This document shows, piece after piece, positions 1 to 64,000 of a DNA stretch of 64,000 nucleotides; position 1 is the stretch's first letter; each line of letters begins with the position of its first letter. The stretch spans positions 18,337,971-18,401,970 of the forward strand of contig NC_003070.9 in assembly GCF_000001735.4 (NCBI RefSeq), read 5' to 3'. The notes beneath the pieces were generated by a model. It was not told where the DNA came from. It ran no database searches and saw only the letters and a list, made by a program, of their open reading frames with translations. Origin of the DNA: Arabidopsis thaliana. Lineage: Eukaryota > Streptophyta > Magnoliopsida > Brassicales > Brassicaceae. Both the position numbers and the translations under genes were made by a program.

Positions 1-2
1 GA

Positions 3-655
3 GTACTAGAAAATTTTCTACTACTAGACGAGGAAATCAGAGAAAGGCTCAAAGATGTCTCGGAGTATATTCGAGACCAACGTAACCATGTCCTTTGTTG
101 GACTTATGTCATCACTGACATGGTCAGCGCCTTTAGAAGACTACATGGATGGGATGAAAACTACACACCATATAAGAGCATGTATATAAGTGATATTCAT
201 ATAGTATCATAAGGAGTTTTTTAGTATTATTTATAATAATATTGGATATCAGAAGTTTTAATGGATTGATACGGTTCAGCTCAATTTTATGTGTTTGGTC
301 CATTAAAAATAATAAATGGACTACTGATACTCTAAATGGTTTAGCGATAGTATATGGTTTAAGATATCTATATCAGAGTCTTGATCCAGATGATTACAGT
401 GGACCTCACAAACGTCGTAAGGAAAAAGATTATGGTCATCTTTGTTATGCAAACGATTTGGAAAGTAGTTTGGCGTATATTCAAAATTTTGGCATACCCA
501 AAAAAAAAGAGGGCAAGGAGATTTTGTATGTAGGGATAGACGTCTTGAGTCTAAATGTTTGGAGGTATGTTGAACTTGCATATGTAAAATTGTTTGATCT
601 CGATTTTAAGGTGGTTAAATGGGATGAAACAAACATGGTTTTTGCTTCCTATTAA
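3..655 (+). pseudogene. Papain-like cysteine protease relic (5' end outside window)
   Basis: Two open pieces, 3-212 and about 242-655, in different frames. The first reads RDQRNHVLCWTYVITDMVSA, which resembles the active-site segment of C1A papain proteases (Q..xxCW[AST]F); the candidate nucleophile Cys codon is 96-98. The second piece of about 137 codons continues with no family motif I can place, and I see no convincing catalytic His/Asn block. The gene starts before the window. A 3' splice-site-like ctacag ends at 715, and a hAT transposon sits in the sequence right after it. I read it as a decayed member of the plant papain-like family. The family call rests mainly on the Cys segment and could be wrong; the piece at 242 has no ATG at its start. 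Confidence 0.4.
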
Positions 656-722
656 GTTCTTTGAGAAGACAATTAATTATAGTATATAAAACTTGTGTTG
701 TTTTGTTATCTACAGGTTTTAT

Positions 723-2280
723 TAGAGCTGTCAATTGGTCAAAAGGACCATGGGCTTAGCCCAACCAATATTGTTGTGGACAATTAAATTCTAGCCCAAC
801 TAAACCATGGTTTTAATGGACTACGCCTAAATAGATCCACGGTCAGAAACGGGTTTGACTAGTTGGTCATTGGAGTAGAGGAGAGTTGATATGTGAATTC
901 TTAAAGCCATTTTCTGAAATGACAAATCTGATTTCGGGTTCTTCTTATCCTACAGCCAACTTATATTTTATGCAAGTTTGGAAGATAGAGTGTTGGTTGA
1001 GAGCTCATGAGTTTTCAGTTGATGAGACTATTTGTCAAATGGTGGAAATTATGACTCTTAAGTTTGAAAAATACTGGGAAGAGTATAGTGACATTCTCGC
1101 AATTGCAGCTGTATTCGATCCAAGACTTAAGTTGAAATGTTTGGAATATTGTTTCAGTACTCTAGATCGATTAACTAGTAAGTCCAGATTGGCTCATGTG
1201 CGTTCGAAGATCTATAAGCTTTTTAAAGCTTACAAGAAACGTCCAAGTAGCATCACCTCCTCTTCACAAGTAGAAACTTTGGAAGAAGACATTCCGGCAG
1301 GTTACAGTGTAAGTAAATTCTTACTTAGCCACTGTTTTTGTAGTTTTAATCTGTTTTTGCACTTGATTTGCTTTAAGCTTGATAGACTTGAAGTGTTATA
1401 TATTGCTTGGTTTTAGACTTCTATCTGGCAGCTTTGTATCTCATATGCTCCATTTGTGTGAATTTTTTCTCAGGGATTTTATGCATTTGTCTCTCAAAAA
1501 GTTGGTAGTAGTGGAAAATCAGAATTGGACATATATTTAGGTGAACCAACATTAGATATGGCTGCTTTTAGACATTTTAATGTCCTAGCATATTGGAAAG
1601 ATAACTCTTGTCGCTTTAAGGAGTTATCAAGCATGGCTTGTGATGTTCTCTCCATTCCGATAACAACGGTTGCTTCTGAGTCGTCATTTAGCATAGGCAG
1701 CGGAGTCCTTAGTAAATATAGGAGTAGTCTTCTTCCTGAAAATATCCAAGCATTAATCTGCACAAGGAATTGGCTGCGAGGCTTTCCAAAAGAGGGAGAA
1801 GAAGAGGAAGTAGAAGAAGAGAAAGAAGAAGAGAAAGAAGAAGAGAAAGAAGAAGCTTAAGGTAAATGAAACAAGTTCTTGTTTGTATAGTTGTTTTAAG
1901 CTTTAGAGATTTGTTTACTCTCTTGTTTAATGGTTGTAACTGCAGATTTAGAAGAGAACAAAGAGGAGAACGAGAAGGAGAAAGAAGAGAAGATTGAAGA
2001 ATGATGGTCATGTTGAACTTTATGGATAGTCTTAAGAATGTTGTCTTAAAATGTTTTTATGATGTCTAATTACAATGTTTGTCATGGTCATTTTAGATTA
2101 TTATTGTGATGTTAAACATTTTTTTTATGTCCATGGACATATATAATTGGTTTTGGTCACTCTTGGACTTGGTCACTTTTGGGCTTGGTCACTTTGGGCT
2201 TGGTCATTTTTGTGAAGAGAAAAAAAATGTCCAACTGGACAAGACCATTTGGTCATGGTCAAGCCCAATTGACAGCTTTA
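723..2280 (+). mobile_element. hAT (Ac/Tam3-like) DNA transposon, internally deleted
   Basis: The left end TAGAGCTGTCAATTGG (723-738) and right end CCAATTGACAGCTTTA (2265-2280) form 16-bp terminal inverted repeats with one mismatch. Both sides are flanked by the identical 8-bp target duplication GGTTTTAT (715-722 and 2281-2288), the length typical of hAT elements. Subterminal GGTCA/TTGGTCAC-type repeats lie at both ends, dense at 2150-2260. Inside is the C-terminal half of a hAT transposase (separate entry). The N-terminal BED zinc finger and most of the catalytic core are absent in this 1.56-kb copy, so it is probably non-autonomous. The perfect target duplication shows the ends are intact. 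Confidence 0.9.
886..1860 (+). CDS. Truncated hAT transposase (C-terminal half)
   Basis: Exons about 886-1308 and 1474-1860, joined in frame across a GT-AG intron. No ATG opens the first exon; the first in-frame ATG is at 919, so the true N terminus is lost. The first exon reads like the hAT linker and core region ([13 protein letters not shown], then [11 protein letters not shown]). The second exon holds the hAT dimerization domain: [35 protein letters not shown] and [11 protein letters not shown]. The protein ends in an unusual acidic Glu/Lys repeat tail, and more acidic codons follow a stop at 1946-2001. It probably has no activity alone because the BED finger and upstream catalytic residues are missing. 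It could still be transcribed from the element. Confidence 0.8.
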
Positions 2281-2288
2281 GGTTTTAT

Positions 2289-4490
2289 ACTCTTATGGTG
2301 TTGTCAACTGCATTACATCGAAAACCAGTAGTTCGTACAGATAATAAGTACGATCGAATTCAACTTATTCTATAAAATAAGAAAATATGCAGTAACTAAC
2401 TCGTTAAGAATAATATTTTTGGTCATCTATCTAGATTTAAATTCAAATCTCTGGATAGTTACGATTTACACTAATTTAGTTGAACCCCTAGTTTCATAAT
2501 ATAAGTGGCATAAGTACTAAGTTATTGATGTTGAAGTAATCCCCAAAAATATACAAAGTAAAATTTTTAACTGGGACTACCCGACAAAACGAATGGAGAT
2601 GAGAGAAATCGATGTGATCTAACGTAAGGTCCTTACTTCAGCAGTATTTGAGACTGGTTTATATATATAATGACATCAAAAAGTTTGTGTATAATATACT
2701 CAAAAATGTAGTTTATAATTCGACGACTGGTTGGCAAAATTCTTATTATATCTATGAGAGAGGCGAGAATCTAACCAGCATCAAATATATAAATATATAG
2801 AGATTCGATTGGCCTTTCCAAAATATTTGTCTCGCATTCGTTAATTCGAAGAATATATTGGGACACTTTTTTCAACAAAATATATTTCATGTTGGTTTGT
2901 CAGAGGAAACTATTCTCTGCACATGATATGCTTAATTATATGCATTATTCTATTGACGAAAAAAGCATCACTTTCGTAGAAAAGTTCAAAGTTAAACTAA
3001 TCAAATCAAGCAAATTAATGTGTTTTGTCGAAATATTTGATGAGTATTCAACTGGAATTCTAACTTTTAATATTCAAAAGAAGATAAATTATTTTCAACG
3101 TTTGATATATAATGCGTAGAGATGTTACTAGAAAAAACAACGAGGGAAGACAAAAAAATTGACATTCTAAAATGTTTTCAATTCATATGTTTTTTAGTTA
3201 CCAAGAAATAACTTGGTATAGAAGAATGATGACTTTGGAATCCTAAGTCATTCTCTAATTGACACGTGTCGGAAATCTGTTGGTGCTTGAGCTAGAGAGC
3301 ATTTGCAAAAGTTATTCTTTGGACAAAATCTTCAACTTCACAAAAGCTCGAAATCGGAAAGTAGAAAAAAGGAGGAACAATCACATTTCTTTGTGCCGCT
3401 AATCCCATGGTTTTGGTATCTTTGACTTTGACGCACCACACATCTTTAAAATTAAGCTTTTAACCGACAAGAACCACTATCTTGTTATCGTTAAAAAAAA
3501 AAAAACTAGCTAGAGTCACAAATCAAAACCCAACATAATAAAGATATTTAATAACTCTAACAACGTCGTTGTTAATTTTATTGGACCAACCATTTATTAG
3601 GAAACAGAAGAGAGGTGAGTGTAATAACTAGCAAAGCTTCAAATCCAATGTTATGATGAGAAAAACAAGTCACATATGTATTCAAATCTAACTGCATTTG
3701 TAATCTAAAATGAGTTTTGGTATCCTATCGATGGTGCGATCGCACATATCTCAATCAAAAGGGCAATTTTCTAAGTTATGTTATCTTTTAACAACCGTAC
3801 AAATTACGTTACATCATTTATTTTAACAACTAAGATATTTTTCATCAACAGAATTTAAATTGTTGAGGATCTATTTGCACATAAAATTAGATATTTAAAT
3901 GGTCCAACATTAAATGCAATAGAAAGTAGAAAGTGATGTTTCAAATAACAAAATGATTTAAACGAATTTAACTATATAAAAAACAATATCTATTTTTCTT
4001 GTTTTTTATTAGTAATTAAAATTTCACGTAAAATTAGCTTTCTTTAATCTACTATTAAAAAAATTAGAGTGTAAAAATTTAAAGTATCCATATCTTTGAT
4101 TTGTAATTTTAAACCGTAACAGTACAAATGATACCATTTCAACAGTTACAAATCATAAAAACGACGTCAAAAGCGTTACTAAAAGTGTTATTCTCAGCTT
4201 TTTGTACTGTTATCGGTTTAATCTTCAAACCGCGCATATCGTTTTTTCTATCTCCTAAGAAAAATATTGTACGCTTTTATGTTTACCAACCAATCTAAGG
4301 AAAAAAAAAATCGGAGCTGAAAACATTGAGAAAAATCACGAGTTTGGTATGAGTTAGAGAATGAGTCAACTCGCGAGTAAAACTGTAAAATTCAAAAACA
4401 GAGCAAATGGGTAAAAATGGAATTTGAGAGATACGCGACGAAACGAAGAGTTTTGTGATATCTAAAAAAGATTAAAACCCCACAAGACAG
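2289..4490. other. Intergenic region, no gene recognised
   Basis: AT-rich spacer between the hAT insertion and HHO6. A short ORF at 2889-3119 has no recognisable motif and starts with TTG-like context. An ACACGTGTC G-box/ABRE-like site is near 3262. A small inverted repeat at 4111-4219 is listed separately. Nothing else recognised. Confidence 0.5.
4111..4219. repeat. Short inverted repeat, possible tiny MITE remnant
   Basis: AAACCGTAACAGTACAAA at 4111-4128 is mirrored by TTTGTACTGTTATCGGTTT at 4201-4219, an 18-19-bp inverted repeat with one extra base, separated by about 72 bp. No clear target duplication was found. It could be a degraded miniature element or a chance hairpin upstream of HHO6. 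Confidence 0.4.
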
Positions 4491-4699
4491 AATCTTCTAG
4501 CTTTCCTCTTCCTTCAATCAATCTTCTCTCTTTCTCTCTTCCAAAAGATTCCACAAACATTGTTCTCTCTCCCTCTAATATAAAATCGCTTCACACAGAT
4601 CTCATCTCAAGTTGTTTCTTCTTCACACTCTGATTCTCTTACTATTTGACTCTGTTGTTGTTGTTATTGTTGTGATATCAAGAGAGTGGGTTTGAGATC

Positions 4700-4732
4700 A
4701 TGCCAAATTCTGGAAAAAGTTTGAGTTTTTAA
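4700..4732 (+). promoter_or_regulatory. Upstream ORF in the HHO6 leader
   Basis: ATG at 4700 opens MPNSGKSLSF followed by TAA at 4730-4732, 22 bases before the HHO6 start at 4755. The preceding 4495-4690 stretch is CT-rich leader-like sequence, so this ORF is probably on the transcript. It could lower translation of HHO6; no conservation data are available here. Confidence 0.5.
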
Positions 4733-4754
4733 TTCGAATCGAGAAAAAATAAAA

Positions 4755-6131
4755 ATGGGTTCTTTAGGTGATGAGCTTAGTTTGGGATCGATCTTTGGGA
4801 GAGGAGTTTCGATGAATGTTGTGGCGGTTGAGAAAGTTGATGAACATGTTAAGAAGCTTGAAGAAGAGAAGAGAAAGCTCGAAAGTTGTCAACTTGAGCT
4901 TCCTCTGTCTTTGCAGATTTTAAACGATGGTTCGTTGTTTTTGATTGATCTCTCCTCTGTTTCCTCTGTTTTTAATCATTTGGGTTGCTGAAAGTTTTGT
5001 TTTTTTTGTTTGCAGCGATTTTGTATCTGAAGGATAAGAGATGTTCAGAGATGGAGACTCAACCATTGTTGAAAGATTTCATTTCTGTTAATAAACCTAT
5101 TCAAGGAGAAAGAGGAATAGAATTGCTGAAAAGAGAGGAGCTAATGAGGGAGAAGAAGTTTCAGCAATGGAAAGCTAATGATGATCACACTAGTAAGATC
5201 AAGAGCAAGCTTGAGATTAAGGTAATTAAAACTCTGGAATTGAGACAGCATTTGGAAAGATTGGATGATATGTTTTGTGATTAATTAAGAACAAAGGACT
5301 GAGTTTGCTACTTTGCTTGATCTAAATGTTGCAGAGAAATGAGGAGAAATCTCCTATGTTGTTGATTCCAAAGGTGGAAACTGGTTTAGGCCTCGGTTTA
5401 AGTTCGAGTTCGATAAGAAGAAAAGGGATTGTTGCCTCATGTGGCTTTACTTCTAACTCTATGCCACAACCACCAACACCAGCAGTACCACAACAACCAG
5501 CATTTCTTAAGCAGCAAGCTTTACGGAAGCAAAGAAGGTGTTGGAATCCAGAGTTGCATCGCCGATTTGTCGATGCATTGCAACAGCTAGGTGGACCGGG
5601 AGGTATAAAAGATCTTCTTCTTGTGTTCTTGAGTTTGGTTACCTGATACAGAATGTGTTGTAATATCTTTGTATGTTTTGTTGTGTTAATAACAGTGGCA
5701 ACTCCTAAACAAATTAGAGAACATATGCAAGAAGAAGGCTTAACCAATGATGAAGTCAAGAGTCATTTACAGGTAACTAAAAAGAAACAAAAAGTTGAGA
5801 TCTTTGAGTCTTACAGTGAATGTTACTAAGAACTCATTTTCTCTGTTATATGTAGAAATACAGGTTACACATCAGGAAGCCAAATTCGAATGCGGAGAAA
5901 CAATCAGCAGTTGTTTTAGGGTTTAACTTGTGGAATTCTTCAGCACAAGATGAAGAAGAGACATGTGAAGGAGGAGAATCATTGAAGAGAAGCAATGCGC
6001 AATCAGATTCTCCTCAAGGTCCTTTGCAGTTACCGTCTACAACAACAACAACTGGTGGAGATAGTAGCATGGAAGATGTTGAAGATGCTAAGTCTGAGAG
6101 CTTTCAACTGGAGAGATTGAGATCACCATAA
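4755..6131 (+). CDS. HHO6: GARP (MYB-like) transcriptional repressor of the NIGT1/HRS1/HHO family
   Basis: Five exons (4755-4929, 5016-5221, 5335-5602, 5696-5772, 5856-6131) give 333 residues; all junctions are GT-AG and keep frame. The N terminus holds the charged, probably coiled-coil block HVKKLEEEKRKLE followed by the hydrophobic segment LPLSLQILNDAILYLKD, typical of this subfamily. LGLGL at about 145-149 fits an EAR repression motif. The GARP DNA-binding domain spans about 193-250, from KQRRCWNPELHRRF to SHLQKYR (239-245). Relatives bind GA(T/A)TC-type sites and repress nitrate and phosphate starvation genes in the nucleus. I match this protein to At1g49560 from memory. A 10-codon upstream ORF precedes the start (separate entry). 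Confidence 0.93.
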
Positions 6132-9030
6132 ATCTCAAGAAACCAAACTCTTGATCACGGTTTTGTTATTTTGGATTCATTACTATATCTATTAGTAGTG
6201 AATGAGAACAATAATTATAGAAAGGTTTATAGATATATATATAGAGAAAAAGAGAGAGTGAGGATGGTTCAAATTATTTGCAGAGATTATACTTAGCCTT
6301 GTTTTTGTAAACGGCTTTTTTTGGTTGGGTTTTTATTTTTCTTGAGGCATTATCCAATATTCAAGTAATAATTTTGATGTTTTTGTTTCATAATTTTGTG
6401 TGTTTAGTTTACAAAAAGAGCATAATAATAGGAGGGACATAAGCATGTGTTTGGTCATTTATTCAGATTCATAGTAGAGATGCTTTGAATTTTTTGTTCA
6501 TAAGCTTTGAAATAATGTTCTTCAACGCTCACCTAATCATTCGGTCGTTCGTTCAATTGACTAAAAGGTCTTTAGCTTTGACCGACAGATGCGTATTACA
6601 TATGGTATTATTTTAAATTATGTTTTTTTTGGGTGAATTTATAATAACAAAAAAAATCAACAAGCAGAAAAGTTTGGGCATTTTGGGTATATATATATAT
6701 ATATGCCTCATGCTACCCAGCCGGCCCACCTCATGTTTTCAGCCCAATGATACATATGAGCAAGAAAAACACTGCATAGCAAATGATTTTCATTTGCACA
6801 AAAAAAAAAAAAAAGCAAATGATTTTCAATTTTATTTTTGAAATGAATTTGAAAGGTTTGAGACTATCGTGAATATATATAAAATTAAAAAACAACTTAA
6901 ATGAATAATCTTGGAACTGGAAAACAGATTAATAATGAGTTTTTAGTTTGAAACTACACAAAATAGATACCTTGGACTTGGACAGTAAAATATCTGATTT
7001 TTTTACAAACTTCATGACATTTTCCGATAATTTTACCAATATTTTGCCACATAATTAAAAAGACTTGTCTCAATTCGTATCATCAGTTTTTTTAAACAAC
7101 TGCACATGTATATCGTTTGCTACAAATTCATAGTAATGGTTCACAAAAATTTATAGAAATTTCAGTACTTTTGTTATAGATATAAATTTTGAAACGACAA
7201 AATGTTTTGCTACTTTCTACCGCAATACTGTTATCTAATTGTAATTAATTATTTCTAACTTTGACCTAAGTTATAACTCAACGACGATACTATAGTACAA
7301 GCTTATTACTAAACTACAAATTTAAACAGGGGTGTGACTCTAGCTAGCTAGTTTATAATAAATGAGACGCAATGATGGATATGCAGCTACAAGTGGGTTC
7401 ATAAAATATTACATATCCACTTTGGTTGTGGAAACTGGAAAGTTATGTAAATTTTGGCCAACCAAAGGAAGCAAAGACTTTGCTTCTCAACTCTTCGAGT
7501 ACACTTCCGAGTAAGCTTCCAACATGGGCACGTAGTGGAATATGTTGCGCAATCCTCTTGATGTCATAAACATAATGGACAAAAATAATTTAAAATTTAC
7601 GTACACATGTTTCTTAAAACTCCAAATTTTATCCGGAAAAATGAATGTTTTGAAAAGTCTAAGAACAAGTGCGATATTATGTGACAAACAGAACAAATAC
7701 AAGAACAAGAGTTAGATCGTAAGTATAAGTTACATTTTCCATCATTTGGTTGTGGTTTGGATGAAATGTTCTACCGAGCATAATGGCAGCGCTTGTCTAA
7801 AGGTTTCCCCCAAAATCCAAATATCATTTTAAATCGAGAGGGATCGGAGTATCATGATCACAGTTGAATACTCCTTCTTTTATCAATTAGACCTCGAGTA
7901 AATTATAAATTCCACCATCCATAAGAAGGTGATACCATCTTTGGGATCGATATTATCGACCTTTAGAATCCGTTTCAAGTTTGGCATATATGATATATAG
8001 TTAAATTCCAAAGTATATTTGCAACGGACCATCTAATGAAATCCTCGTTTATACTATGAAGAAGTTGGAAACATTACTTAACATATGTATGTAGACGAGA
8101 GCAATAAATTTCATCAAAGCCTACTTTTCTATTTTGGAGACAAATTTGGCTGATAATCTATTAATTTGGCCTTTGAAGTGTTTCTACTTTCTACGTATAA
8201 GCAAATTTCTTTTAACCTCCCTAAACTTTCTGGAAGACTTAAAGTAACTAATATCCCATTCCTCCTTCTTTGGATATTTACAAAAATTTCTTTAGTTCGT
8301 CTAATTTAGGATTCTAGACTTGTATTTGAACAAACCCGTAGATAATTTATTATTTAGGATTTGAATATTGATCCGAAGCCACCCCCTATAAATGATGAGT
8401 CTTGCATGAGAACTAGTTCACATTGACTTTGATCAGCTTGGTACGTACCTAATAACTTAAAAAGCTTGCTAATTACCTTATAACTTACATCCATTGAAGA
8501 GATAAAGGGAGATTGATGGCGGAATTTAGACCGATATTTTCTCCAATAGATCATTATAAACCGGATTACATTTTTGCTGTACATAGGCTGCGCTAAACAC
8601 CCCAAATGCGCACAACGTTATCAATAAAAATGAAAAAGTAAGGGCATGAGATGATTAGTTTAGATTATTTACATGCACTAATTCTCCCACTATTCAAAAC
8701 TTATGAGTATACATTTAACATTTACTAGGTTTTGGTTTTTATTTGAATGTTTGTATGACGTTTACAAGGAAAAGTTCGTATGACTTGGTATAATATATGG
8801 CATTTTAATTCTAGATAAAATCACATGCTCACATGGGTAATAACAAATCATTTATTTTGCCAAGTGACTGAACTATCTGACAAAAACCTAATATTACAAA
8901 AACCTCAAAATTTATCCCACTATATTATCTTATTTATAGTGGCATTCCCACTTTCTTAATTATGCATGCATCTCCGAGGCGCACCCTTGTTAAGGCAAAT
9001 ATCTATTTTTTAAAAATACACCTTGTTTTT
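6132..9030. other. Intergenic region, no gene recognised
   Basis: HHO6 3' flank and PER10 upstream region. It holds (TA)n microsatellite runs near 6689-6704 and A-rich tracts. ORFs at 6620-6841, 7487-7708 and 8354-8605 are short, on different strands, and carry no motif I recognise. No transposon ends were identified. Confidence 0.5.
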
Positions 9031-9034
9031 GGTG

Positions 9035-9042
9035 TATAAATA
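9035..9042 (+). promoter_or_regulatory. TATA box of PER10
   Basis: TATAAATA lies 65 bases upstream of the PER10 start codon at 9107, followed by a short AC-rich leader. Position and sequence fit a plant TATA box. Confidence 0.55.
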
Positions 9043-9061
9043 CAAGCTAAAATCATCATAG

Positions 9062-10742
<1,681 letters not shown>

Positions 10743-13420
10743 GTTATATATAGACTCTTCACAAAATCCAAATCAGTCTATTATATATCTAGAGCTAATC
10801 TAGCTTTAATGAGGAATCAAATAAACCAAAGTCTATGAATAAAATATGTTTTATATATATGGTGTAAAAGCGTCCTTATGTATCAATATATATATATATG
10901 GATCCCATAAACAAAAATACTTGGACTTGTATGTGTGTTACGTTTGTGTGTAATGGAAAATGTATTTGTCTTTGTATTTTTATATTCCAAAATTAAGTCG
11001 AACTCCCTCACTTGAACGAATATAAATATTCTTAGTTCTTGATTGGGGTTTAACTAATGATCATAATTTTACATCTTCTTCCGAAAATCATGGTTCTTTT
11101 TGTTGATATAACATACATTTTCTTAAAGTATTGAATATACTAAGTCTACATAAATATACACTATCTATCAAAAGTCAAAACAAACAAACATCTTAGCGTG
11201 AAAAAAGAAAACATCTTCGAAATAGTTAAAGTCTTAAAAATTGCAACAATTCTTAAATACACTAACTTTTTGTTTAAAAAAATAAAAGAAGATCTTAATT
11301 CTTAATGATGAAAATACATAGTTGAAAGAGAAATGATGAAAATACATCCATCAAGCCCAAATACAAGCAAACCCCATTTCATATATTTCCACTTTAAATT
11401 CAGACTTGATGCATATATTTGTTAATTAGAAAAATACGTTTGAACATATATACATTTATTTAAATTTTGCGAAAAAGAAGCAAATAAGCATTGAATGATG
11501 ATATACATCCATCAAATCCAAATGGAAGCAACCAACTTTGTAGGTATTGTGTTTGTTGATTACTGATTGGAAGACATAAATTTTAAACCATTAAAGTTTC
11601 TCCAACGACTTCAAGAAATTATCAAGATTAGAGTTAGTGGAAGAATGAGAAATACTTCATACTATAAGCTATTTTAATCTATTATACATATATAGTCTAA
11701 ATACAAAATAGTAGTTAGGTTACGTACACCATCATGTTAAATGCAAAACACAAACAGCCAATAGAGAAATATCATATAATTCATGCAAATAAACTAAACA
11801 TTATCTATTCCACAAATGAGATTAATTTTTTATTTAAAATATATACATATAACAACTCGAGGTTTAGTTTTAAGCGAAACGTATATGTGTGAAAATTAGT
11901 TAATGAACCTTATTTTTTCTTCTTTTATAGCTGGTTATTTCTTAATATTCGTGTTAATAACATTAGTAAAAACACAGTAAAGATTTTTTTGTCTAATATG
12001 ATAAGTAATAATTAATTAACGTTACATGTCCGAGACGACCGCAAATTTGGGGCATACCTCTTGGAGCATTCGTCATTGTCTCGTTGATGTGTTTTCATAT
12101 AACGTTTGGATAATTTTCAATTTAATGTCAAGACAATTTTGAATGCTAGTTATTCTGATCTCAAAAGAAGATGCTGACCAAGATGTTTATCTCTGATGTC
12201 ATGCCTTGCACAATTTCAAACCAACCTACTCCTCTTTCTATATATACGTGGAGCCAAGTTTGTCAATCTTATGATTTGGTGGTACCATAGAGTCGAGTTG
12301 GCTGGTTCTCGCAAGGAGTTTCAAAGAGAATTTCAACACATGGACGGTTGGTGTTTCACGATGAACTAGCTCAAGTGATCAAATGTGTGGTTAGAGTCAC
12401 ACTCAAACTTGTCTTCTTTTTGCATAACTAAACGAGACATAAGATAACTTATTCTTTGAACTCTCTCGATTGAGATTGGCATAACACTCATTTTCTAACG
12501 GCTTCTTCTTTTGATAATATCAAATACATTCTTCTTCAACTATCTTTCCAAACTTCCAGTTGACCGAATATAACAGGAAAGGAATGAACGAACACAGACT
12601 CAAGCATACCACATTATTGACGTCTAATCGACGTAAAGATTCACCACATAATTCACTCCTTCTCAGATTCTGACACTTCTCACCTTTAAAACATTATGCA
12701 AACATAGTTTGGGGATTGTCGTTAGTTGACTCTTAGTTATTTAGTATGTCAATTTTTGTTTGTTCCAAACTTTCAAGAAAAAAAAAATGAATTTGATTTA
12801 TTTTTTCTATCAAAGATATTCGTAAATAAAACAGATATTTCTTCTTCTTTGTGGTAACATATTTTTTGCAAAAAACTTTTACGAAAGAAACTTGTAAACT
12901 CTAGAAGCATATAAATAAAATAAAGTATATATTGGTTAGAACCTAATTACTAGGCTAAAAACTACAATTCATTATGATATTTTTTAATTCCAAATCTATA
13001 CAAAATTATTTCTTACATAAATATATATGTAGACATGTATTCAATAATTTTCATGATAAAACATAGGAGTATTTTTTACAACTAGAAGGTTACATGTACT
13101 TAATTATCCTTAATTGTACCCACCAACTGTCAACTATATATACATACTCTATTTTTTTTACAGCAGCTATAATTTTCTTTATTTAAATTTTGTAAAGGTT
13201 CTGTTACTTCATTAAATTCAATTTACACAAACTTGTACAAAAAAAAAATGATCTCACAACCGTTGAAAAAATGACCTCATTTAAAAAATATAACAAAAAT
13301 AAAATATGGGACATGAATGACAAACATAACAGATCGGAAATATATTTAAAAGACTGCAATAAATTAAGGTCATTAATACGTGGCCGGAAGCAACTAATTT
13401 ACTAACCAATGCACACATCT
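10743..13420. other. Intergenic region with a diverged local direct repeat
   Basis: AT-rich spacer of 2.7 kb. A segment of about 45 bp near 11328-11375 recurs, diverged, near 11493-11540 (shared core ACATCCATCAA.CCAAAT). No ORF, RNA gene or element terminus could be recognised. Confidence 0.45.
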
Positions 13421-13504
13421 ACTTGCTTCGTCTTCTTCTTCCTTCTTCTTTCTACCACCATTTTCAGATTCAAAATTCAATTCTAACAGTTTCACTTCCC
13501 CTGC

Positions 13505-13561
13505 TCCTCTCTCTCTCTCTCTCTCGCTCTCTTTCTCATGTGATCTCTCTCGCTCTCTCTT
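13505..13561 (+). promoter_or_regulatory. CT/GA-rich leader tract with AUG-UGA minimal uORF (CRK8)
   Basis: A (CT)n tract upstream of CRK8, of the kind bound by GAGA-binding BPC proteins. Within it ATGTGA (13538-13543) is a start codon directly followed by a stop. A second tiny ORF, ATG at 13586 with TGA at 13598-13600 (MALL), follows. Both precede the CRK8 start at 13641 and may damp translation if transcription starts upstream. Confidence 0.4.
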
Positions 13562-13640
13562 TCTTCTCTAAAAGCCAAAACTTCGATGGCATTACTGTGA
13601 TTTTCCTCATAAAGTAAGCTCCTTTTTTTCGCCGGAGATT

Positions 13641-16414
13641 ATGGGAGGCTGTACTTCCAAACCCTCCACTTCCTCCGGCAGACCTAACCCTTTCGCTCCC
13701 GGTAATGACTATCCTCAAATTGACGATTTTGCCCCTGACCATCCCGGTAAATCACCAATTCCTACTCCTTCCGCCGCAAAGGCCTCTCCTTTCTTCCCCT
13801 TTTACACGCCGAGCCCTGCTCGCCACCGCCGCAATAAGAGCCGCGACGTCGGCGGAGGAGGAGAGAGCAAGAGTTTGACTAGCACGCCTCTCCGTCAATT
13901 ACGCCGTGCGTTTCACCCTCCGTCTCCGGCGAAACACATACGGGCGGCGCTACGGCGGAGGAAAGGGAAAAAGGAAGCTGCTTTATCTGGGGTGACGCAG
14001 CTAACGACGGAGGTACCGCAGCGTGAGGAGGAAGAGGAAGTAGGGCTTGACAAAAGATTTGGTTTTTCTAAAGAGTTTCACAGTAGAGTAGAGTTAGGGG
14101 AAGAAATTGGACGAGGACATTTTGGGTACACTTGCTCTGCTAAGTTCAAGAAAGGAGAGCTCAAAGGTCAAGTGGTTGCTGTCAAAATCATCCCAAAATC
14201 GAAGGTAACAAAACTTGAGTTTAGTTTCTTGATCTTGATGATTGCATACTCTCCATTGTAGTGTTAGCTGATAGAATTGAATGTGTTTTGATTCTTTTTT
14301 GGCAGATGACAACTGCAATTGCTATAGAAGATGTGAGAAGGGAAGTGAAAATTCTACAGGCTTTATCTGGACATAAGAATCTGGTACAATTCTATGATGC
14401 ATTTGAGGACAATGCAAACGTCTACATTGCAATGGAGTAAGATCATTATTTTATCATAACCTTAACCATTTCCTTGTTTGATGTTGAATTTAGTTAGGTT
14501 TTAGTTATGAATTTGGTAAAAAGAACCTATTGTTTCATAATTGGATTTAAGTAGTTTGAATTTGCAGGCTATGTGAAGGTGGTGAGCTTCTTGACAGAAT
14601 ACTAGCAAGGTGTGTGTCTGTGTGCTACTAAAGAGTTATCGATACTTATGGCCAGAGATTGTTCTTATTTTATAAAAAGATTCATCGTTTTTTTCTACAG
14701 GGGAGGGAAATACTCAGAGAATGACGCAAAACCAGTGATTATACAAATTCTGAATGTGGTAGCTTTCTGTCATTTCCAAGGAGTTGTTCATCGAGACCTT
14801 AAACCAGAGGTGAGGCACAATTTTGAACTGGAAAGAAGATTATGTTTTACTTTTATGTGTAGAATGTTTTCTGATCGCTGCTTCATCATCAGAACTTCTT
14901 GTACACTTCCAAGGAGGAGAATTCTCAGCTTAAAGCGATAGACTTTGGCTTATCAGACTTTGTCAGACCAGGTTCATCATCACACATTTTACTATGTCAC
15001 TATTTCTCCAGTTCTTTTTCTTCTGGTTAGTAAACTAAAAATGGTATTTTGTGCCCCTTTTTTTGAAAGATGAGAGACTAAACGATATAGTGGGAAGTGC
15101 ATACTATGTAGCTCCCGAAGTTCTACACAGATCATATACAACAGAAGCGGATGTGTGGAGCATCGGAGTCATAGCATACATTCTACTATGTGGTAGCCGT
15201 CCGTTTTGGGCAAGAACTGAATCCGGAATTTTTAGAGCTGTTCTTAAAGCTGACCCGAGTTTCGATGAACCTCCTTGGCCCTTCTTGTCTTCTGACGCTA
15301 AAGACTTTGTTAAGCGGTTATTGTTTAAGGATCCCCGGCGAAGAATGTCAGCCTCCCAAGCCTTGAGTCAGTCATTTTTAATTTCACAGCTCTTTATAGT
15401 TTTATGTCTCCTGTCTTTTGGTAGTCATAAATCACCAAATTCAGTTCCTATTTACTTTTTTCAGTGCATCCTTGGATCCGAGCTTATAATACGGACATGA
15501 ATATCCCTTTCGATATCTTGATCTTTAGGCAGATGAAGGCGTACTTGCGATCTTCTTCATTACGCAAAGCTGCTTTGAGGGTATGTTTTAGGCATTCTTT
15601 TAAAGTGTCGAAAAGAGCATTGAAGATTACTTTCTCACTATTATGTGCTTTCTTTTCACAGGCGCTATCGAAGACGTTAATCAAGGATGAAATTCTTTAC
15701 CTGAAAACTCAATTTTCTCTTCTCGCACCAAACAAAGATGGCCTAATCACAATGGATACCATTAGAATGGTTTGTGACACTATAACTTCTTTTATATTCC
15801 TTCCTCTTGAGAAAAAAAGAGAAACACCGTAGTAATCTAATCTGTATTGCATTTTTTGTTTCTGTTTAAACAGGCACTTGCAAGCAATGCAACAGAAGCA
15901 ATGAAAGAATCTCGGATCCCAGAGTTTCTTGCTTTGGTAAATGACTGTGTTCTCTCGGATTTTGATAAATGCTTTAACAATTTGGTGTTAATGATCCTTC
16001 ATTGACTGGCTTTTTACAGCTAAATGGACTTCAATACAGAGGAATGGATTTTGAAGAGTTTTGTGCAGCTGCTATAAACGTTCATCAGCACGAGTCGCTT
16101 GATTGTTGGGAACAGAGCATTCGACATGCTTATGAGCTTTTCGACAAGAATGGAAACCGAGCTATTGTCATCGAAGAACTTGCCTCTGTAAGTTAAAGCA
16201 TCTGTCTTCAGCTTAAATACAAAAATATCGAAAAACAGATCCTCTAAAACGACATGCTTTTGAATTGCAGGAACTTGGTGTTGGACCATCTATACCGGTA
16301 CATTCAGTTCTACATGATTGGATCAGACACACTGATGGAAAGCTTAGCTTCTTCGGGTTTGTTAAACTGTTACATGGAGTCTCTGTTCGAGCCTCGGGGA
16401 AAACTACCCGGTGA
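13641..16414 (+). CDS. CRK8: CDPK-related protein kinase
   Basis: Eleven exons (13641-14204, 14306-14436, 14568-14609, 14701-14809, 14893-14971, 15070-15366, 15465-15580, 15662-15769, 15874-15936, 16020-16187, 16271-16414) encode 606 residues. The N terminus MGGCTS fits N-myristoylation at Gly2 and palmitoylation at Cys4, so membrane attachment is expected. A long basic, Pro/Ser-rich variable region follows. The Ser/Thr kinase domain starts near 150: GRGHFG 157-162, Lys182, HRD 276-278, DFG 299-301 and the APE-like APEV. The C-terminal calmodulin-like part has degenerate EF-hands ([21 protein letters not shown]), as known for CRKs, which are regulated by calmodulin rather than by bound calcium directly. 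Identified from memory as At1g49580. Confidence 0.94.
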
Positions 16415-17026
16415 AGATAACGAAAACAAACATGACCTAAGCGAAATCGTAAAAGAAGATGTCAAAACCTTTACTCTAAATCTTGGATTGGTATTGGAAA
16501 TGTAATAGTTGGTCAAAGACTGTACAACAAATGAAAAGTTTCTTACAAGAGCAATTCTAAAAAAAAGATTGTTGTAATAATATAGTAACCACAGATACTT
16601 TGATACTCTATGTGAAGTCAAGAAAATGAAAAAGAAAATTCCAAAAAGATTTGATTTTTGTCTCTCTTTCTTCCCAATGATTATGGAATCAGCGAAATCT
16701 TGGTTATTTCCGGTTTGTTACTGTGCTTTAATTTGTGAGATCTGAGTCGGTGTAACCAGTGAAAACCGGTTCTAGTGATGGAAATAAATTAGAATTTAGA
16801 AAACAAACCAAACCGATTTTCTTCTCCCCCAATTTTATATTTTGCTTCTCCTCTCGAGTTTGGGATTCGAGTTTAAGGAATTAGGGTTTCTAATCTCTCT
16901 CTCTTTCTCTCGAGATTTTTCTTCACTTAGTTCTTGATTCTGATTAAAAGTTGATCTTATAGTTCCGGTAACTTCGTTTTCTGGGTTTAATTTTCGATTC
17001 AATCTTCATCTCCTTGATCCACAGCC
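16415..17026. other. CRK8 3' flank and ZOP1 upstream region
   Basis: CRK8 3' UTR-like sequence up to about 16620, then the ZOP1 promoter and a CT-rich leader (about 16850-17026). No other feature is seen; the ORF on the other strand at 16370-16621 is a shadow. Confidence 0.5.
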
Positions 17027-18439
17027 ATGACTGAGGTAAATCAAAATTCGCATCTTTTCTCTCCAAATCTCTTTGAATTACGAAACCTCTGTCTTGTTTC
17101 GTAATTGAAATTGATCTTGAGTTTGTTTTTTGTGTTATTTCAGTATTGGGTAAGTCAAGGGAACAAATGGTGTGAATTCTGTAAGATATGGATACAGAAC
17201 AATCCAACAAGTATTAGAAACCATGACCTTGGTAAGCGTCACCGAGAATGTGTTGATAAGAAGCTCACTGATATGCGTGAGAGGAGTGCAGCCAAAGACA
17301 AAGAGCTCAAGAAAAACGAAAAACTGCTTCAACAGATCGAAGCTGTGAGTAATCATTCTTGTTTCTTTTGCCAGTGATACTTATTCTAACGTATTTATTT
17401 CTGATTCCATTGTTTATATCTCAACTTGTTTCAGAAAGCAACTCGTAGCTATCAGAAAGATATTGCAACTGCTCAGCAAGTAGCTAAAGCAAACGGTGCA
17501 CCAGAGGATGGTACATCCGGTAAGTATCTCTCTCTATGATGTCATTAGTATTTGTTCTTCGACTTATAGCTGCTATATTCAGGGTTGTTGCTTAGCTTTG
17601 GATCTGTTTGTTATAGACTTAACATTACTGAGGTCGTAGAGTATGTGTGAATTGGATTTGTGAATTGCTTTCATTGACCAAAAGTATGAACAAACCAAGC
17701 AGCGTCTGATTCTTCGATTGTCATATTACACATCTTTGCAAATGACTTATAAGTTTTAATGCCTATAACCCTATAGAGAATCATCACGAAAGAGCGAAAC
17801 GGTTGCTTCTTTTGAGTCACTCTCAGGTTCTTTCATCATTTTGATTGCCATTTTTCTTAGCCTTTTTCATTTATACATATACCATGTAGTAACCATATTG
17901 TTATGGCAGATTGGATGCTCGACAGTGCTTCAGGCTATTATTACAACCAGACCAATGGTCTGCACTATGATTCACAGTCTGGATTCTATTACAGTGACTC
18001 AATAGGTATGTAATATATATCGAGTTTTTTTTATTTGTTTCCTTGCAAACATGATTGTATACAATTTCGTCGTGTGTATGCTTACACGGGTAATGAAACA
18101 GGACATTGGGTGACACAAGACGAGGCCTACGCTGCGGTTAAAACATCATCAGGAACCAAAGTACCTCTCGTGAAAAAGCCTGTATCTTCTTCAGGAGCTG
18201 GACCAAGTGTGGGGAAACCACCTGGCCGTCTTGTCACAGCTTCTTTAAATCCTAAAAGAGCTGTGAAAGGAGCGGCTTCATCTGTTGATCTTGGCAACAA
18301 CAAGAGAAAGAGGCAAGATGAGAAACCGAAGAAAGTATCTGCAGAAGAGAAAGCTGCATTGAAGGCAAGAGAAGCTGCTAGGAAACGAGTTGAAGATAGA
18401 GAAAAACCATTGCTTGGTCTTTACAATAGACCCTTTTGA
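17027..18439 (+). CDS. ZOP1: Zinc-finger and OCRE domain protein ZOP1
   Basis: Five exons (17027-17035, 17144-17344, 17435-17519, 17910-18005, 18102-18439) encode 242 residues; the first coding exon is only nine bases (M-T-E). A U1-type C2H2 zinc finger is formed by Cys13, Cys16, His30 and His36. An OCRE repeat with paired aromatic residues (GYYYNQTNGLHYD, SGFYY) covers about 99-135. The C-terminal half is basic and disordered, ending in EKPLLGLYNRPF. The family acts in pre-mRNA splicing, and ZOP1 is also reported in RNA-directed DNA methylation; it should be nuclear. Identified from memory as At1g49590. The 390-base third intron is the longest of the gene. Confidence 0.93.
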
Positions 18440-19265
18440 TGCATCATTGGCTTGATCCTATATGCAAAAGGGAGAGGCTAAGCAGAGAAGAGTGATGATT
18501 GATCTCATTGTGGCGGTTATTTCAGTTATTCCTACATGACAGTTTATTCCAAAACTCTCTGGTATTTCTGGGAGCATTGGTCTTGTGTTCTTCTAACTGT
18601 TGTTCCAGTCATATCAGTTTCCTCTTTGTTGTACACACCTATTCAATTTTATAGTCAGAATGATGGAAGTCCACATTTTACCCATTTTGATGAAGTTACG
18701 AGGTCTTTGCACAACTTTTTTTTTGTGTTCGTCTTAAAAAAAGTTTAGAAAATTAAGTTCTTTTTGGTCTATTCTTCTAAAGTTTATTGGTTGACTTTCA
18801 TGAATCAGTTTCTGAAATTATGCATAAACTTGTTAAGATGGGAATAAATCGAAACCAAACACTACTCTAAAGAAGTAAAACTATCAAAGCACTGCAAAGT
18901 GCACACTAATAAATGATCCAAACGATTTAGGAAATTACTTATTGTGGACCAAGCTCTGACTTTGAGGAAGTCTCAGTAACAAAGACAAATTAACTCAAAA
19001 AAAAAACTGAAAATAAAAAATTCAAGTATCAGACGACCCCAAAATTTTGACAGAGACTGAGACAGCAAGATAAGCAAGATTCAAATCCAGGATACAAAAC
19101 CCTCTTTGGACACTAGAGGTTTTAGTTTCGATGGTGCGAGCTAACCTCTGAACCAACAACTATCATCGGATGGATCACTTTGATCACCCAACGGTTTGTT
19201 TTTATCCCAATACCCGTAAGTCCAGGACTCACAGGGTTTCTGATGATAGAGACATACCAACACTT
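18440..19265. other. Convergent 3' flanks of ZOP1 and RBP47A
   Basis: ZOP1 on the plus strand and RBP47A on the minus strand converge here. The sequence is 3' UTR-like with T- and A-rich stretches; no independent gene is supported. Confidence 0.5.
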
Positions 19266-22180
19266 TCAAGAAGCTCCCGGGACTGCAGCCGCTGCAGTAG
19301 CGTACATGTTTGAGTCCTGATTGGCATATCCATTGTTGTATCCTTGACCTCTTGAATATCCTCCATTCCATTGGTTGCCAGAGTCACTTCTCCACTGTCA
19401 TTTTTAGATTTAAAAGTTGAACAAGATTAGTAAATGGATTAAAACATTCAATAGAACATCACGGATAAAAACTACCAAGTTGGTTATTCTTGTAGAGATT
19501 ACTTTAGCTTGTCCACTGATTACAACTACTAATAGAGAATTAAGACAAACATGAAACATTGAAACTTCGACAACCTCTAAAGATAAACGATAACATCAGT
19601 ACATGCTTCAACTAGCTCATGAATCTTAATAGCTGTAAATTTTCTCAATCCTAAGAAACACAGAACCATTACTATTATTTCAGAGATTGGATAATTCAGG
19701 GAGATGATAAGTGGGCCAAGGTGATATGCATTAGATTTGCCAATAGATATAGTCAACGAAAACCGTGGGAAGGTGGTAAATTCCACTAGGTCTTTATGGC
19801 CCGCAATACACCTACTACTATCCATTGTCAACCACTGACTTTGGCTTTAAGGATTTCTATAACTTTATCCACCCCATGAAGACAGAAATATAAAGACCCA
19901 AAAGAACTCTAAAGCTAAGTTTGACCTGGACCATAGGACCATACCAATAGAAATGCATATAATGTTTAAAAACACAAATCCAACTAAAATTTTCTTGTAC
20001 CTGTTTGTTGGGGCTTCTTCCCCATGAAAGGCGGACAGTGTTCTTCCCAATGACTGTCCCGTTCAAGTTCCCGATGGCTTCCTCAGCACTTTGCCTGTCA
20101 AAACCAAGGGCACGTCACACATTGCAACTACCTTACCCATCTTCACTGTTAAAATAATCCCCTACGGATTCGCTCATCATATTGAACAAGCACCACAGTA
20201 CCGGATGACAAAGCTGACAAGCACAGAACAGGTTTAGTACCTGTTAGCAAATTGGACAAAGCCACATCCTTTCCCTACTGGGATCTTCACTGAAACAACC
20301 TCCCCAAAATCGGAAAAAGGTTGCATGAGGTCTTCTTCAGTAACATCAGCATCAAGACCGCCAACAAATATCTGCAATGTAATAAAAGACAGTGAGCAGT
20401 GAGGTATACTGTTATTAGCAGAGGAATAGCTAAAAGAGAACTCACTGTTGAGTTATTTGATTCTCCATCAGACATTGAACCATTCCCTCCATGTCCACCA
20501 GCAAGTGTAAGAGCTAATCCAATGAAAACATTACAATTCACTTCAGATGCTATGTTTAACGCATCAAGACAAGTTATTAAACCTTAAAATTCATATTCAT
20601 AGTTACTAAAAGTGACATAAACAGAAAATAAAACCACTTGCATTCACTGAACAGAGAGAAAACATGGAAATAAAAACATAATAAATGATAATAAACTGAA
20701 ACTAATGCTACATTAAGTCACAAAGATTATCTCATCACTTACCTTGTGAACCATTTTGTTGGCCGTAAGCAGCAGCCCTTTTCGGGGTTGCGATACCAAC
20801 ACGCATTTGCCTGCTTGAACAGAAAGCACCATTCATTTCTGTCATAGCTCTTGATCGCTCATTCTCATCACCAAACCTAACAAACCCGTAACCTTTGGAA
20901 CGCCCAGTGTTGGAATCAATCACAACTTTAGCACCTTTGACAGATGGATATCTACCAGCAAAAGTCTCAAGCAAGACAGCATCACTCACATCTGGAGCCA
21001 AATCTCCAACAAATATGGATAGGTCAGGACCATTCTCTGATGCTCTTTTCTCACCAGTACTGAAAGATGCCCAGTTTAAACGGAAAGGCTGTTCCGCGTT
21101 CGGCATTGTAACACCGCTAAAGCTCTGAAGAGCTTCCTCAGCTGCTGAACGTGAAAGAAACTCAACAAACCCATATCCTTCAGATTGACAAGTTTGCTTG
21201 TTGCGTATAACTTTCACAGAAGAAACCTACACATCACAAAACAACAAAACAAGAAAGAATAAGCTAAAAGGGAAAATAAAAACACAAATTTATGATAAAA
21301 CAGAACAGATCTTGTGACAATGTTTGGAGTTCTTTTTGTTCCTATAACCAGAAAGGTTCTCTAAACGTGGCAATGTACTTTTCTTGCCTTATGAAATGAA
21401 CTTTAAAAGTATGTCCTTTTTCAGGTCAACATAGTTCTCCATTACCCTAAATGTCAAACATTTTGGCTTCTACACAATTTAGATCTCAAACCCAATCAAA
21501 AAGTTCAAAACTTGCCAAATTTACATTGAATTCACAGTAACGAATCTTTTCCAATAACCAAAAAAAAGTCACGGATCTATACACTAGTGATACATCAATC
21601 ACTTTCCATGTCAGAACACAAAAAACAAAAGATTCCACTCACTAAAAACATCTTAATTGAAACAACAACAAGTAAAGATCTGAATTACAAATATCATCAA
21701 ATCAAGAATCAATACAACAATAAGAAAAAATTAAGAAGAAAGAGATACCTCATTGGTGTGAGAGAAACAGGTATGGAGATAAGTCTCATCCATCCAATGA
21801 AGAAGATCACCAACCCAAAGAGTCTTGACATCATCACCACCAGATCCACCGCGTGGCTGCTGCTGACTCTGGTGATGTTGCTGCTGCTGCTGTTGATAAG
21901 CAGCGTATTGAAACTGAGGATGCTGTTGATAAGCAGCTTGATTGTAAGGAGCGTATTGAGGGTGAGGATACATCATCATCTGTTGTTGTTGCATCATAGC
22001 CATAGCAGCTGCAGGGTATTGCTGCATCGCAGCCATCCATTGTTGTTGTTGTTGCCACTGTTGTTGTTGTTGCTGCTGCGGTGGTGGTGTTGATTGCTGC
22101 AACGGTGGTGGTGGTGTTGTTCCGGCTGATGTTGGTGGTAACACTGAATCTGTTGAACCGTTGTTGTTTGGTGTCTGCAT
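19266..22180 (-). CDS. RBP47A: Triple-RRM poly(A)-binding-like protein RBP47A
   Basis: Six exons on the minus strand (21749-22180, 20743-21226, 20446-20513, 20241-20371, 20001-20094, 19266-19394) encode 445 residues. The N-terminal ~115 residues are extremely Gln-rich with Pro and Met, a prion-like low-complexity region. Three RRMs follow: RRM1 about 117-200 (LWVGDL, GYGFVEF), RRM2 about 213-290 (IFVGDLAPDV, GYGFVRF) and RRM3 about 328-400 (IFVGGLDADV, GCGFVQF). The C terminus is Gly/Asn/Tyr-rich. RBP47 proteins bind poly(U) and poly(A) RNA, are mainly nuclear, and move to stress granules. The exon layout matches this family. Identified from memory as At1g49600. Confidence 0.94.
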
Positions 22181-23700
22181 CTTTTTAAAGTATGGAACTT
22201 TCGGATCCGATCTGGTTACGAGACTCGGAAACTTCGGTCTCTCTCTCTCTCGATATGTATGTGTTGGAAAGGGTTTGTTTAGGTAATGGAGGAGACCGAG
22301 AGAGAGAGGATTAGATTTGGTTTATGGTTTCTTTGGAGGATAATATGGAGGCGGAGAGAGAGAGAAGAGAGTAGTGTTGTGTTGTGTAGATTCGGAGGGT
22401 TTAAGGCTTTTTTTTTTTTTTGTTCTTTGGTTTCGCTTTTAGGTCTGAGAGAGAAGTGGTGGGAACGTGGGGCCCAGTTACGTAAGTGAAGCCATGTTAT
22501 GTACTTTTAGATCCGACGGTTCTGATTCGACCGTATTTTTAGGGGTTGACATCAACTTTTGACAGTTGATGAATGATTTAAGTTCCCAAATCGGGTAAAT
22601 AAATTTCTTGGGATTATAAATGGATATTGAAACCAATAGAGAGACATATGATGATGAGACTTTTAGCTAGTGAATCCATATGTTTCAATGCATTGTGGTC
22701 TATGAAGAGGGGAACTTGTGACATAAACTGTTTTTTTCATTAAAACAATTTGTGATTGGTGTTATAATGATCCTTAAATGCAAAAGGAATCAATGGTAAA
22801 AAGATGTGAAAACTATAAATTTTTGTGATAGTTTGGAGAGTTGGCTAGAAACAAATTGATGCCATCTTTGTCGGATCAATTTTGAAGCTTTGTTGGGATA
22901 CAATCTACCCGAAACATGAACATAAGACACCTTTAAAAGGTACTCTTTGTTGGCTGTAAACAACATTTAAGAAATGTTATGAAAAGTTTAGGAATAATTA
23001 TTAAATTATATTATTGCCAAATTCTAAACGTTTGATAAGCTTTCTTGAAATTGTAGACATATTACGAGGAAAAAACTGGATGAAAAAAAGACTCATCTAA
23101 AATGTTACCATTTGGATTGAAAGTTTAAAATCTGTTAGTATTAATCTCTTTCATCTTTAATAAGATGAACAAAGAAGAGAAATTTAAGAAAAGTTTTCAT
23201 CCACTCTATAGCATTTTCATCTCTATTTTTTCCTCCAATTTATTTTCATAACATTCATCTAATGGATAACCATTTACACCGGAGGTAAATGTTAGATTTT
23301 AAGTAAAAAATAATATCATTGATATTTCATAAAATCTATGAAAAGTTTCATGTCTTGAGGAACTAAGGTGAAGAATGAGATAGAATATTAAACAAATAAA
23401 ATTTGAGAGACACTCTTACTCAAAATAAGATTATCAAAAATATTGTAATGGCATTCATTGTTAAGCGATAATTAATGCTATATCAAACTATCTGTTGAAA
23501 CTTGAAAACAAACCTTATGAATTAATATTTGATGGATTAGGATTAATAACTAGAATATTACTTAACTACCTCTTCCTCATATTAAGTTTAAAATTAACTT
23601 TAAGAAAATAATTCAAACAAAAAAAGTTTTTCCAAGAAATGTCCTGAATGTTTTTACCTACTATTGTTTTAAAATGAGATTATGTAAAATATCCAATAAA
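22181..23700. other. RBP47A leader and upstream spacer
   Basis: 22181-22480 holds the RBP47A 5' leader/promoter with GA/CT runs and a T13 tract. From 22490 to 23700 the sequence is AT-rich with a TCAACTTTTGACAGTTGA hairpin near 22551. No gene or element was recognised. Confidence 0.45.
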
Positions 23701-23708
23701 ATTCAAGA

Positions 23709-25222
23709 CTAAAGACTCTGTCTCGGCTTGGTTGAGCTAAGCACAATGGAGACATTGTTGTTTTGAGAAAGCATTGGAACCATCTCAAGCAATTCTTCGA
23801 AACCTCTTCCATCAAGATAACTTTCCAACCTTACGACCATCTTCTCTAATTTCTTTGTGGTTTTAATCATAAGTTCCATGAACGAAGCCACATGCTTTGA
23901 CTCTACATTCCGACGGGAAATCTTTGCAAAGATCGAGCAATGATCCAGCTTCATGCAACGCAAGTACGTGGGATCATACTCACCCTGTACTAGAACAAAA
24001 AAGAATTTCGTTAATGTAAAAACAGATTGTCAATATCTCAGATTCTACAAACTCAAAGTGAAAGGACATAGTTCTAGCCTCGCGATCCATTGTGTGTAGG
24101 GTTAGCTTCTTTAGTTCAGGTGAATTTTGTAGCACTCTTAATATACCAGGAATAACGTATTTAGAGATCGTTGTCTCGAGAGTCAAAGCTTTAGCCTTGA
24201 ACATCGGAAAAGGAAGACCGCGGCCCTCGGCCAGAGATAAAATCTTACAAATAGTACAGACAATTAGTTTTTTTTTGAAACAAATCTCAATAAGAAAAAT
24301 GACACTTGAAAACATGAAAAACATACCTTAAGAAAGTTTGCCCCAAAGGTAAGCTTGTCTACATTCTGCAACTTGTAAAGACACTTGAGCACCGTGTCGA
24401 GAAGGAAATTAGCCTTTATCTCTTTAAGTGAGCAAAAGCAAATGTCTACTTTAGCTTCGGTTAAAGACGAGATATCAACAAAAGTAGATAAAGAATTGAG
24501 AGGTTTTCAATGTGAGAGAATGGATATGCGGTGCCACAATGTGCTTTGGCCCCGAACCCCAAATGCTACCATGGATTTCCAATATTTTCAAACTCGGTGA
24601 TTTGGTGAGATCAAGAACCATCAGTTGATCACAAAAATGCAATGTTAAGCTTTCGATAATCGGACAACCAGAAAGAATCTTAGCAATGGACTCATCAGAG
24701 AAATAAAGAAAGCTTCGTGAGGGAACTCCAAGAAACAGAGCATCTGGGATTCAATTCAGAAGATTCTGTCCCAAGGACGAGTTGCTTGACAGAGGAATTG
24801 ATGTACAAGTAATCAGGAACATCATATAACCGAAAATCGAAACTCAGAAACAGATTCTCCACGTTTCGGGACATGGCGAACTTGATCCATCCATCAATGT
24901 AAGGAAGATTGATTCCGTTGGTGATCCAGAGGTCAAAAGTCATAATCTTGCGAGCCCTGTAGAGAGCTAGGGTTTTGTCTATAAAATCAACATCTAGTTT
25001 ATAGCAATCATCGAAGTCGAGGGAAGGTGTTTCGGACCAAACATGCCTCCATCGTTTGGACAAGACCGATGTTCTTATGGCGAATTTGGTCGGAATTAAG
25101 GAGAGGTTTTCTTGGAGGATCACATCAGGCAAAGAGCTTATTGAGTCTACATCTTCGAGGCAATGCTTGAGGACTCTCACGGAGGCGGAGCCACCGTCTC
25201 TGTTCTCGCCGTCGAGCGCCAT
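23709..25222 (-). CDS. F-box/LRR protein gene with two apparent frame breaks
   Basis: Minus strand, likely exons 24327-25222, 24049-24243 and 23709-23984. The F-box is clear at about residues 27-75 (ISSLPDVILQENLSLIP, RTSVLSKRWRHVWSETP). LRR-like text follows, then a C-terminal FBD-like region (YLRCMKLDHCSIF). Exon 1 needs two frame changes, near 24690 (after SSLTKLS) and near 24485 (before VDISSLTEAK); each is +1 or -2, and the two together leave an exon length of 3n+2, consistent with phase 0 at its donor. Between them the third frame reads typical LRR sequence (DESIAKILSGCPIIESLTL). Either the gene is decaying or an intron of about 200 bases is removed there. It would be an SCF ubiquitin ligase substrate adaptor. 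I associate it with At1g49610. Confidence 0.7.
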
Positions 25223-27721
25223 CGTAATGGTGTTTATGAGATAGGTTTTTGAGTTATAAAATCATGCCCCATTACTGCGTTTATAAAAGCCCATTAAAAC
25301 CCAATACAGTTATTACTGCATTTATAAAAGCCCATTAAATCCTCTAAACCCAATACAGTTATTCTCCTTCGTATTGGGTTCATATATCTCACAGTTTTCG
25401 GCCTTTTACTAAATTTATGTTTTTTTATTGCAAATTTAGATAATTGGTTAATTCTGATACTGATAGTGTACTTGTACTTTCTCCTTCTTTCTTTTTGTCA
25501 ACCAAACTTTTGATTTAAATAATGTATACTTTAAATAGCTAATATTATTTTTAACAATGTTTTATGAGTAAAATAACACACTACTTATTTAAAACACACT
25601 AAATGCTACGCTATTTGAAGAATAAAAAATAAGCCAGGTAAATAACTCAGCATAATTTACAACATTGCCAATGAACTCGATAAATAACCAACCAGTCACA
25701 CGTGTAGGTAGGGGTAACTTGTGTGAGTGGGAAAGGTTCAACATTCTATAGCCTATAGGTAGGCATTGGATCTGATGTTTATGAAATGGGAAAGAAAGTT
25801 TCACAAGATCCAAGTCATGTGCATGCAGTGAGTCTTGTAATATTAACCCCCACTTTTACTTCTCATATTTATTGCTAGTAATTTGTTTTCACCCATTTTG
25901 AACTTTGTGTACATTTTCTCAATCCTTACTCGAAACAAAACAAATACTATACCACCCAATGAAATATAGAGTAAGCACAATATATAGTACTTATATATAT
26001 ATATATATATCCATTTGTTCTTAAACTTTTTAAAAATGATAAATGATGATCACAAATAAAGAAGCTCTCTCTTCAACAAAAAACAAAAATCATAATTTTT
26101 ACATAACTAAAGACTCGGTCATCTTTTACCCATTCTTTCCTCTACATCCCATATTACTTCCGCTGACCAAAGAGATAATGTTAAAGATGACTTTTTCTGA
26201 AGTTAAAATGTTTTTGAAAAAAGAAAAAATAGACATGAAAGTAGAATATGGAAAAGGATTCGAACTAATAAAAATAACATCCGTTTTTAATGAAATAATA
26301 CTTGCTAACTAATATATATATATTCACTAGAGTTTTATTGTTCTTCGTTATTTTTTAAACAAAAATTGTGAAAAATTTGACCTGGCAGGATAGGAACAGT
26401 TAGAATAGAAAGCAAAACTTACATTTGCCTGGTCACCAAGTCACAACATTATATGTTTCACTACTTTGTGAGTACAATGCCTAAAATACCCTTCCCTCGT
26501 CACGTGGCTTGTTGGAAGAGGTAACCTAATTATGACGTACATTATTATTTAGTTTTTTTCCTTAATCGCACTATTTTTATTTTCTTCAATTCTTTTCAAA
26601 TTTAAATTCGTGTTGTTAAGTAAAATATAATAACAGTCAGTTCGCAAAAAAAGTACATAAATAAGGGAAAGGAAAAAAGAATAAATGAAAAGAAAAACTA
26701 AAATAACAGAAAGCACGTGGAGTCACGCGCCTTTGCCTGCTGTAGGAAATTAAAATAAGAAAAGAAAATTAAAAAAAGGGAATATAATCCCAACGGAATC
26801 AGGTAATGATGAGATCCTCTCTATTCTCTTCTCTCTCTTCCTTTTTTGTATTCTTGCCATTTAAAGTTTTAATTTTTTGCCGTAAAGCTCATTTATAATT
26901 TGAAAATTAAATTTCAGAAAGAAAAAAAAACGTCAATCATCGAGAAAGCTTTCAAATTTGCTTCTTTTTTTTTGATAAATAAACATTCAACTTTGTTCAT
27001 AAAGTTTTCTTGATAAAATAATAAAATAAATTATTTCAAGGAAATTAGAGGAATATTCATTCGAACTATAGAGAAAGTACATACCAAGTGTATGATATAT
27101 ATATACCGTTATGGTTTTCTAATTTTACCCATTTTCCTTAAAATCTATATTTATTTTCTTCTTCCTATTACCATTATTGTTTCACTAAAACAATTGTCGA
27201 AACAAGAAAAATAAAAAAGTTATAAAATAGCATATAAAGTACAAGCAACAAAAAGAAGAGAAAAAAACAATTTCTATAAACATCCAAGGTGAGAATCAAA
27301 ACAATAAATAGTTTTCCAAATTCATAAATACGTAAATCCTCCCAATTTCATGAAAATACTAATAATGTGCACAACACCAAATTCACTACAACAAAACTGA
27401 CAAAAATTAGTGAAACTTTACTGACACAATAATTCCAATTTTTAATTGTTGTAACCCCACTTTTTTTGTTGAACAATCCAACAATATCACCGAGACAGAG
27501 AGAATTAAACTCAAATATATGTTAACACTTCTAGTTAAAAAAAAAAACTCTTGGTACGAAGAACAGATGAAGATAATGATGAAATTAAAATTAGATAAAA
27601 ACTGTACAATGAAATGTCTCTAAAAATTCTTCTGTCTGTGACAAAAATCACAGTACTAGGACGTGTAACTTTAGCACTGTCTCTTCTTCTTTTTCTTTTT
27701 TTTTTTGTTCTTCCATGGCTT
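25223..27721. other. Intergenic region with tandem promoter repeat
   Basis: 25270-25361 holds a tandem duplication (separate entry). The rest is AT-rich with (TA)n at 25994-26011 and poly-A/T tracts. The ORF at 26043-26312 has no recognisable motif and biased AT composition, so it is not called. Confidence 0.45.
25270..25361. repeat. Tandem repeat with GCCCATTA boxes, F-box gene promoter
   Basis: Two copies of about 45-50 bp start with ATTACTGC, continue TTTATAAAAGCCCATTAAA and end ACCCAATACAGTT. Each contains GCCCA, the reverse of the TGGGC site-II element bound by TCP factors. They lie about 50-140 bases upstream of the F-box start codon on the minus strand. Confidence 0.65.
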
Positions 27722-28589
27722 CTAAGGTTTCAGACTAACCCACTGGTACCGACCTTCAAGCGGCGTATCATTGACGATGTCGTAGTTGTACCTATACATG
27801 TTTTAAACAACTGCAAGTTAAGGATCTCTGCTATCATGCGCGTGTGTGTGGGTCTAAAAAAGACTCACTTTTCTGTGAATCGTTTCTGTTCGTATCTCTC
27901 CGCCGCCGAGAAAAAGTCATCAAGCTCTGCCTGCGTCGGTGATTTTTCCATCTTCTTCTTCTTCTCCGTCTTTCTCTGATCTCTCATCTCCGTCGTCGCC
28001 GAGTCCATTTCTGCTGTTTCTCCCAGATTCTCGCTTGATGAAATTCCCTGTTTCCTGTGAAATTCCAAAAATTATGAATTTATAGACGAAACAATGAAGA
28101 AATTGAAAAATCTTTGAAACGTCTTTTTTAGTAATTAACCTGAAATTGTTGGTGAGTAACGTTGAGATTTCGGTTTCGGAGATTTCATGAGCCTGAAAAC
28201 GGAAACAAAATTAATTAATCCAAAAAAACGTAATCAGATCTTGCTCAGAGAGCATTTATTGTGAAACAGAGAAATTTCAAAATTTGTAATCTCGAGTTTC
28301 GAAATTTCACCTCCAGATCTGAAAATGGAAGACGAGTAGCGATTTCGTTAGTTTCGCTGCTGGAACAACCAGAGCTGATGCTTGAGCTTAGATGATCGTC
28401 TTCTTCTTCAGATAACGCGACGGAGCAGAAACCTCCGGAATCTGAAACCGAGTAAGCCAGAGAAGAAGAGGAAGAAGAAGAAAGAGTTCTCGTCGGTGAG
28501 CGTAAAACGTCATCATCATCATCGAGTCTCATCCTCTTGATGTTTGATCCTTCGTACTCAGAATCTCTCTTGGGTTTTGTTTCGCTCAT
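27722..28589 (-). CDS. KRP7: Cyclin-dependent kinase inhibitor KRP7 (ICK5)
   Basis: Four exons on the minus strand (28311-28589, 28140-28192, 27869-28054, 27722-27791) encode 195 residues. The N-terminal region has a basic patch (KPKRD, KRMR), an Asp run and a long Ser run, and is likely disordered. The C-terminal conserved CDK/cyclin-binding region is intact: ELDDFFSAAERYEQKRF, then YNYDIVND and EGRYQWVSLKP. It blocks CDKA/cyclin D complexes in the nucleus; family members are degraded through SCF ligases, including in the male germline. An in-frame ATG five codons upstream (28604, MSLRE) could give a longer form; the later ATG gives the length I remember for At1g49620. Confidence 0.94.
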
Positions 28590-28604
28590 TTCTCTCAAGC
28601 TCAT

Positions 28605-30434
28605 TATAGTTTTCTCTGGAGAGAGTTTATGAAAAAGTTGGGGTTTCTCTGGTTAATAAAAACAGAGGAAGGGTTTTGGGTATTTGGGGGAGAGGAAGAT
28701 GAAGGATCTAGAGCCGTTGATTAATTCAACGGCTGAGATTTAATTATTGGGCCTTGCCTATAGCGGATGGGCCGTTGTTGTGCCGGTTTTGAGTGGGGTC
28801 CTTTAAACTGAGTCCCGTTCACGGGGAAGCAGGTAACGGCGTCGTTACGGAGCGTAGACGCCGTCGGGATTCTAAACGACGCGTCTTTTTTGCCGTTTTT
28901 AGCTTCCTTTTAAAGCAACCCAAAACTAAAACGTCGTCCTATAAGCTGTAGAAATGTGAGTTGTGACAGTAATTTTTGTTAATTAATCTACTTTCTACTA
29001 TAGATTTCTTAAACTTATATTCTTTTACACGTAAATACATTTGTCAAAACAAAAAAAATAATTCTGATGGTTGCTGATTCATAATTTCTATCATAAGCTC
29101 TAAATATCAACTTCTTAAGGATATAACTAGGCACATAGATTAGAGTCTAAAGCATTCACTTTCTTATGAGCAGCTTCACATGGAGACAGAACTATAAATA
29201 CAATCAATTAAATAGTACTTATTAAATGACAACAACAAAAAACCAACTTAAAATCCAGCTTTTACATGGAATCTGTACATGTCCAAAAATGGGTTAAGAA
29301 TTTTACACATACAACATGTTTATTTCCTTCTAATAAAATGGGACCATTTTCGTTATTTTTTGGCAGTGAAATAATGAGCAATAATTGACCGTTACATAAT
29401 AATTGTGCTAACAAGCATTTACTTGGGATTTTTTTTTTTTTTTTTTTAAAGTTACACATGTACAATATCGAAAATATGAAATATTAGAATCTAGGCTTCA
29501 TTTTGCAAAAAATAAATAAAAAATAATCTAGGCTTCAATTGTCCGATTCTGCTTCTTCAATAATTTTAAAATTTATCACAAGAAAAAAAAGAAGACTCTT
29601 CGTTAATTTTCATCCATAATAATGATGTAATCAGAATTTTCAAGGATAATGGTAAAAGGATGAGACGAAGAAGATTCATCAATACAAGTATCTTTGTTTA
29701 TGGGCTAATTTACAAAAGTTATCTTTATGAATCAATGTTAATAAAAAGTAACTTTAAAGACTAATTCACTTATAAAAGTAACATAGAGATCTTGATGCCA
29801 ATGTCCTAAAAGAATAAGCGTTTCAATTTCACTTGGAAATGTTTAAGACCTACGACCTACTTCAAAAACACAAACAAAAACAAATGAAGCATGAGTAGTC
29901 ACATTAGATAGTATGACAATAACAAGATCACGACACATGATGAATAATAGATGCATCTTTTGTATGACTGAGAGCCATTTGTTTTAACAAGAACAGGCAC
30001 TGTTCGATCCGATCCCAGCCAATGATGAATATAATGTCTATTTTGACTCATCATTTTCAACAAAATGTGAATCAAACGAAACTGGTTTTATAACCTAAAA
30101 GGTACAGGAAAATCCTCGAGAGCTTATCTTGATACGATAATGGAATATAAATAGAACTAGGATTCTTAGTTCTTAAAGAGCAAAGGCTAAAACGAAAGAA
30201 AAATTGTCCAAAAAAGTAACAACTCAAATGCAACAGTAGCTAAAGCCTGTGTTTTCAGGTAAAAATGCTAAATTTCAACTGTGATAAGTCATGATGTTGG
30301 CATATATAACTATACAAAACACAGTGAAGTAAAACACAAATAAGTACGAGCTTAGAGATTTGATGCGTCGTACCGTGAACCTAAGAAGAGTCATTCCTCA
30401 TTGTGACAAGCTACTTTCTAAGAGGGTCTCAGAC
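28605..30434. other. KRP7 promoter and PREP2 3' flank
   Basis: Close to KRP7 a GC-richer stretch (28730-28920) has TGGGCC and related site-II elements plus GGCGTCGTTACGG, plausible cell-cycle promoter sites. 29430-29449 is a T-run. The remainder is AT-rich without a supported gene; the ORF at 29262-29465 is low-complexity. Confidence 0.45.
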
Positions 30435-33400
30435 TCAGAGAGCTGCTTTCTTCACCTCGAAAAAATTTGAGCGTTCTCTGTTTGCTGCATCAATGTCTTC
30501 TTGTGATGCCACGGCCACTGCAACGCCTTTATCACTAACAGAGTCTATTGCCTCTGCGAATTCCTTGAAGTCCTTCAAACTGAAAAAGGATAAAATGGAA
30601 GTTACTTTTCTTATCTGTTTGATAATAACTATGTCGAAGAATTGCAACTGGCTATTTGGTAATATTCAAAGAAGTCGTTAAACTCCTAACACTACAAAAC
30701 TCAGATCACAACATTGTCCCCAAGGATTTCATAAATCCCCACAGGATATCCGCGGCATACCATTATGTGGAAAGTGAAAAAGTTGTATAAATTGATTTGT
30801 ATATACGCTAAAGCAAAAATGAGAGAATGCTGTTAACCTTGTAGATAATATCTCTTCACGCCTTATTTGCCTCTCTTCGTCGGTTACATTAAGTAAATGC
30901 CTCAACAAACTGTTGATAGAGATGGGAAATTAGATTGAAATTCATTACATTCCTTGAAAAAAAGCCAACAAAGACCAGAGAAGAACCCATAAATAAACAT
31001 CATACCTGGTATAACCTTTGGCATCAGGGAGTTGGTATGAATCGACATCGCCAATTGTCCCAATAATTGCTTTGGTAAGGGTGTCTTCATCGACATCGAG
31101 GCCACGTAAGAAATCCCCAGTTCCATCATATATGTCTAGAGTCTTTAATAGGTTGGGATCACGGTAAGATAAGAACGAAAATACTCCTGTGCAAGAGAAA
31201 ATCCAAAGGTCAGGTCTGACGCAGAATTTGCAACTTGGGGAAGACTCTGTCAGATCAAAATCAAAATGGAAAAGAAAAACAGTTTACCCGAATGTGAATC
31301 AAAATCACAGGAACCTCCATATGCACCACCACTTACACGAACACGATCCCATAACCATGTGTTACTAATATGCTTTGATATAACATATGAACTCCCATCA
31401 AGTTTGTAGCCACTGCTGTATATATTTCCCGCTTTTCCCACATAGTTCACCTGTCAAAAAGGCAAGAATAGAATTGTGGAGTAAGTAGAAGACGGGTGAA
31501 GAGAAATACACGCCAAAGGACACAAAATATATAGAAGGGTTTTCATTTTATTTACCTGGGTTGGTATTACTATAGCTTCATTTCTCAAAGGAAGTCGAGC
31601 ATCCCAAGTGACGAGTTCACCAGACGGATTTTCAGGGAGTAAATCAAGAAATTTTCCAACATATTTTTCCGTGTTTGTGAGGGACTTCCCATCAGCAGTC
31701 ATATTAACTATGCAACCATTCCTGGAAAGGAAAGATCTTCTGATTTCCTCAAGTGAGGATGAAATTCCTTCCCAGTCTTGATCCACCTTCTGTTCAAGAG
31801 TGTGTAGAAATTCAAGGTAACTACAACAAAGATCAAAGCAAAACTCTATTAGGCTCTATAAGTATAAGATCAAACTAAGAATATGAATTAAGTTTCTTCT
31901 CCCACAGATGCAATCAAATCAAGAGGTCAAAACAAATGGTAAAAACTAACAATGAAAGAAAGAGTGATCAAGTTCCAACCTGAGACCACCCATCTGTTCA
32001 GACATCCATCCAGCAACGTTCAACATTGCATCCATCCTCGCAGCAGCAATTCCTTGACCACTTCCCCTCAATCGGTTCTAAAATGAATACGAGTTGGTGT
32101 TATATTACTACCACCGTTTTCTATTAAGAATGCAAAAGGAAGAAGGAACTGCATACCTCCATTCGTGCTCTACTCTGAGAAACGAATTGTTTAAACCGCT
32201 GTTGATCGGTAAATCGAACCTCTTGCAGCACACAGTTCATCTGCAGCAAGGCAAAAGTGAATGAAACATAAGAATCAAACTACAACTTCTATAGGAAATT
32301 AACTAGAATTTTAAGAATCTCAAACTACAGCTAATTTCTATGTCTCCATTTTTTGTACTTTAAACTCGAAAGTTAGGATTATTTCTTGAATATGCTCATA
32401 CTAAAATTCAGCTCTAAAATTAACAGAATCAGTTTTCAAATAGCGAACGATTGGCTAGTGTACCTCTGTACTCTAACTTGAACACACAAATATAGTATAA
32501 GATACTGCTCAGCAAATGACATGAGCATAGGGAGAGGTAAAAAGTGAGCATTTCTGCGTTAAGAGGGAAGAGATCAGGAGACAGAAGAGATACTTCATAG
32601 ACGCAGACACAAATGAAAGAAACAGGTTTTGCTTTCTGATAAACCGATGGACAGAAGAGCTATCCACAAGGCTATAGTTAGAGGACATGAGGCAAAAAGT
32701 TTAAACTTGCACTCTACATCTTGAGAACCAAGGCAGAACCTGATCTGTCAGCTAGAAAACTCTAAATTAACTATCCCAACGTATGTTATCTCCAGCTAAA
32801 TGTGATAAGTTAAAGCAAATTACCAAATTGAAAAGGTCTTCAGCGCGTCCAACCATGGATTTTCCACGCACAATGATTTTGCTACATGGATCATCCCTAC
32901 CATACACAGAGGATGTAAGGGGATAAACTGATATCCCTCCTGTCTTTCTTCCAATTAACTGATTAAGTTGTACAAAAGTCAAATCTTGCGTGCCCATCTC
33001 TAGTAATGATTGACTGTCAAAACAGAAATTATATAGGAGTTAAAAGTTAAAACGAATTTAGCATAGGGTATCCCACTGGCTTATACTGACGGAAAAGATT
33101 ATGAATAGGATACTCAGTAATAAACCCCAACTGGAAACAATCGTTGGTCAAATCTACGGAAGATTAAGAACATAGCATGCGAATGTCTAGTGTGAGACAA
33201 GAGAAAAGTGTAATGAAGCTACTAAGAAAATTGACAGTGAAATTGGAAGCAAATGTTAGTAAGAGTATGTAACTGGAAATCGACCTTGATACTGCTATAA
33301 CTAAAATGCAACTAAGAAATAGTATAACAGATCATGACACTATAGCAGGAGGCTTGAAAGCTGCCTTTTGACATAGCATTTCAACTGAGTGTTGTTGAGA

Positions 33401-36400
33401 ACACTTAAGTAAAAGTCAAGAATAGTAAAATAGACATGGACACTCCCTCGGACAAAAACCAAGCTATATGTTATTCTAAATGCTTAAAACTACGTCAGAC
33501 ATCCGAAATTGTGATTTGGTTAGAGATTCAATCAGGAGAACAGGGAATGCTTGGAATTTTTTTGTAGCAGTATTCTTCATTAAATATTTTCACCATTTGC
33601 ATTTCTGGAAAAATTAGGTGAATAACCAAAAGCAGAATATAAAGTCTTACGGTTAAATCATCAGATGTAGAAGTCAACAAGTTACCAGAAGAGGGGTATC
33701 AGTTGAAGAAGCTCATGCTTTACTGAGCCCATATCAAAGACTACTTCAGTGTAGAGTATATTATTTGTAAAGAGATCATTCCGCAACACCTTCACGCCAT
33801 TAATATCTCCAACCTATAAAGCACCATATCAGCATCAAGCTGAGAAATTAAAAGGAATCCAACAACAGCAGAGAGCTAATATAATCATCACCTCAGTGGG
33901 AACATATATAGGTTCTTTTGGAATGTCACTCAAATTTAAACTTGGAACGCATTTCAGTGCGTCAGGAGGGTCAGGAGTCTCTTGCTTCAATCTCAACTCC
34001 TCTGTGGCACGCGCTAGTTCTGTAAGATCCTCTTCTGTCATACTTGCTTTAACTTTTTCTAGAATACTTTTCTCCTCCGCTTCCTCTAGAGAAGCTTTTT
34101 CTGGATCAGGCTGACAAACGTGTTTTGGGCATAAGATTATAGAAACATTAGACAGCAATGAGAAACTCGGAGACAAAAAATACCTGCATCTCTATAGTAA
34201 CACAATGAGGGTTGTTCAAAATATACTCCTCTATCAGCGGAGAAAAGACAGACTTGGATCCTTTCTCAGCTATTCTAGCTTTCAGGGACTTCAATGGTTC
34301 CTCATACTTTAATGGCTCAAAAGGATCCATGTCGTATATCCATTTCGCCTAAACATCCAACACTAAAATAAGAAACTATACAAATATATTAGATAAGACA
34401 AACCAAAGAAAAAGGCAGATAAACTCACAATTGATTGAAGCATAAGTGATAAACCACGAGGGGACGACCCTGTATTGTTTTCTCTCAGAGAAAACTCAAT
34501 GGTATTCATGGATGCTTCAACAGCATCAGTGTCAAACCCCTCATCTGCCAACTTTCTCAGAGTATTCATGACCAACTCTTCAACTTTTTGGACATTATCA
34601 TCGGAAACACCTTTCAAACCTATACTGAATTGGGGCTGGAGAAGTTCATCTTCCATCCCACTATTAACAAGAGCTTCTCCTAAACCGCTTTCCAATAAGA
34701 TTTTTCTCAATGGGGAGGCAGGAGTCCCAAGCATTAGATGATCCAAAAACCCAAGTGCGAGTTGAGTTTGTAAGTCCAGTGGCTTGTCAGAGAGAAGCCA
34801 GTTAAGGCACACCATATGCTTCTTCTTAAGGTCACCATCTTCACCAGCAGGGTATTTTTCAACAATCCTACGAGGTCTAGAGAAAAGCTTTTGTGGTTCA
34901 ACCTTTGAACTATCTCGAGCTGGACTTGCATCAAACATGTCCAAGTATTCTGCACAAATTAGTAAAATAGAGACAAAATCTGTAAAACAATAACATAATG
35001 GCGAACATAGATCAAGAAAAGGAAATGCCCCAACAGAAAGTACAATTTAAGATATGGCTCTTTACCACTCAAGACGCGAAGGCGGTGAACTGGATCGTCA
35101 TCTCCATAGAACCATATCCTGGCATTGCTAGGGTGATAATACTGACGGTGGAACTCCTGGAATTTTTCACATGAAGAACAATAAATATGCATCGGAGATC
35201 ATAACATACAGAGTATTACGCTTTTGTCGCAAGATAATATCATATTATTTCAACGTTTAATTATATCACATGACGTACTTAACAAACCTTAAATTTCTCG
35301 AACGTAAGCTTGGGGATATCTTTTGGATCACCTCCACTGTCAACACCGTATGTATTTTCTGGACATAATGCCTATTAAAAGAAAATAGAAGAGAAAACAA
35401 GTGTGTTCCATAAGCACCACACTGTACCAAAGAATAATGAAAGCAGATTATCTAACAAAGACTTCAGGAGCAGATGTTGAAGTATTGTTTTGTGAGAAAC
35501 TTCAATTATTAATACGAAACCAACAAACTATTAAATGCAGACGCGTACATGCAAAGATAAATATCTCTATACACACACACACACACACACACATTTAATC
35601 AGATAAGCTATAAAACATCAAAAATTAACAAAGCTAAATTTTTAGACACTGCACATCCACTCAAAACATTTACAGAAATTCATTCTTAGAAATAGATTGT
35701 GGACGAATAATTCAAGAAAATTAAGGAACAATCAAAACTTGCCTGTTGAGTAACCCGCCCTAGTATATTATCAGGCTGTGAATAGACACCTTTCATCTCA
35801 TTAAAAACAACGCCTGATATGTGAAACATCAAAAAAGAGACAGGGAGAGTAAGTTAATAGATTAGAGGTTCAACAAACGGAAAGATAAAAACAAACAAGC
35901 TTTTAAACTAGGCATATGTAATAAATAGAACCTTTGTAAGATATGTCCTCTGAAGGATCGTTAAGCTCATAATGCCAACCCTCCTGCTGAAAAGTGTGAA
36001 CATCATCCACACACTTGGGGAAGAATACAGCGTCCAAGTATACATCGACAAGATTGTAGAAATCCTAGCATAGATAGTGATGAAATGTGATCAGACCAAA
36101 CTTGAATATATGACAGTGGTTGGGGAAGAAAAGAGTATTTATATATTATTACCTTTTTATTTGTGGAAGCAACTGGGTAACAAGTCCTATCAGGATATGT
36201 GAATGCGTTTAGGAAAGTATGCAAACTTCCCTTTAATAATTCGACAAATGGTTCTTTCATCGGGTACTTTCTTGACCCACATAATACGCTATGTTCCAGT
36301 ATGTGAGGAATGCCAGTGGAATCCTTCCTGCATCAAGAACCAAACTTTTATCAAACCACTGTCAACCACTTCCACTTACAATTTTCGCTAGCTCGTGGTA

Positions 36401-37366
36401 CCTATTCCAACTGAAAGTGCAAAACTATTCAACATTGGCTAATTTTTGACCTTGATATGCTACAATTTCACTCACTCGACTATAATCCAAGAACGAAGCC
36501 TCATATACCACAAATTTCTTACAAACCGTTAAGAAATCACCGAGATGAACATAAATTTCCAAGTCACCTATACTAAAGATAAACTAGTAGGACAGATTCA
36601 TGTGTTCTAGAACACACTTACGGAGGAGTCCTGAAAACAATGCCAAACACCTTGTTCTCATCATCGTTAGAAACAGACATCACCTCGCAACCAGTTTTCT
36701 TGTGTTTGAAGAGAACAGCCTTAGATTTACACTCTGAGATAAACTCTTCAGAGACTTTCTCAAATCCAAGCTTCTCAGCCTCATCTTGACCTACATTTGA
36801 CTCTCATCAGAACACTATTTAACCAAAAACATAAATCAAATATGAGAAGAAAATGTTCCATTTTATCCTAACGCAGGTATAGTGTCAATTTGATCAAAAG
36901 CCCAAGGAAATTTCTCTATAAGAGAGTGTTTGTGGAGTAAAGTAACATCAACTAAACACAAATTTCACCAACGAGAAACACTCTGAATCTAGAAACTACT
37001 CGGAAAATAGAAACATTTGAAATTTTACAGAGAAAGAGTACAGATTCAATTCCAGCTAAAGAGTTTGATTATCTCACCGGGATAAGAAGAAGGTGCGGAT
37101 TGTGTAGCGACGGCGCGAATAGATAAGCGAGAGAACTGTCCATTGAGACCACGACTCGCGGCGGAGAGTAGTTTCAAGCCTCGTCGTAGAAATAGCCGTC
37201 TCCCAGCAGCTTCTAGAGTAGAAAGCCGGCGAATGTTGCGGCCGGAGGCACCGACGACGGTCGTTGACGATGAGGGAGACAAGTAAGAGCGAGGGAGCTG
37301 GCGGAAAGAGCGGAAGAAGAGAGAGGTCGAAGTAATGGTCGAGGAACAAGTTAATGACCGGAGCAT
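30435..37366 (-). CDS. PREP2: Presequence protease 2, organellar M16C zinc metallopeptidase
   Basis: Nineteen exons on the minus strand encode 1080 residues: 37078-37366, 36622-36790, 36153-36327, 35932-36064, 35743-35813, 35288-35371, 35066-35156, 34429-34949, 34184-34348, 33892-34110, 33686-33813, 32824-33013, 32157-32240, 31980-32077, 31556-31820, 31288-31450, 31006-31186, 30838-30909, 30435-30579. All sum in frame. The first ~85 residues are Ser/Arg-rich and lack acidic residues, a dual chloroplast/mitochondrial transit peptide. The inverted zinc motif HILEH is at 161-165, with the downstream Glu region in the helix containing FYNLVDVYLDAVF. It degrades freed targeting peptides inside organelles. 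The intron after 35743 has a GC donor. Identified from memory as At1g49630. Confidence 0.95.
35568..35593. repeat. (AC)n microsatellite in a PREP2 intron
   Basis: A pure CA/AC dinucleotide run of about 12 units lies in the intron between exons 5 and 6 of PREP2. No function is evident; useful only as a polymorphic marker. Confidence 0.85.
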
Positions 37367-37726
37367 GGCTACCGGAATATTTTCTCCGGCAAAGACTGTG
37401 CTTAAGGATGCGAATAGTTTAATCCGACCGCGAGGAGTTTTAAAGCGGTTCGGTTCGAAAATTTAAACCGGAGGTGCAAATTTCGAAATCTATGTGTATG
37501 GACCTAACCGGTTATTGATATGGCCGAACAATCTTATACGAATGATTTATCGAATATACAGGAGTTTGATACACAAATTCACAGCAATTAGAGATTAAAA
37601 TCATAAGTTATTTGTATGTTCAACTCTCCGAAATTTGACGATTAAAATCATAAATTATTATTAAAGTTAACAATATGATTATATAAAAGGATTATGTCAT
37701 CTAATACCATACTTGAGCATCAAGAT

Positions 37727-38674
37727 TCAACTTATGATAAACTCCAAAAACTTCTGCATCAATTTCGAAGCATTTTGAGAATTATGGTTATGGAGATGGA
37801 AGCAGTGTCCTTCCTCTTCTTCCTCAATCACCTCAACACTTCCTTTCCACTGACTCTTCTCCAGCTTCGCCGCATAAGCCAATCCTTGCCGCCAAAACAC
37901 ATCTTTTCCGGCAACCGCAACCAAAACCTTTTCACATCCCATCTCGGAAACATCCGATCCGGATCCAACAACATTAAACCACGGATCATTCACTCCATCA
38001 ACACTATTCGGGCTAACGATATTTTCCCAAATATATGCGATCTTGTTTCTGACTTCTCCGTCTTGTACATCGTGTTCGTCGATCGGTTCTTTCCCCCAAA
38101 AACCTGGATGCACCATAACAATCCCTTTGATTGTAGGGCTAAGCTTCTCCTTACCAGCTCTTATTCCCATGTGATGCGATATATTGGCTCCGGCACTATC
38201 TCCGGCGATAAAAACTCTGTCGAAATCAGCGTATTCATTAATCCAATCATCAGAATGAGAAAAGATCCACTGAATCGCAGACCATGAATCGTCGTAAGCC
38301 GCCGGAACCGGATGCTCTGGCGCAAGACGGTACTGAACCGACACGGCTAGGCAGTTAGCGGTTATAACAACCTCCGTGAGGTAGTTATGGTAAACCGGAG
38401 AGAAAGGAGATTGTATGATGTAAGCTCCGCCGTGAAAGTAGATGAGTAGAGGTATTTTGTTACCGGCGGTGTCGAGTTTTCTAGATTTGTTGGGGAGAAA
38501 CATACGGACGGAGAGGTTGTGGTCCGATGAGTACATGACGTCTTTCGAAACGACATCGTTTTGTGGGTTTAAAGACGTTGGTTTGATGTCGTTGCCGCTA
38601 AGCCGCTCGACTCGGCCGTTCTTATGAATTCGGATGAATGGTAGATGATGCTCTGTGGTTAGATCAGATTCCAT
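37727..38674 (-). CDS. CXE3: Carboxylesterase CXE3 (HSL/GID1-like alpha/beta hydrolase)
   Basis: Single-exon gene of 315 residues, starting MESDLTTEHH. The frame is open 29 codons further upstream, to an ATG at 38761, but alignment with CXE5 supports the start at 38674. The plant carboxylesterase features are intact: oxyanion motif HGG at 81-83, nucleophile Ser160 in GDSAGA, Asp258 in AGKD and His290 in EEGHCFH. The expected reaction is hydrolysis of small carboxyl esters; natural substrates are unknown to me. It is the first of three tandem copies on this strand, 360 bases downstream in coordinate from the PREP2 start. It has no signal or transit peptide, so it is probably cytosolic. Identified from memory as At1g49640. 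Confidence 0.92.
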   Translation of the reverse strand: MESDLTTEHHLPFIRIHKNGRVERLSGNDIKPTSLNPQNDVVSKDVMYSSDHNLSVRMFLPNKSRKLDTAGNKIPLLIYFHGGAYIIQSPFSPVYHNYLTEVVITANCLAVSVQYRLAPEHPVPAAYDDSWSAIQWIFSHSDDWINEYADFDRVFIAGDSAGANISHHMGIRAGKEKLSPTIKGIVMVHPGFWGKEPIDEHDVQDGEVRNKIAYIWENIVSPNSVDGVNDPWFNVVGSGSDVSEMGCEKVLVAVAGKDVFWRQGLAYAAKLEKSQWKGSVEVIEEEEEGHCFHLHNHNSQNASKLMQKFLEFIIS

Positions 38675-39392
38675 CTTCTTTGGAAAAGAGAGTGAAGAAC
38701 AGAAACAGAGTAATATGTATGTGAGTTTACTATATGTATGAGTATACACTGATTCATCCAATCAAACCCTGACAAGTACACAGCTTGATATGAACTGGTT
38801 TGGTTAAATTTGATATGATCATAAGTTACTTTTGCTAACAAATCATTAGTTATTTTTAGCAAAATGATAAAATCACAAGTTGCTTAACCAATATTGCTTT
38901 CCATATTTGGATATTAATCAGACTAGAGGTGGACCCGATGGTGTATAACCAAAAACTCTTATTACAAATGTATCCAGACAATAACCCGACCTCAATCCAT
39001 CTTGTGAGTACTTGTATACATATGCATGCACCAGTCGTTACCTTCTTGATTCTGAGCCTGTAATAACTAATAGCCACAAATTAGATCAATAACATTGTAC
39101 ATCTATTCCTTTTCTTTTTTTTTTTGTCAAACTGTACATCTATTCCTTTGAACCCAATTCAATGACAATTTGAGGTTTGTTATGATACATGTATATGCAT
39201 AAAACGTATTTGAAACTAAATTGTGTTACTATTTGTCAGCAACAAAAAATAAAATAAAATATTAGACCACAAATCTCATATAGTCACAACCGAGTCATTC
39301 CTGTATTTAATTCCTTAACCATAATTATATAGAGAACCAAATCAAATTCAAAGGTTACATCAAAATTTATTCGTGTCACACAAAGAACAATG
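38675..39392. other. Spacer between CXE3 and CXE4
   Basis: AT-rich promoter of CXE3 and 3' flank of CXE4. A T-run lies near 39115-39126. No gene is seen. Confidence 0.5.
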
Positions 39393-40517
39393 TTAACCAG
39401 TGATAAACTCCACAAATCTCTTCATGAAGCTGGGAGCATTTTCAGAACTTGGATTTAAGAGATGGAAGCAATGCTCTTCATCTTCTTCCTCAATCACCTC
39501 CACCTCTCCTTTCCACCCACTCTTCTTTAGCTTCGCCGCGTAAGCTAATCCTTGCCGCCAAAACACATCTTTCCCAGCCACCTCAACCAAAACCTTGTCA
39601 CATCCCATCCCGGAAAAATTCGACCCGGATCCAACCACATTAAACCACGGATCATCCGCTCCATCAACACTATTCGGACTCACAATTTTCTCCCAAACTT
39701 CTGCAACTCCGTCTCTGATCTCTCTATCTTGCACATCGTGCTCATCGACCGGATCTTTCCCCCAAATCGCTGGATGCACAATCACAGTCCCTTTGATTCT
39801 AGGCTTAAGCTTCTCTTTACCAGCTCTCATAGCCATGTGATGAGATATATTACCACCGGCACTATCTCCGGCGAGAAAAACTCTTTCGAAATCAGCGTAT
39901 TTGTTAATCCAATCTTCTTCACCAGATCCACAGGAATGTGAGAAAATCCATTGAATAGCAGACCATGTATCTTCATAGGCAGCCGGAACCGGATCTTCCG
40001 GTGCACGGCGGTATTGAACCGAGACGGCGAGGCAGTTAGCGGATTTAACTACCTCCGTGAGGAAATTGTGGTAGATTGGGGAGAAAGGGGATTCGTTTAT
40101 CCAAGCTCCGCCGTGGAAGTAGATAAGTAGAGGGAGTTTGTTACCGGCGGCGAGTTGTGTTGATTTGTGAGGGAGAAAGAGACGAACGGAGAGGTTATGC
40201 CCCGGTGAGTAGACAACGTCTTTTGAAACGACGTCGTTTCGTGGGTTTAGAGAAGCCGGGACTGTTTCGGTGCCGGAAAGACGTTCGATACGACCGTCTT
40301 TGTAAACCCTGACGAACGGAGGATGCTCGGAGATGATTTCAGATGAAGAGTGTGAACAAATGCAACGAAGAGTGGTTGGAGTTGATAGTCGGCGAATGTT
40401 GCGGCCTGAGACGGCGATGGTGGTCGGTGAGGAGTAAGAGCGAGGGAGTTGGCGAAAGAAGCGGAGGAAGAGAGAGGGTGAAGCAAGTGAAGAAGAACAA
40501 GTGATTCTTCGGAGCAT
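39393..40517 (-). CDS. CXE4: Carboxylesterase CXE4 with a PREP2-derived N-terminal targeting sequence
   Basis: Single exon of 374 residues from the ATG at 40517; the reading frame is open 28 codons further up to a second ATG-like start. Residues ~60-374 are a full plant carboxylesterase: HGG 135-137, Ser219 in GDSAGG, Asp317 in AGKD and His349 in EEHCFH. The first ~46 residues (MLRRITCSSSLASPS, FRQLPRSYSSP, SGRNIRRLST) have no match in CXE3 or CXE5 but closely match the start of the PREP2 transit peptide, and about 28 bases of leader also match. The protein is therefore probably imported into chloroplasts or mitochondria, unlike its siblings. The esterase start MESEI became internal SSSEI. 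Identified from memory as At1g49650. Confidence 0.92.
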   Translation of the reverse strand: MLRRITCSSSLASPSLFLRFFRQLPRSYSSPTTIAVSGRNIRRLSTPTTLRCICSHSSSEIISEHPPFVRVYKDGRIERLSGTETVPASLNPRNDVVSKDVVYSPGHNLSVRLFLPHKSTQLAAGNKLPLLIYFHGGAWINESPFSPIYHNFLTEVVKSANCLAVSVQYRRAPEDPVPAAYEDTWSAIQWIFSHSCGSGEEDWINKYADFERVFLAGDSAGGNISHHMAMRAGKEKLKPRIKGTVIVHPAIWGKDPVDEHDVQDREIRDGVAEVWEKIVSPNSVDGADDPWFNVVGSGSNFSGMGCDKVLVEVAGKDVFWRQGLAYAAKLKKSGWKGEVEVIEEEDEEHCFHLLNPSSENAPSFMKRFVEFITG

Positions 40518-40806
40518 GGTTCCCGGAATATTTTCTACGGCGAAAGAGGTTGCACTTTTTTGGATAAGGATTTTTATGAAGATAGATAAACCGACCGACA
40601 AGATAAAAATCTAATAAGAATTTGAATACAAAAAAAAACAAATTAATATTTTACACATATTTTTTTCTCATGTTGAAGAAAATAATAACACACATTTAAC
40701 AGGTTCATATAACTCTCACACAGTCTGAAATTCATGTATTTTATTTCTTAAAAACAAGATTACATGATCATGAAGAACATTTACACAAAAAACATTCTTT
40801 CAAGTT
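40518..40806. other. CXE4 leader/promoter and CXE5 3' flank
   Basis: 40518-40545 is the leader segment similar to the PREP2 leader at 37367-37395 (CGGAATATTTTCT.CGGC on the plus strand). The rest is AT-rich spacer without further features. Confidence 0.6.
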
Positions 40807-41766
40807 TCAACCAATAATAAACTCGACAAACTTCTTCAAGAATTTCAAAGCCTTATCAGATTTAGGATTCTGCAAATGAAACACATGGTCCTCACCTTCT
40901 TCCTCAACCACCTCAACAGTACCTTCCCACTCACACTTCTCCAGCTTCGCCGCATAAGCCAATCCTTGCCTAACAAACACATCTTTCCCAGCTACCGCAA
41001 CCAAAACCTTATCACATCCCAACCCAGAAAAATCCGACCCGGATCCGTTTACATTAAACAACGGATCATCCGTCCCATTAACACTATTCGGACTCGCAAT
41101 CTTCTCCCAAATTTCCGCGATTCCGCTTCTCGTTTCTTTATCTTGCACATCGTATTCATCAACCGGATCTGTTCCCCAGAAAGCTGGATGAACAACAGCA
41201 ATACCTTTGATTTTGAGATCTAGCTTCTTCTCTTTACCAGCTTTCATCGCCATGTGATGCGATATGTTACCGCCTGCGCTATCTCCGCCGAGGAAAACTT
41301 TACCGAAATCGGCGTGTTTGTTAATCCAATCTACAGGACCAGATCCATTAGAATGAGCAAAAATCCACTGAATCGCGGACCATACATCTTCATAAGCCGC
41401 CGGAACAGGATCTTCCGGTGCACGGCGATACTGAACAGAGACAGCGAGGCAGTTAGCGGATTTGACTACTTCAGTGAGGTAATTGTGGTAGAGTGGGGAG
41501 AAAGGTGACTCGATGATCCAAGCTCCGCCGTGGATGTAGATAAGTAGAGGGAGCTTGTTACCGGCGGTGAGTTTTGTTGATTTGTGAGGGAGGAAGAGAC
41601 GAACGGAGAGGTTATTCTCCGGTGAGTATATAACGTCTTTTGAAACGACGTCGTATGTTGGATCTAGAGAGGCCGGGATGGTATCGGTGCCGATGAGTCG
41701 TTCTACACGACCGTCTTTGTAAATCCGGCAGAAAGGAAGAAACTCGGAGGCGATTTCAGATTCCAT
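40807..41766 (-). CDS. CXE5: Carboxylesterase CXE5
   Basis: Single-exon gene of 319 residues. The plant carboxylesterase fold is complete: oxyanion HGG 79-81, nucleophile Ser163 in GGDSAGG, Asp262 in AGKD and His294 in EDHVFH. It is most similar to CXE4 over the catalytic domain and lacks any targeting extension, so it should be cytosolic. The three genes stand head to tail with spacings of a few hundred bases, a tandem expansion. The 5' leader contains a (GTTGGA)n tract at 41794-41824 on the plus strand. The substrate is unknown; the Arabidopsis protein is reported to hydrolyse model aryl esters. Identified from memory as At1g49660. Confidence 0.93.
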   Translation of the reverse strand: MESEIASEFLPFCRIYKDGRVERLIGTDTIPASLDPTYDVVSKDVIYSPENNLSVRLFLPHKSTKLTAGNKLPLLIYIHGGAWIIESPFSPLYHNYLTEVVKSANCLAVSVQYRRAPEDPVPAAYEDVWSAIQWIFAHSNGSGPVDWINKHADFGKVFLGGDSAGGNISHHMAMKAGKEKKLDLKIKGIAVVHPAFWGTDPVDEYDVQDKETRSGIAEIWEKIASPNSVNGTDDPLFNVNGSGSDFSGLGCDKVLVAVAGKDVFVRQGLAYAAKLEKCEWEGTVEVVEEEGEDHVFHLQNPKSDKALKFLKKFVEFIIG

Positions 41767-43620
41767 TGATTGAAGAAGAATGAAGAAGAGTGTTGTTAGT
41801 TGGAGTTGGAGTTGGAGTTGGAGTGAGCCTTTTTAATTATTAGTAGTGAATTGCTATTTAAATGAAAATAATTGTTCTTTGCATCGACGCGTAGCAATAA
41901 GAGTGGCCACGTAGCTTTTTTCTGTTTTTTTTTTTTTTTTTTTCCTTTTTAATTTATTTTTTGTTTGGTATGTAAAATTAAAGGAATAATGACAAAAAGA
42001 AAAGCAAATGGATGCTTTAGGTAAGGTTTTGATTACTTGCAAGTTACAACAGCTAATATGGGCAGATATTGACAACTTATCTTCAAAGTTCAAAGGACCA
42101 AATCTTTTTTGTCTAGTCCTTTTTAGAGTATCAAATATTCTTCTAGTTTAGGATTCTATTTCAAGGAAAAACACATTTGAAAAATTCTTTCCAATAGTAC
42201 ATCATTCAAACATTTATATAGAGTTTAATACATGAGCTTATATTCCAAACAAGCATTTTGAAAACATTTCTTTCAAAACAGGCACTCTAAACAGTAAAAG
42301 CATATAATAACTCCAATTTTTATTGTTACGGACATTTTTGCCCTTAAACTATGAGCTGGAGTTGAGAATGAGGTGAAAAGAATGCGTTTATCTTCTAAAA
42401 AATGCATCTCCATCTCTGATTCAATTTTAAGTTTCTTTTGACATTCAGAGATATATGGCTTAGATAGTGGACTTGCAGCTTTGACGGTAGGCGTGAAGCT
42501 TTGACGGTAGCACAAAGATTTGGTGGTGGTTCACGGCTTTGACGGCGAGGGGTAACGAACGGCGTCAATGGTAAACGCTATACCCTAGAATTAGACTTGT
42601 AAACCCAAACCGTCAAATATACAGTCTACAATTCTTACATACACACAATAACACAACACTACAACCATCCTCATTATCATCAAACACCATTAACATGAAC
42701 AAAAATCAATGTACTTGTAGACATGATTATGAACATCAATTGAGCAATCAACAAAGTATCAATCACTTCTTGAGTTCCTTAACCTGCACAAAAATCACTG
42801 AACAAAAAAACGTGCAAATCGTAATACCAAATCGTGGGACTTTTTTGTTTCTTGTTTTTTTTTTCCAGATCTCAAAATGTGGGATGTTAAAAATCTAGAT
42901 CGCATTCACATCTCATGAGGACCAATTGTTAGTCGTCTGAATTTCTAATCGTCGCTGACATCACTCTGTAATCAATGACTCCAAAGTTGTTGGTGTTGGT
43001 CGCAAGTATTTTTGATTTCTAATGTAAAACGTAAAAGTTCATCAACAAAGAAAGAGCAACATCATCTCTCTGTAAGGGTAAAAACGACTTTCCCCAGGAA
43101 AGAAGTGCCTAAATCTGCCTAAAATAAAATATATATCTAAGACAAATGCCTTATTTGCAATAAACTCTTAATACATCACACTACCCTTTTATTATATACT
43201 TTACTTGTTTTTATTTTTTTATGTAAACAAAATTACATGTTATTGTTTTATACCTGACTTCAGAAATTTATGGCAACAATAAACAAATAATAAAAAGAAA
43301 AACCCATTTTCCACATTAAAATCATATAATGCGTTATTAGTTAGTTAATTGTCAAAGAAATACACAATAATATTTGATGCTTAAACGATGCAACCTATTA
43401 TTCAGTTGTTTCTTTTATTTTTGTGATGGTGTAAATGTTACTTTGACGTTTAACTTTAGATTTTAGAAAACTTTCTCCTCTGTTTATTGTAAACATAAGC
43501 TTAAAGAACTCTCTACTTACTAAGCCCTTTTTTGCCTCCAAAGAAGAAGAAGAAGAAGAAAGGAAAAGCTCCACTCATGTATAGACTCCCAAACTGGATT
43601 TTGCTTTGTGGATGTTTTGT
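41767..43620. other. Intergenic region, no gene recognised
   Basis: After the CXE5 leader, the spacer includes a T20 tract near 41921-41943 and two copies of AAGCTTTGACGGTAG-like sequence at about 42478-42510. ORFs at 42273-42515 and 42695-42898 have no motif. The 42440-42580 block is richer in GC than its surroundings and may be an old insertion, but no ends could be found. Confidence 0.4.
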
Positions 43621-46600
43621 TTACAGTCTCGACGTTTTCTGCTCAAATGCGGGATCAATGCAAACGACAACCTACGCAAAAACAAATTTTGAATAAACAA
43701 TAGATTCTGGTTAACACCAAGCTGTAAATGTACACACTTTAACACGTCAAGAATCAGATAGCATCCAATTTTATACGCTCCACGTAAAAGAATTACAGAT
43801 TCTAGTCCTAATGTTCCAAAGGAAATGAGCGTGGTTCTTATTCAAACTTTTCGATTAGTAAGAAAACTATTTCTAACCTTTCCGGTGCTTTTACCCGAAT
43901 GCAGATATTCAACAGCATCTGCTACAGCATTTAGACCTATAAACTTTTTCTGATCAATCCCAACCTGCCAAAGTGAGAAAAATAGAAAGTAAAGTGGTGT
44001 TTGGAATAGTTAGTGAAGAAACAATTTGGTGAACAAAACTGAATGTAAGCACGTAAATTCAAAATAACGATAAGGATGCATTACCTTGAGCTTTCCGAGA
44101 GCGTAAAGATTGAACAACTTGTCAAGATTTTGTTTCCACAGTTGACTATATTGCACCAGAAAGAAACCAGCCTGAAACAAATTGGTGTTTGTTTAGTTTG
44201 AATCAACTTAAGGAATATGCGTTTCCTAGATCAACATTTTAGATTTAGCGGTTTTGAGTTGAAAAAACATTGTCAAGTAGACCCCATACCACGGTTTGGC
44301 TTTTTGCTAAAATTTTCTCGCAGAGCCCTGGATATTTTGCAGGTTCCCATCCCTTCTCTCCTTGATACTGTAAAAAAGGAATCAGACGTCTAGCAGTTTC
44401 AAAAGCTAAATACAACAGAACAGGTGAATGGACTTAATTTATCAAATAAAAGACGTATCGAGAGTGATATGATAGGGAACCTGAGAGATCATTCCAATCA
44501 CGATGAGTCGTCCGTAAACAGCAAGAGCATTCAAGCACATGTCAAACATTTGACCACCTACAGATTCATAGATGATATTTACACCCTTCGGAAACTCCTT
44601 TTTCAAGACCTATGAAGATTAGACCAGTATGAATAATTGTCACTTAGCCACATATACTAATAAAAGTTTCTACACAAGACCTACCGTCTTTATATTCTCG
44701 GATTTGTAGTCTATGACTCGATCGACCCCAAGCTCTTTCAATAGCTTGGCCTTCTCTGATCCCCCGCAAGTAGCAATCACTTTATTTCCTGATAACTTTG
44801 CAAGCTGCATAGAGAATCTCTTAAAATCTATTTTCAACTGGCATAAATACTTCCACAAATGAAACAGAAATATGTATCCTATGGATAATACTTTAAACAA
44901 CTTCAGGACATATACCTGGACTGCAAATTGTCCAGTCCCTCCTGCAGCAGCAGTCACAAGTACAGTTTCACCTGATTTCATTTGTCCTGCCTGTGAATTC
45001 CCATAAGATAAAGAAAATGTCAGAGATAATTGAACTAGCAACTTAAGAATATCATACAGCTATTAATACATACAAAAATGAGGAATTTGAGAGTCTGAAA
45101 TGAAAAACGATGAAAACAGACAGTTAATGACACTCGTTAGCACGACCTTTTCAAGGGCGATTAATGCAGTTAATCCCGAGGTAAGCATGGCAACAACTTC
45201 TGGATCTGGTCTTGGAACAGGAAGAACATGCTTAGAAGATACCTAAATCCAAAACAGACAGGTTCACATGATCACTGAAGCCTTGAAAAATGTCAACTTG
45301 TTGCTCATATGGTTTAGTAGTTCTCATACTATCATGTATTCAGAATATGCTCCAAACGTCATAACAGCAGCTGGAGTCCCAACTTCCAAATTCTTAACAG
45401 ATTCTCCCACTGCTGCAATTAGTCCAACTCCCTGGAAAACATTGAAGCGATTTAGAATTGAACAAAAGCTGTTGAAGTTGAAATTGAACAAAATATACCT
45501 CAAATCCAGCATCAAAGGGAAGCTTCGGGGAGCCACCAGTAAAGTAACGACCTGAGCTGAAGTTTACCTGTTCATGGTACAAAATAAGGATCAATTAAAA
45601 AGTACATTTCACAACAAGGGTGTATTACCTAATAACTGATAATGATAGGGAATCTAAAAACAGTTAAATGTACAACGATAAGCGAGACAACAAAACGTTT
45701 TGCACACAATAGACGATAATATGATCTTACATCACTTGCGTTAACACCAGCATAGATGATTTTCAGGAGAACTTGGTGTGGTCCAATGGGTAATTGTAGT
45801 GGTGCACGGACTATGCGGGTAGCACTGCGGAATTTGTGAGACAAGGTGTGTACAATCCTGAAGGAGAGAATAAGCCAGCAGTATGTAAAGTTTAAGAGGA
45901 GACAGAAATACAAAATTCAAATGCCTATAAAAATTGTCACACATAGTCCCATATAAACTTACATTTTCTCGAAGCTTTGAGGAAATTCTATTTTTGTAGA
46001 AACTTTAAAAGAAGGTCTTTTCCTGGAACTTGAACCCACCAAGTACTTTGTCTCTTCCATTGGAGTTGGCCAATACTCCAAACCCCTGCGTTTGGTAATC
46101 CATAGACATGCCCCCGCCTTTTTCTCATCGGTTATAAGCTCAAAAGCACCTAAAGCAAAAATATGGCAAACACATGAACGAAATGGTTTGATCACATATT
46201 TTGGAACAACTTGCAATGCTTTTCAATAGAAGTTAGAGGTGAGAACATTTACCAATCCATACAACAGAGATATATACAGTTGAAAACGTAAGAACATTCA
46301 TGTGTTCCAAATCTTTCTGCACGGACTAATTCTCAACATTCTACTAAACTAATCAGCCATGTCGAAAAAACGTAAAACAATATTATTTCCTTGATATGAA
46401 AACGTAAATAGAAAGCCTGAACATGTCCGGCAGACATATGTCAGCCGATCCCTAAGATATCATCCAAGTTCAAGACTCCAAGTATATAATCCGCATACAC
46501 ACCTTTAATCAACATGTCCATAGACATGTAACCGCCTATTGACTCTAGTATTGAAGCATCAATAGCTTCAGCTAAGTCTGTCTTGATAAACTGCACATCA

Positions 46601-48051
46601 AAAGTGCAGAAGCAAAAAATTAAACAACACTCAGCTAAAAAGTATTTTAATTGTAACAAACACAACCATAACAGAGCTTTTTTTAAAGTAACAAGTATTT
46701 TTGATGAGAGGAAAACGAAAATCTAAACCCATATGCCTCACGCATGACACCTTAAGTTTCATGTCAGTGGCTACCAATTATTTATCAAACATACTGTACC
46801 ACTCAAAACCCCCAATAGAGCATTAATAAACATTTTGAATATTCAGATATTTGTCTTACTTCAGGGCAAAGCACATTGATGCGAATCCCCTGGCGCCTGT
46901 AATATGCTAATGATCTAGTGAATAATACGACACCGGCTGCAGAAATGTAACATATGGGATAAGCAAAAAGAATTAAACATCTTTATATAATTCAATGAAC
47001 AAATGAAAGAAACAATAAGACACAAGTAACATAAAACCTTTAGAGGCAGCATAGATAGGATCAACGGGCATTGGATAAAGACCCGCAGCTGATCCCATGT
47101 TAATGATAACTCCAGGCTTTTGTTTTGCTTTCATAGCTTTGATCTACACAAAAGTTGAAAATCATAAATAATCAGATAAAACCGAGATAACAAAAATCAG
47201 AGCTTTACAAGCCAAGGAATACGAGACTTACCGCAAGTTGTGTGCCTTCAACTACTGCAATCAGATCGACATTAATGGTGTGTTTCCATGATTTAGATCC
47301 ATCAGTGTCATCTTTATCAAATCTTAAAGGAGTGCTAATCCCAGCATTGTTGATACAGATGTCAAGTGTTCCAAATGTGGCTAAATGCTTATCGAAAGCA
47401 GCGAGGAGATCTCCTGTTTCCATAAACCAGAGGATTAATAACAACAGTCAATAAGACAAAGTTTTCTGTTTCATCATGAAAGCTAAACTAACACACTAAC
47501 TAACCTCTATTAGTCACATCACATTTCACAAAGATAGCAGAAGGAAAGCTTAAGCCCTGATGAAACTTGGCATTCGCTTCTCGAACAAGCGAAGTAGTCT
47601 CTTGTCCTTTCTCCTCCGAAAAATCAGCGACTGTTACAAAAACTCCTTTCTCTGCAAGAGCTAAGCAGAGAGCTCGACCTACACATAATTGAACCATCTC
47701 ATCACCAAAAATATCACATTGTATTACTTAGTAAAGAGAGAGTGACAATAGTACTGACGTGCTTTTCAATACCCAAACAAAAAGTACTGAGCTTCTTTCA
47801 TCATGGTAAAAAAAGCTTCACCAATTTTAAGATCATGACATCATCCAAATTTGGGTAAAGAAGAAACAGACACACACCAGTTTCATACGTAAATCTAAGG
47901 AAAAATAATCCAATTTACTAAACACGAAAATAACCCAGCAGCAGATTTCATGAATAACAAACAGAAAATGAATTGTTGAAAATGAATTTTTTTTACCGAT
48001 CCCAGAGGCGCCGCCAGTGACGAGAGCGGATAAACCAGGCTTGATCTCCAT
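43621..48051 (-). CDS. NQR: NQR: SDR-quinone oxidoreductase fusion protein
   Basis: Eighteen exons on the minus strand encode 629 residues: 47997-48051, 47505-47678, 47232-47413, 47038-47143, 46860-46936, 46503-46590, 45963-46149, 45731-45857, 45499-45567, 45330-45431, 45242-45147, 44916-44990, 44685-44804, 44481-44609, 44290-44367, 44085-44171, 43878-43964, 43621-43671. The N-terminal half is a classical short-chain dehydrogenase: TGGASGIG 12-19, NNAG, Ser155 and Tyr168-x3-Lys172. The C-terminal half (about 290-629) is a zinc-independent medium-chain quinone reductase with AAAGGTG at 435-441 for NADPH. Both active sites look intact, so two redox steps may be coupled. Identified from memory as At1g49670; the physiological substrate is unknown to me. 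Confidence 0.93.
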
Positions 48052-48430
48052 TGATTAGTTACACTGAGATTTCGATTGATTAAGGTTTTCTTGTTTTCAG
48101 AGAAATTGGAGCAGAGGTAGAAGATGATGATTGAATTGTTTGATCCTCGAAACTCGAAAAATATAATCAAGAAGCCACTGAGTGTTCCATTGTGACACGT
48201 CTGCAATAATTACGGCATTTGGTTTGCCAAACCCGGTTAGTCCTTACCCAAACCGGTCATTCCATTGTTTTTAACGGAACGGCTAGCTATTGAACAAGAA
48301 ATCAACTCTTACTCTAGGATGGATAGGAAAAAATCAATTCTTACCTTAGAAGCATACTAATAACTATATAAGGGGTTTAAAAACCAAAAGATATGATTTT
48401 TTTCTTCAAATAATGCTTTTATTACGACAT
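48052..48430. other. NQR promoter and leader
   Basis: Upstream sequence of NQR on the minus strand, ending at the MULE target duplication. AACCGGTTAG/AAACCGGTCA repeats sit at 48226-48258. No gene is seen. Confidence 0.5.
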
Positions 48431-48439
48431 AAAATCTAA

Positions 48440-48769
48440 GGGTTGGCTGATTTTCGAGCCATAAACTATTTCGATTCTCAGCTTTCACCCCCGGACTTTT
48501 GGGCCCTTAAATTTCCACCATCAACTTTCATATTCCCAAAATTACATCATCTACTTTCGGATTCATGCTTAAACATACATTTCCAATTGAACCATTCATT
48601 TAACCGGGATTAACCACAAATCCGCGTTTACTGTACCGCGATTGCGATTAACCCGACTAATACCCAGACCCGTTAAGAAAACGACGTCGTTTCATTTCGT
48701 TTAACTCATCAAAAAGAGAAAGAAAACGACGTCGTTTTCATTCTTCTTCTTTAACTCTCAAATCGATTT
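48440..48769 (+). repeat. Left terminal inverted repeat of MULE
   Basis: Pairs with 49185-49516 in inverted orientation. It contains palindromes AAACGACGTCGTTT at about 48679 and 48724. It ends at CTCAAATCGATTT. Confidence 0.88.
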
Positions 48770-48896
48770 AGTCGTTCTTCTTTAATCTCGACACTGTGAA
48801 ATTAGGGTTCTTGAGAGAGAAAGACAAAAGGAGATTTGGGGTTTTCTTCTTCGGTTCGAATTTTTGGGTCTCGATTTGGGTTTCGAATAGGGAGAA

Positions 48897-49196
48897 ATGA
48901 AGAATTGGTGGGAGGAAGGATTGATTTACCAAAGCGATCCAGATGACCCCGATTTCGAACCTCCAGAGAGTGACATTGAAGCCGACGATGGAAGTGATAG
49001 TGGTGATAGCGGAGTCGAGGAGGACGAAGCCACCAGAATCGAGGGAGACGACGTCGGGATAGATGGAGACAGAGCTTCTGATGGAGAGGAGAATAGAGAA
49101 GACGATGGTGACATAGCGTCTGATGGAGACGTCAATCTAGAAGACGATGGAGACAGAGATGAAAGTCAAAAGAAGAGGACTACCAAATCGATTTGA
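48897..49196 (+). CDS. Acidic hypothetical protein inside MULE
   Basis: A 99-codon ORF beginning MKNWWEEGLIYQSDPDDPDF. After the first 12 residues it is dominated by Asp, Glu, Gly and Ser in loose repeats (EDDGDIASDGDVN-like units). The upstream sequence (attagggttcttgagagagaaag) resembles a plant 5' leader. The stop codon falls within the right inverted repeat, so the ORF was shaped by the element. I do not recognise the family. It could be a fragment of a host gene picked up by the element or the remnant of an acidic region of a MULE protein. No transposase or zinc-finger motif is visible. Confidence 0.4.
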   Translation: MKNWWEEGLIYQSDPDDPDFEPPESDIEADDGSDSGDSGVEEDEATRIEGDDVGIDGDRASDGEENREDDGDIASDGDVNLEDDGDRDESQKKRTTKSI

Positions 49197-49516
49197 GAGT
49201 TAAAGAAGAAGAATGAAAACGACGTCGTTTTCTTTCTCTTTTTGATGAGTTAAACGAAATGAAAACGACGTCGTTTTCTTAACGGGTCTGGGTATTAGTC
49301 GGGTTAATCACAATCGCGGTACAGTAAACGCGGATTTGTGGTTAATCCCGGTTAAATGAATGGTTCAATTGGAAATGTATGTTTAAGCATGAATTCGAAA
49401 GTAGATGATGTAATTTTGAGGAATATGAAAATTGATGGTGGAAATTTAAGGGCCCAAAAGTCCGGGGGTGAAAGCTGAGAATCGAAATAATTTATGACTC
49501 GAAAATCAGCCAACCC
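49185..49516 (-). repeat. Right terminal inverted repeat of MULE
   Basis: Reverse complement of the left arm, with a handful of mismatches such as AATTTATGACTC against the left GAGCCATAAACTA segment. It ends ...GAAAATCAGCCAACCC immediately before the 9-bp duplication. Confidence 0.88.
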
Positions 49517-49525
49517 AAAATCTAA

Positions 49526-49831
49526 TAGAAGATTCTTTTCTTCTTTTTGTTTTTTGATTATCTTCTTTTTCTAGGCTGTTATTTAACTAATGAAATTATT
49601 ATTACCTTAATTTTAAAGTCTAAAACTACATGAACTTGTAAGATACGGTCAAACTAAAAACTACAAGAATATCGCACCACGCCATTTTTTTTGTCTACAG
49701 AATACGTTTCTTTGTACTAATTTGGTTACAGTGTAAAAGAATGTGTGACACACATTATGTCTTTATTTTCTCAACTGCGCCTAAAGTCGCATACGATTAA
49801 ATATTATCAACAATAACTATTGTTCAAAAAA
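49526..49831. other. Spacer before tRNA gene
   Basis: AT-rich sequence; CAA motifs of the kind found just upstream of plant tRNA genes occur at 49809-49826 (caacaataactattgttcaaaaa). No gene is seen. Confidence 0.5.
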
Positions 49832-49904
49832 GCGCCTGTAGCTCAGTGGATAGAGCGTCTGTTTCCTAAGCAGAAGGTCGTAGGTTCGACCCCTACCTGG
49901 CGCG
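49832..49904 (+). tRNA. tRNA-Arg (anticodon CCT)
   Basis: A 73-base cloverleaf reads directly. The acceptor GCGCCTG pairs with CTGGCGC, with one U-U mismatch at 6-67. The D arm is GCTC...GAGC (49841-49856). The anticodon arm TCTGT-TTCCTAA-GCAGA places CCT at 49865-49867. The variable AGGTC and T arm GTAGG-TTCGACC-CCTAC follow, then discriminator G. There is no intron and no encoded CCA, as expected for a nuclear gene. It decodes AGG arginine codons. The B box GGTTCGACCCC and A box TAGCTCAGTGGA are standard. Confidence 0.97.
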
Positions 49905-50325
49905 TTTCTTTGTTTTTTTTTTTTTTTTTCCATTTTCAGATTTGCCATATGTGAGACACTATAAAAGTAACTCTCAACTCAAGCAACAATTTGGTTTAAT
50001 CGATTTTTTATTGTGGTTTGATGGTTTTTGATCAATCCACTCAGACTTTGGTTAATCTTCTTCTCAAAGTACAAAAGAGTTTAAACACACACACGCACAC
50101 AGAAGACAATCTTCTTTTTCAGGGACTCTCAACTAAATTACATTAACCCATTACCCATACAAAAGGGGTTTAATTTTCATTTACAATAAAAATAGATTTC
50201 TTTGCTATATATTACTCATTAACCTAGAGCAAAAGAGAAGACATATCTGAGTAATAGCAATGCTTAAAGTGTCATTAATTCTGAGGTATCTGAAAACCAT
50301 TTTTCACCATGACCTCTAGCAAACC
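49905..50325. other. tRNA 3' flank
   Basis: After the T-run the sequence is AT-rich with an ACACAC tract near 50088-50100. No gene is seen. Confidence 0.5.
49913..49929 (+). terminator. Pol III terminator of tRNA-Arg
   Basis: A run of 17 T starts nine bases after the tRNA 3' end; an earlier TTT lies at 49905. A T-run of this length is ample for RNA polymerase III termination. Confidence 0.85.
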
Positions 50326-50702
50326 CTAGTCATCATCCTCCGAATCTGCCATTGATGTAAATTATAAAAAGGAATCACTCAAAGACATAACATAAGTCAA
50401 GTTACTTAACGATTCGTATGCGTGATAGTTCAATGTTTATGTAACAGATTCTAGCAACCATTGATCCCTTATAAGCAAAACTTTCAATCTTAAAAACAAC
50501 AATTGAAAGAAAATTGGTACCTGATCTTATCTCTTCTCCCACTTCTCCTCTGTTTTGAAGCTCTCTTATGATTGTCGTACAAATGAGCCACCAATATATG
50601 TGAAAACTAATAGCATTATTAACAATGTATTGAAGGCGTAGTACATCAATGAGTCTTTAACTGATTTCATATCCAAATAACCTAGTAGTTCCGACTTCCA
50701 AG
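50326..50702 (-). pseudogene. LAG1-type ceramide synthase relic (LOH2-like C terminus)
   Basis: Two exons survive on the minus strand, 50521-50702 and 50326-50345, with GT-AG splice sites. One frame of the first exon reads ELLGYLDMKSVKDSLMYYAF then NTLLIMLLVF, the last membrane segment of LAG1 ceramide synthases. The next frame continues HIYWW and IIRELQNRGEVGEEIRS; joined to the last exon it ends SDSEDDD, the known acidic C terminus of plant LAG1/LOH proteins. The frame change falls at GTTTTCACATA, one base short of VFHIYWW. All earlier exons are missing, and a 400-bp insertion lies directly upstream. Ceramide synthases acylate sphingoid bases in the ER; this copy cannot. Synteny suggests it is the lost duplicate of LOH2 (At3g19260). 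Confidence 0.8.
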
Positions 50703-50786
50703 CTGAAAAAACGAATATGTAAATACAAGAGTTATAGATTTTTTCCTCTTAAGAGTAAGTAAATTGTGTACCTTGTAGCCCTGATG

Positions 50787-51186
50787 ATCCAAAAAAAAGT
50801 GATGGCTCAGTTGGAGTCGGCCTAATGGGTCATAGTGGGCTCGGAAGACAACGGGCCCGTTATCCTTCCACCGTCGAGAACGGAAGGTGGACGCTGCTCT
50901 GTGAAACCAGCCTCACGCGGTCTCCTCCGCTCTAAAGAGATATTGGCTCCGAACCTTCGCTCAGAAGATATCTCAACTCCCGACTTGGAATGGGCAGGCC
51001 AGTAAAGAGCCCAAGCCGAACCCGGCCCATTGAGATCCGACCCAATGTACCATCACCTTGTTGTCTCCACTCGGATCATAAACCCACGTTACTAGGTTCG
51101 ACGTTGCGGTAATGCAAGCTGAACTTATATATAGAGTAGAGAAAAGTTTGTTCCTTCCGATGTGGGACTTTAGTGTCTCTAATACA
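50787..51186 (-). mobile_element. LTR-retrotransposon kin, solo-LTR/TRIM-like fossil
   Basis: A 400-bp block clearly richer in GC than its surroundings, flanked by the 5-bp direct repeat TGATG (50782-50786 and 51187-51191). On the minus strand it starts TGTATTAGAGAC and soon carries TCCCACATCGGAAGG and a TATATATAAG box, a combination common near the start of plant TRIM and other LTRs. No coding region is present. The family is uncertain (Katydid-type TRIM is a guess), and a different short retroelement is possible. The intact target repeat suggests a moderately young insertion. Confidence 0.5.
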
Positions 51187-51191
51187 TGATG

Positions 51192-51425
51192 CTTTTTCAC
51201 TTCTAATATTTTTGTTAGCAAACTTTTTAAAACAATCAAGAAATTTATCTAAAATATCTTATTGGCTATTCTTTTTTATTATTGTTTACACAAACGCCAG
51301 TAACATATCTCTGAAATTGCATTGGAAGCAAAATGAAATATATAAGATTGAGAAAAAGAAGAAGAAGAATCCAAAACATTTCATCGAACTGAGAAACGAA
51401 ACCAAAACATTGGGTGAAAAGATCT
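51192..51425. other. Spacer downstream of the 1589-family gene
   Basis: AT-rich 3' flank with an AAGAAGAAGAAG run near 51355. No further LAG1 exons were found here. Confidence 0.5.
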
Positions 51426-52526
51426 TCAAGTACACTTTTGATTAATTAAATGTTGAGGTTGTTGTCCTCTCTGGAATTTTTGTTGCATCCTTTGTTGTTG
51501 ATCTTCTAAATCTCTAGCGAATTGTTCAAGATTCGAGTCACCACAATCGGTATCGTATCGTAGACCAGGAGGTTCTGATTGTGGTGTTTCAGCAAATGGT
51601 GATGGATTGATCAAAGAAGAAACTGTTTCTTCTATAGAAGCTAAATCATTAGACCCATTAATCCACTGATCACAACTTTGATCTTTATCCTTAGGTTTCT
51701 GCACCTCTGTTACTACAAAAAAAAAAAAACAGAATTAAAAGAAGAGATCTTCTCATTTTAAAGACTAATCTTAACTAGAAAGAGAGTGGTTTTCTTTAAC
51801 GACGTACCTGGTGCATCAACCAGATCGCTTAAACAAAGGAATGTATCTTCTATATTAGCAAAACCATTAGTCTCCAACCACTGTTCAAGAGTTTGGACTT
51901 CATCATGATGATGATCATTAGGTTCTTGCAACTTTGTTACTACACAATACATAAATTCAAAAAAACAATGTCTTCTTCATAAACTGATTTAAAGTAATAA
52001 TAATCTTAAGGATACACAAAAGGGTTTATCTCTAATTAAGTACCTGGTGCAGTAGTACCAACATCAAGTTGGCTAAGTCTTTGCATCAGATCTATTTGCT
52101 GAGCAAGCAAGTCGTTGAGTGTAACTATTTGACGAACCAATTCGCATCGTTTGTTGTATTCTTTAAAGAAATTTGGGTTCTCTCTTTGAAGATGTTCCCA
52201 AACTGAAAACAAAAAAAAATAAAAGAAAAGCTTTTCTAGTTTATATGTTTCTCAATCCGAAATCAAATTGATTTTCTTTTACTTACTTGTTGCAGTGATA
52301 TGTTTAGGAATATGGTCATGATCATACATATAAGTCATGGTTTCTTCCAAACTCATGTACTTTTGAATACACCTCCTCTCGATTTTTTCCTTGACCTGAA
52401 ACACATGAATTTTATTGTTTCTGAAAAGTCAAAACACAGAAACGAATTCTTAAATATTTTAGGGGAAAAGAATAAAGTCTAACATACATAATCTATGGTT
52501 CTCAGAATATACTGGTATCTGCTCAT
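51426..52526 (-). CDS. Plant protein 1589 family (A_thal_3526 domain) protein
   Basis: Five exons on the minus strand (52488-52526, 52287-52395, 52044-52202, 51808-51939, 51426-51712) encode 241 residues, all in frame. The N-terminal ~75 residues carry the plant-specific 1589 domain: VKEKIERRCIQKYMS, then HIPKHITATIWEHLQRENPN and FFKEY, with the invariant Cys and Trp. A short Leu/Gln-rich helix (LNDLLAQQIDLMQRLSQL) follows. Exons 4 and 5 both begin with a VT[KE][LV]Q[EK]P motif and share a related ~40-residue unit (QWLETNGFANIEDTF against QWINGSNDLASIEET), an internal duplication. The C terminus is Gln-rich. Function is unknown. I associate it with At1g49700. The 13-codon first exon is plausible but the least certain part. 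Confidence 0.82.
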
Positions 52527-53651
52527 AACTCAACAAAGAGAGATTGTTTTCACAAAAAAAAAAAGAGGAAGCAGCTTTTGGTTCAGATGAATAATGATGA
52601 ACAAGGTCTCAGGGTTTTCATTAAAAAGCGGAAGATTGCGCGAATGAGAGAGAAATAAGTAGTTGGGAACCTTTTATTAACGTGTTTCCTTAATTTTAGC
52701 TAGCTTTAATTTATTATTTAGTTTCCTTAACTCTGTTGTTTAATATTCAGGTCGATTAAAAGATTCTCAGAATCTTAAAGATTTTTTTTTGTGAATATCT
52801 TTTTTCTTAACCGCATTTATTTTAAAGTACCGAACTATTAAAATGTTTATAAATTAATTACATATCTTTAAAAAAAAATATTTGTGTAATATTTTTGCGG
52901 GAAAACCCGAAAGAACCGTCATCCATTTTTAATTTAGACATTTAGTATTTGTAGTATTAAATTTGAAATAAAAATACTTAACTTAATTTTGGTTGCTTTT
53001 AAAACCTTCATTTAATAAAAATTGATAAAATCACATATCCGAATTAACGGTTATTATCTTTACTAACGAAAACACTAACTGTGGTTAAAATTTAACCCAT
53101 AGTTGTCGCATATATATAAAAAATATTTTTTCACAACCTTACGATTATATTGTCTTAGTGTAGTGGCTGAATATAGGTCATCTATTTTTTTGGGAATATC
53201 TAATTCTCTAACCGTATTTATTCTAAAGTAACGAACTATTAAAAAGTTTACAAATTAATTACATATCTTTAAAAAAACAAATTCTGTGTAATATTTTTGT
53301 TCGTTGGTAATATTATTAAGAGAACTTGATAATCTTCTTGTGAGACTAATTGTGTTTACGCATCAACAACCCAAGAAAAATTTAAAGATTAATTAACACA
53401 CTCTCAAGAGATTCAAAACTATCAAATTGCTCTAAATCTTCAAACATTTATGCATCCAGCTATCAAGAACACATCGTCTGCAATGTCAGAACGATTTACA
53501 GATACACTGCCTAAACAAAATGAGTTCACCAATCTCATGACTATTAACCTTTTGTTTCATCTAATCGGTTTGTTTAGCACTTTGCGATTCTAGCACAGAG
53601 AAATGTCTTCTTAGCTGAGATGATACCTGTGACAGATCCAGAGGAATGAAA
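52527..53651. other. Spacer with a 105-bp direct repeat
   Basis: Copy 1 at about 52793-52897 and copy 2 at about 53193-53299 share GAATATCT...CTTAACCG.ATTTATT.TAAAGTA.CGAACTATTAAAA.. through TGTGTAATATTTTTG, about 85-90% alike, separated by about 295 bases. No ORF lies between. The rest is promoter and 3' flank. Confidence 0.6.
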
Positions 53652-55799
<2,148 letters not shown>

Positions 55800-57597
55800 T
55801 AACCTAGAGGATGAATCAAGGAAAGGAGGTGAAGAAAGGTTTTTGTTTTTTTTGAGGATTAAAGGAAGGAAGATTCTCGATAATTGATTGATTTGGTAAG
55901 TGTTTGGGTTTTGTTTTGTTTTGTTTTGATCTCTCAGTACGAGGCTTTATTAAGTTTAGGTAAGAGATTAGGAATGTGAATAATGTACACATATGTTTTG
56001 ATTTTTTAAGGCTTAGCTTCAAAGTCAATGCACAAGTTATTTTATGGTCATCGACGGAGCCCATGAATTGGCCACGTATATTTATAGTTGGGTTGATGGT
56101 CTAGAGGTTTTAAAATACTCTTATGTTAGTATGTCACTTCCGCTTAAGTTCGAACCCCCATAGTATGAGTGTTTAAAAAGTGGAAGACCTTTTTATTTAA
56201 TGGTATAACTGAAAACAGAAATTACACAAAGCCGGTATTGCTCGAGATGACAAATAATCAAAACTAATTAACAGAAAATGATTATCCAAATAATCAGGTT
56301 ACAAATGACATCAAAACTACAATTATTATCACTTGCTTCTTTCTTCTTCAGTTAACCAATTTTTTCTAAAATCAGAAGCTATTTCATGCATCTCCGAAAA
56401 CGGACATCATCTAAACTTTCGGTTTTATAGTCTTCACTTATTTTTTGGAGACTTCGAAAATGAAAGATCTTGAGCTACATAAGAATGACAAGACGAAACC
56501 AAATTATAGAGGGAATTGCAACTGCCGAAAAGTGCTTGGGCCGATGATGGCGATATTAAATCGATTGCATCAAGTTTGAAGGAATAAAAAAACAATAGAC
56601 CTCACCCATATATGTATGTTGATTAGAATGGAGGAAGCTTAAAAGAAGCCGCCTTTACCGTAACACCAACTACAAGAACGATTGTTGATGGTAGTTTGGT
56701 CGATTGGTTGAAGGTTGAGAGAATCATCGATAAAACTTTGAAGAAGAAACTTGCAACAAATTCATAATAAAAAACGAAGTAAACATGAAAATTAAGACTA
56801 AAAGATGATCGACGTTGGTGCTATGGAAGACACTGACCGTCAATCTCCGATCAGAAAAGGACGGATAAAAAAACGGCTGAAAATAGGTTAAAGAAAAAGT
56901 TTTTTGCTATGAGAGAAAAATTGTTATTTTTAAAGTGAAAGACCTAGAAAAAGTTTTTTTTTGGAAATTAATTAAAATATAATTAATCATGTATGGAAAG
57001 AACTCCCTCGAAGAAAAAATACATTGTGTAGGATGAAATAGATGAAGACTCGAGATTGGTAAAAAGTTTGTAATATGAAAATATGAATATTTTTTATTCA
57101 AGATGAACAGTTGTGGTCATAAAAATAAATACATGTGGCTAGAGAGGCAATCTAGAAAAGCGACAAATGGTAGATATTGATGATAGTTAAGGGTTTTGTA
57201 ATTTCTGATGATCAAAGAAAAGAAAAAACAAAAAAAAGGGATCATAAAAAATTATTGTGAATCTGAGATATTGAGAATTCTCTTAGATTATATTTGTAAT
57301 TTATTTTTATATTTTTGGTAGGAAATCTAAATGGCATTTTAATTATTTTTTAGTTTCAAAAGGATTATATGTCTTTTTTTCAAAAACTAGTGTTACTATG
57401 GTAACAACTCATTTGAAATTTGAAAATTGTTATTCAACTTATTTCTTTTTATTTTATGTTTTCGTACAAAATTGAGTAAAGATTTATAAGTATTATTTCT
57501 TATTATAATATTTTACCTCCGTTTTTTTTCCCTATGTTTCTAAGTTCTAACTCTTTGTAAAGATAAACAATGAGCGGCCAAACTTTTTTTTGTTAAC
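55800..57597. other. Intergenic region with a SINE-like remnant
   Basis: FUT12 leader to about 56060, then a tRNA-like segment (separate entry), then AT-rich sequence. 56440-56880 has somewhat more complex composition, but no frame stays open and no family is recognised. The ORF at 56907-57101 is low-complexity. Confidence 0.4.
56088..56215 (+). mobile_element. tRNA-derived SINE-like remnant
   Basis: TGGTCTAGAGG (56097-56107) fits a Pol III A box and AGTTCGAACCC (56147-56157) fits a B box, spaced 50 bases from start to start. A short unrelated body and a T-rich tail (CTTTTTATTTAAT) follow. It does not fold as a complete tRNA. Plant SINEs of the RathE type have this structure; family and ends are not certain. 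Confidence 0.45.
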
Positions 57598-57607
57598 ATT
57601 AGAAAAC

Positions 57608-58107
57608 GGGTAAAAACCCAAAAAATACCTCAACTAATTTTTATTTGGACGTTTAATAGCTAATTATTTTTTGTTGGAAGAAAAATACATGAAATAATAA
57701 AACTGTACAATTTAAATACTCAAACAATTAAATGTTGTTATTTTCATACTCACAACAAAAATAAAATTCCAATTTTACTCTTATCATCTCAATTAACTAT
57801 TAATTTTTTAGATTATATGACATTAAGTTTCTAATTTTGGATAAAAAATAATTGTATTAACATTTTAGTTTATGGTGTCTAAAAATTTCAAAATTTCAAT
57901 TTTATTATAATTATTTTATTTTAAAATTATTTAGAGAAAATAAAAAATATTTTAAAATGGCCGGTAAACAATCTCCGTTCGAATTAAAATCTTTCACGAA
58001 TAAAACTATTTTTGACAAATTCTAAACCCGATTCTTATCGTTTATCTCAAGATTTTTGACAAAACTATTTTTGAGATTCGGGTTGTTGTTTTTTTCAAAA
58101 ATAGTTT
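57608..58107 (+). repeat. Left inverted arm of the defensin-carrying element
   Basis: Pairs with 60063-60576 in inverse. The inner part (57958-58020, GGCCGGTAAACAATCTCCG and following) also pairs with 58085-58160 (GGAGATTTTTTACCGGCC), giving a strong local hairpin. Confidence 0.8.
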
Positions 58108-58882
58108 TATTCGTGAAACATTTAAATTCGAACGGAGATTTTTTACCGGCCATTTTAAAATATTTTTTGTTCTCTGTAATTTCTATTTTAAATTTCAAAA
58201 TAAAACAAGTATACATACAATTGATATTTTGAAAATTTTACACACTATAAACTAAAATGTCTAAATTTTTTTGTAATTTTTTATTTTTAAAAAATACATA
58301 AAATATCGATTAGAAATTACAATATAAAATTGTAAACCAAAACTAAAGAAATCATTTACTTAATTTATATTAAAAATATAAATAAATGTTTATAACTATG
58401 TCTATGAAAATAAAACATATTTAAAAATTGGGATAATACACTAATAGATATTTTTTTATGTGTAGCTTGAGCACCGAGCATCTAAACCGCTTTTTAGAAC
58501 ACTTATAGGAGAAAGATTAAATAAATTGTGTAAGTCATATATTTTATAAATTTTAGCTTTTTTATCTAGTTGATGACAGACCAATATTCCAATAGATGAA
58601 TTCAATGCATTTATACATAAACTTCTTTATATATAAGACAATATTTAAAATTTTGAAATATATATTTATGATTAGTCGATTTAATTCTCTGTTTGGTTAT
58701 TATTTTAGAATATTAAGAATACAGACAGTAGTAGAATTAAATAAATAAATGATGTAGAGAAAAAATGTGGGCTCGCCACATCAATAACAAACATATTTCT
58801 GGAAAATTTGTGTTCTATAAATTTTATTATAATCAAAGCTTCAATTGAAAATAGTTTTTTAGATATATTATGATTTTGACAT

Positions 58883-59369
58883 TCAACTTAGGATTTGTTC
58901 TTTTACATTTTTGAAGAGTTTAACATTTGGAATCGCTTTATCATTCGGACAAGGGCCAATGCAAACACAATGATTTTTCCGACAAATGGCTTTTCTTGTA
59001 ACTGGATAATATTTGAGGCATCTTTCTCGACAATGATCGCACGGTTGGTAAACATCATAATCGAAACATCCCGTATTCTGCTCAACTATATCAAACAAAA
59101 TTAATTAATTTCGTCTCAGATAACAAAAGCTATATTAAGATTTAGGAGTTATCAATACACTGAACTAAGATATATACTATATGATATATTGCCAATGAAT
59201 GTAGCCGAAACTAAAAATGACAGTAGAGTTACGTGAATGACAAGTCTACAATATTGGATACATATGCCAACTTATTACTGTATGAATATATTAAAGATAA
59301 ATGCATACCTAAAGCAAATATCACAAGAAAGATGATGGGGACGACAAGTGAAGAAGTTGCCTTGGCCAT
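58883..59369 (-). CDS. Defensin-like (DEFL) cysteine-rich secreted peptide
   Basis: Two exons on the minus strand (59309-59369 and 58883-59085) with GT-AG intron encode 87 residues. Exon 1 gives MAKATSSLVVPIIFLVIFAL, a hydrophobic signal peptide, as usual for DEFL genes. Exon 2 begins VEQNTGC and holds eight cysteines at 27, 36, 39, 43, 55, 60, 62 and 66. The spacing C-x8-C-x2-C-x3-C-x11-C-x4-C-x1-C-x3-C fits the DEFL/SCR-like peptides of Arabidopsis. A 21-residue tail follows the last Cys. Such peptides are secreted and act in defence or in pollen-pistil signalling; the role of this one is unknown to me. The ORF is uninterrupted. It lies wholly inside the long-TIR element. I think this is At1g49715, but I am unsure of the number. 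Confidence 0.82.
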
Positions 59370-60062
59370 TTTTTTTTCTTTCTTTTCTTTTCTCTTAAAT
59401 TTAGTTACTCGTATACTGAATAGTGAATATAGATAAACGTGAAAAATTAAGAGACTACAGAAAGGAGATTTATAGAGGTGTGTCATGCATTGCACATACG
59501 GATTTATAGAAAGGAGATCTGTTTGATTTTATAAATCTTTTATGTATAGAAGAGTATATGATACTCTTACTTGTAAATATATTATAGAACGTATATATAT
59601 ATGATAAATTAATTCGTATTATAGTAAAATATATATTTCATTTTATATATCTTTTTTTTTATAGAAAAGTATATGAATCTTTTACTTGTAAACATATTTA
59701 TAGAAAAGAATATATAATATATATATATATATATATTTCATATTTGATTAAAATTTTATATTATTATGATAAAATAAAATAATATAAATATAATTTATAA
59801 TAAAAACCATATAAAAGTTTACACAATTATTCAAAACAAATAAATTTATCAGTTAAATGCTTATTATTTCATGCATTTGGTTCATAAAAAACCAACATCA
59901 AGTAATATGACAAAATTACAAAAACAATTTATGTTTCGAATTACTTCAAAACGTTCACATTAATAGTATTATTACAATACTTAGTTTGTATCTTGCCATT
60001 GTTGATGAATTGACTCTATGATTTTGATGGAGAAAAATATTAGGATTTTAGTTTATGGATAA

Positions 60063-60576
60063 ACTTTTTTTGAAAAAAAACACAACCCGAATCTCAAAAA
60101 TAGTTTTGTCAAAAATCTTGAGAAAAACGATGAGATTCGGGTTCAGATTTTTTCAAAAATAGTTTTATTCGTGAAAGATTTAAATTCGAGCGGAGATTGT
60201 TCCGCCCACTTTAAAAAATATTTTATTTTCTCTAAATAATTTTAAAATAAAATAATTATAATAAAAATGAAAATTTGAAATTTTTAGACACCATAAACTA
60301 ATATGTTAATAAAATTATTTTATCCAAAATTAGAAAATTAATGTCATATAATCTAAAAAATTAATAGTTAATTGAGATGATAAGGGTAAAATTAAAATTT
60401 TATTTTTGTTGTCAGATCGTGAGTATGAAAATAACAATATTTAATTGTTTGAATATTTAAATTGCACAGTTTTATTATTTCATGTATTTTTCATGTATTT
60501 TTCTTCTTAGAAAAAACAATTGGGTATTAAACGTTTAAATAAAAATTAGTTAAGGTTTTTTTTTGGATTTTTACCC
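60063..60576 (-). repeat. Right inverted arm of the defensin-carrying element
   Basis: Reverse complement of 57608-58107 with scattered substitutions and small indels. It ends ...GGATTTTTACCC directly before the second copy of ATTAGAAAAC. Confidence 0.8.
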
Positions 60577-60586
60577 ATTAGAAAAC

Positions 60587-62095
60587 TCTTCCTTTTCATT
60601 TATTTTTACTTCTAGTAGTAGAGGTAATTTTTCTTTTTTGATTAACAAAGTCGTGAGGTTTGTTAGTAGAGACTAGAAAGTTGTTGAATGGGTAATTGAT
60701 ATGTTTTGCTCCACAAGAAAGCGGAAGTTTTTAAAAAAAAAGAAACAAAATTAGCATTACAATACCAATGATTACATATGTAAACAATATTTCCCGGAAT
60801 TAGCTCGTATGAATCTAAATTAATATTGACAAAAAAAAAAATACCAATGATCACATATATGACAAAAAGAAAGAATGAAGGAGAACTCTATCATGGTTTG
60901 ATGCTCATTCTATACGCTGGCCCAACGGTGACACGAAAGTAGACAATTCTTTTAAATAAGTTATCAAATTATAAAGAAGTAGAAATCATCAACATACCAT
61001 TTACCAAGTGAGGAGAGGGCAAAATTTCCAAATTTGGAAGTGAATTGTATTAAACTCGACGCAAATCTTCTTAAAAGTCTTCTTCTTTTGGGTTGCTTGG
61101 ATATAATGATTATTGCTTGATGTCAAAATTCGCACACCATTGGGATGATGGGACCCAAAAAGAATCACTACCCACTTCTGCCGTTGTTTCAACATCATTC
61201 ATGTATAATAATCACAGTTTATCAAGCACACAAAATATCTTACATGAGTAACAACAATATGATATTAAAATTAATTTGGCACATAATTTAATCATTTGGT
61301 GTTCCGACCGACATGATACTATACTATAATTTTATTCCCATTTCATTTCTTATTTTTTTATATGCATAGAAAATTATTTAAATGCAAAATAAAATTTTAA
61401 CCAAAAACCTCTAGTCTAGTAGTTTGTTCGATTGTATATAGAGTATTTTGTCATGTGCATAGATTACCACCATCTACGAACATTGTTGTGGTTTGATTTT
61501 CTCTTTGATCGCGGTAAACACCAACAATATATGACTAGACATTCATAAACTTCAGATGAGTTAGGATTTGATTTTTTAGAATTTTGGTTTTGAAAAAAAA
61601 TTAGCCAACTAAAAATCAAACAAAAATTTACTGCGGTTCATAAGTAAAAAAAAAATCAATTTCCTTTTTAGTAATTTTCTTGGAGTCGAATTGAAGTAAA
61701 ATTGTGCAGTTTACAACACAGAATTCGATATTTAAAAAATTTCTGTTGGCGAATTAAAATTGAAATACTATAATTATCCAAACTTTCTTCGGTTAGTTAA
61801 TTAAGATCAGAAATAATGTCTAAATGGCAAGGTTAATATGGATATTTGTATCAGATCTAATCCCATTTTTAAAGAAAACAAACAAGGCAAAGGACACAAT
61901 CAGCGACTAAAGCTCTCACACGTTACAGCTTCTTATTGGTTAAAAATGAACGTGGTTGTCAGCTAAATTAAGTGACTATGTTTAATAATCATTAAAACGG
62001 GATATTTATTAGTTTATTACCAAAAAATGAAAGCAAAATATCTAAACAATAAATAAAATAAAAAACCATAAGAGGAAAAAGCTTAACCCCTTAAA
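60587..62095. other. ABF1 upstream region
   Basis: AT-rich spacer and promoter. CACACGTTACAGC (61917-61929) contains an ACGT core of the type bound by bZIP factors. ORFs at 60663-60854 and 61001-61198 lack motifs. No element ends were found. Confidence 0.45.
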
Positions 62096-62194
62096 ATGGC
62101 AGTTCGTGTCGAAGCTACTACAAACACACTTGTCGTCTCTTCTCTCTCTCGCAGCTCTTCTCTATTTTCAGCAATCGCCTATAATATTAGGTAA
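62096..62194 (+). promoter_or_regulatory. Candidate 32-codon upstream ORF of ABF1
   Basis: ATG at 62096 opens MAVRVEATTNTLVVSS..., ending YNIR then TAA at 62192-62194. The proposed leader intron starts at 62191 (AG|GTAAAGC), and exon 2 also begins GTAAAGC, so the stop is the same spliced or unspliced. Whether transcription starts upstream of 62096 is not known from the sequence. Confidence 0.35.
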
Positions 62195-62771
62195 AGCTTC
62201 CTTCTTTTTGTTTATCCGTTTTCGTTTTCTTTTCTTCTCGAATCTGTCTTTGTCTTATCACATCCCCTGAAGTGTTATACTTTTTTTTTTTTTGGGTCCG
62301 ATTCATAATATCTGTTTTGTCTTTTTTTTGGTTCTATGTTCTAAATCAAGTAGTAGTAGTAATGAAGTAACTATTCCTAAAGAAATTAAAGGATAAGACT
62401 TTTTTGTTTTTCTTCTTGAGGGTTTGTGTGATCTTGCTTTTACTCCAGAATCTTTTATAGATCTATCTTTTAGATACATTCAAGAATGGTCAAAGTTATG
62501 GATTTTGATCCAATCTTATATTTCTCTCTGAATCCAAGGATCCAATTTATACTCTCTGTATCACACACTTCTATGTATATGTTTGTGATTGATTGCTTCT
62601 GGCTAAAACTTTATAAAGTTTTGACATTTATATGAACGTTCCTGCCTTTTGCTTTTGGTCTTCTTTGCTTGCTCTTATGCAAGTATACTTAAAAGCACTA
62701 TGTGACACATAGTTGTGTGGTGTGTTATACTCCTAAACCAGTTTCAATTTTCTGGTCTTGTTCTCTCTTAG
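62191..62771 (+). other. Leader intron of ABF1
   Basis: A pyrimidine-rich leader exon ends ATATTAG at 62190 before GTAAAGC; a T-rich tract and TCTCTTAG close the intron at 62771, 84 bases before the ABF1 ATG. Long 5' UTR introns are common in this bZIP subfamily. The sequence has no competing coding signal. Confidence 0.65.
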
Positions 62772-62855
62772 GTAAAGCTAAAAGGGTCTGATTCGTTTGT
62801 TTTTTCACTGAAGAATTTGGAAGGAAGTGATTCCGTTGTGAAACAGAAAAGAAGT

Positions 62856-64000
62856 ATGGGTACTCACATTGATATCAACAACTTAGGCGGCGATACTTCT
62901 AGAGGGAATGAGTCAAAGCCATTGGCGAGGCAGTCTTCGTTATATTCCTTAACGTTTGATGAGCTTCAGAGCACATTAGGTGAGCCGGGGAAAGATTTTG
63001 GGTCTATGAATATGGATGAGTTACTCAAGAACATATGGACTGCTGAGGATACTCAAGCCTTTATGACTACTACATCTTCGGTTGCAGCCCCGGGACCTAG
63101 TGGTTTTGTTCCGGGAGGAAATGGTTTACAGAGGCAAGGCTCCTTGACCTTGCCTAGAACGCTTAGTCAGAAGACTGTCGATGAAGTCTGGAAATACCTG
63201 AATTCGAAAGAAGGTAGTAATGGGAATACTGGAACGGATGCGCTTGAGAGGCAACAGACTTTAGGGGAAATGACTCTGGAAGATTTCTTACTCCGTGCTG
63301 GCGTTGTTAAAGAAGATAATACTCAGCAGAACGAAAACAGTAGTAGCGGGTTTTATGCTAACAACGGTGCTGCTGGTTTGGAGTTTGGATTTGGTCAGCC
63401 GAATCAAAACAGCATATCGTTCAACGGGAACAATAGTTCTATGATCATGAATCAAGCACCTGGTTTAGGCCTCAAAGTTGGTGGAACCATGCAGCAGCAG
63501 CAGCAGCCACATCAGCAGCAGTTGCAGCAGCCACATCAGAGACTGCCTCCAACTATCTTTCCAAAACAAGCGAATGTAACATTTGCGGCGCCTGTAAATA
63601 TGGTCAACAGGGGTTTATTTGAGACTAGCGCAGATGGTCCAGCCAACAGTAATATGGGAGGAGCAGGGGGTACTGTTACAGCTACTTCTCCTGGGACGAG
63701 CAGTGCAGAAAACAATACTTGGTCATCACCAGTTCCTTACGTGTTTGGTCGGGGAAGAAGAAGCAATACGGGCCTGGAGAAGGTTGTTGAGAGAAGGCAA
63801 AAGAGAATGATCAAGAATCGGGAATCCGCTGCTAGATCAAGGGCTCGAAAACAGGTAAAGTTACCGTTTTGTTCTCAAAAACTTTGATATCAATATCATC
63901 TAACCAAACTGCCATTACCGTTTTCTTTTCAAGAACTTTGAAATCATTTTGATGTTTTGGCTAAACCTCAGGCTTATACCTTGGAACTGGAAGCTGAGAT
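62856..64000 (+). CDS. ABF1: ABA-responsive bZIP factor ABF1 (3' end outside window)
   Basis: The start is the ATG at 62856 (MGTHIDINNLGG); the frame is open upstream but has no ATG. Coding exons 62856-63854 and 63972-64000, then cut by the window. All conserved AREB/ABF phosphorylation blocks are visible: C1 RQSSLYSLTFDELQSTLG, C2 MDELLKNIWTAE, C3 LQRQGSLTLPRTLSQKTVDEVW and the LERQQTLGEMTLEDFLLRAG block, with R-x-x-S/T sites for SnRK2 kinases. A Gln/His-rich stretch follows, then the basic region RRQKRMIKNRESAARSRARK and the first leucine-zipper residues (AYTLELEAEI). It binds ACGT-core ABRE sites and activates ABA and cold/drought genes in the nucleus. Identified from memory as At1g49720, normally 392 residues. 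Confidence 0.95.

Follow-up and report, generated by a model that had tools for sequence, protein, structure and literature searches.

CXE4 of Arabidopsis very probably carries a presequence copied from its neighbour PREP2

Introduction

Presequences copied from other nuclear genes are known in plants: rice rps11-1 has taken its signal from atp2, Arabidopsis sdh3 from hsp70 and carrot rps10 from hsp22, the receivers being genes transferred from the mitochondrion that needed such a signal (PMC2631504). Relocalised plant duplicates have also been described, in work that infers the changes from predicted targeting (PMC7086175). Among the carboxylesterases (CXEs), the Clade I members AtCXE5 and AtCXE12 are (Z)-3-hexenyl acetate esterases (PMC11986948), and according to a structural paper AtCXE4 alone among 20 CXEs possesses an N-terminal mitochondrial transit peptide, in a statement that leaves PREP2 unmentioned (PMC11294565).

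Here, we report that CXE4 is very probably a chimeric gene, in which a piece of PREP2 comprising leader and codons 1-50 is joined to a neighbouring CXE copy, and whose product is a mitochondrial precursor. Like rps11-1, sdh3 and rps10, CXE4 would owe its targeting to part of a presequence duplicated from another nuclear gene, but its receiver is a nuclear tandem esterase instead of a gene transferred from the mitochondrion, and its donor is its neighbour, unlike in those cases as listed (PMC2631504). As in the relocalised duplicates of PMC7086175, it has organelle targeting that its siblings lack, whereas here both the signal donor and the joint can be named. CXE4 shares the esterase clade and the catalytic motifs of AtCXE5 and AtCXE12 and differs from them in its cleaved presequence; it points to a mitochondrial esterase in a clade that includes green-leaf-volatile esterases. 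With the transit peptide already in print (PMC11294565), the PREP2 origin is the new part, and we found no earlier report of it in the main texts of the open-licence literature. CXE4 adds a clear new case to the presequences gained by copying a signal that already existed in another gene, and at its locus donor, receiver, unfused siblings and joint still lie side by side, with the new address tied to a reported mitochondrial N-terminus. The locus could serve for testing by what steps an enzyme lacking a presequence is turned into a mitochondrial one, how a working cleavage site originates beside a captured signal, and what role each half of a dual-targeting peptide plays.

Results and discussion

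Gene content of the locus

The window that we analysed is a stretch of 64,000 nucleotides of the Arabidopsis thaliana genome (G000:C1:18337971-18401970), and coordinates below are positions within it unless another contig is given. The names CXE3, CXE4, PREP1 and PREP2 are those that we take these genes to bear. A published peptide is exactly identical to part of the CXE4 open reading frame (ORF), which identifies CXE4 as AT1G49650, and CXE5 appears in print as At1g49660 (PMC11986948). The donor is a gene of the presequence-protease type, as its ORF at 34366-34938 matches the PDB entry 2fge_A, a zinc metalloprotease of the insulinase family (1.4e-91), and also Pfam Peptidase_M16_C. PREP2 and CXE4 are read from the minus strand, with start codons at 37366 and 40517, respectively, about 3 kb apart. 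The coding region of CXE4 is a single open frame, with no intron in the reading frame; its esterase body (39393..40343, minus strand) is a member of Abhydrolase_3 (PF07859, 193.3 bits), with the catalytic motifs HGGAW and GDSAGGN at residues 135 and 217. On the same strand lie CXE3 (37727..38674) and CXE5 (40807..41766), siblings whose N-termini carry no presequence.

Homology between the two gene starts

A reading made from the sequence alone had proposed that residues 1-46 of CXE4 line up with residues 1-50 of PREP2, and that the likeness extends over about 28 bases of leader. Both similarities were found where they had been placed. Over the 46 aligned codons (CXE4 codons 1-46, 40380..40517; PREP2 codons 1-50, the first half of exon 1, 37217..37366; both minus strand), 33 of 46 residues and 76.8% of the nucleotides were identical, and the pairwise DNA alignment of the two starts reached a local score of 153, whereas 300 dinucleotide shuffles gave at most 34. 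The DNA similarity also went beyond the peptide, into the leaders directly upstream of the two start codons (PREP2, 37367..37398; CXE4, 40518..40551; both minus strand), where it covered about 30 bp. Aligned by themselves, the leaders scored 37, a value equalled by none of 3866 ATG leaders (the 45-mers preceding ATG, taken from the window and seven other loci). Targeting peptides are alike in composition, being rich in R and S, and two of them could in principle resemble each other by chance or convergence; this explanation is hardly credible for genes 3 kb apart whose DNA similarity, untranslated leader included, lies so far above the shuffles, and we rejected it on the leader homology and the shuffle controls.

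Two protein searches and one DNA search located the segment at no fewer than three places in the genome, namely PREP2, PREP1 on C3 and CXE4, these counts being lower bounds. Neither CXE3 nor CXE5 was among the genome matches listed for the segment in the protein and DNA searches, in line with the suggestion that the tandem siblings lack it. Both have short acidic N-termini, as do four outgroup CXEs, so the presequence of CXE4 represents a gain. The targeting segments of CXE4 and of a second nuclear gene are thus homologous in their DNA, while the receiver's relatives, CXE3, CXE5 and the four outgroup CXEs, are without it.

Extent of the copy and position of the joint

A copy of PREP2 exon 1 had been proposed, which held for its first 50 codons but not for the exon as a whole. 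The similarity to CXE4 ends at PREP2 codon 50 (37217); exon 1 would end at 37078, as we read a GT donor in the sequence, and its remaining part (37078..37216, minus strand) is common to PREP1 up to codon 93 and absent from CXE4. Since the similarity stops about 139 bp before the exon end, the copy comprised only half an exon, with its joint away from the splice site. Whole-exon shuffling through an intron would suit a donor segment that sits in exon 1, but the joint falls inside that exon instead of at its boundary and CXE4 is one open frame, and we rejected this route as very improbable.

In the upstream direction, the similarity between PREP2 and CXE4 fades near -35. PREP1 and PREP2 fade there too, so the original copy could have been longer. 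Of the promoter-proximal DNA that had been thought to come along, about 30 bp of leader could be recognised, and no similarity was detected upstream of about -35. A strict alignment of the CXE5-CXE4 spacer with the CXE3-PREP2 spacer returned the leader alone (score 38, 0/300 shuffles), and under looser scoring 11 of 200 shuffles did as well; with no spacer homology beyond the leader, a larger duplicated block is unsupported by these comparisons.

After codon 46, and before the part common to CXE5, CXE4 reads ACTCCAACCACTCTTCGTTGCATTTGTTCACACTCTTC. When this linker (codons 47-58, 40344..40379, minus strand) was anchored at the body, the CXE5 leader was the best match among six CXE leaders, with a score of 19, the next best reaching 7. 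This score was equalled by 106 of 5000 shuffles and, in the anchored comparison, by 4 of about 20000 genomic 85-mers (slightly fewer than 20000, some draws inside 40200-42000 having been skipped), whereas by local score 254 of the 85-mers did as well. For each of the other five CXE leaders, at least 918 of 5000 shuffles did as well. Codons 47-58 are therefore probably derived from a former CXE 5'UTR, with moderate support from the anchored alignment, and CXE4 has nothing that corresponds to the CXE5 start codon. At the joint PREP2 reads TCTACTC, and a CCAACT array is present in the CXE5 leader; the ACTC common to both may mark the break, although this is suggestive only. The array in the CXE5 5'UTR is a perfect repeat of the hexamer AGTTGG (coding strand CCAACT), with 4.5 copies at 41798-41824, and lies where the CXE4 joint aligns.

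These observations point to a very probable origin for the gene. A local duplication would have copied the PREP2 leader and the first 50 codons of exon 1, for which the two homologies are the observed traces, and the copied piece, ending inside the exon, would have been fused to the 5' region of a CXE copy next to it. The homology of both coding start and leader at the DNA level agrees with the earlier proposal that a PREP2-derived start landed in front of a CXE copy. CXE4 has not retained the ancestral CXE start codon, and the esterase would therefore be made as a precursor, with residues 1-46 derived from PREP2 and the next 12 probably from the former 5'UTR.

Identity of the donor

The same N-terminal segment is present in PREP1, and it could have come from PREP1 or from the common ancestor of PREP1 and PREP2. 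The dS intervals would allow this, as they overlap between PREP2-CXE4 (0.58, 0.33-1.07; 46 codons) and PREP1-CXE4 (0.84, 0.45-1.91; start region). However, among 51 two-against-one sites, PREP2 and CXE4 agreed at 25, PREP1 and PREP2 at 14 and PREP1 and CXE4 at 12 (p 0.015 against one third). With the leaders, PREP2-CXE4 scored 37, PREP1-PREP2 33 and PREP1-CXE4 11, a value that 19 of 3866 chance leaders also attained. PREP1 appears to lie within a collinear block, since the best match elsewhere to the bZIP gene at 62856-63887 is at C3:6687956, at a distance of 56 kb from PREP1; the genome has 24 PF07859 matches, and not one of them is next to PREP1. From the two-against-one sites, the leader scores, the lack of a PF07859 match beside PREP1 and the distance of about 3 kb, PREP2 is most likely the donor, and an origin from PREP1 or from the common ancestor is improbable.

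Targeting and processing of CXE4

Residues 1-52 of CXE4 carry a net charge of +9, contain no D or E and have a maximal helix moment of 0.63, whereas the N-terminal 52 residues have net charges of -2 in CXE3 and -5 in CXE5. As CXE4 has no Met from residue 2 to 227, the next one being Met 228, a short form started at an AUG and containing the intact esterase is not possible.

Carrie et al. 2015 list an N-terminal peptide of AT1G49650, ICSHSSSEIISEHPPFVR, in Table 1, row 55, and this peptide was raised at least 3-fold in icp55 mitochondria (PMC4986872). It begins at CXE4 residue 53, after PTTLRC, and the 25 residues surrounding this N-terminus have a single match in the genome. The protein is thus cut after R51-C52, at the boundary of codons 52 and 53 (40362/40361, minus strand), in the linker, outside the PREP2-derived part and upstream of the ancestral CXE start. 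An Arg at -2 defines a class of cuts described for plant mitochondria (PMC4986872, PMC3095331). The N-terminomics study restricted its set to proteins with a mitochondrial SUBA score (PMC4986872); the peptide's response to the loss of a mitochondrial peptidase is a sign separate from that filter. In our reading, the precursor enters mitochondria and is cut after C52, with R51 at -2, presumably by the mitochondrial processing peptidase MPP. ICP55 would then probably remove I53, a step that the authors deduce, as their table gives a single N-terminal form of CXE4 (PMC4986872). This would leave about the size of the unfused siblings, as CXE4 without I53 has 321 residues, compared with 319 for CXE5 and 315 for CXE3. 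That the PREP2-derived segment directs mitochondrial import is supported in print by the N-terminus at residue 53. The sequence-only reading of a chimera with new targeting is supported by this mitochondrial N-terminus, and the siblings and outgroups argue for an ancestor without targeting. Neither of the two outcomes that this reading had named as refuting came up, the DNA similarity continuing into the leader and the reported N-terminus lying ahead of the ancestral CXE start.

Whether CXE4 goes to mitochondria and plastids alike, as its donor protease does, was also considered. Plant PREP is dual targeted (PMC3095331), and dual-targeted proteins are cleaved at a motif similar to the mitochondrial one (PMC4986872). 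However, PREP residues 51-85, which make up the second half of its targeting peptide and have a basic helix of their own, were not copied, and the main-text passages on AT1G49650 gave no report of it in plastids; dual targeting of CXE4 is rather unlikely. Only tentatively do we suggest a more detailed reading of the mitochondrial precursor, in which just the first half of a dual-targeting peptide was captured without the donor's cleavage region, the cut R51-C52|I53 came from the former CXE 5'UTR, and dual targeting was perhaps narrowed to mitochondria. If true, a mitochondrial precursor was put together from a neighbour's address and from DNA that had once been non-coding.

Age of the fusion and relationships of the CXE copies

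For the start region, dS between PREP1 and PREP2 was 0.68 (0.34-1.23), and for the bodies of the two genes it was 0.60 (0.51-0.70), based on 18 non-overlapping collinear matches of at least 60% identity that together comprised 1134 codons. For the esterases, the values were 0.50 (0.37-0.66) for CXE4-CXE5, 0.64 (0.47-0.80) for CXE3-CXE4 and 0.86 (0.66-1.15) for CXE3-CXE5. With dS about 0.5-0.6, the fusion is old, roughly the age of the split between PREP1 and PREP2, and judged by general divergence values it should be common to much of the Brassicaceae. In the shared segment dN/dS was 0.32, which, on the few sites of 46 codons, fits a constrained signal.

A tandem duplication running from a CXE5-like 5'UTR to PREP2 exon 1 could have made the joint in one step, but the present gene order would then require that a CXE copy was lost or arose later. 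This model predicts that CXE4 is nearest to CXE5, but the trees lean to CXE3+CXE4 instead (84/88 for protein, 90/93 for DNA; three outgroups used earlier, one of them long-branched, were left out), with the alternatives CXE4+CXE5 (p-AU 0.147) and CXE3+CXE5 (p-AU 0.09) unrejected. The body of CXE4 itself looks mosaic: up to aligned codon 127 the informative sites favour CXE5 by 59 to 22, and after it they favour CXE3 by 65 to 48, a pattern matched in extremity by 2 of 5000 permutations. A later conversion by CXE3 would reconcile the tree with the tandem duplication.

Further observations

In a survey of viral contigs for plant relatives, 25 pattern matches were obtained and 0 were confirmed. 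Directly before the PREP2 ATG, at 37372-37389, lies the near-palindrome CCGGAGAAAATATTCCGG, with CCGG or CCG ends that PREP1 and CXE4 have retained; a leader hairpin was rejected, as folding was no better than that of shuffles (z -0.95 and -0.54). Finally, the +1 frame of PREP2 exon 1 (37079-37367) is also similar to PREP1, with one stop, and to CXE4, most likely as a by-product of the DNA similarity.
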